Shown: positions 1 through 64,000 of the stretch, one piece after another
Position numbering within the stretch: the stretch's first letter is position 1
Layout: each line of letters opens with the position of its first letter
NCBI RefSeq assembly: GCF_009742705.1
Contig: NZ_WPCU01000005.1
Coordinates: 5,962-69,961 of the forward strand
DNA: 64,000 nt
Direction of reading: 5' to 3'
DNA from: Auraticoccus cholistanensis
GTDB taxonomy: Bacteria > Actinomycetota > Actinomycetes > Propionibacteriales > Propionibacteriaceae
Notes under the pieces: model-generated
What the model was told of the DNA's origin: nothing
What the model saw: the letters and a program-made list of their open reading frames with translations, nothing else
Databases searched by the model: none
Program-made: the position numbers and the translations under genes

Positions 1-1525
1 GGGGGAGCGGGAACCGGGTGGTGCCGGTGGTGGCGGTGCTGCCCAGCTCCTCGGCCCGCAGCGGCGCCGTCCCCGAGCCGTCCTCCGCCTCGCACAGCAC
101 CAGCCGGTCGCCGGCGAGGTGCCCCGGCGGCGCCGACCAGTGCACGGCGGCCGCGCCGCCGGCCACGCCCGAGGACGAGCCGACGTTGACCGTCCACGGC
201 ACCCAGCCGCCCAGCGTGTGCGCGGGGTCCCGCCACCGCGCGGCCTCGGCTGCGGCCAGCGGGCGGTCACGGCGGGTGGGGCGGCCGAGGGCGTCGGTGC
301 AGTCGTGCTCGAGGAACCGCTCCCGGCCCGGCGCGTCGGCCGGCGGGTGGACCAGCCAGCGGTCAGGGTGGACGTGGTCGTCCAGCCGGCAGCCCAGCAG
401 CACCGCCTCGCTGTGCGGGAAGGCGCGGGGGTCGGTGCGGGCCACCCGGACCGAGTGGTCGGGGACGCCCGCGGCGCGGGTCAGCCGGCAGTCGACGAGG
501 ACGTGCCCGCGCTCGTCGGCGCCGTTGCGGATCTGCATCAGGTAGCCGGGACCGAGCGAGCGGTACTCCGAGCGCCAGTGGTGGACGGCCCCGGTGCCCC
601 AGACGAAGTCGACGTCGCCCTCGACGAGCGTGTCGACGACGAAGCCCGTGCCCTGCAGCCGGAGGGTGTCCTGGTGGCCGTGCAGCGCCACGCGGTTGAG
701 GACGGTGCGGGTGCCGTTGCCGCGGAGGGCCTCCGCCTGAGACCCGCCGGCCGGGGTCGTGTTCACGCAGCTGAGGTCGACCAGCGTGACGTCGTCGGCC
801 TCGACGCCGACGTTGGCCCGCCAGCCGTTGTGCAGGTCCCGGTCCCCGAGCCGGCGGTTGGGGCAGTGGCTGGGGGAGGGCAGACCGTTGAGCTGGTTGT
901 TGTTGTCGTAGCTGAGGACCGTGCGTCCGCGCCCGGCTCCCTGGATGGTGAGGTGCGGGCGGTCGGCGGAGATGTAGAGGATCTCGCGGTACGTGCCGGC
1001 GGCCACCTCGATCCTCACCGGCCGGCGGTTGCCGGCCGGGACGGCGTCGACGGCCCCCTGCACGGTGCAGAAGTCGCCCGAGCCGTCCTGGGCGACCCGG
1101 AGCACCTGCCGCCCCGCCGGCGGCGCGGCACGGGTGGTGAACCAGGGGCCCACCGCGCCGTCGAGCTCCAGCCGGTAGGTGCGGGCGTGCTCCAGCGGGG
1201 CGTGCGGGTAGATCTCCAGCACCCGTCCGCCCGAGCCGGGCCGCTCCAGCACGGGGTGGTAGCGGAACCAGTGCAGCTCGCCGGTGTCGGAGACCGCGCC
1301 CCCCACCGTCCGCAGGCAGGACGCCGGGTCGCCGGCGTCCAGGGTGTCGACCACGACGCCGTCGGAGCGGCGGATGCGGACCGGCCCCAGGTCCTGCGGT
1401 GAGGTCGGCTCCGCCACCGCGACGACCAGCGGCGTGTCGACGCAGACGTCCACCGCTCCCGGCCGCGGCCAGGGCGGTGGCATGCTGGTGGCATCCCACC
1501 GTCCGGAGCGTGTCGTCGTCGTCAT
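1..1525 (-). CDS. Pectinesterase (CE8), C-terminus beyond window edge
   Basis: Carbohydrate esterase family 8 protein expected to remove methyl esters from galacturonan. About 508 codons are visible and the frame is open to the left edge, so the C-terminus is missing. Residues 1 to about 140 form an Ig-like N-terminal part; the beta-helix begins near VAQDGSGDF. Family motifs are GHQDTLRLQ (about residue 280), GDVDFVWG (about 303, catalytic Asp) and LGRPT (about 413, in place of the usual LGRPW). The ATG start gives MTTTTRSGRWDATSMPPPWP, with no hydrophobic signal peptide, so the enzyme is probably cytoplasmic. It lies 11 bases after the GntR gene and is probably cotranscribed with it. The family is confident; the substrate is inferred from the motifs and the GH28 gene in the same locus. 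Confidence 0.87.
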   Translation of the reverse strand, partial: MTTTTRSGRWDATSMPPPWPRPGAVDVCVDTPLVVAVAEPTSPQDLGPVRIRRSDGVVVDTLDAGDPASCLRTVGGAVSDTGELHWFRYHPVLERPGSGGRVLEIYPHAPLEHARTYRLELDGAVGPWFTTRAAPPAGRQVLRVAQDGSGDFCTVQGAVDAVPAGNRRPVRIEVAAGTYREILYISADRPHLTIQGAGRGRTVLSYDNNNQLNGLPSPSHCPNRRLGDRDLHNGWRANVGVEADDVTLVDLSCVNTTPAGGSQAEALRGNGTRTVLNRVALHGHQDTLRLQGTGFVVDTLVEGDVDFVWGTGAVHHWRSEYRSLGPGYLMQIRNGADERGHVLVDCRLTRAAGVPDHSVRVARTDPRAFPHSEAVLLGCRLDDHVHPDRWLVHPPADAPGRERFLEHDCTDALGRPTRRDRPLAAAEAARWRDPAHTLGGWVPWTVNVGSSSGVAGGAAAVHWSAPPGHLAGDRLVLCEAEDGSGTAPLRAEELGSTATTGTTRFPLP

Positions 1526-1536
1526 GGCGGCTCCGG

Positions 1537-2283
1537 TCAGCGCCAGCCGGCCAGGCCGGCCCCGTCGCCGGCGATGCGGGGCTGGGACATGAAGACGATG
1601 GTCTGGTCGCGCACCCGCAGGATGTGGGACTCCAGCGCCTCCCGCGCGCCCGGCCCGTCGTGGGCCTCGAGCGCGTCCACCACGGCGCGGTGCTCGGCCA
1701 CCGCGGCGTCGAGGCGCTGGTGGTTCATGGGTGCCTCCATCCCGGCCCGGGTGACGTGGATGTTCAGGTGCAGGTCGTCGTGCAGCGCCAGCAGCCGCGG
1801 CAGCCCCGCCAGCTCCACCAGGGCCCGGTGGAAGCGGCTGTCGTTCTGGCGGAAGGCGATGTACTGCGCCGGGTCCTCGACGGCCTGCTCGACCAGCTCC
1901 GAGGCCTCGTCGACGAGCTGGCGCAGCGCCACGGGGGCCGAGCGGGCACCCTGCTCGACGTAGCGCCGGACGCTGTGCGACTCGATCATCAGCCGGAGCT
2001 CGAACAACTCGTAGAGCGAGCTCATCGAGGGCACCGCCACGGTGAACCCGGCCGTGGGGTCGTAGGACAGCAGCCCGCGCTCGTGCAGCCGGCCCACCGC
2101 GCTGCGCACCGGGGTGCGGCTCATCCCCAGCTTGCGGGCGAACTCCCGGATCGGCACCGTCTGCCCGGGCTGGGGGTGCTCCTCGGTCAGCCACGTCACC
2201 AGGGCCTGGTGCGCGCGGTTCTCGAGGTTGGTGTCACCGACCGTCTCGCCGGCCGCCGGTCCGTCTCCCGTGGTGAGTGGCAC
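1537..2283 (-). CDS. GntR-family (FadR/FCD) transcriptional regulator
   Basis: 248-residue regulator. An N-terminal winged helix (about residues 12-75) contains VPIREFARKLGMSRTPVRSA. A C-terminal all-helical FCD domain follows, with DSRFHRALVELA, EHRAVVDALE and LESHILRVRD, whose Asp/His residues commonly bind a metal and the effector. I chose the GTG start because GGGAGG sits 6 bases upstream and the homologous region begins just after it; the frame stays open further upstream, to 2490. FadR-type regulators typically sense small acids such as sugar acids and bind short inverted repeats. Two copies of TGGTATGCCA lie in the divergent spacer. It probably represses the pectinesterase and aldolase/transporter operons; the effector is unknown. 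Confidence 0.9.
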   Translation of the reverse strand: MPLTTGDGPAAGETVGDTNLENRAHQALVTWLTEEHPQPGQTVPIREFARKLGMSRTPVRSAVGRLHERGLLSYDPTAGFTVAVPSMSSLYELFELRLMIESHSVRRYVEQGARSAPVALRQLVDEASELVEQAVEDPAQYIAFRQNDSRFHRALVELAGLPRLLALHDDLHLNIHVTRAGMEAPMNHQRLDAAVAEHRAVVDALEAHDGPGAREALESHILRVRDQTIVFMSQPRIAGDGAGLAGWR

Positions 2284-2350
2284 CTGGATCCTCCCGTCCC
2301 CGCGCCGATGCGGTGCGTCGTCTCTGCTGACCCCGCGTGGGGTCCCCTCA

Positions 2351-2360
2351 TGGTATGCCA
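2351..2360. promoter_or_regulatory. Candidate GntR operator, copy 1
   Basis: TGGTATGCCA, an imperfect inverted repeat (TGG-N4-CCA) typical in form of FadR-subfamily sites. The 13-mer ATGGTATGCCACC recurs exactly 123 bases downstream. On the minus strand this copy reads TGGCATACCA and contains TACCAT, a possible -10 element for the regulator-pectinesterase operon, so binding here could be autorepression. Assignment to the neighbouring regulator is inference from position and symmetry. Confidence 0.55.
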
Positions 2361-2442
2361 CCTGCCGTCTCGTGCACCGGAAGCCTCGACGGCAGCCGGT
2401 GCCGGTAGCGAGAGCGGCGTGAGATGGTCGAGGAACGGAACC

Positions 2443-2471
2443 TTGACATCGATCACGAAGCCCTCGATCAT
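2443..2471 (+). promoter_or_regulatory. Candidate promoter of the aldolase/transporter operon
   Basis: A consensus -35 TTGACA (2443-2448) is followed after 17 bases by GATCAT (2466-2471) as a possible -10. The second TGGTATGCCA operator begins three bases after it, over the expected transcription start, which would suit steric repression. The -10 is weak, so the exact start is uncertain. Confidence 0.45.
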
Positions 2472-2473
2472 TA

Positions 2474-2483
2474 TGGTATGCCA
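2474..2483. promoter_or_regulatory. Candidate GntR operator, copy 2
   Basis: Second exact copy of TGGTATGCCA, 30 bases before the aldolase ATG and immediately downstream of the candidate TTGACA promoter. The identical 13-base context with copy 1, in a spacer otherwise without repeats, argues for a protein-binding site. Confidence 0.55.
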
Positions 2484-2513
2484 CCGGCATTCAACACGTC
2501 GACGGAGACGCAG

Positions 2514-3458
2514 ATGACCGAACCCCTGGGTGTCGTACCGCCCGTCGTGCTCCCCATGAGCCGCGACGGCGGGATCGACTCCGCCTCGCTCGAGCGGCAC
2601 GTGAACCACCTGGTCGACGCGGGGGTGAGCGGTCTGTGGGTCAACGGCACCACCGGCGAGTTCTACGCCCTCGACGTCGAGCTGCGGGCGCGCGCGGTCC
2701 GCGAGTGCGTCAAGGCCACCGGGGGCCGAGTTCCGGTGGTGGCCCACGTGGGGGACACCTCGACCGACCTGGCGCTGCAGCACGCCCGTGCCGCCGTGGC
2801 CGCCGGCGCCCAGCACGTCGCCGTGCTGCCGCCCTACTTCATCGGCTTCGGCCAGGAGGAGCTGAAGGCGCACTTCCGGGCGGTGGCCCGGGTCGTCGGC
2901 GGGCCGGTGTACGCCTACCACCTGCCGCAGCTGGCCCCGGCCACCCTGAGCCTGGACTCGATCGTCGAGCTGGTGGCCGAGGGCGTGCTGTGCGGCGCCA
3001 AGGACAGCAGCTCCAACATGGTCTGGTTCCGACAGCTGCAGGCGCGGCTCCGGGCCGAGGGCACCCCGCTGCCCGTGCTGACCGGCGGGTCCAGCGTGGC
3101 CGACCTGGGCTACTTCCTCGGTGCGGTCGGATCCGTGTCGTCGACCGGCAACCTGACGCCGCGGCACCTGGTGCGGCAGTACCAGGCCGCCCTGGCGGAG
3201 GACTGGACCCTGGTGCGGGCCCTGCAGGAGCAGACCGAGGAGCTCATCGCGCGGCTGACCCTGCCGGGCCTGGCGCCCTCGCCCAGCCTGACCAACGCGG
3301 TCTACAAGTACGTCCTGGTGGCGCTGGGACGCATCGACGACGAGCACACCGCGCGGCCCCAGGCACTGCTGCCGGAGCCGGCGCGCCAGCACCTGGACAC
3401 CCACGCGCTGCCCCTCGTCGAGCACCTGGAGTCCCAGGAGCACCCCCCACGACCCTGA
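2514..3458 (+). CDS. DapA/NanA-family class I aldolase or lyase
   Basis: 314-residue TIM-barrel enzyme of the dihydrodipicolinate synthase/N-acetylneuraminate lyase family. It carries GLWVNGTTGEFYAL (the family's GTTGE substrate loop), VAHVGDTSTDLALQHARAA, the Tyr of PVYAYHLP, and the Schiff-base Lys in LCGAKDSSSN. Members cleave or form 2-keto-3-deoxy acids with pyruvate as one product. Beside a pectin locus, a 2-keto-3-deoxy sugar acid aldolase is more likely than lysine synthesis, but the sequence does not fix the substrate. I chose ATG at 2514 because GGAG lies upstream and the family fold starts there; an in-frame ATG at 2424 would place the operator inside the gene. It leads the transporter operon. 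Confidence 0.88.
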   Translation: MTEPLGVVPPVVLPMSRDGGIDSASLERHVNHLVDAGVSGLWVNGTTGEFYALDVELRARAVRECVKATGGRVPVVAHVGDTSTDLALQHARAAVAAGAQHVAVLPPYFIGFGQEELKAHFRAVARVVGGPVYAYHLPQLAPATLSLDSIVELVAEGVLCGAKDSSSNMVWFRQLQARLRAEGTPLPVLTGGSSVADLGYFLGAVGSVSSTGNLTPRHLVRQYQAALAEDWTLVRALQEQTEELIARLTLPGLAPSPSLTNAVYKYVLVALGRIDDEHTARPQALLPEPARQHLDTHALPLVEHLESQEHPPRP

Positions 3459-3509
3459 TCGACCTGCCGGTGCGCCCGCACCGGTTCCCAACGCAGGAGG
3501 AAGACAACG

Positions 3510-5525
3510 ATGTCTCTCAACCCATCCGAGGTGGTGGACCACCTCCGCACCGGCGCCTGGTCCCGCCGGTCGGTGCTGGCCGCAGGCGGCGGCCTGGTCG
3601 CGGCGGCCTCGCTCTCCGGCTGCTCGTTCTTCGAGACCGAGGCGGTCCGCGAGGGCGGCAACGACGACGTCGGCGACGGGGTCAAGGGCAAGGAGGCGCC
3701 CTCCCTCGCCGCCAAGGTGGCCGCCGGGGAGCTGCCGCCGGTCGAGGAGCGGCTGCCGAAGAACCCCATGGTCGTGCAGCCGCTCAACCAGATCGGCCGC
3801 TACGGCGGCACCTGGCGCTCGGCGATGATCACCCAGGAGGACCGCACCTGGCTGACCCAGTCGATCGGCTACGAGCCGCTGGTGCGCTGGGTCCCGGGCT
3901 GGACCGGCAAGCCGGGCACCGAGGAGATGGTGCCCAACCTCGCGGAGAAGTTCGAGGAGCTCGAGGGCGGTGCGGTCTTCCAGTTCACGCTGCGCGAGGG
4001 CGTGAGGTGGTCCGACGGCACCCCGCTGACCGCGGAGGACTTCCGGTTCACCTTCGAGGACGTCAACACCTCCGAGGAGATGCACCCGGACGGCCTGTAC
4101 GCGCTGTGGACCAACCCCAGCCAGCCGGACAAGCCCGCCGTCTTCGAGTCCGAGGGCAACGTGATCCGCTACGTCTTCGACGAGCCCAAGCCCGGGTTCC
4201 TCGAGGAGCTGGCCGCCAACGTCACCATGGTGCTGCCCAAGCACTACATGCAGCAGTTCCACGCCTCCTACAACCCCGACGTGGACCAGCTGGTGGAGGA
4301 GGCGAGCTTCAACGACTGGGTGCAGCTGTGGGAGTCCAAGGTCGAGGCCTTCACCGACGTGGACATGCCCACCCTGCACGGCTGGATGCTGACCGAGGCG
4401 CTGGGTGACGGCAGCTACGTCACCGCGGTGCGCAACCCGTACTACTGGAAGGTCGACCCGGACGGCAGCCAGCTGCCCTACATCGAGGACATCCGCTGCG
4501 AGGTCCTGCAGGACATCGAGGTGGAGCTGCTCAAGATCGTCAACGGCGAGATCGACATGCAGATGCGCAACTTCGCCACCATCCGCAACCTGCCGGTCGT
4601 CTCGGACAACCGCGAGAGCGGCGGCTACCGCATGTTCACGGTCTCCCCGCAGGGGGTGAACGCGATGGTCATCGGGTTCAACCAGACGCTGGAGGACGCG
4701 AACAAGCGCCAGATGTACGCCAACAAGGACTTCCGGGTGGGGCTGTCGTACGCGATCGACCGCCAGCGCGTCATCGACACCGTCTACGCCGGGCAGACCA
4801 AGCCGTGGCAGTGCGCCCCCACCGAGGGCGACCCCGTCTACGACGAGGAGTTCGGCACCCAGTTCACCGAGTACTCCGTCGACAAGGCCAACCAGGCGCT
4901 GGACCGGGCCGGCTACACCGAGAAGGACGGCGACGGCTTCCGGCTCAGCGGCGGCGAGCGGATCACCGTGACCGTGCTGGTCCCGAGCTCCTTCCCCGAC
5001 CACATCGACGCCTTCGAGCTCATCAAGCAGGACTGGGCCGCGGTCGGCGTGGAGACCAACGTCCAGGTGCTGGCCGAGACGCTGTACTGGGAGCGGGTCG
5101 AGGCGAACCAGGCCGAGGCCTCCACCTGGACCGGCGGCGGTTTCGAGATCCGGGCCAGCCAGGGCTCCAACCACTACTTCCTGCCCTCCAACCCCCGCGG
5201 GTCCTCGCGCTACGGCCACACCTGGGCGAACTGGTACCGCGGCGAGCCGGGCGGCGAGGAGCCGCCGGCGCCGGTCAAGCGGCAGCTGGAGCTCTTCGAC
5301 GAGATGCGCAGCACCTACGACGCCGCGGCCGCCACCGAGCTGGGCAAGGAGATCATCGAGATCGCCAAGGACCAGTTCGTCTACATCGGCATCTGCACCG
5401 AGCCCGACTCCTACGGCATCGTCCGCAACGACATGGGAGTCAACGTGGTGGAGGCGATGCCCGGCGAGGTCGGCTACCAGCCCCCGGGCCCGACCAACCC
5501 CGAGCAGTACTTCTTCACCGCCTGA
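3510..5525 (+). CDS. ABC transporter substrate-binding lipoprotein, family 5 (first copy)
   Basis: 671-residue SBP_bac_5 (oligopeptide/oligosaccharide type) binding protein. A twin-arginine segment, SRRSVLAAGGGLVAAAS, ends in lipobox LSGC (Cys about residue 39), so export through Tat and lipid anchoring are likely. The long mature domain has RYGGTWRSAMITQEDRTWL, VFQFTLREGVRWSDGTP and SYAIDRQRVID. A strong AGGAGG precedes the ATG. It is closely related along its whole length to the binding protein at 9973, and both share the unusual GKEAP..LPPVEERLP linker after the lipobox. Family-5 proteins bind peptides, but several bind oligosaccharides, which fits the glycosidase neighbours. Confidence 0.92.
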   Translation: MSLNPSEVVDHLRTGAWSRRSVLAAGGGLVAAASLSGCSFFETEAVREGGNDDVGDGVKGKEAPSLAAKVAAGELPPVEERLPKNPMVVQPLNQIGRYGGTWRSAMITQEDRTWLTQSIGYEPLVRWVPGWTGKPGTEEMVPNLAEKFEELEGGAVFQFTLREGVRWSDGTPLTAEDFRFTFEDVNTSEEMHPDGLYALWTNPSQPDKPAVFESEGNVIRYVFDEPKPGFLEELAANVTMVLPKHYMQQFHASYNPDVDQLVEEASFNDWVQLWESKVEAFTDVDMPTLHGWMLTEALGDGSYVTAVRNPYYWKVDPDGSQLPYIEDIRCEVLQDIEVELLKIVNGEIDMQMRNFATIRNLPVVSDNRESGGYRMFTVSPQGVNAMVIGFNQTLEDANKRQMYANKDFRVGLSYAIDRQRVIDTVYAGQTKPWQCAPTEGDPVYDEEFGTQFTEYSVDKANQALDRAGYTEKDGDGFRLSGGERITVTVLVPSSFPDHIDAFELIKQDWAAVGVETNVQVLAETLYWERVEANQAEASTWTGGGFEIRASQGSNHYFLPSNPRGSSRYGHTWANWYRGEPGGEEPPAPVKRQLELFDEMRSTYDAAAATELGKEIIEIAKDQFVYIGICTEPDSYGIVRNDMGVNVVEAMPGEVGYQPPGPTNPEQYFFTA

Positions 5526-5575
5526 GCTCCCGCGACCTCGAGGGCTACCGAACCATGCGAAGGGTGTGATCCGCC

Positions 5576-6574
5576 GTGGCCATGTACATCGTGCGCCGGG
5601 TGGGCCTGATGCTCATCACGTTGCTGGCGATCTCGTTCGCCACCTTCTGGATCATCAGCCTCCCGCCCGGCGACTACGTCTCGACCCTGGTGGCGCAGGC
5701 CGAGACCCGGGGCGAGTCGATCAGCGCCGAGCGCATCGCGGCGCTGCGCGACCGGTACGGGTTGAACGACCCGTTCCTGGTCCAGTACTGGAAGTGGATC
5801 AGCAACATCGTCTTCCACGGCGACTTCGGGGAGTCCTTCGCCTGGAACCGGCCGGTCTCGACGCTGATCTGGGACCGGGTCGGGCTGTCGTTCTTCCTCT
5901 CGGTCAGCACGCTGCTGCTGGTGTGGGCGATCGCCTTCCCGATCGGCATCTACTCCGCGGTCAAGCAGTACTCCCCGGGCGACTACGTGGCGACCTTTTT
6001 CGGGTTCGTGGGGATGGCGGTGCCGGAGTTCATGCTGGCCCTGATCTTCCTCTACATCGGGGTCCGGTTCTTCAACCAGAGCGCGGGCGGGCTGTTCTCA
6101 CCGGAGTACGTCGACGCGGTGTGGAACCTCGGCAAGGTGCTCGACCTGGCCTCGCACCTGTGGTTGCCGGTCCTCATCATCAGCATCTCCGGCACGGCCG
6201 GGCTGATCCGCGTCACCCGGGCCAACCTGCTCGACGAGCTCTACAAGCCCTACGTGGTGACGGCACGGGCCAAGGGCCTGCCCGAGTGGAAGCTGCTGCT
6301 CAAGTACCCGGTGCGGATGTCGCTCAGCCCCTTCTTCAGCACCGTCGGCTGGCTGCTGCCGGGGCTGATCAGCGGCGAGACGATCATCTCGATCGTCCTC
6401 AGCCTGCCCACCACCGGGCCGTTGCTGTTCGGGGCCACCGAGAGCCAGGACATGTACCTGGTGGGCAGCTTCGTGCTCATCCTGAGCGCGCTCACCGTGG
6501 TCGGCACGCTGCTCAGCGACATCGCCCTCGCGTGGTGGGATCCACGCATCCGACACCGCTACCAGGGGAGCTGA
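5576..6574 (+). CDS. ABC transporter permease (DppB/OppB type)
   Basis: 332-residue inner-membrane permease of the binding-protein-dependent family. The first membrane segment, VRRVGLMLITLLAISFATFW, is followed by a large extracytoplasmic loop and five more segments. The EAA-type loop reads VVTARAKGLPEWKLLLKYPVR. GTG at 5576 has GAAGGG upstream; ATG two codons later is an alternative. The next permease begins 3 bases after the stop, so the two are translated as a unit and should form the heterodimeric channel for the flanking binding proteins. Confidence 0.92.
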   Translation: MAMYIVRRVGLMLITLLAISFATFWIISLPPGDYVSTLVAQAETRGESISAERIAALRDRYGLNDPFLVQYWKWISNIVFHGDFGESFAWNRPVSTLIWDRVGLSFFLSVSTLLLVWAIAFPIGIYSAVKQYSPGDYVATFFGFVGMAVPEFMLALIFLYIGVRFFNQSAGGLFSPEYVDAVWNLGKVLDLASHLWLPVLIISISGTAGLIRVTRANLLDELYKPYVVTARAKGLPEWKLLLKYPVRMSLSPFFSTVGWLLPGLISGETIISIVLSLPTTGPLLFGATESQDMYLVGSFVLILSALTVVGTLLSDIALAWWDPRIRHRYQGS

Positions 6575-6577
6575 CCC

Positions 6578-7798
6578 ATGGCAGAGAAGACCGTCGACGC
6601 GCTGCGCCGCAGCAGCAGCGAGCCGGCCGAGGGCGTCCAGCTGGGTCCCGCGGGGGAGCAGGTGCCGCTGGGCATCGGCGGCGACGACGCGGCGACGGCC
6701 CCCACCGCGGCCCCGCTGGCCACCGGCGGCACGGCCTCGCAGTGGCGCCTGGTCTGGCGCAAGTTCCGCAAGCACAAGCTCGCGCTGGTGGGGGCCTGGG
6801 TGGTGATCGCCATCTACGCGGTCGTGGCGTTCGCCGAGTTCCTCTCGCCGAGCACCACGCGGGCCCAGGACGCCGCCTACGCCTACGCGCCGCCGCAGGC
6901 GCTGCACGTCTACCACCCGACCGAGGGCCTGGGTCTGTACGTCAACGGCTACACGGTCACGCAGGACCCGGAGACCTTCGCGCTCGACTTCGCCGTCGAC
7001 GAGAGCCAGTACATCCCGGTCGGCCTGCTCGTGAAGGGTGAGCCGTACGAGATGTGGGGCCTCATCCCGATGGAGCGGCACCTGATCGGCCCCGAGGACC
7101 CCGACCAGCCCTTCTACCTGTGGGGAGCGGACCGGGCCGGCCGCGACATGCTGACGCGGATCATCTACGGCGCCCGGGTGTCGCTGTCCATCGGTCTGGT
7201 GGGGGTGGCGGCGAGCTTCGTGCTGGGGCTCACGCTGGGCGGGCTGTCGGGCTACTACGGCGGCAAGCTCGACGCCTTCATCCAGCGCATCATCGAGTTC
7301 CTGATGGCCATCCCGAGCCTGCCGCTGTGGCTGGCCCTGTCGGCGGCGGTGCCCCCGACCTGGGGTCCGCTGACCCGCTACTTCGCGATCACGGTGATCC
7401 TGTCGGTGATCGGCTGGACCGGGATGGCGCGGGTCGTGCGAGGACGGTTCCTCTCGCTGCGGGAGGAGGACTTCATCACCGCCGCCCGGCTGGACGGCTG
7501 CAGCAGACCCAGGATCATCGGACGCCACATGCTGCCGTCGTTCTCCAGCCACATGATCGCGTCGCTGACCATGGCCGTGCCGGGGATGATCCTCGGCGAG
7601 ACGGCGCTGAGCTTCCTCGGCCTGGGCCTGCAGTCGCCGGCGGTGAGCTGGGGCGTGCTGCTGCAGGACGCGCAGAACATCCGGGCGATCGAGACCGCGC
7701 CGTGGCTGATGCTGCCCGGTGCGGCCATCTTCGTCACCGTGCTCGCCATGAACTTCGTCGGAGATGGGTTGAGAGATGCTGCAGACCCCTACAAGTGA
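6578..7798 (+). CDS. ABC transporter permease (DppC/OppC type)
   Basis: 406-residue partner permease. A hydrophilic N-terminus of about 65 residues precedes the first membrane segment (LALVGAWVVIAIYAVVAFAE). An extended periplasmic loop of more than 100 residues follows, then RAGRDMLTRIIYGARVSLSIGL and the EAA loop ITAARLDGCSRPRIIGRHML. Both the N-terminal extension and the loop are longer than in typical OppC proteins of about 300 residues. Its 3' end overlaps the ATPase gene by 23 bases, which implies translational coupling. Confidence 0.92.
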   Translation: MAEKTVDALRRSSSEPAEGVQLGPAGEQVPLGIGGDDAATAPTAAPLATGGTASQWRLVWRKFRKHKLALVGAWVVIAIYAVVAFAEFLSPSTTRAQDAAYAYAPPQALHVYHPTEGLGLYVNGYTVTQDPETFALDFAVDESQYIPVGLLVKGEPYEMWGLIPMERHLIGPEDPDQPFYLWGADRAGRDMLTRIIYGARVSLSIGLVGVAASFVLGLTLGGLSGYYGGKLDAFIQRIIEFLMAIPSLPLWLALSAAVPPTWGPLTRYFAITVILSVIGWTGMARVVRGRFLSLREEDFITAARLDGCSRPRIIGRHMLPSFSSHMIASLTMAVPGMILGETALSFLGLGLQSPAVSWGVLLQDAQNIRAIETAPWLMLPGAAIFVTVLAMNFVGDGLRDAADPYK

Positions 7799-8906
7799 CC
7801 AGGCGCCCGCCCGGCGGGTGGCCCTCGACGCGCCGCTGGTGCTCAAGCTGGACGGGCTGCGCACCCAGTTCGTCCTCGACGACGGCGTGGTCGAGGCCGT
7901 CGAGGGCGTCGACCTGGAGATGCGCCGGGGCGAGACCCTGGCCGTGGTCGGCGAGTCCGGCTGCGGGAAGAGCGTGATGGCGCGCTCGATCCTGCAGCTG
8001 GTCGACCGTCCCGGGCGGATCGTCGGCGGGCAGGTGTGGGTGCCGCGCCCGCCGGCGGAGGCGGTGGCCAGCCGGCGGCGCCCCGGCCTGCTCCGGCGCG
8101 GCCGGCCCGAGCCCGTGCAGCAGGAGGACGGCCCCGAGGGCATGGTGAACCTGATCGGCGCCGAGCCGGAGATGATCCGGGCCGTCCGCGGCAAGCGGAT
8201 CGCGATGGTCTTCCAGGAGCCCATGACCTCGCTGTCGGCGGTGCACACGGTCGGCAACCAGATCATCGAGGCCATCCAGCTGCACGAGCCGATGAGCAAG
8301 GAGGCGGCCCGCGAGCGCGCCGTCGACCTGCTGCGCCGGGTGGGGATCGCCGGCCCGGAGAAGCGGATCGACACCTACCCCTTCCAGCTCAGCGGCGGCA
8401 TGCGCCAGCGGGTGATGATCGCCATGGCGCTGTCCTGCGGGCCGGAGCTGCTGATCGCCGACGAGCCGACCACCGCCCTCGACGTCACCACGCAGGCCCA
8501 GATCCTCGAGCTGCTGGCCGAGCTCCGCGAGGACCTCGGCATGGCCATCATGCTGATCACCCACGACCTCGGGGTGGCGGCGCGGCTGGCCGACAGCGTC
8601 GCCGTGATGTACCTGGGCCGGGTGGTGGAGCGCGGCGAGCTGGCCGAGATCTTCCGCAGCCCGCGCCACCCCTACACCCAGGCGCTGCTGCGCTCGGTCC
8701 CCAAGCTCGGCCGCCGGCGCGGGGAGCGGCTGGCGCCGGTGCGGGGCATGGTGCCCCACCCCTACGCCCGCCCCAGCGGGTGCACCTTCCGGGACCGCTG
8801 CGACCACTTCATCCCCGGCAGCTGCGACACCGCGCTGCCGCCGCTGATCCGCGACGAGCAGGGCCACGAGGTCCGCTGCGTGCTGTACAAGGAGGACGAC
8901 CGATGA
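7776..8906 (+). CDS. ABC transporter ATP-binding protein (OppD type) with insertion
   Basis: 376-residue nucleotide-binding subunit. Walker A is [11 protein letters not shown], the signature [15 protein letters not shown], Walker [13 protein letters not shown], and the switch His is in ITHDLG. The C-terminal oligopeptide-transporter domain contains Cys-rich [21 protein letters not shown], a likely Fe-S or metal site. Between Walker A and the Q-loop (MVFQEP) lies about 30 extra Arg/Pro-rich residues ([16 protein letters not shown]...), absent from standard OppD. It overlaps the upstream permease by 23 bases and the next ATPase by 4. Confidence 0.93.
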
Positions 8907-9976
8907 CGCACCCGACGGACGTGGCGGAGCGGCAGGTCGAGGCCCCGGCTGCGGAGGTGCTGCTGGAGACCCGCGGGCTGACCAAGCACTTCCCGATCAA
9001 GAAGGGCTTCCTGGGACGGACCGTCGGCCACGTCAAGGCCGTGGACGGGGTGGACCTGCGGATCCGCGCCGGCCAGACGGTCGGCCTGGTGGGGGAGTCC
9101 GGCTGCGGCAAGAGCACGCTGGCCCGCACGATCCTGCGCGCCTACGAACCCACCGCCGGGGAGATCCTCTACCGGCGCCCGGACGGCCGGGTGGTCGACC
9201 TGGCGCCGATGGGCGACCGCGAGCTCAAGCCCTACCGCCGCGACATCCGCATGGTCTTCCAGGACCCGTTCTCCTCGCTCAACCCGCGGATGACGCTGCT
9301 GCAGCTCGTGGGGGAGCCGCTGCGGGTCAACGACGTGGTGCCCCCCTCCCAGATCGAGGAGCGGGTGGCGACGCTGCTCACCCGGGTGGGGCTGCGGCCG
9401 GAGTACCTGCACCGCTACCCCAACGCCTTCAGCGGCGGCGAGCGTCAGCGGATCGGTCTGGCCCGGGCGCTGGCGCTGGAGCCGAGGCTGGTGGTGGCCG
9501 ACGAGGCCGTCAGCGCCCTCGACGTCTCCGTCCGGGCCCAGATCATCAACCTGATGAAGGACCTGCAGGTCGAGGAGGACCTCACCTACCTGTTCGTCAG
9601 CCACGACCTCGGCATGGTCGAGTACATGTCCGACGAGGTCGTCGTGATGTACGTCGGCAGGGTGGTCGAGACCGGCCCCACCGACGACCTGTACACCCGC
9701 CCCTACCACCCCTACACCGAGGCGCTGCTCTCCGCCGTGCCCGACCCCGACCCGAACGCGGCCAGGCGGCCCGAGCGGATCGTGCTCCGCGGTGAGGTGG
9801 CCGACCCCTCCGACGTGCCGCCCGGCTGCCCGTTCCACCCGCGCTGCTTCTACGCCCAGGACAGGTGCCGGACGGAGGTCCCGGCGCTGCGGGAGATCTC
9901 GCCCGGCAGGCGCGCGGCCTGCCACTTCTCCGAGGAGCTGCAGCTGCGCGGCATCGACGAGAGCGAGGCCGCATGA
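8903..9976 (+). CDS. ABC transporter ATP-binding protein (OppF type)
   Basis: 357-residue second ATPase subunit. Walker [13 protein letters not shown]-loop [14 protein letters not shown], signature [15 protein letters not shown], Walker [13 protein letters not shown] (Glu-Ala-Val in place of the usual Glu-Pro), switch His in FVSHDLGM. The C-terminal Cys motif is [21 protein letters not shown] lies 8 bases before the ATG, which overlaps the previous stop as ATGA; the next gene also starts in an ATGA overlap. With the OppD-type subunit it should energise the two permeases. Confidence 0.94.
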
Positions 9977-11961
9977 CCGCCCCGTGGTCGCGACGGACCC
10001 TGCTGCTCACCGCCGGCGTGGCCTCGCTCGGGCTCGGCTCGGCCGGGCTCAGCTCGTGCAGCTTCCTCAGCACCGAGCCGGTCAGCCAGGACGGGCAGGG
10101 GGCGGGCGGCCCGCAGCCCAAGGGCAAGGAGGCGCCGGCGCTGGCCGAGCAGGTCCGGGCCGGGCAGCTGCCGCCGCTGGAGGAGCGGCTGCCGAGGACG
10201 CCGATGGTCGTGGAGCCGGTGGAGGGGATGGGGCGCTACGGCGGCACCTGGCGCTCGGCGATGATCACCCAGGAGGACGTCACCTGGCTGGACAGCACGG
10301 TCGGCTACGAGCCGCTGGTGCGATGGGCCCGGAGCTGGACCAACTCCGCCGGCACCGAGGAGATCCTGCCCAACATCTGCGAGTCCTACGCCGAGCTGGA
10401 GGGCGGCAGCGTCTTCGAGTTCACGCTCCGGGAGGGCATGCGCTGGTCCGACGGCGAGCCGGTCACCGTGGAGGACTACCGCTTCGCCTTCGAGGACTGC
10501 AACGCCTCGGCCGCCTTCCACCCGTTCGGCATCTACAGCATGTGGACGAACCCCTCCGACGGCTCCCCGGCCACCTTCGAGCAGGTCGACGAGCGCACCA
10601 TCCGCTACGTCTTCGACGGCCCCAAGCCCGGCTGGCTGCACGAGCAGTGCCGCAACCGGGTGATGGTGCTGCCGCGCCACCACCTCGCGCAGTTCCACGT
10701 CGACCACAACCCCGACGTCGACCAGCTGGTGGCGGCCGAGGGCCTCAACGACTGGATCGAGCTGCTGCAGCTGAAGTCGACGAACTGGACCAGCGCGGAG
10801 CTGCCGACCCTGCACGCGTGGCGGCTGGTGGAGGCGATCGGTGACGGCAACGCCGTGACCTTCGAGCGCAACCCCTACTACTGGAAGACCGACCCCGAGG
10901 GCAGCCAGCTGCCCTACATCGACGACCTGCGCGTCGACGTGCTGCTCGACGTCGAGGTGGAGCTGCTCAAGATCGTCAACGGCGAGATCGACATGCAGAT
11001 GACCCACTTCGCCACGCTGCGCAACCTGCCGGTGGTCGCCGACAACCGCGAGAGCGGGGACTACCGGATGATCGACGTCGGCGCCGCCGGCACCAACGCC
11101 CTCGGCATCGCCTTCAACCAGACCTACGGCGAGGAGCACCTGGCCGAGCTGCACCGCAACAAGGACTTCCGGATCGGGCTGTCGCACGCCATCGACCGGC
11201 AGCGGATCATCGACTCGGTGTACGCGGGGCAGACCCGGCCCTGGCAGCTCGCGCCGACCGAGGGCCACCCCCTCTACGACGAGGAGATGGGCACCCAGTA
11301 CACCGAGCACTCGGTGGAGCTGGCCAACCGGCACCTGGACGCCGCCGGGCTCACCGAGCGGGACGCCGAGGGCTTCCGCACCTACCGCGGTGAACGGCTG
11401 CGGGTCACCGCGCTGGTGAACTCCTCCGTCCCCGACCAGGTCGACGGGCTGGAGCTGGTCAAGCAGGACTGGGCCGAGGTCGGCGTCGAGCTGCAGGTCT
11501 CGCGGGTGGCCGAGACCCTCTTCTGGGAGCGCGTCGAGGCCAACCAGTCGCCCTGCTCGATCTCCACCGGCGGCGACTTCGAGATGCGCCCGACGATGGG
11601 CTCCAACCACTACTGGGTGCCCTCGAACCCCAGGGGGTCGTCGATGTGGGGCCACTCCTGGGCGACCTGGTGGCGCAGCGAGGGCGAGGACGGGGAGACC
11701 CCGCCGGACGAGATCCGCCGCTCGCTCGACCTCTTCGACCAGGCGCTGACCACCTACGACGCGGAGGCCTCCACCGAGCTCTCGCGGCAGATCCTGCAGA
11801 TCGCCAAGGAGCAGTTCGCCTGGATCGGCGTGTGCACCCGACCCCAGACCTACGGCATCGCCAAGAACGACCTCGGCAACGTGCCGCAGTCCATGCCGGG
11901 CGAGGGCGTCTACACCGCACCCGGCCCCAGCCACCCCGAGCAGTACTACTTCGAGGAATGA
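9973..11961 (+). CDS. ABC transporter substrate-binding lipoprotein, family 5 (second copy)
   Basis: 662-residue paralogue of the binding protein at 3510. It starts [20 protein letters not shown] with a twin-arginine motif and a lipobox LSSC near residue 30, so Tat export and lipid anchoring are predicted. Long blocks match the first copy, for example RYGGTWRSAMITQED, VELLKIVNGEIDMQM and SHAIDRQRIIDSVYAGQT. Replacements are spread along the whole domain, which suggests an old duplication rather than a recent one. Having two binding proteins around one channel suggests two related ligands share it. Confidence 0.92.
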   Translation: MTAPWSRRTLLLTAGVASLGLGSAGLSSCSFLSTEPVSQDGQGAGGPQPKGKEAPALAEQVRAGQLPPLEERLPRTPMVVEPVEGMGRYGGTWRSAMITQEDVTWLDSTVGYEPLVRWARSWTNSAGTEEILPNICESYAELEGGSVFEFTLREGMRWSDGEPVTVEDYRFAFEDCNASAAFHPFGIYSMWTNPSDGSPATFEQVDERTIRYVFDGPKPGWLHEQCRNRVMVLPRHHLAQFHVDHNPDVDQLVAAEGLNDWIELLQLKSTNWTSAELPTLHAWRLVEAIGDGNAVTFERNPYYWKTDPEGSQLPYIDDLRVDVLLDVEVELLKIVNGEIDMQMTHFATLRNLPVVADNRESGDYRMIDVGAAGTNALGIAFNQTYGEEHLAELHRNKDFRIGLSHAIDRQRIIDSVYAGQTRPWQLAPTEGHPLYDEEMGTQYTEHSVELANRHLDAAGLTERDAEGFRTYRGERLRVTALVNSSVPDQVDGLELVKQDWAEVGVELQVSRVAETLFWERVEANQSPCSISTGGDFEMRPTMGSNHYWVPSNPRGSSMWGHSWATWWRSEGEDGETPPDEIRRSLDLFDQALTTYDAEASTELSRQILQIAKEQFAWIGVCTRPQTYGIAKNDLGNVPQSMPGEGVYTAPGPSHPEQYYFEE

Positions 11962-11962
11962 G

Positions 11963-13072
11963 ATGGATCCCCGCTTCACCGGGCGACTCGCCCCCGCCAG
12001 CACCGACCCCGACCTGACCGAGGCGCTGCTGCCCGTCCTGCACCCCTCCGACAGCCACGCGGCGACGCTCACCGAGTCCGCCCGCGGCGACCTGCTGTGC
12101 GCCTGGTTCAACGGCCCGCAGGAGGGCGACAAGGACACCGACGTGGTGCTCTCGCGGCTGCCCGCCGGCAGCGGGACGTGGAGCGAGCCGCAGCTCATCG
12201 CCTGCGACCCGGAGCGCTCGGAGCAGAACCCGGTGCTCTTCACCGAGCCCGGTGGGCGGATCTGGCTGCTGCACACCTCCAACGAGCCCCACGACCGGAC
12301 CACCGCGCACGTGCTGGCCCGCACCTCCGACGACGACGGCCTCACCTGGTCACCGCCGCGGGTGCTGTTCGAGGGCCCCGGCTTCTTCCTGCGGAACCCG
12401 CCGCTGTTCCAGCCCGACGGCAGCTGGCTGCTGCCGGCCTACCAGGTGGACGCCCAGGGCGAGTACACCGTGGTCGTGATCAGCAGCGACCAGGGCAGGA
12501 GCTGGGCGACCTCCACCGTGCCCGGCAGCCGGCACCGGGTGCAGATGAGCGTGGCCCCCCGCCCGGACGGCAGCCTGCTCGGGCTGCTGCGCTCCCGGGC
12601 AGCCGACCGGGTCTACGCCTCCGAGTCCACCGACCTGGGCCGCACCTGGAGCGAGCCGGTGCGCACCGAGCTGCCCAACAACAACTCCGCGCTGCACCAG
12701 ATCGCCCTCGCCGACGGACGGCTGGCCGTGGTCTTCAACGACGCGACCCTGGAACGGGACCAGTTCCGCTGGGTGCGGGCCGGGGACAGCTGGCGCAAGA
12801 AGGCCGTCCGCACCCCGCTCACCCTGGCGCTGTCCCGCGACGGCGGACGCAGCTGGCCCACGCGGCGCAACCTGCAGCTGGCCGACCTGGAGTACAAGGA
12901 CGCCCCGATGGGCTACTCCTACCCGGCGATGATCCAGACCCGGGACGGGGCCCTGCAGGTGGCCTACTCGTTCCTGCGCAAGACGATCAAGCACGTCCGT
13001 CTCGACCCCGGCTGGATCGAGCGGGACGCCGACCAAGAGGCCACCCTCGACACCACCGAGGACGTCCGGTGA
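11963..13072 (+). CDS. BNR/Asp-box sialidase-like glycosidase
   Basis: 369-residue six-bladed beta-propeller candidate. Four Asp boxes are visible: SDDDGLTWSPP, SSDQGRSWATS, STDLGRTWSEP and SRDGGRSWPTR. The ESARGDLLCAWFNGPQEGDKDTDVVLSR region resembles BNR_2/exo-sialidase-like proteins. I do not see the classic (F/Y)RIP motif, so true sialidase activity is uncertain. GH33 relatives can act on other 2-keto-3-deoxy sugars such as Kdo, a constituent of rhamnogalacturonan II, which would suit this locus. No signal peptide is present. It starts one base after the stop of the binding protein. Confidence 0.75.
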   Translation: MDPRFTGRLAPASTDPDLTEALLPVLHPSDSHAATLTESARGDLLCAWFNGPQEGDKDTDVVLSRLPAGSGTWSEPQLIACDPERSEQNPVLFTEPGGRIWLLHTSNEPHDRTTAHVLARTSDDDGLTWSPPRVLFEGPGFFLRNPPLFQPDGSWLLPAYQVDAQGEYTVVVISSDQGRSWATSTVPGSRHRVQMSVAPRPDGSLLGLLRSRAADRVYASESTDLGRTWSEPVRTELPNNNSALHQIALADGRLAVVFNDATLERDQFRWVRAGDSWRKKAVRTPLTLALSRDGGRSWPTRRNLQLADLEYKDAPMGYSYPAMIQTRDGALQVAYSFLRKTIKHVRLDPGWIERDADQEATLDTTEDVR

Positions 13073-14487
13073 GCACGCCGACCGCGCAGGTCGAGCGCTG
13101 GGGTCTGCACGAGATCCAGCTCGACGGCCCCAGCGAGGGCAACCCCTTCACCGACGTCGAGCTGGGCGCCACCTTCTGCTTCCGCAACCGCGAGGTCGCC
13201 GTCGCCGGCTTCTACGACGGCGACGGCCGCTACCGCATCCGGTTCTCACCCGACCAGGAGGGCCGCTGGAGCTACCGGACGTGGAGCTCGGCGCCGGAGC
13301 TCGACGGGGTCCGCGGCGAGCTCGCGGTCGGACCGCCCGGCGAGGGCAACCACGGACCGGTGCACGTCTGGGACGGCTCGCTGTTCCGCTACGCCGACGG
13401 CACCCGGCACGAGTCCTTCGGCACCACCTGCTACCACTGGACGCACCGCGGCGACGAGGAGCTGGAGGAGCAGACGCTGCAGACGCTGGCCGGCTCCCCG
13501 TTCAACAAGGTGCGGATGTGCCTGCTCCCCACCGCGTCGATGCAGCCGCCACGGCTGGCCTTCGTCGGAGACACCCCGGGTGAGCTGGACAAGACCCGCT
13601 TCGACCCCGAGTTCTTCGCCCACCTCGAACGCCGGGTGCTCGACCTGCAGCGTCTCGGCATCGAGGCCGACCTCATCCTGTTCCACCCCTACGACAAGGG
13701 GCACTGGGGCGTCGACGACATGACGCCGGAGGAGGACCGGTTCTACCTGCGCTACGTGGTCGCCCGGCTGGCCGCCTTCCGAAACGTCTGGTGGTCGATG
13801 TCGAACGAGTTCGACTTCAACAAGGCCAAGACGATGGCCGACTGGGACGCGCTGCTGCAGCACCTGCAGCGGATCGACCCCTACCGCCGGCTGGCCTCCA
13901 TCCACAACGGCACGGCCATGTACGTCTACGCCTCGATCTACGACTTCGACAAGCCGTGGACCACCCACCAGAGCATCCAGCACTGGGACGCCCGGCTGAC
14001 CTCGACCTGGCGGCAGGCCCACCCCAGACCGGTGGTGGTCGACGAGATCGGCTACGAGGGCGACATCGAGCGCCGCTGGGGCAACCTGAGCGGTCGGGAC
14101 CTGACCCGCCGGTTCTGGTACACCATGGCCGGCGGCGGCTTCATGGGCCACGGCGAGTGCTTCGTCGACACCAAGCCGCAGTGGGTCTCCTCCGGTGGTC
14201 GGCTGGTGGGGGAGAGCCCGGCCCGCATCGCCTTCCTCCGCTCGATCATCGCCGAGGGACCGGCGGACTGGATCGCCGCCCGCGACGACGGCTACCGGCT
14301 GGACTACTTCGGCGAACGACGCTTCGCCTACCACGACCTCGAGCTCGGCGACGACCCGCACGAGGTGGACGTGATCGACACCTGGGAGATGACCGTGACC
14401 CCACTGGAGGGGACCTTCCGCGGCCGTTGCCGGATCCCGCTGCCCGACCGCAGCGACCTGGCGGTCCGGGTCCGGAGGGTCTCGTGA
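13069..14487 (+). CDS. DUF5060/apiosidase-like glycoside hydrolase, probably active
   Basis: 472-residue enzyme with three parts. Residues 1 to about 90 are a beta-sandwich (DUF5060-like, FSPDQEGRWSYRTW). A TIM barrel begins at LFRYADGTRHESFGTTCYHW. A C-terminal beta domain (DUF5605-like) ends IDTWEMTVTPLEGTFRG. Candidate catalytic acids are Glu in WWSMSNEFDFN and Glu in VVVDEIGYEGD, at the positions used by clan-A hydrolases and DUF4038/GH140 relatives. There is no signal peptide. It overlaps its neighbours by 4 bases on both sides. The specificity, perhaps an apiosyl or other pectin side chain, is not determined by what I can see. Confidence 0.75.
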   Translation: MSTPTAQVERWGLHEIQLDGPSEGNPFTDVELGATFCFRNREVAVAGFYDGDGRYRIRFSPDQEGRWSYRTWSSAPELDGVRGELAVGPPGEGNHGPVHVWDGSLFRYADGTRHESFGTTCYHWTHRGDEELEEQTLQTLAGSPFNKVRMCLLPTASMQPPRLAFVGDTPGELDKTRFDPEFFAHLERRVLDLQRLGIEADLILFHPYDKGHWGVDDMTPEEDRFYLRYVVARLAAFRNVWWSMSNEFDFNKAKTMADWDALLQHLQRIDPYRRLASIHNGTAMYVYASIYDFDKPWTTHQSIQHWDARLTSTWRQAHPRPVVVDEIGYEGDIERRWGNLSGRDLTRRFWYTMAGGGFMGHGECFVDTKPQWVSSGGRLVGESPARIAFLRSIIAEGPADWIAARDDGYRLDYFGERRFAYHDLELGDDPHEVDVIDTWEMTVTPLEGTFRGRCRIPLPDRSDLAVRVRRVS

Positions 14488-15830
14488 GCCGCGAGCAGAC
14501 GCCGGTGGCCGCGAGCGCGACCGGCGAGGCAGTCGGAGTCGCCCGCTGGGGGGTGCTGGAGCTCGACGTCACCGGCACCGCGGCGGCGGCCGTCACCTTC
14601 CACCACGCGGACCGGGAGGCGGTGGCCGGACCGGTCGACGTCGGTGGACGTCGGCTGGTCCGCTTCTCCCCGGACCTGCCCGGACGATGGAGCTACTCGG
14701 TCACCGACGCCGGCGGCGCCGTCCTCGACGAGGGCAGCCGGGAGTGCCTCCCCGCCCGGCCGGGCGACCACGGCCCGGTGCGCGTCCACGGCACCCGGTT
14801 CGTCCACGCCGACGGCACCCGCCACCACTCCATCGGCACCACCGCGCTGTGGTGGCACCACCAGGACGAGGTGGAGCGGGCCGCCACCCTGGCCACCCTC
14901 GTCGCGTCCCCGTTCGACACCGTCCGGATGTCCGTGCTGCCCGAGGGCGCCACCAGCTGGACCGACGAGGAGGGGCTGGCTGTCGTGGAGGCCGCGGTGG
15001 CAGAGCTCGCCCAGCTCGGGCTGCAGGCCGAGCTGGTGCTGTTCGCCACCGAGGGCGCGCTGCGCCCCGGCCAGCCCGGTTGGCAGCAGCACCTGCAGCA
15101 GGTGGTCGGTCGGCTGGCCGCCGCGAGCAACGTCACCTGGTGCCTCGCGCTGGACGCCGACCGGTCCGGGCTGCCGGCGCAGGTGTGGGACGAGACCCTG
15201 CGGGTGCTGGCCGAGCTCGACCACGGCCGCCGGCTGCGCACGGTGCACGCAGGCCCCGGCTTCGACTTCGGGCACCGGCTGATCACCCACAGCAGCGTCC
15301 GCGACGACATGCGCTGGGAGGCCCAGGACCTCGTCCGCGCCTTCGCGAAGCCGGCGGTGCTCGACGTGGGGTCCGAGGGCGACGTGCCGGTCCCCGGTGG
15401 CGGGCTGACGGCGCAGGAGATGGTGTCGCTGATGTGGTGGGGCGTGTGCCGCGGCGCGTACAGCTGGCACGCCGAGGAGTTCGTCGACGGGCCCTGGAGC
15501 CGGTACGGCGGCAAGCTGGACGGCGACGCCGCGCCCCGGCTGGCGTTCCTGCGCCAGGTGCTGGCCGCGGCGCCGGCCGAGCTGGCCCGCAACCCGGTGG
15601 AGCGCCACACCTTCACCCTCGAGGCGCCGGGGGAGTACTACCTGCAGTACCACGGGCTGCACCGCTACTCGACCCACCGCTTCTCGCTGCCCGAGGACGT
15701 CCGCTTCGGCGTCGAGGTGGTCGACACCTGGGAGATGACCGTCGACCGGCTCGCCGGCACCTTCAGCGGTGACATCGTCCTCGACCTGCCCCGCAAGCCC
15801 TACGTCGCGGTCCGGATCACCCGGTGCTGA
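14484..15830 (+). CDS. Degenerate paralogue of the upstream glycosidase
   Basis: 448-residue protein with the same three-part plan as its upstream neighbour: FSPDLPGRWSYSV, then FVHADGTRHHSIGTTALWWHH, then VVDTWEMTVDRLAGTFSGD. Where the neighbour has WSMSNEFD it reads WCLALDAD, and VVVDEIGYEGD becomes AVLDVGSEGD, so the Asp-Glu nucleophile candidate is replaced and shortened by one residue. The frame is intact and the fold-defining blocks are kept, so this is not a decayed gene. It may be a binding or regulatory partner, or use different catalytic residues. The GTG start overlaps the previous stop by 4 bases. Confidence 0.7.
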   Translation: MSREQTPVAASATGEAVGVARWGVLELDVTGTAAAAVTFHHADREAVAGPVDVGGRRLVRFSPDLPGRWSYSVTDAGGAVLDEGSRECLPARPGDHGPVRVHGTRFVHADGTRHHSIGTTALWWHHQDEVERAATLATLVASPFDTVRMSVLPEGATSWTDEEGLAVVEAAVAELAQLGLQAELVLFATEGALRPGQPGWQQHLQQVVGRLAAASNVTWCLALDADRSGLPAQVWDETLRVLAELDHGRRLRTVHAGPGFDFGHRLITHSSVRDDMRWEAQDLVRAFAKPAVLDVGSEGDVPVPGGGLTAQEMVSLMWWGVCRGAYSWHAEEFVDGPWSRYGGKLDGDAAPRLAFLRQVLAAAPAELARNPVERHTFTLEAPGEYYLQYHGLHRYSTHRFSLPEDVRFGVEVVDTWEMTVDRLAGTFSGDIVLDLPRKPYVAVRITRC

Positions 15831-17929
15831 GCGAGGAGGTCGCCCGGTTCCTGCTCGGCGCCACCCGCCCGCCCGGTGCACCGGCCGGCGGGACCGGCTG
15901 GGTCGAGCTGCTCGACCAGCTGCTCGTGGTGTCGGTCGGGCGACCCTGGCGGCCGAGCACCCCCGGCCTGCAGCGGCCGCGCCAGACGAGCGCCGACGGG
16001 CAGGTGACGGTGACCGGGACGGTGGGCGGGCTGGGCGTGACCGTCGGCGCCCGCCTCGAGGGCGACCGCCTCCGGCTGGACCTGGCGTGGCGCAACGACG
16101 GCAGCCGGGTGGTCGAGGACCTCGCCGTCGGCCTGCAGCTGCTCGCGCCGCCGCAGCTGCGGGTCACCATCCCGCAGGTCGTCTACCACGACAACCCGTC
16201 GGCCGACCCCGACCGGGTGGTGCCCCACGTCTCCCGCGGCGGCTTCGTCACCGAGCTGCACCGGCTCCCGATCCCCGGCGTCGCCCTGCAGCACCCCGAC
16301 GGGCCGACCGTGTCCCTGGTGGTGCTGCCCGATCCCGACGAGGACGCCGACGGGCGGGTCCGCTACGGCTCCCTGGGCGCGGTCAGCACGCCGGAGGGCA
16401 CGCGTGCGCTGGCGCTGAGCGGGGTGGTCGCCTTCGACGGCGAGCCCGACGTCACCTACGTGCACAAGGCCGTGACCGCTCCCACGGACCGGGGCTACCG
16501 GCGGCTGGAGCCCGGGGAGGTGCTGGCCCAGCACCTGCTCGTCGACCGCGGTGACGCCGTGCCTGGGCACGGCTTCCGGGAGCTGGTGCGGATCGGCCGG
16601 GAGGTCTTCGACGGCGGCGCGCAGGTGCGGCCCGGTCCGCTCGGGCGGCGCGAGCACACCGACCTGCGGCTCGCGGCCCTGGAGGCGCGCGCCTGCACCG
16701 ACGGCGAGGTGGCCGGCTACCTGAAGTTCCCCTCGTGGGGGGAGCCGCGACGGCGCCCGGGCCGGGCGGAGGTGGACTTCCTCTACGGCTGGACCGGGCA
16801 GTGCCTGCGGCTGGCCTGGTGCGAAGCCTGGGTGGGTCTGGAGCGCGACGAGCCGCAGCGGGTCGCCCGGGCGCGGGCGGTCTGCGACTTCTACCTGGCC
16901 GGTTCCGCGACCGCGGTGCCCGGCCTGCGGCTGAACTCCTACGTGCACGACGAGCGCCGCTGGCAGGGTCTGCGGCGCCGGGGGACCGAGATCGTCTCGG
17001 CCCGGGCGCTGGGGGAGACGCTGTGCGACCTGGCCGACCTGGTGACCCTGTTCCGCCACCACCGCGCCGAGGTGCCGCAGGCGTGGGTGACGGCGCTGCG
17101 TGAGGGCGCGGACTTCGTCGCCGGTGCCGCGCTGCCGTCGGGTCTGCTGCCGCTCGGCTGGCTGCCCGACGGCACGCCCGCCGACGACCTGGCCTGCGCC
17201 GCCGGCCTGCCCGCCGTGCTGGCGCTGGCCCGGGCCGCCGCCGTCACCGGGGAGCGCCGCTTCCTGGACCGGGCGGTGGAGCTGGCCGAGGTCTACCACG
17301 AGCAGCACGACCGGACCTTCGACCGCCCGTTCGCCCACTCCACCCTCGACGCCGCCTGCGAGGACAAGGAGGCCGGGATGGCGTGCTTCGAGCTGCTGCT
17401 GGAGCTCCACGAGCAGACCGGCGACCAGCGCTACCTGCGGCGCGCCGAGGTGGTGGCCGACTGGCTGCTGACCTGGGTGTACCACTGGAACCCGGTGCAC
17501 GACCGGGGCACCCCGCTGCGCGAGCGCGGGTTCGACGCGGTCGGCTGGCCGGGGGTGAGCGTGCAGAACCACCACCTCGACGTCTTCTTCCCCACCTTCG
17601 ACCTGTGGCGGCTGGGCCGGCTGACCGGCGCCCCGCACCTGGTGCGGTGGGCCGGGACGATCCTCGACACCATGGGTCAGGGCGTCTGCACCCGGCCGGG
17701 GGAGTGGGGCTTCGACGTGGTCGGCGAGCAGGGTGAGGCGTTCTTCGTCACCGAGTGGCAGGACCGCGGCCGCAGCAACACCTGGAACCCGTCCTGGGTG
17801 ATCGCGCTACCGCTGACCCAGCTGCTCCGGTTCTCCGCGGTCGAGGGCGTCGACGCCGGAGCTGTCGAGGACGTGGCGGACGACGTCCGGGGCGCCGACC
17901 GAGCCGAAGCTGCAGTCCTGCAGCCGTAG
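15824..17929 (+). CDS. Uncharacterised 701-residue protein, probable alpha/alpha-barrel
   Basis: I do not recognise a named family. Residues 1 to about 290 look beta-rich (VTVTGTVGGLGVTVGARLEGDRL..., HDNPSADPDRVVPHVSRGGF). The rest is helical in repeating pairs, with LYGWTGQCLRLAWCEAWVG, FAHSTLDAACEDKEAGMACFE and VSVQNHHLDVFFPTFDLWRL. That plan recalls six-hairpin glycosidases or lyases that act on uronic-acid oligosaccharides. There is no signal peptide. The start overlaps the previous gene by 7 bases, so it is the last gene of the operon. Its last 41 codons overlap the convergent GH28 gene tail to tail. A glycoside-processing role is inference from fold impression and context. Confidence 0.65.
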   Translation: MLSEEVARFLLGATRPPGAPAGGTGWVELLDQLLVVSVGRPWRPSTPGLQRPRQTSADGQVTVTGTVGGLGVTVGARLEGDRLRLDLAWRNDGSRVVEDLAVGLQLLAPPQLRVTIPQVVYHDNPSADPDRVVPHVSRGGFVTELHRLPIPGVALQHPDGPTVSLVVLPDPDEDADGRVRYGSLGAVSTPEGTRALALSGVVAFDGEPDVTYVHKAVTAPTDRGYRRLEPGEVLAQHLLVDRGDAVPGHGFRELVRIGREVFDGGAQVRPGPLGRREHTDLRLAALEARACTDGEVAGYLKFPSWGEPRRRPGRAEVDFLYGWTGQCLRLAWCEAWVGLERDEPQRVARARAVCDFYLAGSATAVPGLRLNSYVHDERRWQGLRRRGTEIVSARALGETLCDLADLVTLFRHHRAEVPQAWVTALREGADFVAGAALPSGLLPLGWLPDGTPADDLACAAGLPAVLALARAAAVTGERRFLDRAVELAEVYHEQHDRTFDRPFAHSTLDAACEDKEAGMACFELLLELHEQTGDQRYLRRAEVVADWLLTWVYHWNPVHDRGTPLRERGFDAVGWPGVSVQNHHLDVFFPTFDLWRLGRLTGAPHLVRWAGTILDTMGQGVCTRPGEWGFDVVGEQGEAFFVTEWQDRGRSNTWNPSWVIALPLTQLLRFSAVEGVDAGAVEDVADDVRGADRAEAAVLQP

Positions 17930-19132
17930 GCCCCTGATCGGGGCGTCAGGCAGCCCCACCAGGTTGAGGGCCCGGCCGGCGGAGGCCACCCGGAGCCCGT
18001 GCACCTCGATGTCGCGCACGTCCGGCGGCTGCGGTCCGGTGGTGACCCGGCCGTAGTCGAGGGTGATCTCGACCGCGGCCCCCGCCACCGTGCCCACCTC
18101 GATGTCGGAGAACAGCACGTCGCGGACGTAGCCGCCGCGGTCGGGGTTGGACTTGATCCGCAGCGCCCGCTTGAGGTCGGCGCTGCTCATCCGGCAGCGG
18201 TGGGCCACCACGTCGCGGATCCCGCCGCTGGTCTCGCTGCCCACCGTCACCCCGCCGTGCCCGGCGCGCATCTGGCAGTCCTGGACGACGATGCGCTCGC
18301 TGGGGCGCCCGACCCGCCGCCCGTCGTCGTCCTTGCCGGCCTTGATGGCGATGCAGTCGTCGCCGGTGTCGAAGGTGCAGCCGGTGATCAGCACGTCGCT
18401 GCAGGACTCGGGGTTGCAGCCGTCGTTGTTCTTGCCGTGGCTGTCGACGACCACGTCGCGGACGGTGACGTTCTGGCACAGCACCGGGTGGATGGTCCAC
18501 ATCGGGGAGCGGCGGAAGGTGACGCCCTCGACGAGCACGTCGCGGCACTCGTAGAGCTGGAGGAACTGCGGGCGCAGGTTCTGGCCGCGACCGAAGACGC
18601 GCTCCTCGACCGGCACCCCGGCGGCCGCGGCGGCCAGCAGCCGCGTCTTGGCCGGGCCCTCCTCGGGAGCCGGCGCGCCCACCCAGCTCCACCAGTGCTG
18701 CTCGTCGGCCCGGCCGTCCACCGTGCCGGCACCGGTCAGCGCGACGTTGCGCCGCCGGTAGGCGTAGATGAAGGGGGAGTAGTTGTAGCAGTCGACGCCC
18801 TCGTAGCGGGTCCGCACGCAGGGCAGGTAGTCCTCGGGGTCGCGGCTGAACTCCAGCACCGCGCCCTCGGCCAGGTGCAGCTCGACGTCGTCGAGCAGGT
18901 GGACCGCACCGGTGCGGTAGCGGCCCGCAGGGACCAGCACCCGCCCGCCGCCGGCCGAGGAGCAGCGGGCGATCGCGTCGGCGAGGGCGGCGGTGCAGTC
19001 GGTGCGGCCGTCCCCGACGGCGCCGTGGGCGGTGACGTCGAAGACCCGGTCGGCGAAGACCGGCGGCTCGATGCGGGCGAGGGTGCGGGCGATGCGCTGC
19101 TCGACGGTGAGCGCGGCGGGGGGTACCGGCAC
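17807..19132 (-). CDS. Glycoside hydrolase family 28 (polygalacturonase-like)
   Basis: 441-residue right-handed beta-helix enzyme. GH28 motifs are NNDGCNPESCSDVLI (first catalytic Asp region), DTGDDCIAIKAGK (paired Asp), GHGGVTVGSE (His) and RALRIKSNPDRGG (Arg-Ile-Lys). The NPESC variant, in place of Asn-Thr-Asp, is the form seen in exo-acting relatives. The GTG start was chosen because TAGCGT ends 7 bases before it and TTGCTG stands 18 bases further up, a complete leaderless promoter; longer forms read into low-quality sequence. No signal peptide is visible, so it probably acts on imported oligogalacturonides. Confidence 0.9.
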   Translation of the reverse strand: MPVPPAALTVEQRIARTLARIEPPVFADRVFDVTAHGAVGDGRTDCTAALADAIARCSSAGGGRVLVPAGRYRTGAVHLLDDVELHLAEGAVLEFSRDPEDYLPCVRTRYEGVDCYNYSPFIYAYRRRNVALTGAGTVDGRADEQHWWSWVGAPAPEEGPAKTRLLAAAAAGVPVEERVFGRGQNLRPQFLQLYECRDVLVEGVTFRRSPMWTIHPVLCQNVTVRDVVVDSHGKNNDGCNPESCSDVLITGCTFDTGDDCIAIKAGKDDDGRRVGRPSERIVVQDCQMRAGHGGVTVGSETSGGIRDVVAHRCRMSSADLKRALRIKSNPDRGGYVRDVLFSDIEVGTVAGAAVEITLDYGRVTTGPQPPDVRDIEVHGLRVASAGRALNLVGLPDAPIRGLRLQDCSFGSVGAPDVVRHVLDSSGVDALDRGEPEQLGQR

Positions 19133-19224
19133 CCGCGCGACGCTAGCGGCTGACGGCGTGGTGCAGCAAGGGGTGGCACCGGTCGGCTTTGCCAACCGGG
19201 TGGGCCAGACGACAGGATTGTGCG
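19133..19224. promoter_or_regulatory. Divergent leaderless promoter pair
   Basis: Minus strand: TTGCTG, 18 bases, TAGCGT (140-145 of this kilobase), then 7 bases to the GH28 GTG. Plus strand: TTGCCA (19189-19194), 18 bases, CAGGAT (19213-19218), then 6 bases to the TPR-protein GTG. Neither start codon has a ribosome binding site, so both mRNAs should begin at or next to the start codon. This 92-base spacer is the border between the carbohydrate locus and the conserved chromosome block. Confidence 0.55.
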
Positions 19225-21129
19225 GTGACTGACAGCGGCGGGGACGGGCGCAGGGGCGCAGACGACGCACGGGGACCGGACCGCGGAGGCCGCGGTGCCG
19301 GCCGTGGGCCCCGCTCCGGCGCCAGCCGTGACACCTCCCGCGGCAGCGGCGCCCGCGACGCCTCCCGCGGCAGCGGCTCCCGCGAGGACCGCCGTGGCAG
19401 CGGCCCGCGCGACGACCGCCGCGGCGGCGAGCGGCGCGGTGACGGGCCGCGGGGTGCCGGGGGCGGCCGGGGCGAGCGACCCGCCGGCGGGGAGCGACGT
19501 GGCGGCGGCGGGTACGGCCGTGACGACCGCCGGAGCGGCGCAGCCGGACGTGACCAGCGCCCGGGCGGCGGCTACGGCCGCGACGAGCGCTCCGGTGGTG
19601 GCAGTCGCGACGAGCGCACGGGCGGCAAGGCGTGGGGTCGTGACGACCGCCGCGGCGCAGGCGGCGGGGAGCAGCGCGGCGGCTACCGGGGCGAGGACCG
19701 TCGCGGCGGTGGCGGCTACGGCCGCGACGACCGCCGGGGCGACGACCGTCGGGGCGGTGCGGGCTACTCCCGCGGTGACGACCGCGGCGCCGGCAGGTAC
19801 ACCCGCGACGACCGGCGCACCGACGACCGGCGCGGCGACGCCCGTCGCAGCGACGACCGACGCGGCGACGACCGGCGCGGCGGCGGCCAGGACCAGCGTG
19901 GCGGTGGCTACCGGGCGGAGAGCCGGGGCGGCTTCCGGGACGAGCGTCGCGGCGGCTCCGACCCCCGCGGTGAGCGGGGCGGCGGCGGACGCGGCGGTCC
20001 CCGGGACGAGCGGCGTGGCCGCCCGGACCGCGGTGAGGGTGCGGGACGCCGTCCCGGACCGCAGGACCGGTCCGGCCGCGGCGAGCGCTCCGAGCCGCGC
20101 GGCGGCGGCCGCCCCTTCGTCGAGCGCGAGCCGCGGATGCAGGCGCACCGGCGGACCTCGCCCGACGTCGACCCGGTGCTGCCCCCGGACCTCGACCTGC
20201 GCGAGCTGCCCCGGGCCGTCCGCGCCGAGCTGCGTGGACTGCGCCCCGACGCCGCGGAGGAGGCGGGTGCGCACCTGCTGATGGCCGGCCGCCTGGTCGA
20301 CACCGACCCGCAGCTCGCCTTCGCCCACGCCGAGGCCGCCCGCCGTCGGGCGTCCCGGCTGCCGATCGTCCGCGAGGCCTCGGCGGAGACCGCCTACGCC
20401 GCCGGGGAGTACCAGCACGCGCTCTCGGAGTACCGGGCGCTGCGCCGGATGACCGGCGGCGACGAGTACCTGCCCGTGATGGCCGACTGCGAGCGTGCGC
20501 TGGGCCGCCACCAGGACGCCCTGGACCTGCTGCGCGAGGCCGCCGCGGCCGAGCTGGACGCCGACGCGCGCGCCGAGGCCCTGATGGTCGAGGCCGGGGT
20601 CCGCGAGGACATGGGGCAGGCCCGGGAGGGTCTGCGGCTGCTCAAGAACGCCAACCGCCAGCCGGTGCGCGGCACCAGCCGCGACACCCGGGTCCGGCTG
20701 GCCTACGCCTACGCCGACCTGCTGCTGCGCACCGGGGACGAGACCGGGGCGAGCCGCTGGTTCGCGGCCGCGGCCGGGCTGGACACCGACCAGGTCACCG
20801 ACGCCGCCGACCGTCTCGCCGCGCTGCAGGGCGTGGTGCTCGAGCTCGACGAGGAGGGCGTGGAGCCCTGGGCGCCGGTCGAGGACGAGGACGAGCCCGT
20901 GGGCGAGGAGCCCGTGGGTGAGGAGTCCGTGGACGAGGAGTCCGAGGACGAGGAGCTCGACGACGAAGAGCTCGACGACGAGGAGATCGACGACGAGGAG
21001 CTCGACGACGAGGGGCCCGAGGACGAGGAGCCGGTCGAGGACGAGGAGCCGGTCGACGACCTGCACGCGGGTGACCCCGACGGCGGGCCGGCCGTGACGG
21101 AGCCGGACCCCGAGCAGGAGACCCGGTGA
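19225..21129 (+). CDS. TPR protein with RGG/DDRR-rich disordered N-terminus and acidic tail
   Basis: 634-residue protein at the position of the Rv1691-like TPR gene of other actinobacteria. Residues 1 to about 310 are low complexity, built from Gly, Arg and Asp (GGGYGRDDRR, RGDDRRGG and variants). Residues about 320-545 are helical repeats (AYAAGEYQHALSEYRALRR, ALGRHQDALDLLREAAA). The last 80 residues are strongly acidic, including four tandem ELDDE-type units at about 577-596. The GTG start is set by the leaderless promoter; an ATG 12 codons upstream is the alternative. Its stop overlaps the HAD gene. RGG tails often bind RNA or drive condensation; here that is inference. Confidence 0.85.
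   Translation: MTDSGGDGRRGADDARGPDRGGRGAGRGPRSGASRDTSRGSGARDASRGSGSREDRRGSGPRDDRRGGERRGDGPRGAGGGRGERPAGGERRGGGGYGRDDRRSGAAGRDQRPGGGYGRDERSGGGSRDERTGGKAWGRDDRRGAGGGEQRGGYRGEDRRGGGGYGRDDRRGDDRRGGAGYSRGDDRGAGRYTRDDRRTDDRRGDARRSDDRRGDDRRGGGQDQRGGGYRAESRGGFRDERRGGSDPRGERGGGGRGGPRDERRGRPDRGEGAGRRPGPQDRSGRGERSEPRGGGRPFVEREPRMQAHRRTSPDVDPVLPPDLDLRELPRAVRAELRGLRPDAAEEAGAHLLMAGRLVDTDPQLAFAHAEAARRRASRLPIVREASAETAYAAGEYQHALSEYRALRRMTGGDEYLPVMADCERALGRHQDALDLLREAAAAELDADARAEALMVEAGVREDMGQAREGLRLLKNANRQPVRGTSRDTRVRLAYAYADLLLRTGDETGASRWFAAAAGLDTDQVTDAADRLAALQGVVLELDEEGVEPWAPVEDEDEPVGEEPVGEESVDEESEDEELDDEELDDEEIDDEELDDEGPEDEEPVEDEEPVDDLHAGDPDGGPAVTEPDPEQETR
20953..21012 (+). repeat. Four tandem 15-base units coding ELDDE-type repeats
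   Basis: The unit GAGCTCGACGACGAA recurs four times with single-base changes, in frame, giving ELDDE, ELDDE, EIDDE, ELDDE in the acidic tail of the TPR protein. Such units expand or contract by slippage, so tail length probably varies between strains. Confidence 0.8.
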
Positions 21130-22133
21130 GCCCCGTGTCCCTGGCCGACCGCCACGACGTGGTGCTGTTCGACCTCGACGGGGTGGTCTACCTCGGCCCG
21201 CAGCCCGTCCCCGGCGCCGCCGAGGGCATCGCCGCGCTGCGGGCCGGTGGGACCCGGGTGGCCTTCGTCACCAACAACGCCGCCCGTACCCCGCGCTCGG
21301 TGGCCGAGCACCTGGTCCAGCTCGGGGTGGAGGCCGGCGAGGAGGACGTCATCACCTCCGCGCAGGCCGGCGCCCGGCTGCTGGCCGAGCACCTGCCCGC
21401 CGGGGCGACGGTGCTCGTGGTCGGGGCGGAGTCGCTGCGCCAGGAGGTGCTGGCCCAGGGGCTGGTGCCGGTGGAGTCGGCCGACGACCGCCCGGCGGGG
21501 GTCATCCAGGGCTACGACCCCACGCTGGCCTGGCCGCGGCTCAACGAGGCCGCCCACGCGGTGCAGCGCGGGGCGCTGTGGGTGGCGACCAACACCGACA
21601 GCAACCGGCCCACCGACCGCGGGCTGGTGCCGGGGCACGGCACCGCCGTCGCCGCCGTCCGGGCCGCGGTGGACGTCGACCCGCTGGTGGCGGGCAAGCC
21701 GTCGCCGCCGCTGCTGCAGGAGGCCGTGCGGCGCACCGGTGCCACCCGTCCCGTGTTCGTGGGGGACCGGCTGGACACCGACGTGGCCGGCGCGGTCGCC
21801 GCCGGGATGCCCTCGGTGCTGGTGCTGTCCGGCAGCCACGGACGCCGCCAGCTGCTCGCCGCCCCGCCCGGCCAGCGACCCGACCACCTGGCCCGGGACC
21901 TGCGCGGGCTGCTGCAGCCGGCCCGCGACGTCGAGCTGTCGGACGGGACCGCCAGCTGCGCCGGTGTCGAGGTGAGCGAGGTCGCCGGCGCGCTCGCCGT
22001 CCCCGCCGGTCTCGACCCGGAGCAGCAGCTGGCCGCGGTCTGGGCCGCAGCCGCCCTGGCGTGGCGCGCCGCGGACGCCGGCCGCCAGCTGGACGTGGCG
22101 GCCGTGCTGGCCGCCACCCCCGACGTACCCTGA
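21126..22133 (+). CDS. HAD-superfamily (IIA, NagD-like) phosphatase
   Basis: 335-residue haloacid dehalogenase-type hydrolase. Motif I is LFDLDGVVYLG, with the two catalytic Asp residues, motif II is FVTNNAARTP, and the C-terminal motifs are VAGKPSPPLL and FVGDRLDTDVAGA. Relatives dephosphorylate small metabolites such as 4-nitrophenyl phosphate, glycerol phosphate or UMP. About 80 extra C-terminal residues (from ARDVELSDGTAS) are typical of the actinobacterial subgroup. It overlaps the TPR gene by 4 bases, matching the Rv1691-Rv1692 order of mycobacteria. The natural substrate is unknown. Confidence 0.9.
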   Translation: MSPVSLADRHDVVLFDLDGVVYLGPQPVPGAAEGIAALRAGGTRVAFVTNNAARTPRSVAEHLVQLGVEAGEEDVITSAQAGARLLAEHLPAGATVLVVGAESLRQEVLAQGLVPVESADDRPAGVIQGYDPTLAWPRLNEAAHAVQRGALWVATNTDSNRPTDRGLVPGHGTAVAAVRAAVDVDPLVAGKPSPPLLQEAVRRTGATRPVFVGDRLDTDVAGAVAAGMPSVLVLSGSHGRRQLLAAPPGQRPDHLARDLRGLLQPARDVELSDGTASCAGVEVSEVAGALAVPAGLDPEQQLAAVWAAAALAWRAADAGRQLDVAAVLAATPDVP

Positions 22134-22160
22134 GCTCCCCGACGTCTGCGCAGGAGTGAG

Positions 22161-22343
22161 ATGAGCGAGTCCGCGACGCCCGAGCCGGGCGCGGTGCCGA
22201 CCAGCGACCTGCCCGAGGTGGACGCCGCCCTGCGCGAGGTCGCCGACCTCTCGTCGGTCCCGCTGGAGGAGCACCACCGGCGCCTGGAGCGGGCCCACGA
22301 GGTGCTGCACGCCGTGCTGGACCGGGCCCGCGGCGGCTCCTGA
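22161..22343 (+). CDS. Small conserved protein between HAD phosphatase and tlyA
   Basis: 60-residue acidic, helical protein: LPEVDAALREVADLSSVPLE then EHHRRLERAHEVLHAVLDRA. It has no membrane segment and no Cys. AGGAG precedes the ATG, and a TACCCT hexamer 30 bases upstream, overlapping the HAD stop, may be a -10. A protein of this size stands at the same place in other actinobacteria (Rv1693-like). The function is unknown. Confidence 0.8.
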   Translation: MSESATPEPGAVPTSDLPEVDAALREVADLSSVPLEEHHRRLERAHEVLHAVLDRARGGS

Positions 22344-22344
22344 G

Positions 22345-23061
22345 GTGCGGCTCGACCGGGCCCTGGTCGAGCAGGGGCTGTGCCGCTCCCGCAGCCGCGC
22401 CCAGCAGCTGATCGCCGAGGGGCGGGTCCGGGTGGACGGCGAGGTGGTGACCAGGGCGGCCACCGTGGTCCAGGGCCAGCGGCTCGCCGTCGAGGACGAC
22501 CCCTGGGTCTCCCGCGCCGCCCACAAGCTGCTCGGCGCCCTGGACGACCTCCGGCTCACCGTCTCCGGCCGGGCGCTGGACGCCGGCGCGTCCACCGGTG
22601 GCTTCACCCAGGTGCTGCTCGCCCGGGGCTGCGAGCTGGTGCACGCGGTCGACGTCGGGCACGGCCAGCTCGCCGAGCCGGTCCGCTCGGACCCGCGGGT
22701 GCGGGTGCACGAGCGCCTCAACCTGCGCGACCTCACCCTCGCCCACCTCGACGGCGAGCCCGTGGACCTGGTGGTGGCCGACGTCTCCTTCATCTCCCTC
22801 ACGCTGCTGGTGCCCGCGCTGGCCGGCGTGACCCGGGCCGACGGGCGGATGCTGCTGATGGTCAAGCCCCAGTTCGAGGTGGGCCGGGAGCGGCTGGGCC
22901 GCGGCGGCGTCGTCCGCGACCCCGCGCTGCACCAGGAGTCGGTGCGCACCGTCGCCGCGGCGGCCCGCGAGCACGGCTGGCAGCAGCAGGCGGTGGTGAC
23001 CAGCCGGCTGCCGGGCGCGGACGGCAACACCGAGCTCTTCCTGCTGCTGCAGCGCGGCTGA
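22345..23061 (+). CDS. tlyA: TlyA, rRNA 2'-O-methyltransferase
   Basis: 238-residue enzyme that methylates the 2'-OH of cytidines in 16S and 23S rRNA; in mycobacteria this creates capreomycin and viomycin sensitivity. An S4 RNA-binding domain (residues 1 to about 60, LDRALVEQGLCRSRSRAQQL) is followed by a FtsJ-type methyltransferase. The SAM loop is LDAGASTGGFT, and the catalytic Lys-Asp-Lys-Glu set is represented by RAAHKL, VVADVSFIS and VKPQFEVG. The GTG start follows the previous stop by one base, so translation is coupled. Confidence 0.93.
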   Translation: MRLDRALVEQGLCRSRSRAQQLIAEGRVRVDGEVVTRAATVVQGQRLAVEDDPWVSRAAHKLLGALDDLRLTVSGRALDAGASTGGFTQVLLARGCELVHAVDVGHGQLAEPVRSDPRVRVHERLNLRDLTLAHLDGEPVDLVVADVSFISLTLLVPALAGVTRADGRMLLMVKPQFEVGRERLGRGGVVRDPALHQESVRTVAAAAREHGWQQQAVVTSRLPGADGNTELFLLLQRG

Positions 23062-23159
23062 GCCGACACCTCCTCCTCACCCCCGGTTCAGCGCCCGTAC
23101 CCGCGGGCGTCAGCCGGTGGCACCAGGCTCGGCACGACCGCCCCGGACCAGGAGGACCC

Positions 23160-24365
23160 GTGCCCGACACCCACGACACGACCGCGCAGCCCGCCGGCGA
23201 CGGCATCGGCCGCCGCGGCTTCATCGCCACCACCGGCCTCGGAGCGGCTGCGGTCGCGCTGGGGGCGGGGGCTGCCACCGCCGGCCCCGCCGGGCCGGCC
23301 GCCGCCGCGTCGCCCACGCCGCTGCGCTTCGGCTCCGACGGCCGCTTCCGCATCGTGCAGTTCAACGACACCCAGGACGACGAGCGCACCGACCGGCGCA
23401 CCGTCGAGCTGATGGGCGCGGTGCTCGACGACCAGCAGCCCGACCTGGTCGTGATGAACGGCGACAACATCACCGGCGGCTGCGCCGACGAGCGGGAGAT
23501 GCGCCAGGCCATGAACAACGTGGTCGACCCGATGGAGCGGCGCCGGGTGCCGTGGGTGATCACCTTCGGCAACCACGACGAGGACTCCACCCCGCAGGGC
23601 GGCCTCGACGAGGCCGACATGCTCGAGGTCTACCGCAGCTACCGGTACAACCTGAACCAGCCCGGACCCAAGGGCGTCACCGGCACCGGCAACATGGCGC
23701 TCAGCATCGGCAGCCGGCGCTCGCGGCGCAGCGACGGCTTCACCGTCTACCTGCTCGACGGCGGCCGCTACGCCCCCGAGACGATCGCCGGGCAGGACCT
23801 GGCCGGCTACCCCACCTGGGACTGGCTGCGGATGAACCAGGTGGAGTGGTACTGCCGCACCTCGCGCGAGATCGAGCGCCGCAACCGCCGCCCCGTCCCG
23901 GCGCTGATGTTCGTCCACATCCCGCTCTGGGAGCACCGCTTCATGTGGTTCGGCGGCGTCGACGGCCGCAACGGCGGCAACCACGAGCTGGCGGTGCAGC
24001 GGCACGGCATCGTGGGGGAGCGCAACGAGGACGAGTGCCCCGGGCCCTTCAACAGCGGGCTGTTCTCGGCCGTGCTGGACCGCGGCGACGTCCGCGGCAT
24101 CTTCTGCGGCCACGACCACGTCAACACCTACGTCGGCGACTACTACGGCGTGCTGCTCGGCTACGCCGGCAACACCGGTTTCGGCACCTACGGCCTGCCC
24201 GGGGCGGAGCGCAACCGGCTCCGCGGCGCCCGCGTCTTCGACCTCACCGAGGCCGGGGACGACGTCGAGGTGGAGACCCGCATGGTCTTCGCCGCCGACT
24301 ACGGCATCGACCTCACCGCCGACGACCAGCCGATGGAGCCGCTGCCGCTGCCCCGGGGACGCTGA
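23160..24365 (+). CDS. Tat-exported metallophosphoesterase
   Basis: 401-residue calcineurin-like phosphoesterase. The N-terminus GRRGFIATTGLGAAAVALGAG is a twin-arginine signal ending near AAAA. Metal-binding motifs are VVMNGDNI (Gly-Asp-Asn), TFGNHDE (Gly-Asn-His-Asp/Glu), FVHIPLWEH and FCGHDHVN. The first motif, QFNDTQD, has Asn-Asp in place of the usual Asp-x-His. AGGAGG lies 6 bases before the GTG. It separates tlyA from nadK, which adjoin in related genomes, so it looks like an insertion. The substrate is not evident. Confidence 0.87.
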   Translation: MPDTHDTTAQPAGDGIGRRGFIATTGLGAAAVALGAGAATAGPAGPAAAASPTPLRFGSDGRFRIVQFNDTQDDERTDRRTVELMGAVLDDQQPDLVVMNGDNITGGCADEREMRQAMNNVVDPMERRRVPWVITFGNHDEDSTPQGGLDEADMLEVYRSYRYNLNQPGPKGVTGTGNMALSIGSRRSRRSDGFTVYLLDGGRYAPETIAGQDLAGYPTWDWLRMNQVEWYCRTSREIERRNRRPVPALMFVHIPLWEHRFMWFGGVDGRNGGNHELAVQRHGIVGERNEDECPGPFNSGLFSAVLDRGDVRGIFCGHDHVNTYVGDYYGVLLGYAGNTGFGTYGLPGAERNRLRGARVFDLTEAGDDVEVETRMVFAADYGIDLTADDQPMEPLPLPRGR

Positions 24366-24426
24366 CCTGCCGGCCGGCGGGTGTCGACGTGGACGGGCGC
24401 GCGCCGGCGCTGTCGTACCCAGCCCG

Positions 24427-24432
24427 TAGGGT
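24427..24432 (+). promoter_or_regulatory. -10 element of nadK (leaderless)
   Basis: TAGGGT lies exactly 6 bases before the nadK GTG, and no ribosome binding site is present. Transcription would start at the start codon and carry nadK-recN. Confidence 0.5.
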
Positions 24433-24438
24433 GATCGC

Positions 24439-25394
24439 GTGAACGAGGCACACCCCACCGCTGCGGTCGCCGACGTCCGCCGGGTCGCCGTCCTGACCCA
24501 CAGCGGACGGCCACCGGCGGTCGAGGCGGCGGTGCGTTTCCTCCACGGCATGGGCGAGCACGGTCTGGAGTGCCTCGTCCCCGAGGTCGACCTGGAGCTG
24601 CTGCGGGGACGCTGCCCCGCCGCCCGGCTGGTGCCCTTCGAGGGCGCCACCGGTCCGGAGCAGGACCACTGCGAGATCATGGTGGTCTTCGGCGGCGACG
24701 GCACCATCCTGCGGGGGGCCGAGTGGGCGGTGCCGGCCGGCGTCCCCCTGCTCGGGGTGAACCTGGGCCACGTCGGCTTCCTGGCCGAGGCCGAGTCCAG
24801 CGAGATCGACACCGTCGTGGAGCAGGTGGTGGCGCGCAGCTGGCGGCTGGAGGAGCGCACCGTGCTGGAGGTGGTGGTCACCGAACCCGGGGCGACGACC
24901 CCCCGCTGGCGCTCCTTCGCCGTCAACGAGTTCTCCCTCGAGAAGGCGGCCCGGGAGAAGATGCTCGAGGTGATGGTCGAGATCGACGGCCGTCCCCTCT
25001 CGCGCTGGTCCTGCGACGGCGTGCTGGTCGCCACCCCCACCGGCTCCACCGCCTACGCCTTCTCCGCCGGCGGGCCGGTGATGTGGCCCGACGTCGAGGC
25101 CCTGCTGCTGGTCCCGCTCAGCGCCCACGCCCTCTTCGCCCGGCCGCTGGTGCTGGGCCCCTCGTCGACCATCCGGGTGCAGATGCTGGGCGTCTCCAAG
25201 GCCGCCGGCGTGGTGTGGTGCGACGGGCGACGCTCGGTCGACGTCTCCGGGGCCTCGGTCGAGGTCCACCGCAGCGACCACCGGCTCCGGCTGGCCCGGC
25301 TGACCGAGGCCCCCTTCACCGACCGGCTGGTGGGCAAGTTCGGGCTGCGGGTCGAGGGGTGGCGCAGCGACCCGCTGGGGCGGGAGCTGCCGGC

Positions 25395-25398
<4 letters not shown>
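24439..25398 (+). CDS. nadK: NAD kinase
   Basis: 319-residue cytoplasmic enzyme that phosphorylates NAD to NADP. The family signature VFGGDGTILRGAEW (GGDGT) is near residue 87. The Asn-Glu motif is AVNEFSLEKA, and the Gly-rich strand is DGVLVATPTGSTAYAFSAGGP. Length and order of motifs match bacterial NadK/PpnK. The start follows a TAGGGT -10 directly, so the mRNA is probably leaderless. It overlaps recN by 4 bases (GTGA). Confidence 0.95.
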
Positions 25399-29566
<4,168 letters not shown>

Positions 29567-29570
<4 letters not shown>

Positions 29571-30565
29571 CCCCGGCCGAGGACCGGCCCGAGGACCGGC
29601 CCGCCGAGGGGCCCGGCCCCGAGCTGACCCGGTTCGTGCAGGGCTACCTGGACCACCTGGCCGTCGAGCGCGGCATGTCGGTCCACACCGTGCAGGGCTA
29701 CCGGCGCGACCTCGAGCGCTACCTGGCCCACCTCGCCGCCCGCGGGGTGCGCACCCCCGCCGAGATCGACCCCGGGGCGGTCAGCTCCTTCGCCCACGCG
29801 CTGCAGCAGGGGTGGACCGCGCCCGACGGCAGCAACCACCCGCCGCTGGCGCGGGCCAGCGTGGCGCGGGCGGTGGTCGCGGTGCGCAGCCTGCACCGCT
29901 TCGGCGTGCAGGAGCGCCTCACCACCGACAACCCGGCCGCGGCCGTGCACCCGCCCGGCGGCGGGCGCCGGCTGCCGAAGGCGCTGCCGCTGGAGCAGGT
30001 GCAGGCCGTGCTGGACGCGGTCGACCGCAGCACCCCGACGGGGCTCCGCGACGCCGCCCTGCTGGAGCTGCTGTACGGCACGGGGGCCCGGATCAGCGAG
30101 GTGGTGGCGCTCGACGTCGACGACGTCGCCCGGCTGGTCGAGGCCGACGCCGACCCGCGCCAGGGGCTGCGGCTGATCGGCAAGGGCGACAAGGAGCGGA
30201 TCGTGCCGCTGGGCTCCTACGCCCGCCGCGCCGTCTCGGACTGGCTGGTCCGCGGCCGGCCCGCGCTGTCGACCGGACGCGGTGGGCCGGCCCTGCTGCT
30301 CAACTCCCGCGGCGGGCGGCTGTCGCGGCAGAGCGCCTGGGGGCTGCTGCGCAGCGCCGCCGCCCGGGCCGGGATCGAGGCCGAGATCTCGCCCCACACG
30401 CTGCGCCACTCCTTCGCCACCCACCTGCTCGACGGCGGCGCGGACGTCCGCGTGGTGCAGGAGCTGCTGGGCCACGCCTCGGTCACCACCACCCAGATCT
30501 ACACCCTGGTCACCGTCGACCACCTGCGCGAGGTGTACCTCAGCGCCCACCCGCGCGCCCGCTGA
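29567..30565 (+). CDS. xerD: Tyrosine recombinase XerD
   Basis: 332-residue site-specific recombinase for chromosome dimer resolution. An N-terminal core-binding domain (about 15-115) precedes the catalytic domain. All catalytic residues are visible: Arg in YGTGARISEV, Lys in GKGDKERIV, His-x-x-Arg in HTLRHSFATHLL, His in LLGHASVTT, and the nucleophile Tyr in TTQIYTLV. A 20-residue Pro/Glu-rich leader precedes the usual N-terminus. Position beside scpA/scpB is the conserved XerD location rather than a prophage integrase. Confidence 0.93.
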
Positions 30566-30593
30566 GCGCCGAGACTTCTCCCCGCACTCGCGC

Positions 30594-30599
30594 TAACCT
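30594..30599 (+). promoter_or_regulatory. Candidate -10 element of the parA-scpAB operon
   Basis: TAACCT lies 97 bases before the parA GTG in the 130-base gap after xerD. The resulting leader would be about 90 bases, unlike the leaderless genes elsewhere in the window; parA has a GGGAAGGA ribosome site. The rest of this gap shows nothing I can assign. Confidence 0.35.
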
Positions 30600-30695
30600 C
30601 ACTCAGACGCGGGAACCACGTGCAGCCCGCGGGCGTCCAGCTGCCGTCGGGAGACGGGTCCGGCTGGGGCGCGGAGCCGCACGGGAAGGACACAC

Positions 30696-31643
30696 GTGGA
30701 CGACAGCCGGTACCCGAGGAACGGGGCCCAGGACCGAGCGACCCCCCTGTTCGAGACCGCCCCGGCGGTGGGGCGGGCCACCGACACGGCCGAGCAGCCC
30801 GCCGTCGGCCCCACGGGACGCCCCTGGCCCGAGATCCCGCAGCCCACGCCGCCGGGTCCCGGCCCCCGGCGCGCGGTCGTGATCGCCATGTGCAACCAGA
30901 AGGGCGGGGTGGGCAAGACCACCACCACCATCAACCTGGGGGCGGCGCTGGTGGAGACCGGCCGACGGGTGCTGATGGTCGACTTCGACCCGCAGGGCTC
31001 GCTGTCGGTCGGGCTGGGGGTCAACCCGCACACCCTCGAGGCCAGCGTGTACAACCTGCTGATGTCGCGGGAGTACACCGTCGACGAGGTGCTCACCCCC
31101 ACCAGCGTCGAGGGCCTGGACCTGCTGCCGGCCAACATCGACCTCTCCGCCGCGGAGGTCCAGCTGGTCTCGGAGGTGGCCCGTGAGCAGACCCTCAAGC
31201 GGGTGCTGGACGGCGTCCGCAAGCGCTACGACGTCATCCTCATCGACTGCGCCCCCTCCCTCGGCCTGCTGACGGTCAACGCGCTGACCGCCGCGGACAA
31301 GGTGGTCGTGCCGCTGGAGTGCGAGTTCTTCGCCCTCCGCGGGGTCGCCCTGCTGACCGACACCATCGCCAAGGTGCAGGACCGGCTCAACCCCGAGCTG
31401 GAGCTGATGGGGATCCTGGGCACCATGTACGACGCGCGCACGCTGCACAGCCGCGAGGTGCTGGAGCGGGTCGTGCAGGCCTTCGGGGACGTGGTCTTCC
31501 ACACCGTCATCCGGCGCACCATCAAGTTCCCCGAGACCACGGTGGCCGGTGAGCCGATCACCACCTACGCCTCCTCCTCACCCGGTGCGGCCGCCTACCG
31601 CTCGCTGGCCCGGGAGGTGCTGGCCCGATGCCACGCCGAGTGA
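30696..31643 (+). CDS. ParA/Soj-family ATPase
   Basis: 315-residue Walker-type partition ATPase. A 60-residue Pro-rich leader precedes the deviant Walker A, CNQKGGVGKTTTTINLG (signature Lys). Then come VLMVDFDPQGSLSVGLG and DVILIDCAPSLGLLTVNAL. No parB follows; the gene stands next to scpA and scpB, as in other actinobacteria. It is therefore probably a chromosome-organisation ATPase distinct from the ParA of the origin region. The GTG start has GGGAAGGA upstream. It overlaps the next gene by 16 bases. Confidence 0.9.
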   Translation: MDDSRYPRNGAQDRATPLFETAPAVGRATDTAEQPAVGPTGRPWPEIPQPTPPGPGPRRAVVIAMCNQKGGVGKTTTTINLGAALVETGRRVLMVDFDPQGSLSVGLGVNPHTLEASVYNLLMSREYTVDEVLTPTSVEGLDLLPANIDLSAAEVQLVSEVAREQTLKRVLDGVRKRYDVILIDCAPSLGLLTVNALTAADKVVVPLECEFFALRGVALLTDTIAKVQDRLNPELELMGILGTMYDARTLHSREVLERVVQAFGDVVFHTVIRRTIKFPETTVAGEPITTYASSSPGAAAYRSLAREVLARCHAE

Positions 31644-32035
31644 ACCTGCCCGGCGCCTCCGAGCTGTTCCGCACCACCCAGACCGGCGACACCGGCGCCA
31701 CCCCGCGGCGGCCCGCCGAGGCCCCGCCGGCGGTCGAGAGCGGGCGGCCGGTCGAGAGCGGGCCGGCGGCCGAGAGCGGGTGGACGGGCGAGCGCGCGGC
31801 CGGGCGCGGCACGCCGAAGCCCACCGGCCGGGTCCGCCACGACGAGAAGATCACCGTCTACGTCAGCGGCGACGAGCTGCTGTCCCTGGAGCAGGCGCGG
31901 ATCCAGCTCCGGGCCGAGCACCGGCTGGGGGTGGACCGCGGCCGGATCGTCCGCGCCGCCATCGCCGGCGCGCTCGCCGACCTGGCCGAGCGCGGTGCCG
32001 ACTCCGACCTGGTCCGCCGGCTGACCGACACGTGA
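31628..32035 (+). CDS. Conserved small basic protein between parA and scpA
   Basis: 135-residue protein. The N-terminal MPRRVNLPGASELFRTT is the part I would expect to be conserved. A disordered Pro/Glu/Ser stretch follows, with three near-repeats of VESG. The C-terminal 65 residues, HDEKITVYVSGDELLSLEQA then DRGRIVRAAIAGALADLAE, look like a ribbon-helix-helix or short helical DNA-binding unit. It overlaps parA by 16 and scpA by 4 bases. Its place suggests a role with condensin or ParA; the function is unknown to me. Confidence 0.75.
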   Translation: MPRRVNLPGASELFRTTQTGDTGATPRRPAEAPPAVESGRPVESGPAAESGWTGERAAGRGTPKPTGRVRHDEKITVYVSGDELLSLEQARIQLRAEHRLGVDRGRIVRAAIAGALADLAERGADSDLVRRLTDT

Positions 32036-32967
32036 GCACCGCTGCCCCCGGCGGCGCCCGGCTGGACGGGTCGCCGGCCGGCGAGGAGACACCCCGGCCG
32101 TCCTCCTTCACCGTCCGGCTGGACAACTTCGAGGGTCCCTTCGACCTGCTGCTGCAGCTGATCTCGCGGCACCGGATGGACGTCACCGAGGTCGCCCTCT
32201 CACGGGTCACCGACGAGTTCATCGCCCACATCAAGGCCGCCGGCACCAGCTGGGACCTGGAGCAGACCAGCCAGTTCGTGCTGGTCGCGGCCACCCTGCT
32301 CGACCTCAAGGCCGCCCGGCTGCTGCCCGCCGGGGAGGTGGAGGACCCCGAGGACCTGGCGCTGCTCGAGGCCCGCGACCTGCTCTTCGCCCGGCTGCTG
32401 CAGTACCGGGCCTTCAAGCGCGTGGCCGCCTGGCTGGGCGCCGCGCTCGAGGAGCAGGCCCGCCGCTTCCCCCGCCCGGGCGGGCTGGAGGACCGCTACG
32501 CCCGGCTGCTGCCCGAGGTCACCTTCACCACCACCCCCGAGCAGCTGGCCGCGCTGGCCGGGCGCGCCCTCACCCCCCGCCCGGCGGCGGAGATCTCGCT
32601 GGCGCACCTGCACGCCCCGCAGGTCAGCGTCCGCGAGCAGGCGGGGCTGGTGGTCGCCCGGCTGCGCCGTGCCCGGGCCGCCACCTTCGCCGAGCTGACC
32701 GCCGACGCCGACCGGATGACCACGGTCGCCCGCTTCCTGGCGCTGCTGGAGCTGTACCGCGAGCAGGCGGTGGTCTTCGAGCAGCCCGACCCGCTGGGTG
32801 AGCTGACCATCCGCTGGGTGGGTAGCGACACGGGCGAGCTGGCGATCTCGGAGGAGTTCGACGAGGCTGGTCCGACGGGTGCCGAGGAGACCCCCGACGG
32901 GCGAGCGCCCGACGGGGAGCCCGACGGGCACCACCAGCAGGACAGGGCGCAGGGAGGACGGCGGTGA
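32032..32967 (+). CDS. scpA: Condensin subunit ScpA
   Basis: 311-residue kleisin that links SMC heads and binds ScpB. The N-terminal motif FTVRLDNFEGPFDLLLQLIS is diagnostic. The middle is charged and Ala/Leu-rich, and a C-terminal winged-helix part has TVARFLALLELYREQAVVFEQ. A hydrophilic tail of about 35 residues (PTGAEETPDGRAP...) extends beyond the fold. The GTG start overlaps the preceding gene by 4 bases, and scpB starts inside its stop. Confidence 0.93.
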   Translation: MSTAAPGGARLDGSPAGEETPRPSSFTVRLDNFEGPFDLLLQLISRHRMDVTEVALSRVTDEFIAHIKAAGTSWDLEQTSQFVLVAATLLDLKAARLLPAGEVEDPEDLALLEARDLLFARLLQYRAFKRVAAWLGAALEEQARRFPRPGGLEDRYARLLPEVTFTTTPEQLAALAGRALTPRPAAEISLAHLHAPQVSVREQAGLVVARLRRARAATFAELTADADRMTTVARFLALLELYREQAVVFEQPDPLGELTIRWVGSDTGELAISEEFDEAGPTGAEETPDGRAPDGEPDGHHQQDRAQGGRR

Positions 32968-33635
32968 GCGAGCAGCAGGAGGGCCAGACCGTGCACCCCG
33001 AGCTCGCCGGCGACCTCGGCGGGCCGCTGGAGGCGCTGCTGCTGATGGCCGACGAGCCGCTGAGCACCCTCACGCTGGCCCAGGTGCTCGGCGTCCCGAC
33101 CGAGCTGGTGCAGCAGGCGCTGGAGGAGCTCGCGGACTTCTACGACCGCACCGGCCGCGGCTTCGAGCTCCGGCACCTGGCCGGCGGCTGGCGCTACTGG
33201 ACCCGCGAGGAGCACGCCGACGTCATCACCCGCGCCGTGCTGCAGGGCCAGCAGGCCCGGCTCTCGCAGGCGGCGCTGGAGACGCTGGCCGTCGTCGCCT
33301 ACCTGCAGCCCATCTCACGGGCCCGGATGTCGGCGGTCCGCGGCGTCAACGTGGACGGGGTGGTGCGCACCCTCGTCGCCCGGGAGATGATCGAGGAGGC
33401 GGGGCAGGACCCGGTCACCGGGGCCACCGTCTTCCGCACCACCGACACCTTCCTGCAGCGGCTGGGGCTGCAGTCGCTGGACCAGCTGCCCGACCTGGCC
33501 CCGCACCTGCCCGACGCCAGCGCGCTGGAGGCCGAGCTCGGCCAGCTCGCCGCCGTGCCGCGCACCTCCGGCACCGACCCGGCAGCAGGCCAGCTGCCCG
33601 ACGACCCGACCACCGAGAACCAGGAGCAGCCGTGA
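32964..33635 (+). CDS. scpB: Condensin subunit ScpB
   Basis: 223-residue partner of ScpA with two winged-helix domains. Recognisable parts are LEALLLMADEPLSTLTLAQVL, RGFELRHLAGGWRYWTREEH and LSQAALETLAVVAYLQPISRARMSAVRGVNVDGVVRTL. Start and stop overlap scpA and rluB by 4 bases. The last 35 residues are Pro/Asp-rich and probably flexible. Confidence 0.94.
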   Translation: MSEQQEGQTVHPELAGDLGGPLEALLLMADEPLSTLTLAQVLGVPTELVQQALEELADFYDRTGRGFELRHLAGGWRYWTREEHADVITRAVLQGQQARLSQAALETLAVVAYLQPISRARMSAVRGVNVDGVVRTLVAREMIEEAGQDPVTGATVFRTTDTFLQRLGLQSLDQLPDLAPHLPDASALEAELGQLAAVPRTSGTDPAAGQLPDDPTTENQEQP

Positions 33636-34390
33636 GCGGCGAGCGACCAGACGACGACGACAACACCCCCGGGGTGCGCCTGCAGAAGGTGCTCGCCCAG
33701 GCCGGCTTCGCCTCCCGGCGGGCCAGCGAGCGGCTGATCGCCGAGGGCCGGGTGGAGGTCAACGGCTCGGTGGTCACCGAGCAGGGGCTGCGGGTCGACC
33801 CCGCCTCCGACGTCATCCGCGTGGACGGCGCCCGGGTGCCACCGGCCCGCCACCACGTGTACCTGGTGCTCAACAAGCCCCGCGGGGTCGTCTCCACCAT
33901 GGACGACCCGCTGGAGCGACGCACCCTGGACGACCTGCTGGGCCGGCGCAAGGAGCGGCTCTTCCACGTCGGGCGGCTCGACACCGACACCGAGGGCCTG
34001 ATCCTGCTCACCAACGACGGCGAGTTCGCCCACCGGATGACCCACCCCTCCTGGGAGGTCCCGAAGACCTACCTGGCCGAGGTGGCCGGGGTGGTCGACC
34101 GGCGCACCGTCCGCCGGCTGGAGAAGGGCGTCACCCTCGACGACGGCCCGGTCCGCCCCGACTCGGTCCGGCTGGTCTCGGTCGCCGCCGACCGCAGCAT
34201 GCTGCAGATCACCCTGCACCAGGGCCGCAACCGGGTGGTGCGGCGGATGATGGACACCGTCGGCCACCCGGTCAACGAGCTGTCGCGGATCGCCATCGGC
34301 CCGGTGCGGCTGGGCCGGCTGCCGGTCGGGGAGCTGCGGGAGCTGACCCGCGAGGAGCTCGGCAGCCTGCTCGACCTGGTCGGGATGTGA
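33632..34390 (+). CDS. rluB: RluB-type 23S rRNA pseudouridine synthase
   Basis: 252-residue pseudouridine synthase. An S4 domain (RLQKVLAQAGFASRRASERL) precedes the catalytic domain. The catalytic Asp is in FHVGRLDTDTEGLILLTND. The RNA-binding region includes LHQGRNRVVRRMMDTVGHPV. It follows scpB as in most actinobacteria and other Gram-positives. GTG overlaps the scpB stop. The cmk-der pair that normally comes next is absent, and pafA follows instead. Confidence 0.93.
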   Translation: MSGERPDDDDNTPGVRLQKVLAQAGFASRRASERLIAEGRVEVNGSVVTEQGLRVDPASDVIRVDGARVPPARHHVYLVLNKPRGVVSTMDDPLERRTLDDLLGRRKERLFHVGRLDTDTEGLILLTNDGEFAHRMTHPSWEVPKTYLAEVAGVVDRRTVRRLEKGVTLDDGPVRPDSVRLVSVAADRSMLQITLHQGRNRVVRRMMDTVGHPVNELSRIAIGPVRLGRLPVGELRELTREELGSLLDLVGM

Positions 34391-34444
34391 GCCGGTGCCC
34401 GCACCGGCGCGTCGGCGGCCGCTGAGGCGGAGGGGGACGAGCGC

Positions 34445-35827
34445 GTGCTGAGCCGGCGGATCTACGGGCTGGAGACCGAGTTCGGGGTCGCCTGCACCAG
34501 CAGCGGCGGGCGCCGCGTCAACCCCGACGAGGTGGCCCGCTACCTGTTCCGGACGGTGGTCAGCTGGGGCCGCTCCAGCAACGTCTTCCTCTCCAACGGG
34601 GCACGGGTCTACCTCGACGTGGGCTCCCACCCCGAGTACGCCACCGCCGAGTGCGACAACCTGCGCCAGCTGCTGGCCCACGACCGCGCCGGTGAGGTCG
34701 TCGTCAGCCGGCTGGCCGCCGACGCCCGCGAGCGGCTGGCCGAGGAGGACGTCGACGCCCGCATCTACCTGTTCAAGAACAACGCCGACTCCCACGGCAA
34801 CTCCTACGGATCGCACGAGAACTACCTGATCTCGCGCGAGGGCAGCTTCTCCCGCTACACCGACCTGCTGGTGCCGTTCCTGGTCTCGCGGCAGCTGCTG
34901 TGCGGCGCCGGGCGGATCGTGCGCGACGGGCCGCGGGCCGGGTACGCGCTGAGCCAGCGGGCCGAGCACATCTGGGAGTCGGTCTCCTCGGCCACCACCC
35001 GCAGCCGCCCGATCATCAACACCCGCGACGAGCCCCACGCCGATCCCGAGCGCTACCGGCGGCTGCACGTCATCGTCGGCGACTCCACCATGAGCGAGAC
35101 CACCACGCTGCTCAAGGTGGGCAGCCTCGAGCTCGTGCTGCGGCTGGTGGAGGACGGCGTCGCGCTGCGCAACCTGGCCTGCGAGAACCCGATCCGGGCG
35201 CTGCGCGACATCAGCCGGGACCGCACCGGCCGGGCGGAGGTGGTGCTCGCCAACGGCCGCACCACCACCGGGCTGGCGCTGCAGCAGACGTTCCTGCAGG
35301 CGGTGCAGGCCCACGTGGCGGCCGAGATGGACCCGGGCCCGGAGCTGCGCCAGGTGCTCGACCTGTGGGAGCGGACGCTGCTGGCCATCGAGTCCGACCG
35401 GCTCTCCGACGTCGAGACCGAGATCGACTGGGTGATCAAGCGGCGGCTGCTGCTGCGCTACGCCGAGCGGCACTCGATGGACCTCGACGACCCCCGGCTG
35501 GCCCAGATCGACCTCGCCTACCACGACATCGAGCCCGGCCGGGGGCTGTTCCGGCTGCTCGAGTCCCGCGGGGCCGCGGTCCGGCTCACCACCCCCGAAG
35601 AGGTCGAGCTGGCCACCACCGAGCCGCCGCAGACCACGCGGGCCCGGCTGCGCGGCCGCTTCGTCACCGCGGCGCGGGCCCACGGCCTGGAGTACACCGT
35701 CGACTGGGTGCACCTGAAGCTCAACGACCAGTCCCAGCGCACCATCCTGTGCCGGGACCCCTTCGTGGCCACCGACGACCGGGTGGACCGGCTGATCGAG
35801 GCCATGGAGCAGCGCGGGAGCCACTGA
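34445..35827 (+). CDS. pafA: Pup-protein ligase PafA
   Basis: 460-residue carboxylate-amine ligase that attaches Pup to lysines of proteins destined for the proteasome. It starts [20 protein letters not shown], and carries [56 protein letters not shown] and [20 protein letters not shown], all close to mycobacterial PafA. PafA rather than Dop is indicated by length and by the lack of Dop's extra loop. GTG is at 34445 after a GGAGG-like site. The proteasome subunits, pup and dop are not in the 34 kb to the left, contrary to some relatives. Confidence 0.95.
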
Positions 35828-35834
35828 CCGGCGC

Positions 35835-35880
35835 CCACGCGCCGCCCTCCGCAGCGGCCACGCGCCGCCCTCCGCGGCGG
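35835..35880 (+). repeat. Two 23-base tandem copies between pafA and FKBP gene
   Basis: A 23-base GC-rich unit (CCACGCGCCGCCCTCCGC plus AGCGG or GGCGG) occurs twice in tandem with one difference. It fills half of the 100-base gap. It has no coding potential I can support; it may form RNA structure or be neutral slippage. Confidence 0.6.
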
Positions 35881-35915
35881 CCGCGCGGCGGTCGAGGGGC
35901 CGGCTCGACCTCGGG

Positions 35916-35921
35916 TATGTT
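35916..35921 (+). promoter_or_regulatory. -10 element of the FKBP lipoprotein gene (leaderless)
   Basis: TATGTT stands 6 bases before the GTG start, without a ribosome binding site between, predicting a leaderless mRNA. Confidence 0.5.
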
Positions 35922-35927
35922 GCAGCG

Positions 35928-37004
35928 GTGCCTGAGAGCAGAACGCCCCCCACCCTGATCCGCCTGCGCGGCGCCGCCCTCCGACGTCGGCTCACCGCGG
36001 CCGGCGCGGTCGCCGCCCTGGTCCCGCTGCTGGCCCTCAGCGCCTGCGGGAGCGACGAGCCGGAGGCCGCCCCCGCCCCCTCGGAGTCCGCCACCCCCTC
36101 GGCGGCACCGAGCCCGAGCGAGACCGCGACGCCCTCACCCAGCCCCACGCCCGAGCCGGTCGACCCCTCCAGCGACCTGGACGAGATCACCGTGAGCGGC
36201 AAGGCCGGCGAGGCCCCCGAGGTCGAGGTGGACGCCCCCTGGGCGGTGGACCAGACCCGCACCAAGGTGCTGTCGGAGGGCGACGGCGCCGAGCTGGCCG
36301 CCGACGGCACCGCCGAGCTGGACTACGTCGGCGTCAACGCCCGCACCGGGGAGGTGTTCGACTCCTCCTTCGAGCGCGGTCAGACGGCCGTCTTCCCCCT
36401 CGACCAGGTCGTCCCCGGCTTCTCCAAGGGTCTGGAGGGCCAGCGGGTGGGCAGCCGGGTGCTGATCGCGATGCCCGGCGAGGACGGCTACGACGCCTCC
36501 GGCGGCAACCCGCAGGCCGGCATCGAGGTCGGCGACACGCTGCTGTTCGTGGTCGACGTGGTGGCCACCCAGCTGGACGGCCCCGAGGGCACCGCGGTCG
36601 AGCCCGAGGAGGGCCTGCCCGAGGTGTCGGGCCCCGAGGACGACCCGAAGATCACCGTCCCCGACGGCGAGGCCCCCGGCGAGCTGGTGGTGCAGCCGCT
36701 GGTCGAGGGCGAGGGCAAGCCGGTCGCCGCCGAGGACACCATCACCGTCAACTACCGCGGGGTGGTGTGGGAGACCGGCGAGGTCTTCGACAGCAGCTAC
36801 GAGGACGGCCCGCAGACCGGTGCGCTCTCCTCGCTGATCCCCGGCTGGCAGCAGGGGCTGGTCGACCAGCCCGTCGGCAGCCGCGTGCTGCTGGTGGTGC
36901 CGCCCGACCAGGGCTACCCGCAGGGCAACCAGACGCCGGCTCTCGAGCCCGGCCAGACCCTGGTCTACGTCGTGGACGTCCTCTTCACCCAGGCCGGCCA
37001 GTGA
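35928..37004 (+). CDS. Lipoprotein with two FKBP-type prolyl isomerase domains
   Basis: 358-residue exported protein. The signal RLTAAGAVAALVPLLALSAC ends in a lipobox (Cys about residue 41), followed by a Pro/Ser/Thr-rich linker. Domain 1 (about 115-210) has TAELDYVGVNARTGEVFDSS and VVPGFSKGLEGQRVGSRVL. Domain 2 (about 265-357) has ITVNYRGVVWETGEVFDSSY and LIPGWQQGLVDQPVGSRVLL. FKBP genes between pafA and pafB occur in related genomes, often as separate single-domain genes. It probably assists folding at the outer membrane face. It overlaps the fucosidase gene by 4 bases. Confidence 0.9.
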   Translation: MPESRTPPTLIRLRGAALRRRLTAAGAVAALVPLLALSACGSDEPEAAPAPSESATPSAAPSPSETATPSPSPTPEPVDPSSDLDEITVSGKAGEAPEVEVDAPWAVDQTRTKVLSEGDGAELAADGTAELDYVGVNARTGEVFDSSFERGQTAVFPLDQVVPGFSKGLEGQRVGSRVLIAMPGEDGYDASGGNPQAGIEVGDTLLFVVDVVATQLDGPEGTAVEPEEGLPEVSGPEDDPKITVPDGEAPGELVVQPLVEGEGKPVAAEDTITVNYRGVVWETGEVFDSSYEDGPQTGALSSLIPGWQQGLVDQPVGSRVLLVVPPDQGYPQGNQTPALEPGQTLVYVVDVLFTQAGQ

Positions 37005-38278
37005 GCACCCCCGGACCCGACGCCCGCTGGTTCGACGAGGCCCGCTTCGGCCTCTTCCTGCACTTCGGCCTGTACTCGGTCGCCGCCCGGCACGAGTGGG
37101 TGATGCACCGCGAGGAGATGGAGGTCGCCGACTACGAGCGCTACGCCGAGGTCTTCGACGCCGACCGCTACGACGCCACCGCCGTGGTGGCGCGGGCGGC
37201 CGCGGCCGGCATGCGCTACGTGGTGCTGACCAGCAAGCACCACGACGGCTTCTGCCTCTTCGACTCCGCGCAGACCGACTACACCTCGGTGCGCAGCTGC
37301 GGCCGGGACCTGGTGGCCGAGACGGTGGCCGCCTGCCGGGCGGCCGGGCTGCGGGTGGGGCTGTACCACTCGCTGCTGGACTGGCACCACCCCGACTACA
37401 CCGTCGACGCCTTCCACCCCCGCCGCCACCACCCGGACTGGGCCGAGCTGGACGCCGGCAAGGACTTCTCCCGCTACGTCGACTACCTGCACGCCCAGGT
37501 GCGGGAGCTGCTGACCGGCTACGGCCCGATCGACTACCTCTTCTTCGACTTCACCCAGCCCGACGGGATGGCCGGGCTGCCCGGGCGCACCTCGGCCGAC
37601 TGGCGGGGGGAGGAGCTGCTGGCGCTGTGCCGGGAGCTGCAGCCCCAGATGCTGGTCAACGACCGCCTCGGCATCCCCGCCGACCTGGTCACCCCCGAGC
37701 AGTACCAGCCGACCGCGCCGATGGAGCAGGACGGCGTCCGGCTGCGCTGGGAGGCCTGCCAGACCATCAACGGCTCCTGGGGCTACGACCGCGACAACAC
37801 CGCCGACAAGAGCGTCCGCCAGATCGTGGAGATGCTGGTGCAGACCGTCAGCTGCGACGGCAACCTGCTGCTCAACGTCGGGCCGGACGGCCGCGGGGCC
37901 ATCCCGCCCCGCGACGCGGCCACCCTCGACGCCGTCGCCGCCTGGATGGAGCTGCACCGCGACTCCGTCCACGGCGCGGGGGCCAGCGAGCACACCGCCC
38001 CCAGCGGCACCGTCTACACCCAGCGCGGGGACCGGCTCTACGTGCACCTGCTGTCCTGGCCGTTCGCCCACCTGCACCTGCCCGGGCTGGCCGGCCAGGT
38101 GCGCTTCGCCCGCTTCCTGCACGACGGCTCCGAGGTCCGCACCGAGGTGCACGAGCCCGGCCAGGAGGCCCACACCATGCGCCCCGGCGGGCAGCCGCCG
38201 GGCACGCTGACGCTGCTGCTGCCCACCGTGCGGCCCGACGTGGCCGTGCCGGTGGTCGAGCTGCGGCTGGCGCGGTGA
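37001..38278 (+). CDS. Alpha-L-fucosidase (GH29), cytoplasmic
   Basis: 425-residue glycosidase. N-terminal RWFDEARFGLFLHFGLYSVAARHEW and VVLTSKHHDGFCLFDS are standard GH29 motifs. The catalytic nucleophile is expected in IDYLFFDFTQPDG. The end of the barrel has SCDGNLLLNVGPDGRGAIPP. A C-terminal beta-sandwich follows. No signal peptide is present, so it acts on imported fucosides. It overlaps both neighbours by 4 bases and interrupts the Pup/Tat block, where it is not usual. Confidence 0.9.
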   Translation: MSTPGPDARWFDEARFGLFLHFGLYSVAARHEWVMHREEMEVADYERYAEVFDADRYDATAVVARAAAAGMRYVVLTSKHHDGFCLFDSAQTDYTSVRSCGRDLVAETVAACRAAGLRVGLYHSLLDWHHPDYTVDAFHPRRHHPDWAELDAGKDFSRYVDYLHAQVRELLTGYGPIDYLFFDFTQPDGMAGLPGRTSADWRGEELLALCRELQPQMLVNDRLGIPADLVTPEQYQPTAPMEQDGVRLRWEACQTINGSWGYDRDNTADKSVRQIVEMLVQTVSCDGNLLLNVGPDGRGAIPPRDAATLDAVAAWMELHRDSVHGAGASEHTAPSGTVYTQRGDRLYVHLLSWPFAHLHLPGLAGQVRFARFLHDGSEVRTEVHEPGQEAHTMRPGGQPPGTLTLLLPTVRPDVAVPVVELRLAR

Positions 38279-39009
38279 CCTCGCTCGAGCTCGCCGTCTC
38301 CGACCGGGCCGGCGTCGAGGTGGCGCGGGCCGTGGGCGCCCGGCGGGTCGAGCTGGGGGTCGCGCTGGCCCTCGGCGGGCTCACCCCCTCGCTCGGCACC
38401 CTCCGCGCCGCGGTGGCCGCGGCCGGTCCGGTCGAGGTGCACGTGCTGGTCCGCCCCCGCGGCGGCGGTTTCCGCTACACCGCCGACGAGGTCGAGCTGT
38501 GCTGCGACGACGTCGCGGTCGCGGTCGAGGCCGGCGCCGACGGGGTGGTGGTCGGCGCCCTCGACGACGAGGGCGAGCTCGATCTGGACGTGCTGCGACG
38601 CCTCGTGGCCGTCGCCGACGGGCTGCCGGTCACCGTGCACCGGGCCGTCGACGTCTCCGCCGACCCGGTGCGCTCGGTCCGGCGGCTCGCCGGCCTCGGC
38701 GTCGCCCGCGTGCTCAGCTCCGGCGGGGCGGCCAGCGCCCACCAGGGCCTGCCGACGCTGGCGGCGATGGTGCAGGCGGCCGGGGACGTGGCGGTGGTCG
38801 CCGGCGGCGGAGTCCGCCCCGAGCACGTCGCCGACCTGGCCGCGGTCGGGGTGGAGGGGGTGCACGCCTCGGCCAAGGTGTTCGTCCCCGCGGGCTCGCG
38901 GCTCTCGCTCGGCTCCGCCACCACCGACGGCGTTCCGGAGGGCCACGAGGCGACCGACCTGGCCACCGCGCGACGGCTGGCCGAGGCCGTCGCCGGCGTC
39001 CGCGGCTAG
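38275..39009 (+). CDS. cutC: CutC-family protein
   Basis: 244-residue TIM-barrel protein of the CutC family. Motifs include RVELGVALALGGLTPSLGT, VHVLVRPRGGGFRYTADE and VTVHRAVDVSADPVRSV, with RVLSSGGAAS after it. The family was named for copper homeostasis, but the enzymatic function is uncertain, and members frequently lie beside glycosidase or sugar-catabolism genes, as here. It overlaps the fucosidase by 4 bases, so the two are probably one functional pair. Confidence 0.87.
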   Translation: MTSLELAVSDRAGVEVARAVGARRVELGVALALGGLTPSLGTLRAAVAAAGPVEVHVLVRPRGGGFRYTADEVELCCDDVAVAVEAGADGVVVGALDDEGELDLDVLRRLVAVADGLPVTVHRAVDVSADPVRSVRRLAGLGVARVLSSGGAASAHQGLPTLAAMVQAAGDVAVVAGGGVRPEHVADLAAVGVEGVHASAKVFVPAGSRLSLGSATTDGVPEGHEATDLATARRLAEAVAGVRG

Positions 39010-39035
39010 CTCCTCGCAGCCGCCCGGGGCGCTGG

Positions 39036-39041
39036 TACTGT
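39036..39041 (+). promoter_or_regulatory. -10 element of pafB (leaderless)
   Basis: TACTGT stands 7 bases before the pafB ATG. No ribosome site lies between, so the pafB-pafC mRNA is probably leaderless. Confidence 0.5.
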
Positions 39042-39048
39042 CCCGGCC

Positions 39049-40059
39049 ATGGCCCCGCGGAAGTCAGAGCGCATCCTCAATCTGACCATCTGCCTGCTGG
39101 CCACCCGCCGCTTCCTGGCCAAGGACCAGATCCGCCAGGTGGTGGAGGGCTACCGGGGGCTCTCCGACGCCGCCTTCGAACGCACCTTCGAGCGCGACAA
39201 GGACGAGCTGCGAGCCATGGGCGTCCCGGTGGAGACCGGCAGCAACTCCAGCTACTTCGACGACGAGCTCGGCTACCGGATCCGCCGCACCGACTTCGAG
39301 CTGCCGCCGATCGAGCTCGACGCCGACGAGGCCGCCGTGGTCGCGCTCGCCGCCCAGAGCTGGCGGCAGAGCCGGATGGCCTCCTCCACCCGCAGCGCCT
39401 GGGCCAAGCTGCGCGCCGCCGGGGTCGAGACCGACTCGAGCCGGATCACCAGCATCAACCCCACCGTGGCCGCCCGCGAGGGCGCCTTCGAGGTGCTCTG
39501 GCAGGCGGTGCTCACCCGCTCCCAGGTCCGCTTCCGCTACCGCCGCGGCGGCACCGGGACCGGGGAGGTGCGCACCCTGCAGCCCTGGGGCGTCACCTCC
39601 AACAAGGGCCGCTGGTACGTCGTCGGACACGACCTGGACCGCGGCGCGCCGCGGATGTTCAAGATGTCGCGGATCGTCGGCCAGCCCGAGGTGGTGGCCG
39701 GGCCGGACGCCTTCGAGGTGCCCGCCGACGTCGACGTGCGGGCGCTGGCGCGCAGCCTCGAGCCCGCCCCCGCCACCGGCACCGCCGTGCTGGCCGTCCG
39801 CGCCGACCGGGCGCCCGCGCTGCGCCGCCGCGGCCGCCCGAGCAGCCGGCCGCTGCCTCCGGAGCTCGCCGGGGCGTGGTCGGTGTGGGAGGTCGGCTAC
39901 GCCGACGAGGCGAGCCTGGTCGGCGAGGTGGCCGCCTGCGGGGCCGACGTGGTGGTGCTGGAGCCGGCGGGCGTGCGCGAGCGGCTGCTGCGCCACCTGG
40001 CCGGGGTGGCCGGTGCCGGTGCGGTCGAGGCCTCGACCTGGCTGGAGGAGAGCGCATGA
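39049..40059 (+). CDS. pafB: PafB, WYL-domain DNA-damage response regulator
   Basis: 336-residue regulator with an N-terminal winged helix (SERILNLTICLLATRRFLAKDQIRQ, FERDKDELRAMGVPVET) and a WYL domain (FRYRRGGTGTGEVRTLQPWGVTSNKGRWYVVGHDLDRG). In mycobacteria PafB and PafC act as a heterodimer that activates the RecA-independent DNA damage response. The Arg-rich segment RAPALRRRGRPSSRPLPPE may be a loop. Translation is coupled to pafC by an ATGA overlap. Confidence 0.93.
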   Translation: MAPRKSERILNLTICLLATRRFLAKDQIRQVVEGYRGLSDAAFERTFERDKDELRAMGVPVETGSNSSYFDDELGYRIRRTDFELPPIELDADEAAVVALAAQSWRQSRMASSTRSAWAKLRAAGVETDSSRITSINPTVAAREGAFEVLWQAVLTRSQVRFRYRRGGTGTGEVRTLQPWGVTSNKGRWYVVGHDLDRGAPRMFKMSRIVGQPEVVAGPDAFEVPADVDVRALARSLEPAPATGTAVLAVRADRAPALRRRGRPSSRPLPPELAGAWSVWEVGYADEASLVGEVAACGADVVVLEPAGVRERLLRHLAGVAGAGAVEASTWLEESA

Positions 40060-41039
40060 CGTCGGCGCAGCAGGTGCAGCGGCTGCTCGCCCTGGTGCCG
40101 TACCTGCTGGCCCACGACGGTGCCAGCCTGACCGAGACCGCCGCCACCTTCGGGGTGACCCCGCGCCAGCTCCGCGCCGACCTGTCGGTGCTCTACATGT
40201 GCGGGCTGCCGGGGCTGATGCCGGGCGACCTCATCGAGATCGACATGGACGCGGTGGAGGGCGAGGGCACCATCCACCTCTCCAACGCCGACTACCTGTC
40301 CCGCCCGCTGCGTTTCACCCCCGACGAGGCCCTCGGGCTCGTGCTGGGGCTGCGCTCGCTGCGCGAGGTGGCCGGCGAGGACGTGCTCGCCGTGGTCGAC
40401 TCCGCGCTGGCCAAGCTGGAGCGGGCGGCCGGGTCGGTGCACGAGCTGGCCGGACGGGTCAGCGTGTCGGTGCAGTCCGGTGACGACCGGATCCGCGACA
40501 CCGTGGCCGCCGCCGTCACGGCCGGGCAGCGCCTCCACCTCGTCTACGACGCCCCGACCCGCACCACCCGTCGCCAGGTCGACCCCGGCCGGGTCAGCAT
40601 CCGCGACGGGGTGGCCTACCTGGAGGCCTGGGACCTGGAGCGCCGGGACTGGCGCACCTTCCGGCTCGACCGGATCGCCTCGGTGGAGCCCACCGGCGAG
40701 CCGGCCGAGGACCACGGCGAGCTGCCGGCGTCCCCCGAGGGGTGGCTGGAGGCCCTGGTGCCGGTGGGTGAGGTCACCCTCGAGCTGGCGCCCGGGGCGG
40801 CGTGGGTGGCCGAGTACCACCCGGTGCTGTCGGTGGAGCAGCTGGACGAGGAGGGCGCGGTGCGGGCCACGCTGCCGCTGTCCGACCCCGGCTGGCTGCG
40901 CGCGCTGCTGCTGCAGCTCTCCGACGGGGTCCGCGCCGTGGTACCTCCCGAGGCGGCCGAGGACGCCGCCCGGGCCGCCGCGCAGACGCTGGCCCTGTAC
41001 CGCCGCCTCGACCTGGACGGGCTAGGGTCGGCGTCATGA
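40056..41039 (+). CDS. pafC: PafC, WYL-domain partner of PafB
   Basis: 327-residue partner regulator. The N-terminal helix-turn-helix is HDGASLTETAATFGVTPRQLRADL. The WYL region is RLHLVYDAPTRTTRRQVDPGRV followed by YLEAWDLERRDWRTFRLDRI. It overlaps pafB by 4 bases, and its stop overlaps the ATG of the next small gene. In relatives the PafB-PafC pair binds DNA upstream of repair genes after damage. Confidence 0.93.
   Translation: MTSAQQVQRLLALVPYLLAHDGASLTETAATFGVTPRQLRADLSVLYMCGLPGLMPGDLIEIDMDAVEGEGTIHLSNADYLSRPLRFTPDEALGLVLGLRSLREVAGEDVLAVVDSALAKLERAAGSVHELAGRVSVSVQSGDDRIRDTVAAAVTAGQRLHLVYDAPTRTTRRQVDPGRVSIRDGVAYLEAWDLERRDWRTFRLDRIASVEPTGEPAEDHGELPASPEGWLEALVPVGEVTLELAPGAAWVAEYHPVLSVEQLDEEGAVRATLPLSDPGWLRALLLQLSDGVRAVVPPEAAEDAARAAAQTLALYRRLDLDGLGSAS
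41023..41028 (+). promoter_or_regulatory. Internal -10 element for the small membrane protein
   Basis: TAGGGT lies inside the 3' end of pafC and 7 bases before the next ATG. It would allow the small gene and possibly tatA-tatC to be expressed independently of pafBC. Confidence 0.4.
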
Positions 41040-41263
41040 TGTGGGTGCTGATCATCGGCGGTGGCTGCCTGCTGCTGGTGGTGACCCTGGTGCTGTGGGG
41101 GATCTACCTGTGGCACCGCGGCGAGGAGCTGTGGTCGGAGGTCGCCCACCTGGGCCGGCAGGCCGAGCAGCTCGCCGACCTGGCCGGCCAGCTCGCCCCC
41201 GAACCCGATCCCGAGCGGGTGCAGGCCCTCCGCGACCGGGTGGCCGGGCCGCGCAGCCGGTGA
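41036..41263 (+). CDS. Small single-pass membrane protein
   Basis: 75-residue protein. Residues 2-22 (MWVLIIGGGCLLLVVTLVLWG) form one membrane segment. The remainder is a charged helix (SEVAHLGRQAEQLADLAGQL). It stands between pafC and tatA, a place where actinobacteria often carry a small membrane protein. Whether it works with Tat or is independent is unknown. Two adjacent ATG codons are possible starts. Confidence 0.75.
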   Translation: MMWVLIIGGGCLLLVVTLVLWGIYLWHRGEELWSEVAHLGRQAEQLADLAGQLAPEPDPERVQALRDRVAGPRSR

Positions 41264-41294
41264 GCGGCGGCAGGCAGAACCCGGCTCGGACGCG

Positions 41295-41300
41295 TACGAT
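41295..41300 (+). promoter_or_regulatory. Candidate -10 element of tatA
   Basis: TACGAT sits 58 bases before the tatA ATG, which has its own GAAAGAGGA ribosome site, so this would be a leadered transcript of about 50 bases. Confidence 0.35.
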
Positions 41301-41357
41301 GGACGAGGCTGTCGACGGGGACCCGTGGACGGCCCGACACTGGAAAGAGGACACGCC

Positions 41358-41651
41358 ATGACTCCCTCGATTATGGGACTGCCCGCGGGCTCGGAGATCA
41401 TCATCCTGATCATCGTCGCCCTGGTGATCTTCGGCGGCTCCCGCCTGGCCGGCATCGGCAAGGGCACCGGCCGGGCCATCCGCGAGTTCAAGGAGGAGAC
41501 CGCCAGCCTCCGCAGCGGCAAGAAGGACGACAAGGCCGAGCAGGCCTCCGCCGAGGACTCCACGCCGCCGGCGCCGCAGCCGACCCGGCGGGACGACGTC
41601 GTGGACGCCGAGGTGGTCGACCCGCCGACCGAGCCCCGGCGCGACGCCTGA
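41358..41651 (+). CDS. tatA: Twin-arginine translocase subunit TatA
   Basis: 97-residue pore subunit. One membrane helix (GSEIIILIIVALVIFGGSRL) contains the family Phe-Gly hinge. An amphipathic helix (GIGKGTGRAIREFKEETASL) and an acidic, Pro-rich tail follow. GAAAGAGGA lies upstream of the chosen ATG; an in-frame codon 11 positions earlier lacks a site. The Tat system is needed for at least three proteins of this window: both binding lipoproteins and the phosphoesterase. Confidence 0.93.
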   Translation: MTPSIMGLPAGSEIIILIIVALVIFGGSRLAGIGKGTGRAIREFKEETASLRSGKKDDKAEQASAEDSTPPAPQPTRRDDVVDAEVVDPPTEPRRDA

Positions 41652-41660
41652 TCCCAGGAG

Positions 41661-42524
41661 ATGTCGCTGACCCTGCGGGGCCGCCGTGTCTCGTTCGACT
41701 GGCTGAAGCCGCCGCCGTCCAGCCCGGACGGCACCATGGCCCTCGTCGACCACCTGCGTGAGCTGCGCTACCGGCTGACGATCGCGTTGATCGCCATCGT
41801 GCTGGCGTCGATCCTGTCGGCGGTGTTCTACCAGCGGCTGTACGCGGTGCTGCTGTACCCCTACAACCTCGCCCGGCAGTACCTGGCCGAGGACAACCCC
41901 GGGATCAGCACCGAGATCGTCAACATCGGCGTCCCCGCCCCCTTCGTGCTGGCCATCAAGATCTGCGTGGTGGCCGGTCTGCTGCTGTCCTCGCCGGTGT
42001 GGATCTACCAGATCTGGGCCTTCATCGTGCCGGCGCTGCTGGCGCAGGAGAAGAAGTGGGCGCTGCTGTTCATCGGCTCCGCCACCCCGCTCTTCCTCGG
42101 CGGCGTCGCGATGGGCTACTGGATCATGCCGCGGGCCATCTCCGTCATGCTCGGGTTCACCCCCGAGGGGCAGGAGGTGACCAACATGATCGACCTGCCC
42201 GACTTCCTCAACCTGCTGATCCAGCTCATGCTGGTCTTCGGGGTGGCCTTCCTGCTGCCCATCGTGGTGCTCGCGCTGAACCTCCTCGGCGTGGTCAAGG
42301 CCAAGCAGCTGGCGCAGGCGCGGACCTTCATCATCTTCGGCACCTTCGTGGTGGGCGCGGTCGCCACCCCCACCACGGACCCCTTCTCGATGCTGGCGCT
42401 GGCCCTGCCGATGTCGCTGCTGTACCTGATCGCCGAGGCGGTCTGCCACGTCAACGACCGGCGCCGGGCGCGCCGGCAGCTGGAGGCCGAGGCGTCCGAG
42501 GCGACGCCCGAGATCACCTCCTGA
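41661..42524 (+). CDS. tatC: Twin-arginine translocase subunit TatC
   Basis: 287-residue six-helix membrane receptor for twin-arginine signals. Typical parts are VDHLRELRYRLTIALIAIVL, VWIYQIWAFIVPALLAQEKK and ATPTTDPFSMLALALPMSLLYLIAE. AGGAG abuts the ATG with no spacing, which is unusual; ATG 25 codons later (MALVDHL) would match the shorter TatC proteins. It lies 9 bases after tatA. Confidence 0.94.
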   Translation: MSLTLRGRRVSFDWLKPPPSSPDGTMALVDHLRELRYRLTIALIAIVLASILSAVFYQRLYAVLLYPYNLARQYLAEDNPGISTEIVNIGVPAPFVLAIKICVVAGLLLSSPVWIYQIWAFIVPALLAQEKKWALLFIGSATPLFLGGVAMGYWIMPRAISVMLGFTPEGQEVTNMIDLPDFLNLLIQLMLVFGVAFLLPIVVLALNLLGVVKAKQLAQARTFIIFGTFVVGAVATPTTDPFSMLALALPMSLLYLIAEAVCHVNDRRRARRQLEAEASEATPEITS

Positions 42525-42528
42525 CGCC

Positions 42529-43497
42529 GTGGCCGACGACGACCACCCCCCGTCCGGCACGGGCCGCGCGGGGCACGCGACGCCGCGCTGCACCCTGGTG
42601 GTCAACCCGACCGCCGGCAAGGGCCGCGCCGGGCGACGGCTGCCCGACGTCCTGACCGCCGTCGCCCGGGCGCTGCCACGGCACCGGATCGACGTCCGTC
42701 GCACCGAGGGCTACCCCGAGGCCCGGGAGGCCTGCGGGCGGGCGGTCGAGGACGCCGAGGCCGCCGCCGGCCGCGACGACTGCCTGCTGGTGATGGGCGG
42801 TGACGGCATGATGCACCTGGGGGTCAACGCCTGCGCCGGCACCTCCGTCCCGCTGGGGATGCTGCCGGCGGGCACCGGCAACGACATGTGCCGCGGCCTC
42901 GGTCTCGACCTGCGCGGGCCGGTGCGGGCGGCCGAGCGGCTGGGCGGGGCCCGGACCCGGACGGTGGACGCGCTGCGCGTCGAGGGGGAGCTGGCCGAGG
43001 GCCGCACCAGCACGTGGGTCGGCAGCGTGGTCGCCACCGGGTTCGACGCCCGGGTGAACCGCCGCGCCAACGCGATGGCCCGTCCGAAGGGCAACCTGCG
43101 CTACGCCGTGGCCGCGCTGGCCGAGCTGGCCACCTTCACCCCGCTGCCGTACCGCCTGGCGGTGGACGGCACCAGCCGCGAGCTGGAGGCGATGCTGGTG
43201 GCGGTGGGCAACGGCGGCTACTACGGCGGCGGCATGAACATCTGCCCCTCGGCCGACCCCACCGACGGCCAGCTCGACGTCACGATCATCCACCCCGCCA
43301 GCCGGGCCACCCTGCTGGCGCTGCTGCCGCTGATGTTCACCGGCTGGTTCGTCCACCACCCCGCCGTCGAGCGGCTGCGGGCCCGCCGCGTCGACCTGCT
43401 GGGCGACGGGCTGGTGGCCATGGGCGACGGCGAGCTGCTCGGCCCCGCCCCGCTGAGCGTGCGGTCGGTGCCGGCGGCGCTGACCGTCCTGGCCTGA
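42529..43497 (+). CDS. Diacylglycerol/sphingosine kinase-like lipid kinase
   Basis: 322-residue soluble lipid kinase of the DagK/YegS family. It has LVVNPTAGKGRAGRRLPDV, LLVMGGDGMMHLGVNACAG (GGDG with Met-Met in place of Thr-Val) and LGMLPAGTGNDMCRGLG. A C-terminal beta-sandwich contains GGYYGGGMNICPSADPTDGQLDV. Such enzymes phosphorylate diacylglycerol or act in phosphatidylinositol-like lipid synthesis. It starts 4 bases after tatC, as in related genomes. Confidence 0.88.
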   Translation: MADDDHPPSGTGRAGHATPRCTLVVNPTAGKGRAGRRLPDVLTAVARALPRHRIDVRRTEGYPEAREACGRAVEDAEAAAGRDDCLLVMGGDGMMHLGVNACAGTSVPLGMLPAGTGNDMCRGLGLDLRGPVRAAERLGGARTRTVDALRVEGELAEGRTSTWVGSVVATGFDARVNRRANAMARPKGNLRYAVAALAELATFTPLPYRLAVDGTSRELEAMLVAVGNGGYYGGGMNICPSADPTDGQLDVTIIHPASRATLLALLPLMFTGWFVHHPAVERLRARRVDLLGDGLVAMGDGELLGPAPLSVRSVPAALTVLA

Positions 43498-43579
43498 CGG
43501 GCGAGGCGCCCCGGGGTCGTGCCGGTCCGCGGCCGGGGGCGGCGGGGGAGGGCCGGGAGGTGGCCGTGGGCCCGGTGGG

Positions 43580-43585
43580 TAGGTT
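43580..43585 (+). promoter_or_regulatory. -10 element of the helicase gene (leaderless)
   Basis: TAGGTT stands 6 bases before the GTG start; no ribosome site is present. Confidence 0.5.
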
Positions 43586-43591
43586 GGGACG

Positions 43592-46522
43592 GTGATCGAG
43601 CCCACCGAGGAGCTGTCGGCGGCCGAGCGGTTCCGGCGTTTCCGCGAGCGCCAGGCCAGCCCCGCGCTGGCCGAGTTCGCCGACACCTTCCCCTTCCCCC
43701 TGGACGACTACCAGCTGCAGGCCTGCCGCCACGTCGAGGACGGCTCCGGCGTGCTGGTCGCCGCGCCCACCGGCGCGGGCAAGACCATCGTCGGCGAGTT
43801 CGCCGTCCACCTGGCCCTGCTGCAGGGCCGCAAGGCCTTCTACACCACCCCGATCAAGGCGCTGTCGAACCAGAAGTACGCCGACCTGGTCCGCCGCCAC
43901 GGCTCGGAGAACGTCGGGCTGCTGACCGGCGACACCAGCCACAACTCCGAGGCGCCGGTGGTGGTGATGACCACCGAGGTGCTGCGCAACATGATCTACG
44001 CCGGCTCCCGCAGCCTCACCAACCTGGGCTACGTGGTGATGGACGAGGTGCACTACCTCGCCGACCGTTTCCGCGGCCCGGTCTGGGAGGAGGTCATCAT
44101 CGGCCTGGCCGAGTCGGTGCAGGTGGTGGCGCTGTCGGCCACGGTGAGCAACGCCGAGGAGTTCGGCGAGTGGCTGGCCGAGGTCCGCGGCGAGATGGCG
44201 ATCGTGGTCTCCGAGCGCCGCCCCGTGCCGCTCTACCAGCACGTGCTGGCCGGCCGCGACCTGATCGACCTCTTCGACGACATCGCGCCCACCGCGGTCA
44301 CCGACCCCGACGCGCCCGCCCGCCGCCCCGACGTCAACCCCCGGCTGCTGCGCATCGCCAAGAGCGAGACCCGCCAGCTCCGCGACGACTCCCGCCGTCC
44401 CCGCGGCCGCAACGGCAAGGGCAGGCGGCAGACCAGCTACGGCTCCGGCGCCTACGGCGGGGCGTCCGCCCCGCGCGGCGGACCGCGCTCGAACCTGGTG
44501 CCCAGCCGGGCCATGATGGTGCGCAGCCTGGAGCGGGCCAACCTGCTGCCGGCGATCGTGTTCGTCTTCAGCCGGGCCGGCTGCGACGGTGCCGTCAGCC
44601 AGCTGCTCGGCTCGGACCTGTACCTCACCAACGGCGTCGAGCGCGCCCAGATCCTCGACATCGCCGACGCCCACGTCTCCGGGCTGTCGCCGGAGGACCT
44701 GGAGGCGCTGGGCTACCACACCTTCCTCGAGGGGCTGCTGCGCGGCATCGCCGCCCACCACGCCGGCATGCTGCCCGCGTTCAAGGAGTGCGTGGAGCAG
44801 GCGTTCGTGCGCGGCCTGGTCAAGGTCGTCTTCGCCACCGAGACCCTCGCCCTGGGCATCAACATGCCGGCCCGCAGCGTGGTGCTGGAGAAGCTGGTCA
44901 AGTACAACGGCGAGAACCACGTCGACATCACCCCCGGCGAGTACACCCAGCTCACCGGCCGGGCCGGCCGCCGCGGCATCGACGTCGAGGGCCACGCGGT
45001 CGTGCAGTGGGCACCCGGCCTCGACCCGCGGGCGGTGGCCGGGCTCGCCTCCCGGCGCACCTACCCGCTCCGCTCGGCCTTCCGGCCCACGTACAACATG
45101 GCGGTCAACATGGTCGCCGCCGTCGGCCGGGCCCGGGCGCGGGAGCTGCTCGAGCAGTCCTTCGCCCAGTTCCAGACCGACCGGGCGGTCGTGGGGATGG
45201 CCCGCAACCAGGCCCGCAACCGCGCCCAGGTCGCCCAGCTGATGGAGCGCGCCGCCTGCGAGCTGGGCGACTTCGGGGAGTACGCCCGGCTGCGCAGCGA
45301 GATCGCCCGGCTGGAGGCCGAGGCCGCCCGCGAGCGCAAGGCCGACAAGCGTGCGGAGTCGCTGCAGGCGCTGCTCGCGCTCAAGCCCGGCGACCTGATC
45401 CGGGTCCCCAGCGGACGCTCCAGCGGCTGGGCCGTGGTGATCGACCCCGGCGTGCGCCGCGACTCCGCCGACCCCACGCCGACGGTGATGACCGAGGAAC
45501 GTCAGGTCCGCCGGCTCAGCCTCGTCGACTTCCCCGTCCCCACCGTCGTGGTGGGCCGGGTCCGGGTCCCCAAGCACTTCGACGTCAAGCAGCCGGCCAG
45601 CCGGCGCAGCCTGTCGGCCGCGCTGCGCTCCCGGCTGGAGGAGATCGACCCCGACCCCGCCGCCTACCGCCGCAGCGCGCTGGACGCCGAGAGCCGGGAA
45701 CGGATCGAGGAGCTGCGGGCGCGGCTGCAGGCCCACCCGTGCCACCGCTGCCCCGACCGCGAGGACCACGCCCGGCTCGCCGAGCGGGCGCTGCGGCTGG
45801 AGCGCGAGAACGCCCAGCTGGAGAACAAGGTGCGCCGGCGCACCAGCGGCATCGCCAGCCAGTTCGACCGGATCTGCCAGGTGCTGGGCGCTCTCGGGCA
45901 CCTGGTGCCGCCCGCCGACGACCCGGACGCCGACCTGGACCGCTGGCGGGTCAGCGACGCCGGGCGGGTGCTGTCGCGCATCTACAGCCAGCTGGACCTG
46001 GTCACCGCCGAGTGCATCCGCGGCGGGGTGCTCGACGGGCTGAGCTCGCCGCAGCTGGCGGCGGTGCTGTCCACCCTCGTCTTCGAGTCCCGGCGCGCCG
46101 AGGGACGCTTCCGGCCCCGCATGCCGGACGCCGAGACCGAGGAGGTGATGAGCCGGGTCCGTGGCATCTGGCGCGAGGTCAGCCTGCTGGAGCGCGACGC
46201 CCGGCTGGACCGCGGCCCCGAGCCCGACATCGGCTTCGCCCGGGCCGCGCACCACTGGACCGCCGGGCGTCCGCTGGCCGAGGTGCTGGACATCACCGGG
46301 CTGTCGGCGGGCGACTTCGTCCGCTGGGTGCGTCAGGTGCTGGACCTGGCCGACCAGGTCGGCTCGGCGACCACCGACCCCCGGCTGCGGGCGACCTGCC
46401 GCGAGGTGGTCGCGCGGATGCGCCGCGGCGTCGTGGCCTTCGAGCCGGAGGACGCCGACCCGGAGGAGGGCGAGCTCGAGCAGGGCGACTTCGCCCCCGA
46501 GCCGGACGTCGAGCGCTCCTGA
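43592..46522 (+). CDS. helY: HelY-like DEAD/DEAH RNA helicase (Ski2 family)
   Basis: 976-residue superfamily 2 helicase. Motif I is APTGAGKTIVGEF, motif II MDEVHYLADRFRG (DEVH), motif III LSATVSNAEEF, and motif VI QLTGRAGRRGID. The domain after the RecA folds contains the Ski2/Dob1 C-terminal helices (EVMSRVRGIWREVSLLERDARL) and a CHRC-type pair, HPCHRCPDREDHARLAERAL. It is the usual gene downstream of tatC and the lipid kinase in actinobacteria. A role in RNA turnover is inferred from Ski2 relatives. Confidence 0.92.
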   Translation: MIEPTEELSAAERFRRFRERQASPALAEFADTFPFPLDDYQLQACRHVEDGSGVLVAAPTGAGKTIVGEFAVHLALLQGRKAFYTTPIKALSNQKYADLVRRHGSENVGLLTGDTSHNSEAPVVVMTTEVLRNMIYAGSRSLTNLGYVVMDEVHYLADRFRGPVWEEVIIGLAESVQVVALSATVSNAEEFGEWLAEVRGEMAIVVSERRPVPLYQHVLAGRDLIDLFDDIAPTAVTDPDAPARRPDVNPRLLRIAKSETRQLRDDSRRPRGRNGKGRRQTSYGSGAYGGASAPRGGPRSNLVPSRAMMVRSLERANLLPAIVFVFSRAGCDGAVSQLLGSDLYLTNGVERAQILDIADAHVSGLSPEDLEALGYHTFLEGLLRGIAAHHAGMLPAFKECVEQAFVRGLVKVVFATETLALGINMPARSVVLEKLVKYNGENHVDITPGEYTQLTGRAGRRGIDVEGHAVVQWAPGLDPRAVAGLASRRTYPLRSAFRPTYNMAVNMVAAVGRARARELLEQSFAQFQTDRAVVGMARNQARNRAQVAQLMERAACELGDFGEYARLRSEIARLEAEAARERKADKRAESLQALLALKPGDLIRVPSGRSSGWAVVIDPGVRRDSADPTPTVMTEERQVRRLSLVDFPVPTVVVGRVRVPKHFDVKQPASRRSLSAALRSRLEEIDPDPAAYRRSALDAESRERIEELRARLQAHPCHRCPDREDHARLAERALRLERENAQLENKVRRRTSGIASQFDRICQVLGALGHLVPPADDPDADLDRWRVSDAGRVLSRIYSQLDLVTAECIRGGVLDGLSSPQLAAVLSTLVFESRRAEGRFRPRMPDAETEEVMSRVRGIWREVSLLERDARLDRGPEPDIGFARAAHHWTAGRPLAEVLDITGLSAGDFVRWVRQVLDLADQVGSATTDPRLRATCREVVARMRRGVVAFEPEDADPEEGELEQGDFAPEPDVERS

Positions 46523-46629
46523 CGCTCCCCGGTCCACCCGGCGGCGCAGCGGGGGCGCGGTGCCCCGGGCAGGGTTGTGGGCGCTGGCTACCGTGGCCGC
46601 GTACCAGGACCGATCGGGAGGGGACCGAC

Positions 46630-47283
46630 GTGGACCGCAGCAGGACGCCGACGACCGGCGGCGGCGTCCTCCTCGCCACCACCGCGGTGGCGCTGCTCGC
46701 CGCCTGCACCGGTCCCACCACCGCCCCGGCCGGGCAGCCGACGGCACCTGCGGCCACGACGGCCCCGCCGACGGCGACCGCCTCCGCCACCGGGACGCCG
46801 GCCGGCACCCCTGCCGGGTCGCCCACCCCGGCCCCGGAGGCCCTCCGGGCCGCGCTGGAGTGCCTGCAGGGCGTCTGGACCATGGACCGCTTCGCGCTGG
46901 GGACCGGTGACGCGACGGCCACCGAGGGCCGCGGCGGCGACGTGGCCTTCGGCTTCGAGGACGGCCGCTGGTGGCTGAGCAGCACCGGCGACGAGGACGT
47001 GACGGTCAGCATCGGCCACCGCGAGAGCGAGATCAGCGTCGCGGGCAGCGCCACGGGCAGCGTCGTGGTGCAGGGCGACGGCGTGCGCTACACCGTCGAG
47101 GAGTCGGAGGGGACGGTGGCGATGGAGCTCCCGGAGGGCTCGCCGGAGCACGGGATGCCGCTGGAGCACCTGCTCGGCACCATGGTCCCCGCCGGCGGCA
47201 CGGACCTGGAGTGCGACGACGACGAGGCCACCATCTCCAGCCGCGGCACCTCGGTCCGCCAGGTGCTCCAGCTGCGTCGCTGA
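46630..47283 (+). CDS. Putative lipoprotein of unknown function
   Basis: 217-residue exported protein. The signal LLATTAVALLAAC gives a lipobox Cys near residue 26; a Thr/Pro/Ala-rich linker of 40 residues follows. The mature domain (VWTMDRFALGTGDATATEGR, GFEDGRWWLSSTGDEDVTV) is beta-rich and has two Cys (ALECLQG and DLECDDDE) that could form a disulfide. It has no family I know. A TACCGT 35 bases upstream may be a -10, and GGGAGGGG precedes the GTG. It converges with tldE. Confidence 0.75.
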   Translation: MDRSRTPTTGGGVLLATTAVALLAACTGPTTAPAGQPTAPAATTAPPTATASATGTPAGTPAGSPTPAPEALRAALECLQGVWTMDRFALGTGDATATEGRGGDVAFGFEDGRWWLSSTGDEDVTVSIGHRESEISVAGSATGSVVVQGDGVRYTVEESEGTVAMELPEGSPEHGMPLEHLLGTMVPAGGTDLECDDDEATISSRGTSVRQVLQLRR

Positions 47284-47307
47284 CCGTCCGGCCGGGCCGG
47301 CCCCGGT

Positions 47308-48729
47308 TCAGGAGGCCTGGGACACCGTGGACATGTTGAAGTCCGGAACCCGCAGCGCCGGCATCCGGGTGCGGGTGAACCAGTCGTTCCACTCCCGGCA
47401 CAGCGTCTGCTCGCTGACCGAGGCCTCGGTGGCCCGGCGCAGCAGGTCCACCGGCGACTCGTTGAAGCGGAAGTTGTTCACCTGCGCCACGACCTGGCCG
47501 TCCTCCACGAGGTAGACGCCGTCGCGGGTCAGCCCGGTGAGCAGCAGGGTCTCGGGGTCCACCTCGCGCATGTACCACAGGCAGGTGAGCAGCAGACCGC
47601 GCTCGGTGCGGGCGATCATCTCGTCCAGGGTGGCGGTGCCGCCCGCCTCGGCCAGCAGGTTGTCGACCGGGAAGCGCAGCACCGGGTCGGCCGGCGTCCG
47701 CGGCGCGACGAGCTCGGTGAGCACCCCGTCGGTGATCCACTGCACCCGCTCCACGGGGGCGCCGTTGTCGAAGACCGAGGTCATCCCCGAGGCGGGGGCG
47801 CGCACCACCGCGTGGTCGGCGGTTCCCATCCCTGGTGCGGCCGGGTCCGAGGCCAGCGTGAAGGGCAGGCTGGTCAGCCGCTCGCCCAGCCGGGTCCGGC
47901 CGCCCTCGCCGGCGTAGACGTTGCGGCCCTCCTCGGCGTCGCGGCGCGACATCGTCCAGTAGGCGTAGATCATGCAGTCGGCCACCGCCGACGGCGGCAG
48001 CAGCGTCTCGTAGCGCCCGGCCGGCAGGTCGACGCTGCGCCGCGACCAGCCCAGCCGGCGGTCCAGCTCCACCGCCATCGCGTCGACGTCGACCTCGGCG
48101 AAGTCCTCGCAGGCCTGGCCGACCCAGGCCGAGGCCCCGCGCCCCCCGTCCTCGGCCGGACGCTTGGCGTTCACCTCGATCCGGCCCATCCGGTCTACGC
48201 TGCGGCGCCGGACCCCGGTGCTGGTCCCCAACCAGGTGGTCGTCACCACGTACTCGGCGAACCCGAACCACACCGTGCCCTCGCGCCGGGCCCGCTCCAG
48301 CTGCCCGCCCAGCCCGCGGGCCAGGTCGGCGAACACCTCGATGCCGCCGGCGGCGGCCGGCTCCTGCCAGCCGTCGGCGGCCGTCCCGGGCACCAGCTCC
48401 ACCGCGTCCTCGACCGGTCCGGAGACGGCCGCGGCGGCGGTGGCCTGGTCGACCAGCTGCTCCACGTCGGCCGGGCCGACCAGCGGGCCGGAGGCGATCC
48501 CGACCGCCGTGCCGCCGGCCACCTCCGCGTGCGCCACCACGGTCATCCGCCGCTCGTGCATCTGGCCGTTGGTGGTCAGCGAGCTGTTGGCCCAGCGCAG
48601 GTTGGCGCTGGTGGCCTCGTCGACGACCACGGAGCCGGCGGAGCCGCCCAGCCGCGCCAGCGCCATCTCCAGCAGCGACGCGACCGGCGCTCCGCCGGCC
48701 GCCAGCTCCTGCGGTGCCTGCTCCTCCAT
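47308..48729 (-). CDS. tldE: TldE/PmbA-family metallopeptidase subunit
   Basis: 473-residue subunit without a metal site. It lacks the HExxxH motif and has the TldE-type C-terminal domain (TGLTRDGVYLVEDGQVVAQVNNFRFNESPVDLL). In E. coli TldD and TldE form a heterodimeric protease acting on unfolded or modified peptides. The ATG at 48729 overlaps the tldD stop by one base with AGGGAGGG at proper spacing; the GTG one codon earlier is an alternative. Confidence 0.9.
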   Translation of the reverse strand: MEEQAPQELAAGGAPVASLLEMALARLGGSAGSVVVDEATSANLRWANSSLTTNGQMHERRMTVVAHAEVAGGTAVGIASGPLVGPADVEQLVDQATAAAAVSGPVEDAVELVPGTAADGWQEPAAAGGIEVFADLARGLGGQLERARREGTVWFGFAEYVVTTTWLGTSTGVRRRSVDRMGRIEVNAKRPAEDGGRGASAWVGQACEDFAEVDVDAMAVELDRRLGWSRRSVDLPAGRYETLLPPSAVADCMIYAYWTMSRRDAEEGRNVYAGEGGRTRLGERLTSLPFTLASDPAAPGMGTADHAVVRAPASGMTSVFDNGAPVERVQWITDGVLTELVAPRTPADPVLRFPVDNLLAEAGGTATLDEMIARTERGLLLTCLWYMREVDPETLLLTGLTRDGVYLVEDGQVVAQVNNFRFNESPVDLLRRATEASVSEQTLCREWNDWFTRTRMPALRVPDFNMSTVSQAS

Positions 48730-50234
48730 CACAGCCCTCCCTCGGCGCGCGCGTTCAGGACGTTGACTCCTCGGAAGAGCGCCGACGGGCAGCCGTGGGA
48801 CACCGAGGCGACCTGCCCTGGCTGGCCCTTGCCGCAGTTCATCGCCCCACCCAGCCGGTAGGTGCCGGCGCCTCCCACGGCCTCCATCGAGCGCCAGAAG
48901 TCGGTGGTGGTGGCCTGGTAGGCGACGTCGCGGACCTGCCCGGCCAGCCGTCCGCCGCTGATCCGGTAGAACCGCTGCCCGGTGAACTGGAAGTTGTAGC
49001 GCTGCATGTCGATCGACCAGGACTTGTCGCCGACGACGTAGAGGCCGTCCTCGACCTGGCTGATCAGGTCGTCGGTGCTGGTCGCGCCGGGGGAGGGCTG
49101 CAGCGACACGTTCGGCATCCGCTGCAGCGGGATGTGACCGGGGGAGTCGGCGAAGGCGCAGCCGTTGGAGCGCCCTCCGCCGGGTCCGGCCAGGTCCGCG
49201 GCCATCTGACGGTTGAGCTGGTAGCCGACCAGGGTGCCGGCGGAGATGATGTCGAAGGTCTGCGCGGCCACGCCCTCGTCGTCGACGGCCACGGTGGCCA
49301 GCCCGTGCGGGGTGACCCGGTCACCGGTCACGTGCATCACCGGGCTGCCGTAGTGCAGGCTGCCGAGCTGGTCGGGGGTGGCGAAGGAGGTGCCGGCGTA
49401 GGCGGCCTCGTAGCCCAGCGCCCGGTCGAGCTCGGTGGCGTGGGCGACCGACTCGTGGATGGTCAGCCACAGGTTGGTCGGGTCGATCACCAGGTCCAGC
49501 CGGCCGGGCTGCACCGACGGCGCCTTCACGTGCTCGGCGAGCAGCTCGGGCAGCTCGGCCACCTCGGCGTCGAGGTCCCAGCCGGTCCCGGTGAGGTACT
49601 CCCAGCCGCGGCCGGTCGGCGGGGCCAGCGTGCGCATGGTCGAGAAGCCCTCGGGGCCGACCGAGGTGGCGGTGACCTCCGGGTGGATCCGGACCCGCTG
49701 CTGCACGGTGCGGGTGCCGGCGGTGTCGGCGTAGAACTTGTTCTCCTGCACCGCGTGCACCCGGGCGTCCACGTGGTGCACGCCGTCGGCGGCCAGCAGC
49801 CGCTCGCTCAGGTCGGTCAGCCGGGCCTGCTTCTCCGCCTCCGGCACCTCGAAGGGGTTGAGCTCGTAGTCCGAGCAGTACTCCAGCCGGTGCACCGGCT
49901 CCTCGGCCAGCCGCACCGGGTCGGCGTTGAGGGCGGCGGAGACGGTGGCCGTGGTCACCGCCTGGCTGGCCAGCGTCCGGGCCGCCTCGGGGGTCAGGGT
50001 GATGCCGGCGGCGAACCCCCAGCAGCCGCGGTGCACCACCCGCACCGACATCCCCAGCACGGTGCTGGCGGTGCTGCGGTCGAGCCGGGCGTCGCGCAGC
50101 GCGAGCTCGGACTCGCGGATCCGCTCCACCCGGACGTCGGCGTGCTCGGCGCCCAGGTCGAGGGCCCGGCCGAGGGCGGCGTCGGCCAGCAGGTCCAGGG
50201 GGAGCTCGGTGAAGGTGGCGTCCACGGCGGGCAT
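48729..50234 (-). CDS. tldD: TldD-family metallopeptidase subunit
   Basis: 501-residue catalytic partner. The zinc motif HESVAHATE (His-Glu-x3-His) is near residue 265. The C-terminal half has [12 protein letters not shown]-like strands and [18 protein letters not shown], with Cys residues that could be metal ligands. The ATG stands 6 bases after TAGGGT on this strand, so the tldD-tldE mRNA should be leaderless. The substrate in this organism is unknown; no RiPP precursor is seen beside it. Confidence 0.91.
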
Positions 50235-50240
50235 GGGCCC

Positions 50241-50270
50241 ACCCTAGTGGCGCGCGCACCCCGATAGGTT
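50241..50270. promoter_or_regulatory. Interleaved divergent leaderless promoters (tldD / hisF side)
   Basis: Minus strand TAGGGT (50241-50246) is 6 bases before the tldD ATG. Plus strand TAGGTT (50265-50270) is 6 bases before an ATG at 50277. Only 18 bases separate the two -10 elements, so each promoter's -35 region covers the other -10, and simultaneous polymerase binding should be impossible. Confidence 0.5.
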
Positions 50271-50276
50271 GGGCGC

Positions 50277-50360
50277 ATGGCCTTCCCCGTCCTCCCCGCC
50301 GGCCGCGTGGCCGTCGGGTCCCTCCCGGGCGCCCCCTCCGGCGTCCGCCGGCGCCGATGA
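50277..50360 (+). CDS. 27-codon leaderless ORF overlapping hisF
   Basis: Small ORF from ATG six bases after TAGGTT. It begins [18 protein letters not shown] and ends in four Arg codons. Its TGA overlaps the hisF ATG as ATGA, so ribosomes from the leaderless ORF would reinitiate at hisF, which has no ribosome binding site of its own. It is not His-rich. Either it is a coupling device for hisF or its initiator is used but the peptide is irrelevant. Only sequence arrangement supports it. Confidence 0.45.
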
Positions 50361-51127
50361 GCGTGGCGGTCCGCGTCATCCCGTGCCTGGACGTGCACGC
50401 GGGGCGCGTGGTGAAGGGGGTCAACTTCACCGACCTGCGCGACGCCGGCGACCCGGTCGAGCTGGCCGCGGCCTACGGCGCGGCGGGCGCGGACGAGGTC
50501 ACCTTCCTCGACATCTCCGCCTCGTTCGAAGGGCGCGAGACGACCCGGGAGGTGGTGGCCCAGACGGCCGGCACGGTGTTCATCCCGCTCACGGTCGGCG
50601 GCGGGGTGACCAGCGCCGCCGACGTGGACGCGCTGCTGCGGGCCGGCGCCGACAAGGCCGCCATCAACACCGGCGCCATCCACCGGCCCGAGGTGATCGC
50701 CGAGATCACCCGCCGCTTCGGCAACCAGGTGCTGGTGCTCTCCGTCGACGCCCGCCGCGACCCGGCGCAGCCGTCCGGCTTCGGGGTGACCACCCACGGC
50801 GGCCGCAAGGACGCCGGGCTGGACGCCGTGGAGTGGGCCCGGCGCGGCGTCGAGCTCGGGGTGGGCGAGGTGCTGCTCAACTCCATGGACGCCGACGGCA
50901 CCACCGCCGGCTTCGACCTGGAGATGATCCGGGCGGTCCGCTCGCAGGTGGAGGTGCCGCTGATCGCCTCCGGCGGTGCCGGCACCGCGGCGCACTTCGT
51001 CGAGGCGGTGGAGGCCGGCGCGGACGCCGTGCTGGCGGCCAGCGTCTTCCACTACGGCACGCTGTCCATCACAGAGGTCAAGGACGCCCTGGCCGCGGCC
51101 GGGCACCCCGTCAGGAGAGGATTCTGA
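50357..51127 (+). CDS. hisF: Imidazole glycerol phosphate synthase cyclase subunit HisF
   Basis: 256-residue (beta/alpha)8 enzyme of histidine synthesis that closes the imidazole ring with ammonia from HisH. It starts [22 protein letters not shown] with the catalytic Asp. [19 protein letters not shown]-type strands, [18 protein letters not shown] (second catalytic Asp) and [13 protein letters not shown] follow. No other his gene lies beside it. The start is fixed by the first family residues and the overlap with the small ORF. Confidence 0.94.
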
Positions 51128-51129
51128 GC

Positions 51130-52056
51130 ATGGCGAACCGCGTGGTCTGGCTGCCCTACGGCGCCGAGGAGGCCGAGCAGAAGCTCGGCGGGCTCCCCGA
51201 CGGGCTCACCGTGGAGGCGTGGACGTCCGCGACCGAGCTGCCCGGCTCCGTCGCGGACGTGGAGTTCGCCGTGATGCCGTACATGGCGGGGCCGAAGGCG
51301 CTGGAGCGGATCGAGGAGATGACCTCGCTGCAGGTGCTGCAGCTGCAGTCCGCCGGTTACGAGAACGTCGTCGACCGGGTCCCCGACGGCGTCACCCTCT
51401 GCAACGGCGGCGGCATCCACGACACCGCCACCGCCGAGCTGGCGGTCGCCCTCGCGCTGGCCAGCGGACGGCACCTGGACCGCTTCGCCCGCCAGCAGGC
51501 CACCGCGACCTGGGACGCCACCTGGGGCGTCTCGCTGGCCGACCAGGACGTCGCCATCGTGGGCTACGGCCGCATCGGCAAGGCCATCGAGGCCCGGCTC
51601 GGCGGCTTCGAGGTCGCCTCGGTGACCCGCTTCGCCCGCTCGGCCAAGAGCGACCCCGAGGTGAGGCCGGTCGAGGAGCTGGCCGAGCACCTGCCCCGGA
51701 TGGGCACCGTCTTCGTGATCACCCCGCTCACCGAGCAGACCGAGGGCCTCTTCGACGCCGAGATGCTGGCGCGGATGGCCGACGGGGCCCTGCTGGTCAA
51801 CGTGTCCCGGGGGCCGGTGGTCGACACGGACGCCCTGCTGGCCGAGACCTCCTCGGGACGGCTGCGGGCCGCGCTCGACGTCACCGACCCCGAGCCGCTG
51901 CCCTCCGACCACCCGCTGTGGGGGGTGGAGAACGTGCTCATCAGCCCCCACGTGGGCGGCTACGCCTCCTCCTTCGAGCGCCGCCGGGACCGCCTGGTGG
52001 CCGCCCAGGTGCGCCGGTTCGCCGCCGGTGAGCCGCTGGAGAATGTGGTCAACTGA
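51130..52056 (+). CDS. D-2-hydroxyacid dehydrogenase family protein
   Basis: 308-residue NAD(P)-dependent oxidoreductase. The dinucleotide site is DVAIVGYGRIGKAIEARL (Gly-x-Gly-x2-Gly). Catalytic residues are Arg in VNVSRGPVVDTDA, Glu in VTDPEPLPSDHPLW and His in LISPHVGGYASS. AGGAGAGG lies before the ATG, 2 bases after the hisF stop. Members reduce 2-keto acids such as glyoxylate, hydroxypyruvate or phosphoglycerate relatives; the substrate here is unknown. Confidence 0.9.
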   Translation: MANRVVWLPYGAEEAEQKLGGLPDGLTVEAWTSATELPGSVADVEFAVMPYMAGPKALERIEEMTSLQVLQLQSAGYENVVDRVPDGVTLCNGGGIHDTATAELAVALALASGRHLDRFARQQATATWDATWGVSLADQDVAIVGYGRIGKAIEARLGGFEVASVTRFARSAKSDPEVRPVEELAEHLPRMGTVFVITPLTEQTEGLFDAEMLARMADGALLVNVSRGPVVDTDALLAETSSGRLRAALDVTDPEPLPSDHPLWGVENVLISPHVGGYASSFERRRDRLVAAQVRRFAAGEPLENVVN

Positions 52057-52060
52057 ACCC

Positions 52061-52468
52061 ATGAGCTGCCTGTTCTGCCGGGTCGTCGCGGGGGAGCTGC
52101 CCTCGCGCCAGGTGCACGCCGACGAGCACGCGGTGGCCTTCCTCGACATCGCCCCGCTGCACCGCGGCCACACCCTGGTGGTGCCGCGGCGCCACGTCGA
52201 GGACCTGCTCGACGGGGCCGGGACGTGGACCGAGATCGCCCCGGCCGTCGAGACGACCGCCCGGCTGCTGCGCGAGCGGCTCGGCTGCGCGGGGATGAAC
52301 GTCTTCAGCTCCGCCGGTGCCGTGGCCGGGCAGGAGGTGCCGCACCTGCACGTGCACCTGGTGCCGCGCTACCCCGAGCACCCCGGCCTGCGGGCGCTGC
52401 TCGAGCGCCGCGCCGACCCCGACGAGCTGGACGCCGTGCACGCCCGGCTGACCGGGAGCGCCGGGTGA
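52061..52468 (+). CDS. HIT-family hydrolase
   Basis: 135-residue histidine-triad protein. It begins MSCLFCRVVAGELPSRQV and has HRGHTLVVPRRHVEDL and the triad HLHVHLVPRYP. Two Cys near the start may bind zinc. Bacterial members hydrolyse adenosine phosphoramidates or dinucleotides. It starts 4 bases after the dehydrogenase stop, and its stop overlaps the next gene. Confidence 0.91.
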   Translation: MSCLFCRVVAGELPSRQVHADEHAVAFLDIAPLHRGHTLVVPRRHVEDLLDGAGTWTEIAPAVETTARLLRERLGCAGMNVFSSAGAVAGQEVPHLHVHLVPRYPEHPGLRALLERRADPDELDAVHARLTGSAG

Positions 52469-53724
52469 GCGCGACAGTCCTGAGCGAGGGGGCGCAGCCC
52501 GAGGTGTCCGGCCGGGACCGGCTGCAGCGCGGGCTGGTCGAGCTGCTGCCGCCGCTCCTGGTGGCGGTCGCGGTGCTGCCCTTCGTCATCTCCGGCGGCC
52601 GCGGCTGGCCGTGGGCACCGGCCACCATCGACCTCGACGTCTACGTGCTGGCCGTCAAGGACATGCTCGCCGGCGGCAACATCTACACCACCCAGAGCCC
52701 CGGCTACGGGCTGTTCTTCATCTACCCGCCGGTCGCCGCGGTGCTGATGGCGCCGCTGGCGGTCGGCCCCTACGTGGTCTGGCAGCTGCTGTGGACCGCG
52801 GCGGGGGTCGCCGCCCAGCAGGCCGTGCTGCGCCGCTGCGGCGCCCCCCGCGGCTGGCCGCTGGCCCTGCTCGGGGTCGTCGCCGTGCTGGCGGTGGAGC
52901 CGGTGCGGACCACGCTGGGCTACGGCCAGGTCAACACCTTCCTGATGTTCCTGGTGGTCGCCGACCTCCTCCCCGACGCCGAGGGGGAGCGGCGCTGGCT
53001 GCCCCGCGGCACCCTCGTCGGGCTGGCCGCGGCGATCAAGCTGACCCCGGCGCTGTTCGTGGTGTTCGCCTTCCTGGTCGGCCGCCGCCGGCTGGCGTGG
53101 ACCGCCATCGCCAGCTTCGCCGTGCTGACCCTGCTGGGCGCGCTGCTGCAGCCCAGCCGCTCGCTGGAGTTCTTCGGCGGGCTGGCCGCCGGGGACACCC
53201 GCACCGCGGGACCCATCTACGTCGGCAACCAGTCGCTGCTGGGGGTGGTGACCCGGCTGGCCGACGACGACGGCCGGCTGGTGACGCTCGCCGGGCTGGC
53301 GCTCGCGGCGGTGGTGGCCCTGCTCTCGGCGGTGGTGGCCCGCTGGTGGTGGCTGCGGGGGCACCGGGTGCTCGCCGTCGCCCTGGTCGGGATGGGCACC
53401 TGCCTGGCCTCGCCGCTGTCGTGGACCCACCACCACGTCTGGGTGCTGGTGCTGGGGATGGCCGTGCTCGTCGGCTGGCGGGACCGCTCGCTGCCGCGGT
53501 GGGTGCTGCTGCTGGCCGGCGGCTGGACGCTGTGGGTCTCGCTCTGCCTGCCGCTGGCCCTGCTGCCCTACGGCCAGGAGGTCGAGCGCGGCTACGGCCC
53601 GCTGCAGGAGCTCGTGGCGAACCTCGGCCCGGTCGCCGGTCTGGGGCTGCTGGTCGGTCTGACCGTCCGGCTGCTGCGCCGCAGGGGCGCTCCGGCACCC
53701 GCGGGCGCCCCTGGCCCCCGCTAG
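52465..53724 (+). CDS. GT87-like polyprenyl-phosphate mannosyltransferase
   Basis: 419-residue integral membrane protein with about 9-10 hydrophobic segments. The first extracytoplasmic loop carries ATIDLDVYVLAVKDMLAGGN, with the Asp typical of GT-C enzymes, then FIYPPVAAVLMAPLAVGP and LGYGQVNTFLMFLVV. The C-terminal part has CLASPLSWTHHHVWVLV. This matches GT87 alpha-(1,2)-mannosyltransferases that build lipomannan or related glycans in actinobacteria. GTG overlaps the HIT stop. Confidence 0.83.
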   Translation: MSATVLSEGAQPEVSGRDRLQRGLVELLPPLLVAVAVLPFVISGGRGWPWAPATIDLDVYVLAVKDMLAGGNIYTTQSPGYGLFFIYPPVAAVLMAPLAVGPYVVWQLLWTAAGVAAQQAVLRRCGAPRGWPLALLGVVAVLAVEPVRTTLGYGQVNTFLMFLVVADLLPDAEGERRWLPRGTLVGLAAAIKLTPALFVVFAFLVGRRRLAWTAIASFAVLTLLGALLQPSRSLEFFGGLAAGDTRTAGPIYVGNQSLLGVVTRLADDDGRLVTLAGLALAAVVALLSAVVARWWWLRGHRVLAVALVGMGTCLASPLSWTHHHVWVLVLGMAVLVGWRDRSLPRWVLLLAGGWTLWVSLCLPLALLPYGQEVERGYGPLQELVANLGPVAGLGLLVGLTVRLLRRRGAPAPAGAPGPR

Positions 53725-53846
53725 CAGGGGTCCCGCGGCCAGCAGGGCGCGGCCAGCAGGGGCGCGGCGTCCTCGTGGGCGCGGTGAGCCGGTCGTCCCT
53801 CAGCCCGGGCCGCGTGGCGGCGGAGCCGTGTGGGTATCTCCGCGGC
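53725..53846. other. Gap with short GC-rich repeats
   Basis: The 122-base gap opens with three AGCAGG-containing near-repeats (GGCCAGCAGG-like). At its right end TATCTC lies 6 bases before the next ATG, a weak match to the leaderless -10 pattern. I see no ORF or terminator with a T-tract. Confidence 0.4.
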
Positions 53847-54329
53847 ATGGCCACGCCCTTCGCGATCCTGCTGCGCAACCACCACGCCGGTGGACGGGCG
53901 GTGGTCGACCTCTTCGTCCGGGCCGCGGCCGCCCAGCGTGACCGCCCGCACGGCGCGGTGCTGGACCAGCTGGCCCGCGAGGCGCGCGAGGACCTCGGTT
54001 TCGACGAGCGGGTGATGCGGCGCCTGGGCGTCCGGCCGTCGTGGCCGCAGGTCGTGGCGCTGCGGCTGGGGGAGAGGGTCGGCCGGCTGAAGCCGAACGG
54101 CCGGCTGCTGCGGCGTGCCCCGCTCAGCGACCTCGTCGAGCTGGAGGGCCTGATCGCCGGCGTGCACGTCAAGATCGCGGGCTGGCAGGCGGCCCAGGTC
54201 GCCGGCGTGCTGGAGGAGGGCGAGCTCGCCGAGCTGGAGGGCCTGCTGGACCGTGCCCGGTCCCAGGCGGAGCGGCTCGCGCAGGCGCACCTGGCCGCGG
54301 CCGCGTCGGTCCTCGCACGACAGGCCTGA
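53847..54329 (+). CDS. Conserved hypothetical helical protein
   Basis: 160-residue soluble, helix-rich protein (FAILLRNHHAGGRAVVDLFV, DQLAREAREDLGFDERVMRR, LIAGVHVKIAGWQAAQVAGV). His-His near residue 11 and His in GVHVK could bind metal, and the pattern recalls ferritin-like or four-helix proteins, but no motif is decisive. It converges with the glycosylphosphotransferase gene. The function is unknown. Confidence 0.7.
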   Translation: MATPFAILLRNHHAGGRAVVDLFVRAAAAQRDRPHGAVLDQLAREAREDLGFDERVMRRLGVRPSWPQVVALRLGERVGRLKPNGRLLRRAPLSDLVELEGLIAGVHVKIAGWQAAQVAGVLEEGELAELEGLLDRARSQAERLAQAHLAAAASVLARQA

Positions 54330-54353
54330 GCAGGGCTGCCGACGGCTCCGGCC

Positions 54354-55781
54354 TCAGAGCCGGCGGGTGAGGATCACCCACACGGTCCGCAGCATGATCT
54401 GCAGGTCGACCACGGGCGACCAGTCGGCGAGGTAGTGCAGGTCGTGGCCCAGCTTGTACTCGATGGCGGTGTGGTAACGGCCGTAGACCTGGGCCAGGCC
54501 GGTGATGCCGGGCAGCGTCTGGTGGCGGCGCCGGTAGCCGGGGAAGGCGGCCTCGTAGGCCGCCATCTCCTCCGGGCGCTCGGGGCGGGGGCCGACGATG
54601 GTCATGCTGCCGTGCAGCACGTTCAGCAGCTGCGGCAGCTCGTCCAGCCGGGTGGCGCGGATCCAGGCCATCCCCGGCAGCACCCGCGGGTCGTCGGCGG
54701 CCGCCTGCACCGGCCCGGTGCCGCGCTCGGCGTCCACGCCCATGGTGCGGAACTTCAGCATCCAGTAGGGCCGGCCCTCGAACCCCACCCGCTGCTGCAC
54801 GAACAGCAGCGGGCGGCCTGCCACGGCAGCCACGTAGAGGGTGGTGAACAGCCCCAGCGGCAGGGTGACCGGGGCGGTCACCAGCAGCACCACCACGTCC
54901 ATCCACCGCTTCAGCCGCCGCTGCGAGGGGGTCAGCGCGTGGGCCGAGAGCAGCACGAAGGGCATGCCGCCGATCTCGCCGACGTTGCGCAGCCCCAGCA
55001 GCGAGTCCTGCGGGCGGACGATCTGCAGGGTCGAGACGCCGTCGCGCTCCAGGTCCGCCAGCCCCGCGGTGGTGTAGAGGACCTCCAGCGAGCCGGCGTC
55101 GAGCAGCACGACGTCGGTCGCGCCCGCCTCGCGGACCCGCTGCTGCAGGTCCAGCACCGAGGCGCTGTGCCCGGCGACCACGATGCCCTCGCCGGCCTGC
55201 AGCAGGTGCTGCTCGGCGAGGGTGACGGTCTGCGGGTCCCCGACCAGCAGCACCCGGGGCGGGCCCTCGGTGCGCAGCCGCACCCGGCGGGAGAGCCAGC
55301 GGTTGGCGGCCAGGCAGAAGGGCCCGACCACGGCGTAGACCAGCAGCACGCTGCGGGGGATCAGGAACTCCCCGGCCAGCCAGCTGATCAGGCCGATCAG
55401 TAGCGAGGCGAACCACACCGCGGTGATGATCTTGGCCGCCCCGGGGCGCACCCCCAGACGACGCTCGCGGTCGTAGAGACCGCCGAAGTAGAAGACGGCG
55501 AGGTGGACCAGCACCACCACCGCGTAGGTCCAGGCGTAGCGCTGGGAGTAGGAGGCGGCGTTGAAGCCGGGCCGGACCAGGATCAGCGCCCCGGTGATCA
55601 GCCACAGGCTGGCGTAGATGGAGACGGCGTCGAGGAGGTGCAGCAGCCGCACCCCGCGACGGTTGAGCCAGCGGAGCGCGCGCACCCGGCGCGGGTCGCG
55701 GCGCCCCGCCGGCGCGGCAGTCGGCCCGTCCACGTCAGCGGTCGCTGTGACCGAGGTCGCGGCCGGGGGCGACGACGTCAC
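54354..55781 (-). CDS. Polyprenyl glycosylphosphotransferase (exopolysaccharide priming)
   Basis: 475-residue membrane enzyme that transfers a sugar phosphate to undecaprenyl phosphate. Four to five N-terminal membrane segments precede a CoA-binding-like domain (PPRVLLVGDPQTVTLAEQHL). The catalytic domain has KRWMDVVVLLVTAPVTLPLG, YWMLKFRTMGVDAERGTG, IRATRLDELPQLLNVLHGSM and IVGPRPERPEEM. The GTG at 55781 overlaps the SelW-like gene by 47 bases. A second GTG at 55733 starts one base after that gene's stop and is equally plausible. No other polysaccharide genes adjoin except the GT87-like gene. Confidence 0.9.
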   Translation of the reverse strand: MTSSPPAATSVTATADVDGPTAAPAGRRDPRRVRALRWLNRRGVRLLHLLDAVSIYASLWLITGALILVRPGFNAASYSQRYAWTYAVVVLVHLAVFYFGGLYDRERRLGVRPGAAKIITAVWFASLLIGLISWLAGEFLIPRSVLLVYAVVGPFCLAANRWLSRRVRLRTEGPPRVLLVGDPQTVTLAEQHLLQAGEGIVVAGHSASVLDLQQRVREAGATDVVLLDAGSLEVLYTTAGLADLERDGVSTLQIVRPQDSLLGLRNVGEIGGMPFVLLSAHALTPSQRRLKRWMDVVVLLVTAPVTLPLGLFTTLYVAAVAGRPLLFVQQRVGFEGRPYWMLKFRTMGVDAERGTGPVQAAADDPRVLPGMAWIRATRLDELPQLLNVLHGSMTIVGPRPERPEEMAAYEAAFPGYRRRHQTLPGITGLAQVYGRYHTAIEYKLGHDLHYLADWSPVVDLQIMLRTVWVILTRRL

Positions 55782-56019
55782 GCACCCGGCGCTTGAGCTC
55801 CTTGGCCTCGGGGAAGCCGTCGTCGCGGCGGCGGTCCCAGACCAGGGTGTCGCCGACGTGCACGGTGAAGACGCCGCCGGTGCCCGGCTCCAGCGTCACG
55901 CGCAGGTCGGTGCCGAAGGTGCTGAGCAGCTCCGAGGCCAGCCAGGTGGCCCGCAGCAGCCACTGGCACTGGGTGCAGTAGGTGATGACCACGCTGGCGC
56001 GGTCGGCGGTGGCGTCCAT
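55735..56019 (-). CDS. SelT/SelW/SelH-family (Rdx) thioredoxin-like protein
   Basis: 94-residue protein with the redox motif [19 protein letters not shown]; the Cys-x-x-Cys replaces the Cys-x-x-Sec of selenoproteins. The rest ([43 protein letters not shown]) is the usual short alpha/beta Rdx fold. ATG at 56019 has GGAGG 9 bases upstream. ATG three codons earlier has the site abutting it. The function of bacterial members is not established. Confidence 0.88.
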
Positions 56020-56146
56020 CGGCGACATCCTCCCACCCCGGCCCGCCGGCGCACCGGCACGTCGCGGGCGCGGCGCGCCTGCGCCGGGAGGGCCGGATGC
56101 CGGTCGCGCGCGGAAGGTGTCGCAGCCGCGGTCTAGATTGAGGGCC
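56020..56146. promoter_or_regulatory. Divergent spacer between SelW-like gene and ilvD
   Basis: 127-base gap. TAGATT (56134-56139) stands 7 bases before the ilvD ATG, so ilvD mRNA should be leaderless. On the minus strand only the ribosome site GGGAGG is clear. No leader peptide or attenuator precedes ilvD, in contrast to ilvB. Confidence 0.5.
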
Positions 56147-57853
56147 ATGTCGATCGATGCCGAGACCCGCACCACCGCCGACGTGAAGCCCCGCTCCCGG
56201 GCGGTGACCGACGGCCTCGAGGCCACGGCCGCCCGCGGCATGCTCCGCGCGGTGGGCATGGGCGACGACGACTTCGCCAAGCCCCAGATCGGGGTGGCCT
56301 CCAGCTGGAACGAGATCACCCCCTGCAACCTGTCGCTGGACCGGCTGGCCAAGGCGGTCAAGGACGGCGTCCACGCCGCCGGCGGCTACCCGATGGAGTT
56401 CGGCACCATCTCCGTCTCCGACGGCATCTCGATGGGCCACGAGGGCATGCACTACTCGCTGGTCAGCCGCGAGATCATCGCCGACTCGGTGGAGACGGTG
56501 ATGGAGGCCGAGCGGATGGACGGCTCGGTGCTGCTGGCCGGCTGCGACAAGTCGCTGCCCGGCATGCTGATGGCCGCGGCCCGCCTCGACCTGGCCTCGG
56601 TGTTCCTCTACGCCGGCTCGATCCTGCCGGGCAAGGTGGACGGCCGCGACGTCACCGTCATCGACGCCTTCGAGGCGGTCGGCGCCTGCGTGAAGGGCCT
56701 GATCAGCCGCGAGAAGGTCACCGAGATCGAGAAGGCGATCTGCCCCGGCGAGGGCGCCTGCGGCGGCATGTACACCGCCAACACGATGGCCAGCGCGGCC
56801 GAGGCCCTCGGCATGTCGCTGCCCGGCTCCGCCGCCCCGCCGGCCGTGGACCGCCGCCGTGACGGCTTCGCCCGCAAGAGCGGCGAGGCCGTGGTGCAGA
56901 TGCTGCGCCAGGGCATCACCGCCCGACAGATCCTGACCAAGGAGGCCTTCGAGAACGCCATCGCGGTCACCATGGCCTTCGGCGGCTCCACCAACGCGGT
57001 GCTGCACCTGCTGGCCATCGCCCACGAGGCCGAGGTCGACCTGACCCTCGACGACTTCGTCCGCGTCGGCAAGAAGGTCCCGCACCTGGGCGACCTCAAG
57101 CCGTTCGGCCGGTTCGTGATGACCGACGTCGACCGCGTCGGCGGTGTCCCGGTGGTGATGAAGGCGCTGCTCGACGCCGGCCTGCTGCACGGTGACTGCC
57201 TGACCGTCACCGGGAAGACGATGGCCGAGAACCTGGCCGACATCGCCCCGCCGGACGTGGACGGCACGATCCTGCGCGCGATGGACAACCCGATGCACCC
57301 CACCGGTGGCATCACGATCCTGCACGGCACGCTCGCGCCGGAGGGCGCGGTGGTCAAGAGCGCCGGCTTCGACACCGAGGTGGTCAGCGGCACCGCCCGC
57401 GTCTTCGACGGCGAGCGCGCCGCCATGGACGCCCTCGAGGACGGCACCGTCACCGCCGGCGACGTGGTGGTGATCCGCTACGAGGGGCCCAAGGGCGGTC
57501 CGGGGATGCGCGAGATGCTGGCCATCACCGGCGCGATCAAGGGCGCCGGGCTGGGCAAGGACGTCATGCTCATCACCGACGGCCGCTTCTCCGGCGGCAC
57601 CACCGGCCTCTGCGTCGGCCACATCGCCCCCGAGGCCACCGAGGGCGGGCCGATCGCCTTCGTCCGCGACGGCGACCGGATCACCCTCGACGTGGCGCAG
57701 GGGCGCCTCGACATCGACGTCAGCCCCGAGGAGCTGGCCGCGCGGGCCGAGGGCTGGACCCCCCGCCCGCCGACCCCGCGGGCCCAGCGGGGCGTGCTGA
57801 AGAAGTACTCCGCGCTGGTCCGCTCGGCCAACGTGGGCGCGGTCTGCAGCTGA
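56147..57853 (+). CDS. ilvD: Dihydroxy-acid dehydratase
   Basis: 568-residue Fe-S enzyme, third step of valine and isoleucine synthesis. Cluster cysteines are in [21 protein letters not shown] and [14 protein letters not shown]. Further family motifs are [27 protein letters not shown] and [18 protein letters not shown]. Length matches the bacterial short form. It stands upstream of ilvBNC, from which it is separated by the kinase-like gene and an attenuator, so it is probably regulated separately. Confidence 0.96.
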
Positions 57854-57952
57854 GCCTGCCGGCTGGGGGAGCGCTGCGGGTCAGCCCGGGCGCGACCCCG
57901 GTCCACGGCTGCGGCACAGCCGCGGCACAGCCGGCCGGAGCACCATGGCTGC

Positions 57953-58555
57953 ATGTCCGTGCACGCCCAGCCGGTCCTGCCCGACCGGGGCCCCGTCGTC
58001 GTGTTCGTCGGCGGCGTGCCCGGGGCCGGGAAGTCGACCGCGCTGCGCGCGGTGGGCGCCCGGGGGGGTGTCCGCGTGCTCGACCCCGAGCAGGTGGCGG
58101 CCCGGCTGGCCGTCCGGTTGCACCCGCTGCCGTACCGGGTGTACCGGCCGCTGGTGCACCTGCTGCAGGCCCTGCGGGTCCTGCTCGCCCTGCTGGCCGA
58201 CCGCCGAGGTGCCCCGCCGCTGCTGGTGCACGACACCGCCACCCGTCCCTGGCTGCGCCACCTCGGCGCGGCGGTGGCGCGCCGGGCGGGGTGGCGGCCG
58301 GTGCTCGTGCTGATCGACGTGCCCGCCGAGGCCGCCCTGGCCGGGCAGCTCGCCCGCGGCCGGGTGCTCCCGCCGCGGCGCAACGCGCGGCACTGGCGGC
58401 GTTGGCTGCGGCTGCGCAGCCAGGTCCGCGGGCTGGCCGCGGGCAGCCCGCACGGGGCCTGGGAGCAGGTGCGGCTGTGCGACCGGGAGACGGCGGCGGC
58501 CCTCCTCGACGACCTGGCCCGTCCCGACATGTGGAAGCCGCTGTCCACTGGTTGA
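57953..58555 (+). CDS. P-loop kinase-like ATPase of unknown function
   Basis: 200-residue protein. Walker A is VFVGGVPGAGKSTALRAVG (residues about 17-35), and VLVLIDVPAEAALAGQLARG resembles the nucleotide-kinase/zeta-toxin fold. The Arg-rich segment GRVLPPRRNARHWRRWLRLR is suited to a lid. No antitoxin partner adjoins. The gene lies between ilvD and the ilvBNC leader, and its stop codon overlaps the TTGACA of the ilvB promoter. The substrate is unknown. Confidence 0.75.
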   Translation: MSVHAQPVLPDRGPVVVFVGGVPGAGKSTALRAVGARGGVRVLDPEQVAARLAVRLHPLPYRVYRPLVHLLQALRVLLALLADRRGAPPLLVHDTATRPWLRHLGAAVARRAGWRPVLVLIDVPAEAALAGQLARGRVLPPRRNARHWRRWLRLRSQVRGLAAGSPHGAWEQVRLCDRETAAALLDDLARPDMWKPLSTG

Positions 58556-58580
58556 CATGGTCGCGAGGATGGGCAATCGT
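58552..58580 (+). promoter_or_regulatory. Promoter of the ilvBNC operon
   Basis: TTGACA (58552-58557), 17 bases, then AATCGT (58575-58580), then 6 bases to the leader-peptide GTG. A perfect -35 with ideal spacing is rare in this window and suggests a strong promoter held in check by the downstream attenuator. Confidence 0.65.
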
Positions 58581-58586
58581 GTCCGT

Positions 58587-58628
58587 GTGCAGCACCACAT
58601 CCTCGTACTCCCACGGCGCGTCGACTGA
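58587..58628 (+). CDS. ilvB leader peptide
   Basis: 13 codons reading MQHHILVLPRRVD from a GTG 6 bases after the -10, without a ribosome site. Ile-Leu-Val-Leu in a row plus a later Val is the composition expected of a branched-chain amino-acid attenuator. The terminator follows 21 bases after the stop codon. An in-frame ATG six codons upstream (MGNRVRVQHH...) would require an earlier transcription start. Stalling at scarce Ile/Leu/Val tRNA would raise readthrough into ilvB. Confidence 0.72.
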   Translation: MQHHILVLPRRVD

Positions 58629-58649
58629 CTCCGGTCCTGTCGCCGCGCT

Positions 58650-58682
58650 CCCTCGCCTGCCTGCTGGCAGCGGGGGTTTTTT
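58650..58682 (+). terminator. Attenuator terminator before ilvB
   Basis: Left arm CCCTCGCCTGCC (58650-58661), loop TGCT, right arm GGCAGCGGGGG (58666-58676), then six T. The stem is 11 bp with one bulged C. It is the clearest intrinsic terminator in the window. I could not assign the competing antiterminator with confidence. Confidence 0.8.
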
Positions 58683-58733
58683 GTTGCACGAGCACTTCCG
58701 GGAGACGGCGTACCGTCAGAGAGGACACCGGGC

Positions 58734-60545
58734 ATGACGATCAGGGAGGCACCTGTGAGCCCCAGCGAGCGTCACAGTGGACACGTGAGCGCCACCATCC
58801 AACCCACCACGACCGACGAGCTCGTCACCGGCTCGCAGTCGCTGGTGCGCTCCCTCGAGCGGGTCGGCGTAGAGGTCATCTTCGGGATCCCGGGCGGGGC
58901 CATCCTGCCCGCCTACGACCCCCTCTTCGACTCCTCGATCCGCCACATCCTGGTGCGCCACGAGCAGGGGGCCGGGCACGCCGCCGAGGGCTACGCGATG
59001 GCCACCGGCAAGGTCGGGGTGTGCATGGCCACCTCCGGGCCGGGCGCGACGAACCTGGTCACCCCGCTGGCCGACGCGATGATGGACTCGGTCCCGATCG
59101 TGGCCATCACCGGCCAGGTCGCCGGCCCGTCCATCGGCACCGACGCGTTCCAGGAGGCCGACATCCGCGGCATCACGATGCCGATCACCAAGCACAGCTT
59201 CCTGATCACCGACGCGGCCGAGATCCCCGAGGCCATCGCCGAGGCGTTCCACCTGGCCCGCACCGGACGTCCGGGGCCCGTGCTGGTCGACATCACCAAG
59301 GACGCCCTGCAGGCCAAGACGACCTTCAGCTGGCCGCCGACCATCGACCTGCCCGGCTACCACCCGGTGACCCGGCCGCACAGCAAGCAGATCCGCGAGG
59401 CCGCCCGGCTGATCGCCGCCGCCCGCCGGCCCGTGCTCTACGTCGGCGGCGGCACCGTCAAGGCGGGGGCCTCGGCCGAGCTGCTGGAGCTGGTCGAGCT
59501 CACCGGCATCCCGGTGGTCACCACCCTGATGGCCCGCGGCGTCGTGCCCGACAGCCACCCGCTCAACATGGGCATGCCGGGCATGCACGGCACCGTGGCC
59601 GCCGTCGGCGCGCTGCAGCGCAGCGACCTGCTGGTCAACCTGGGCGCCCGCTTCGACGACCGGGTCACCGGCGAGCTGTCCACCTTCGCCCCCGACGCGC
59701 GGGTGATCCACGCCGACATCGACCCGGCCGAGATCTCGAAGAACCGGGTGGCCGACGTGCCGATCGTCGGCGACGCCCGCGAGGTCATCAGCCAGCTGCT
59801 GGAGCAGCTGCGGGGCACCGAGCTGCCCGACCTCACCGCCTGGCAGCAGCACCTGCAGCAGATGCAGGCCCGCTACCCGATCAGCTACGACGTCCCCGAG
59901 GACGGCACCCTCTCCCCGCAGATGGTGATCAAGCGGATCGGCGAGCTGACGGGGCCCGAGCGCGCCTACTGGGCGGCCGGCGTCGGGCAGCACCAGATGT
60001 GGTCGGCGCACTTCCTGCCCCACGAGCTGCCCGGGCGGTGGCTGAACTCCGGCGGCGCCGGCACGATGGGCTACTGCGTCCCCGCCGCGATGGGCGCCCA
60101 GGTGGGCCAGCCCGACGCGGTGGTGTGGGGGATCGACGGCGACGGCTGCTTCCAGATGACCAACCAGGAGCTCGTCACCTGCGCCCTCGAGGGCATCCCG
60201 GTCAAGATCGCGGTGATCAACAACCAGTCGCTGGGCATGGTGCGGCAGTGGCAGACGCTGTTCTACGGCGGGCGCTACTCCAACACCGACCTGCGCACCC
60301 ACATGGTCCCCGACTTCGTCAAGCTGGCCGAGGCGATGGGCTGCGTCGGGCTGCGGGCCGTCACCGTGGAGCAGGTCGACGACGTGATCCAGCAGGCGCT
60401 GGCCATCACCGACCGTCCCGTCGTGGTGGAGTTCGTCGTGCACAAGGACGCCATGGTGTGGCCGATGGTCCCCGCCGGCACCAGCAACGACGCCATCCAG
60501 TACGCCCGCGACATGGCCCCGCAGTGGGAGGAGGAGCAGCTGTGA
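58734..60545 (+). CDS. ilvB: Acetolactate synthase, large subunit
   Basis: 603-residue thiamine-diphosphate enzyme, first step of valine, leucine and isoleucine synthesis. The N-terminal domain has [18 protein letters not shown] and the catalytic Glu in [18 protein letters not shown]. The cofactor motif is [22 protein letters not shown]-binding middle-domain segments are [20 protein letters not shown] and DDRVTG. AGAGGA precedes the ATG. A 30-residue leader precedes the usual N-terminus. Translation is coupled to ilvN. Confidence 0.96.
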
Positions 60546-61072
60546 GCACCCACACCCTGAGCGTCCTGGTGGCCAACCGGCCCGGCGTGCTGTCGCGGGT
60601 CTCCGCGCTGTTCTCCCGCCGCGGCTTCAACATCGACTCCCTCGCGGTCGGCCCCACCGAGCACCCCGAGCTCTCCCGCATCACCCTGGTGGTCGAGGGC
60701 GAGGACCACACCGTCGAGCAGCTCACCAAGCAGCTCAACAAGCTGGTCGAGGTGATCAAGATCGTCGAGCTGGAGCCCGACGCGGTCCGCCAGGAGCTCG
60801 TGCTCATCAAGGTGGCCACCGACGCCGGCAACCGCTCCGCGGTGCTCGAGGTCATCCAGCTGTTCAAGGCCAAGGCGGTGGACGCCACCAACGAGTCCAT
60901 CGTCGTCCAGGCCACCGGCAGCCCGGACAAGCTGCAGGCGCTGGTCACCATGCTCGAGCCCTACGGGGTGCGCGAGCTGGTGCAGTCCGGCCTCGTCGCC
61001 CTCGGGCGCGGGCCGCGGTCCATCACCGACCGCAGCGCCCGCACCGACCGGCAGAAGATCCGGGTGGTCTGA
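60542..61072 (+). CDS. ilvN: Acetolactate synthase, small regulatory subunit
   Basis: 176-residue valine-sensing subunit. The ACT domain is [37 protein letters not shown] (its Gly and Asn residues bind valine). A C-terminal domain begins [24 protein letters not shown] overlaps the ilvB stop by 4 bases, which ensures matched subunit amounts. Confidence 0.96.
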
Positions 61073-61130
61073 CCGTCCCGGTCGGGCCCCCTCACGAACC
61101 CCCACAACACCACATCAAGGAGATCAACCC

Positions 61131-62162
61131 GTGGCAGCACAGATGTTCCATGACAACGACGCCGACCTGTCGGTGATCCAGGGCCGCAACGTGGCCGTGC
61201 TGGGTTTCGGCAGCCAGGGTCACGCGCACGCCCTGTCGCTGCGTGACTCCGGTGTCGACGTCCGGATCGGCCTCCCCGAGGGCAGCCGGAGCCGCGCCCG
61301 CGCCGAGGCCCAGGGGCTGCGTGTGCTGACGCCCTACGAGGCCTGCGAGGAGGCCGACCTGATCATGGTCGCCGTCCCCGACCACCTGCAGCGCCAGCTC
61401 TACACCGAGGCCATCCAGCCCAACCTGGTCGCCGGCGACGCGCTGTTCTTCGCCCACGGGTTCAACATCCGCTTCGGCTACATCACCCCGCCCGAGGGCG
61501 TCGACGTGGCCATGGTCGCCCCCAAGGGCCCCGGCCACCTGGTCCGCCGCGAGTACGCCGAGGGCCGTGGTGTCCCGGTGCTGGTCGCCGTCGAGCAGGA
61601 CGCCTCCGGCAAGGCGTGGGACCTCGCCCTCAGCTACGCCAAGGCGATCGGCGGCCTGCGCGCCGGCGGCATCAAGACCACCTTCACCGAGGAGACCGAG
61701 ACCGACCTGTTCGGGGAGCAGGCCGTGCTCTGCGGTGGCGCCAGCGCGCTGATCCAGGCCGGCTTCGAGACGCTGGTCGAGGCCGGCTACCAGCCCGAGG
61801 TGGCCTACTTCGAGTGCCTGCACGAGCTGAAGCTGATCGTGGACCTGATGTACGAGGGCGGCATCGCCAAGCAGCGCTGGAGCATCTCCGACACCGCCGA
61901 GTACGGCGACTACGTGTCCGGCCCGCGGGTGATCGACGAGCACGTCAAGCAGAACATGAAGGCCGTGCTGGAGGACGTGCGCAACGGCACCTTCGCCCAG
62001 CGCTTCATCGACGACCAGGACGCCGGCGCGCCGGAGTTCAAGAAGTTCCGCGCCGAGGGCGAGCAGCACCCGATCGAGTCCACCGGCCGCGAGCTGCGGG
62101 GGATGATGGCCTGGGTGAAGAGCCACGACGACGACTACGTCGAGGGCACCGCGGCGCGCTGA
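61131..62162 (+). CDS. ilvC: Ketol-acid reductoisomerase (class I)
   Basis: 343-residue enzyme of branched-chain synthesis. The NAD(P) motif is [21 protein letters not shown]; the specificity loop [19 protein letters not shown] has two Ser and Arg residues that fit [21 protein letters not shown] and [19 protein letters not shown] are in the catalytic part, and [16 protein letters not shown] is in the C-terminal helical domain. AAGGAG lies upstream. The 58-base gap after ilvN shows no terminator. It ends the ilvBNC operon. Confidence 0.96.
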
Positions 62163-62168
62163 CCGCGG

Positions 62169-62187
62169 CTCCCGCGCTCAGCGGGAG
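62169..62187. terminator. Hairpin between convergent ilvC and hypothetical gene
   Basis: CTCCCGC, loop GCTCA, GCGGGAG: a perfect 7-bp stem between the two convergent stop codons, overlapping the minus-strand stop. It has no T-tract on either side, so a bidirectional terminator role is plausible but unproven. Confidence 0.4.
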
Positions 62188-62717
62188 GAGATGTCGAGGT
62201 CGAGGGCCAGCTGCTCCGTCCCCGGGGGTGTGCCGGTGGCCACCCGCCAGGTGGTCGGCGGCGGCTGGCCCTCGACCCGTTTGCCGTCGCTGGTGCGCAC
62301 GCACCGCCCGCTCCAGTCCGACGGCAGCGGGTTGGGCTGGTCGCGCTGGCAGGGGCCGTACAGCTCCTCGAGCTGCTCGCCGACGTCGGGGCGCCGCTCG
62401 GGCTCGGGCAGCAGCAGCCGGGCGGTCAGGGCGAAGTCGTGGGTGCTGACGTACTCCGCGCGCTCGACCACGGTCCCCTCCGGCAGCACCAGCCCCGTCC
62501 GCTCCGTCAGGTCGGCCACGGTCATCGGCGAGCAGACGTAGCCGGTCCAGGTGGTGCGGCACGGGCTGCCCGCGTCGTTGGTGTAGCGGGCGTAGGGGAT
62601 GCCCCACTTCGGCGCCTGGCTCCACAGCAGGGCGCCGGTGAGGGTGAGTGCCCCCAGCGCCACGGCCACCCCGAGCAGGGCCCGCCGCAGCCGGTGGGGC
62701 AGGGGGGCGCGGGGCAT
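62178..62717 (-). CDS. Hypothetical single-pass membrane-anchored protein
   Basis: 179-residue protein. Residues about 12-32 (ALLGVAVALGALTLTGALLW) form a membrane anchor or uncleaved signal. The external domain has four Cys (SPCRTTWTGYVCSPM and YGPCQRDQ...GRC) that could make two disulfides. No family is recognised. ATG is 6 bases after CATGCT, a weak -10. It converges with ilvC. Confidence 0.72.
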   Translation of the reverse strand: MPRAPLPHRLRRALLGVAVALGALTLTGALLWSQAPKWGIPYARYTNDAGSPCRTTWTGYVCSPMTVADLTERTGLVLPEGTVVERAEYVSTHDFALTARLLLPEPERRPDVGEQLEELYGPCQRDQPNPLPSDWSGRCVRTSDGKRVEGQPPPTTWRVATGTPPGTEQLALDLDISSR

Positions 62718-62834
62718 GGGCCAAGCATGACCCGCCGGAGCGCCCCGGCGGGAGGGGTGCGGGCGGAAAACTGGTCGGTCCTCAGCCGGACGGCCATCCA
62801 GCGGGACGGGCTGGCCGGTCGTGGTCGGTGCGGC

Positions 62835-62840
62835 TACGGT
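62835..62840 (+). promoter_or_regulatory. -10 element of the DAHP synthase leader (leaderless)
   Basis: TACGGT lies exactly 6 bases before the GTG of the aromatic leader peptide. A -35 is not obvious. Confidence 0.5.
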
Positions 62841-62846
62841 GGGTCC

Positions 62847-62906
62847 GTGACCGCACGTTGGTATGCCTATGTCGCGTTGGCTCTGGAGGGGCCGGCGACG
62901 GGCTGA
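62847..62906 (+). CDS. Aromatic leader peptide before DAHP synthase
   Basis: 19-residue peptide MTARWYAYVALALEGPATG, with Trp-Tyr-Ala-Tyr at positions 5-8. It starts with GTG at the predicted transcription start, has no ribosome site, and is followed 30 bases after its stop by a strong hairpin and then by the DAHP synthase gene. Leader peptides rich in aromatic residues control such genes in other actinobacteria (aroR of Corynebacterium is one). Trp/Tyr supply is the likely signal. Confidence 0.65.
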   Translation: MTARWYAYVALALEGPATG

Positions 62907-62935
62907 CGCGCTCGACACACCTTCCAGAAGCCACG

Positions 62936-62957
62936 GGACCAGGAGAACTCCTGGTCC
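62936..62957 (+). promoter_or_regulatory. Perfect hairpin in the DAHP synthase leader
   Basis: Arms GGACCAGGAG and CTCCTGGTCC with AA between: a perfect 10-bp inverted repeat, probably a 9-bp stem with a four-base loop. Only two T follow, so it is not a standard intrinsic terminator. The GGACC arm could alternatively pair with GGTCC at 62988-62992, just before the ribosome site, so control of translation or Rho access is possible. Confidence 0.6.
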
Positions 62958-63008
62958 TTCGCCATGTCAGGCGGGCTCTGGGAACGGGGTCCGTCGGAGA
63001 GGACCACC

Positions 63009-64000
63009 ATGACGACCCCGTTGCGGGCCAGCACCGCGGACCTGCGGGTGACCGGGCTCAGCCCGCTGCCCGCGCCCGACGCCCTGCTCGCCGAGCTGCC
63101 CGCCACACCCGCCGCCGGCGCCGCCGTCGAACGCGGCCGCGCCGAGGTCTCGGCCGTGCTGGACGGCCTCGACGACCGGCTGCTCGTGGTGGTCGGGCCG
63201 TGCTCGATCCACGACGTGCGGGCCGGTCTGGAGTACGCCGACCGGCTCGCCGACCTCGCCGCCACGCTGCGCGGCGACCTGCTGGTGGTCATGCGCACCT
63301 ACTTCGAGAAGCCGCGGACCACGGTGGGCTGGAAGGGGCTGGTCAACGACCCGCACCTCGACGGCAGCCACGACATCGCCACCGGGATCGCCACCGCCCG
63401 CCGCTTCCTGCTCGCGGTGGGGGAGCGCGGCCTGCCGTGCGCGACGGAGTTCCTCGAGCCGGTCACCCCGCAGTACCTGGCCGACCAGATCAGCTGGGGT
63501 GCCATCGGCGCCCGTACGGCCGAGAGCCAGATCCACCGCCAGCTGGTGTCGGGGCTGTCCATGCCGGTGGGCTTCAAGAACGGCACCGACGGCGACCTGC
63601 AGGTGGCCGTCGACGGCTGCTCCGCCGCCGCCGTGCCGCAGTCCTTCCTGGGCATCGACCCCCAGGGCCGGGCCGCGCTGGTCTCGACCGCGGGCAACCC
63701 CGACACCCACGTGGTGCTGCGCGGCGGCCGGACCGGACCCAACCACGGGCCCGAGCACGTCGCCGCCGCCTCGGCGCGGATGGCCGCCGCGGGGCTGAAC
63801 CCCCGGGTGGTGGTGGACGCCAGCCACGCCAACTCCGGCAAGGACCACCGCCGGCAGGCCGAGGTCGCCCGCAGCCTGGCCGCGCAGGTGGCCGCCGGTT
63901 CCACCGCCCTCGCCGGGGTCATGCTCGAGAGCTTCCTGGTCGGGGGCGCGCAGGAGCTGGACGTCACCGCGCCGACCGACCGGCTCACCTACGGCCAGAG
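63009..64000 (+). CDS. DAHP synthase class I (AroF/G/H type), 3' end beyond window
   Basis: 3-deoxy-7-phosphoheptulonate synthase, first step of aromatic synthesis. 330 codons are visible of an expected 350-360. Motifs are VVGPCSIHDVRAGLEYADR, RTYFEKPRTTVGWKGL, VGFKNGTDGDLQVAVDG and VVDASHANSGKDHRRQ. This is the AroFGH type rather than the class II enzyme common in other actinobacteria. GGAGAGG precedes the ATG. Expression is probably governed by the leader peptide and hairpin upstream. Confidence 0.94.
   Translation, partial: MTTPLRASTADLRVTGLSPLPAPDALLAELPATPAAGAAVERGRAEVSAVLDGLDDRLLVVVGPCSIHDVRAGLEYADRLADLAATLRGDLLVVMRTYFEKPRTTVGWKGLVNDPHLDGSHDIATGIATARRFLLAVGERGLPCATEFLEPVTPQYLADQISWGAIGARTAESQIHRQLVSGLSMPVGFKNGTDGDLQVAVDGCSAAAVPQSFLGIDPQGRAALVSTAGNPDTHVVLRGGRTGPNHGPEHVAAASARMAAAGLNPRVVVDASHANSGKDHRRQAEVARSLAAQVAAGSTALAGVMLESFLVGGAQELDVTAPTDRLTYGQ

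Follow-up and report, generated by a model that had tools for sequence, protein, structure and literature searches.

A conserved aromatic leader peptide and a predicted RNA switch before class I DAHP synthase genes of actinobacteria

Attenuators of the E. coli trp type have control codons in a leader ORF and RNA pairings that are mutually exclusive. Aromatic amino-acid synthesis begins with DAHP synthase, an enzyme targeted in strain engineering. In Corynebacterium glutamicum, a leader termed aroR has been described before the DAHP synthase gene aroF (PMC7356990). A Phe-Tyr-Phe leader was predicted there (PMC4046766), and transcription of the aroF operon, in the summary given of Neshat et al. 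(2014), was raised under Phe limitation and unaffected by Tyr (PMC11802643). The passages on aroR in these accounts concern Corynebacterium only (PMC11802643; PMC4046766). Elsewhere in the actinobacteria, the leaders of cys operons were described as being without a typical terminator (Seliverstov, 2005; PMC1262725), and the leuA leader of S. lividans was reported to be leaderless and also to have no typical terminator (PMC8079986). The 2005 survey, in its relevant passages, reports no conserved structures before genes of amino-acid pathways other than those for Trp, Cys, and Leu (PMC1262725). The list of eight S. lividans leaders contains none preceding a DAHP synthase (PMC8079986), and the leaders listed for C. 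diphtheriae are trp, ilvB, and leu (PMC5784534). A literature search, which covered few subscription papers, found no description of an aroR-type element outside Corynebacterium.

The window analyzed here, a stretch of 64,000 nucleotides from Auraticoccus cholistanensis, ends within a class I DAHP synthase gene that is preceded by a short aromatic leader ORF and several complementary RNA regions (Table 1). The ORF from the ATG at 63009 was found to match Pfam DAHP_synth_1 (E = 9.9e-77) and NCBIfam aroFGH, in agreement with the preliminary description, which had read this gene as a DAHP synthase. That description had also reported a leader peptide with Trp-Tyr-Ala-Tyr six bases after TACGGT, and a perfect 10-bp repeat that lacks a T-tract, with control perhaps exerted by translation or Rho in place of intrinsic termination. 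The letters of the peptide were confirmed, the repeat was verified (hairpin 3:4, a perfect 10-bp repeat with a 2-nt spacer), and no terminator-like site was called in 62700–63100. Directly after WYAY, at 62871–62873, the window has Val (GUC) where relatives usually have a Phe codon, and L003, from the window's genus, has Arg in its place. The window leader contains no Phe codon, and with the usual Phe codon replaced in the genus the control codons are therefore Trp and Tyr only. No Rfam match was obtained at the gathering threshold in the window, and within 62500–63300 the sole match was to a miRNA model at E 9. The window's genome also encodes a class II DAHP synthase (L278), and no aromatic leader was seen in the 0.5 kb upstream of it.

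Table 1. Features of the DAHP synthase leader in the window.
Feature	Position	Strand	Basis or remark
-10 element TACGGT	62835..62840	+	six bases upstream of leader start codon
Leader peptide ORF MTARWYAYVALALEGPATG, GTG start 62847-62849, stop TGA 62904-62906	62847..62906	+	letters and relatives
Control codons UGG UAU GCC UAU (Trp-Tyr-Ala-Tyr)	62859..62870	+	
Region 1, UUGGCUCUGGAGG, within leader ORF; partner region 2	62877..62889	+	
Region 2, CCUUCCAGAAGCCA; partner region 1 (one-base bulge in window) or region 5	62920..62933	+	
Hairpin 3:4, 5' arm, perfect 10-bp	62936..62945	+	repeat check, covariation
Hairpin 3:4, 3' arm, then UUCGCC (without T-tract)	62948..62957	+	
Region 5, GGCGGGCUCUGGGA; pairs alternatively with region 2; also in hairpin 5:6	62970..62983	+	
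Region 6, GGUCCGUC; partner of region 5	62988..62995	+	letters; WYAY-group consensus for 5:6
Shine-Dalgarno-like GGAGAGG of DAHP synthase gene	62996..63002	+	read from letters
Class I DAHP synthase gene (aroF type), ATG 63009, runs off window	63009..64000	+	

Class I DAHP synthase loci were collected by protein search in the genus, family, and order to which the window belongs, as well as in two other actinobacterial families (f6 and f7), with matches in 13 of 197 family, 67 of 391 order, 59 of 149 f6, and 100 of 121 f7 genomes. All 13 family loci, 66 of the 67 order loci (a split gene in G197 was left out), 58 of the 59 f6 loci (G855 left out, again a split gene), and 66 of the 100 f7 loci were examined. 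L152 has the leader and was kept outside the counts owing to a shifted offset and a contig end; 190 loci remain, the window included. An aromatic leader precedes 189 of these 190 sampled actinobacterial loci, so that the search for WYAY-type peptides before DAHP synthase genes proposed in the preliminary description returned a conserved element. The leader was found by motif at 180 loci and by eye at nine, and the last locus was uninformative (L274, wrong flank). Those found by eye are L100, L101, L103, L105 (Phe-Tyr type), L125 (inserted base), L139 (RWYANF), L170, L249, and L265; all nine have TANNNT 6–7 nt ahead of a start codon, and their 1:2 duplex is mostly not individually significant (0–27 of 100 shuffles as strong). 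In L125 the inserted base alters the end of the peptide and leaves region 1 intact, or represents a sequencing error.

A further set of 80 named loci yielded the leader by motif in 26 and by eye in L029. No leader was visible at seven actinobacterial loci of this set (L031, L032, L034, L036, L054, L061, and L068), given that the motif set almost always demands Trp and would miss Trp-less leaders. No acceptable leader was present at the 45 loci from other phyla; 42 were unmatched in the motif search, and L055, L084, and L092 were dropped as chance aromatic ORFs. Among these 45, L041 and L058 have fewer than 200 bases upstream. L020 was dropped as lying on the same contig as L007. The 206 motif-found leaders (180 + 26), some of which may represent the same species twice and are not all independent, fall into the groups WYAY (87), YWRF (54), KRIB (36), YFWF (27), and FYF type (2).

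TANNNT was found 5–9 nt upstream of a candidate start codon in all 206 motif-found leaders, compared with 12.8 expected when the same upstream letters are shuffled against the same candidate starts (several leaders have more than one). The distance to the start is 7 nt in 152 leaders and 6 nt in 45. This spacing supports a leaderless mRNA beginning at or beside the leader GTG, and the leaderless start put forward from the window letters thus fits its relatives as well. The likeness to the window's ilv leader that had been drawn at the same time is weak, as the ilv leader has a T-tract terminator and no TANNNT 5–9 nt upstream of its candidate starts (58569 and 58587). That leader (58569–58684, with the ORF ending at stop 58626) has ILVL codons at 58599–58610, with a terminator-like hairpin and six T downstream of them.

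The codon choice of the leaders is also distinctive. In the WYAY group, TAT accounts for 164 of 168 leader Tyr codons vs. 1 of 238 in the sampled gene parts, and TTT for 80 of 88 leader Phe codons vs. 3 of 368. Across the 206 motif-found loci, Tyr and Phe are mostly encoded by TAT and TTT, which are rare in neighboring genes, and the preference for TTT is weakest in the YFWF group (30 TTT, 14 TTC). As read from the letters, a putative leader ORF with codons for end products of the pathway is present in the window and conserved in its relatives.

The layout of the predicted switch is such that region 1 lies in the ORF past the aromatic codons, region 2 past the stop codon, and region 5 past hairpin 3:4. 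To assess pairing 1:2, region 1 was set at a constant distance of 5 nt downstream of the last motif codon, and its best partner was sought beyond the stop codon. The mean score compared with re-searched shuffles was 24.7 vs. 13.9 (WYAY), 26.3 vs. 15.4 (YWRF), 22.9 vs. 14.3 (KRIB), and 21.1 vs. 15.1 (YFWF), and all 50 shuffles were beaten in 90, 76, 58, and 22% of the sequences, respectively. The ungapped search misplaced region 2 of the window, whose 1:2 helix with its one-base bulge (62877–62889 with 62920–62933) rests on folding and the repeat check. Pairing 1:2 covaries strongly. In an alignment of 45 sequences, which is not a neutral sample (52 exceeded a minimum 1:2 score and seven KRIB sequences were left out), 93.3% of the cells of 1:2 plus 3:4 are paired, with 139 cells changed on both sides. 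The covariation of 0.398 falls to at most 0.146 on sliding and was reached by none of 500 shuffles; 15 pairs with a double change were found, a number reached by 6 of 500.

For the alternative pairing 2:5, mean scores against re-searched shuffles were 17.9 vs. 9.7 (WYAY), 16.7 vs. 11.4 (YWRF), 18.1 vs. 13.0 (KRIB), 10.9 vs. 9.8 (YFWF), and 2.5 vs. 6.4 (the two FYF-type loci). The observed value was reached on average by 6, 16, 23, 47, and 85% of the shuffles in the same order. The 2:5 pairing is best supported in WYAY, the window's own group, and modest elsewhere; partners in its pair tables were placed by complementarity, so that the partner-shuffle control is lenient. RNAalifold on a MAFFT alignment of 80 distinct WYAY sequences gave 1:2 + 3:4 + 5:6, and when region 1 was removed (79 sequences) it gave 2:5 around 3:4. 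The KRIB group showed the same behavior for 1:2 and 2:5. The YWRF consensus with region 1 combines 2:5 with a hairpin within the ORF, and without region 1 the greater part of region 2 pairs beyond region 5 (233 of 253 cells). Minimum-energy folds of single sequences, with landmarks for both pairings placed by complementarity, contained 1:2 in 85 of 87 WYAY, 50 of 54 YWRF, 35 of 36 KRIB, and 13 of 27 YFWF sequences, and without region 1 contained 2:5 in 77, 40, 34, and 6 of these, respectively. Hairpin 3:4 occurs in both predicted states of the window and in the WYAY consensus with or without region 1. The 10-bp hairpin, presented at first as the switch, is thus common to both states, and the conserved exchange predicted from folding and covariation is that between the mutually exclusive pairings 1:2 and 2:5, with less support outside WYAY.

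A covariance model was built on 1:2 + 3:4 and applied with strict filters, 12 candidates being scored per genome. At least 46 of 296 genomes of the class matched, with 47 matches, and 33 of the 46 come from five families that the training alignment did not include. Thirty returned matches all lie before class I DAHP synthase genes. A further 15 comprise five before class I DAHP synthase and ten, all in family f20, before another gene; the remaining two are the L244 locus and a weak match on the opposite strand at the place of L289. With the loci from the protein search counted in, leaders before class I DAHP synthase genes were found in ten families (f1, f2, f3, f4, f6, f7, f23, f39, f40, and f47). 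A strict pattern search matched at least 5 of 394 genomes and is too strict for judging breadth.

The same leader RNA is found at the f20 loci (L312–L317 and L319–L322), where its aromatic codons are Phe or Tyr/Phe, without Trp. In profile searches, the L312 protein matched a part of DAHP_synth_1 and also the type II chorismate mutase profile. The chorismate-mutase part of this protein is shared by all ten downstream genes, nine being similar over most of its length, with the N-terminal part that in L312 gives the DAHP_synth_1 match, and L321 over the C-terminal part only; the profile matches are those of L312, and the other nine were assigned by similarity to it. Trp codons as a mark separating DAHP synthase leaders from chorismate-mutase leaders were considered and dropped, as the search motifs nearly all contain Trp, which also biases counts of the three aromatics. 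DAHP synthase leaders without Trp in the aromatic stretch do exist (L100, L101, L103, L105, L282, and L302).

The sequence after hairpin 3:4 differs between the groups. Its longest T run is at most three in 86 of 87 WYAY loci (two in 67), four in 35 of 36 KRIB loci, and four to six in 20 of 54 YWRF loci. The KRIB and YWRF runs suggest termination at 3:4, which a two-state scheme of 1:2 and 2:5 leaves unexplained. At 17 of 27 YFWF loci there is a downstream hairpin GAGCCGG-loop-CCGGCTC, the 5' arm of which was read as region 2; at L257, one of these 17, it is followed by seven T. At L277, region 2 forms the 5' arm of a different hairpin, after which there are six T. These T-tract hairpins of L257 and L277 are unlike those of most relatives of that group.

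In the window, GGUCC of region 6 is complementary to GGACC (63001–63005) beside the ribosome-binding site (RBS), a match of letters which suggests control at the RBS. The related claim that the hairpin arm CTCCTGGTCC can pair beside the RBS (GGACCA, 63001–63006) stands for the window letters and does not extend to relatives with another hairpin sequence, so that this pairing of hairpin arm and RBS flank is limited to close relatives of the window. The predicted RBS with region 1 free was more open in 20 and less open in 37 of the 87 WYAY loci, the respective numbers being 10 and 13 of 54 (YWRF), 6 and 5 of 36 (KRIB), 9 and 1 of 27 (YFWF), and 1 and 1 of 2 (FYF type); the start codon was picked automatically and was visibly wrong at some loci (e.g., L047). 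There is no single direction of change: the YFWF result speaks for 1:2 as the ON state, and the WYAY result would lean against it if the output is RBS accessibility.

Taken together, the leader is likely to be an aroR-type, ribosome-controlled element of the DAHP synthase gene, in which 2:5 would be the OFF and 1:2 the ON state, and which probably turns the gene on when aromatic amino acids run short. A ribosome would read Trp-Tyr-Ala-Tyr in the leader. With charged aromatic tRNAs plentiful, ribosomes would traverse region 1 and hold it unpaired, and region 2 would pair with region 5. With charged aromatic tRNAs scarce, the ribosome would stall on the aromatic codons, a few bases upstream of region 1, which would be left mostly free to pair with region 2, releasing region 5; the stall would also keep following ribosomes off region 1 and so allow 1:2. 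The direction proposed, 2:5 as OFF and 1:2 as ON, was taken from L257 and L277, because region 2 is there the 5' arm of an intrinsic terminator, and 1:2 as the likely ON state would be expected for a biosynthetic gene. With no terminator in the window's lineage, the output is more likely to lie at the RBS, or to act through Rho or pausing. At the RBS of the window, region 6 or 5 could be set against the GGACC beside it.

A stalled ribosome usually reaches about 10–12 nt beyond its A site. The region 1 core of WYAY-type leaders begins 17 nt after the Trp codon and 14 nt after the first Tyr codon, a gap exceeding this reach, and a stall at either would therefore leave region 1 free. If the ribosome stalled at the nearest codon instead, it would partly overlie region 1, which counts against the two-state scheme, as do the YWRF consensus, where removal of region 1 gives no 2:5, the modest 2:5 scores outside WYAY, and the absence of 1:2 from about half of the YFWF folds.

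The same distances bear on the classical trp-type geometry, in which a stalled ribosome would mask region 1, making 2:5 the ON state, and an unstalled one would leave 1:2 and low expression. As the region 1 core begins only 5 nt past the last motif codon, part of it would be covered by a ribosome stalled at that codon, and with region 1 masked the predicted WYAY RBS is more open at 37 and less open at 20 of the 87 loci. However, the Trp and first Tyr codons lie beyond the ribosome's reach, and at L257 and L277 the downstream pairing of region 2 is an intrinsic terminator, so that a state like 2:5 would be OFF; this geometry is considered unlikely. A similarly low probability is assigned to regulated termination at hairpin 3:4, which would act as an intrinsic terminator in lineages with T-tracts and be decayed or Rho-assisted in that of the window. 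The KRIB and YWRF runs of four or more T are what this reading would lead one to expect, but 86 of 87 WYAY loci have three T or fewer, no terminator was called in the window, the hairpin occurs in both predicted states, and 17 of 27 YFWF loci have the region 2 hairpin instead.

It is much less probable still that the peptide is the effector, as a nascent-chain arrest peptide with RWYAYFALALEGPA conserved at the protein level. Peptide conservation within the WYAY group is strong, yet the part after the aromatic residues varies between groups while compensatory changes keep 1:2, the altered peptide end of L125 is found with an intact region 1, and the codon choice is unlike that of neighboring genes. 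That a small ORF and a hairpin without regulatory role lie together by chance can practically be dismissed, being contradicted by conservation: leaders precede class I DAHP synthase genes in ten actinobacterial families, the leaderless spacing holds in 206 of 206 cases, and the pairing covaries.

The ribosome-controlled reading with 1:2 as ON may, tentatively, be widened to an unclassified leader switch that is widespread among actinobacteria and in which a stall upstream of region 1 would permit, rather than block, the decisive pairing. Between lineages, its output would have shifted from intrinsic termination towards control near the RBS without a terminator, and the element would also have been taken up by a second aromatic-pathway gene, one with a chorismate-mutase domain. 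A leader shared across actinobacteria provides one testable rule for the control of DAHP synthase, and the element is a candidate for a new RNA family. The T-tracts after its hairpins form a natural series from none to seven T, with which it can be asked how an attenuator loses its terminator and yet works.

With the E. coli trp type, the window shares control codons in a leader ORF and (as predicted) mutually exclusive pairings; unlike that type, it has no intrinsic terminator, the control codons precede its first pairing region, and its spacing is leaderless. The cys and leuA leaders resemble it in having a leader peptide without a typical terminator, and differ in the amino acids concerned. 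In C. glutamicum with aroR, as in the window, a class I DAHP synthase is preceded by a short leader peptide with aromatic residues, and both genomes also contain a class II enzyme. However, aroR has an FYF motif where the window has WYAY(V), and a response to Phe is reported for it, whereas the window leader is without a Phe codon. The likeness to aroR follows its published description, and the RNA comparison covers the FYF-type loci L263 and L266, which have complementary regions 1 and 2 and hairpin 3:4, with no 2:5 signal. The aroR-type leader is more widespread than the published accounts found state, and in the lineage of the window it is terminator-less.
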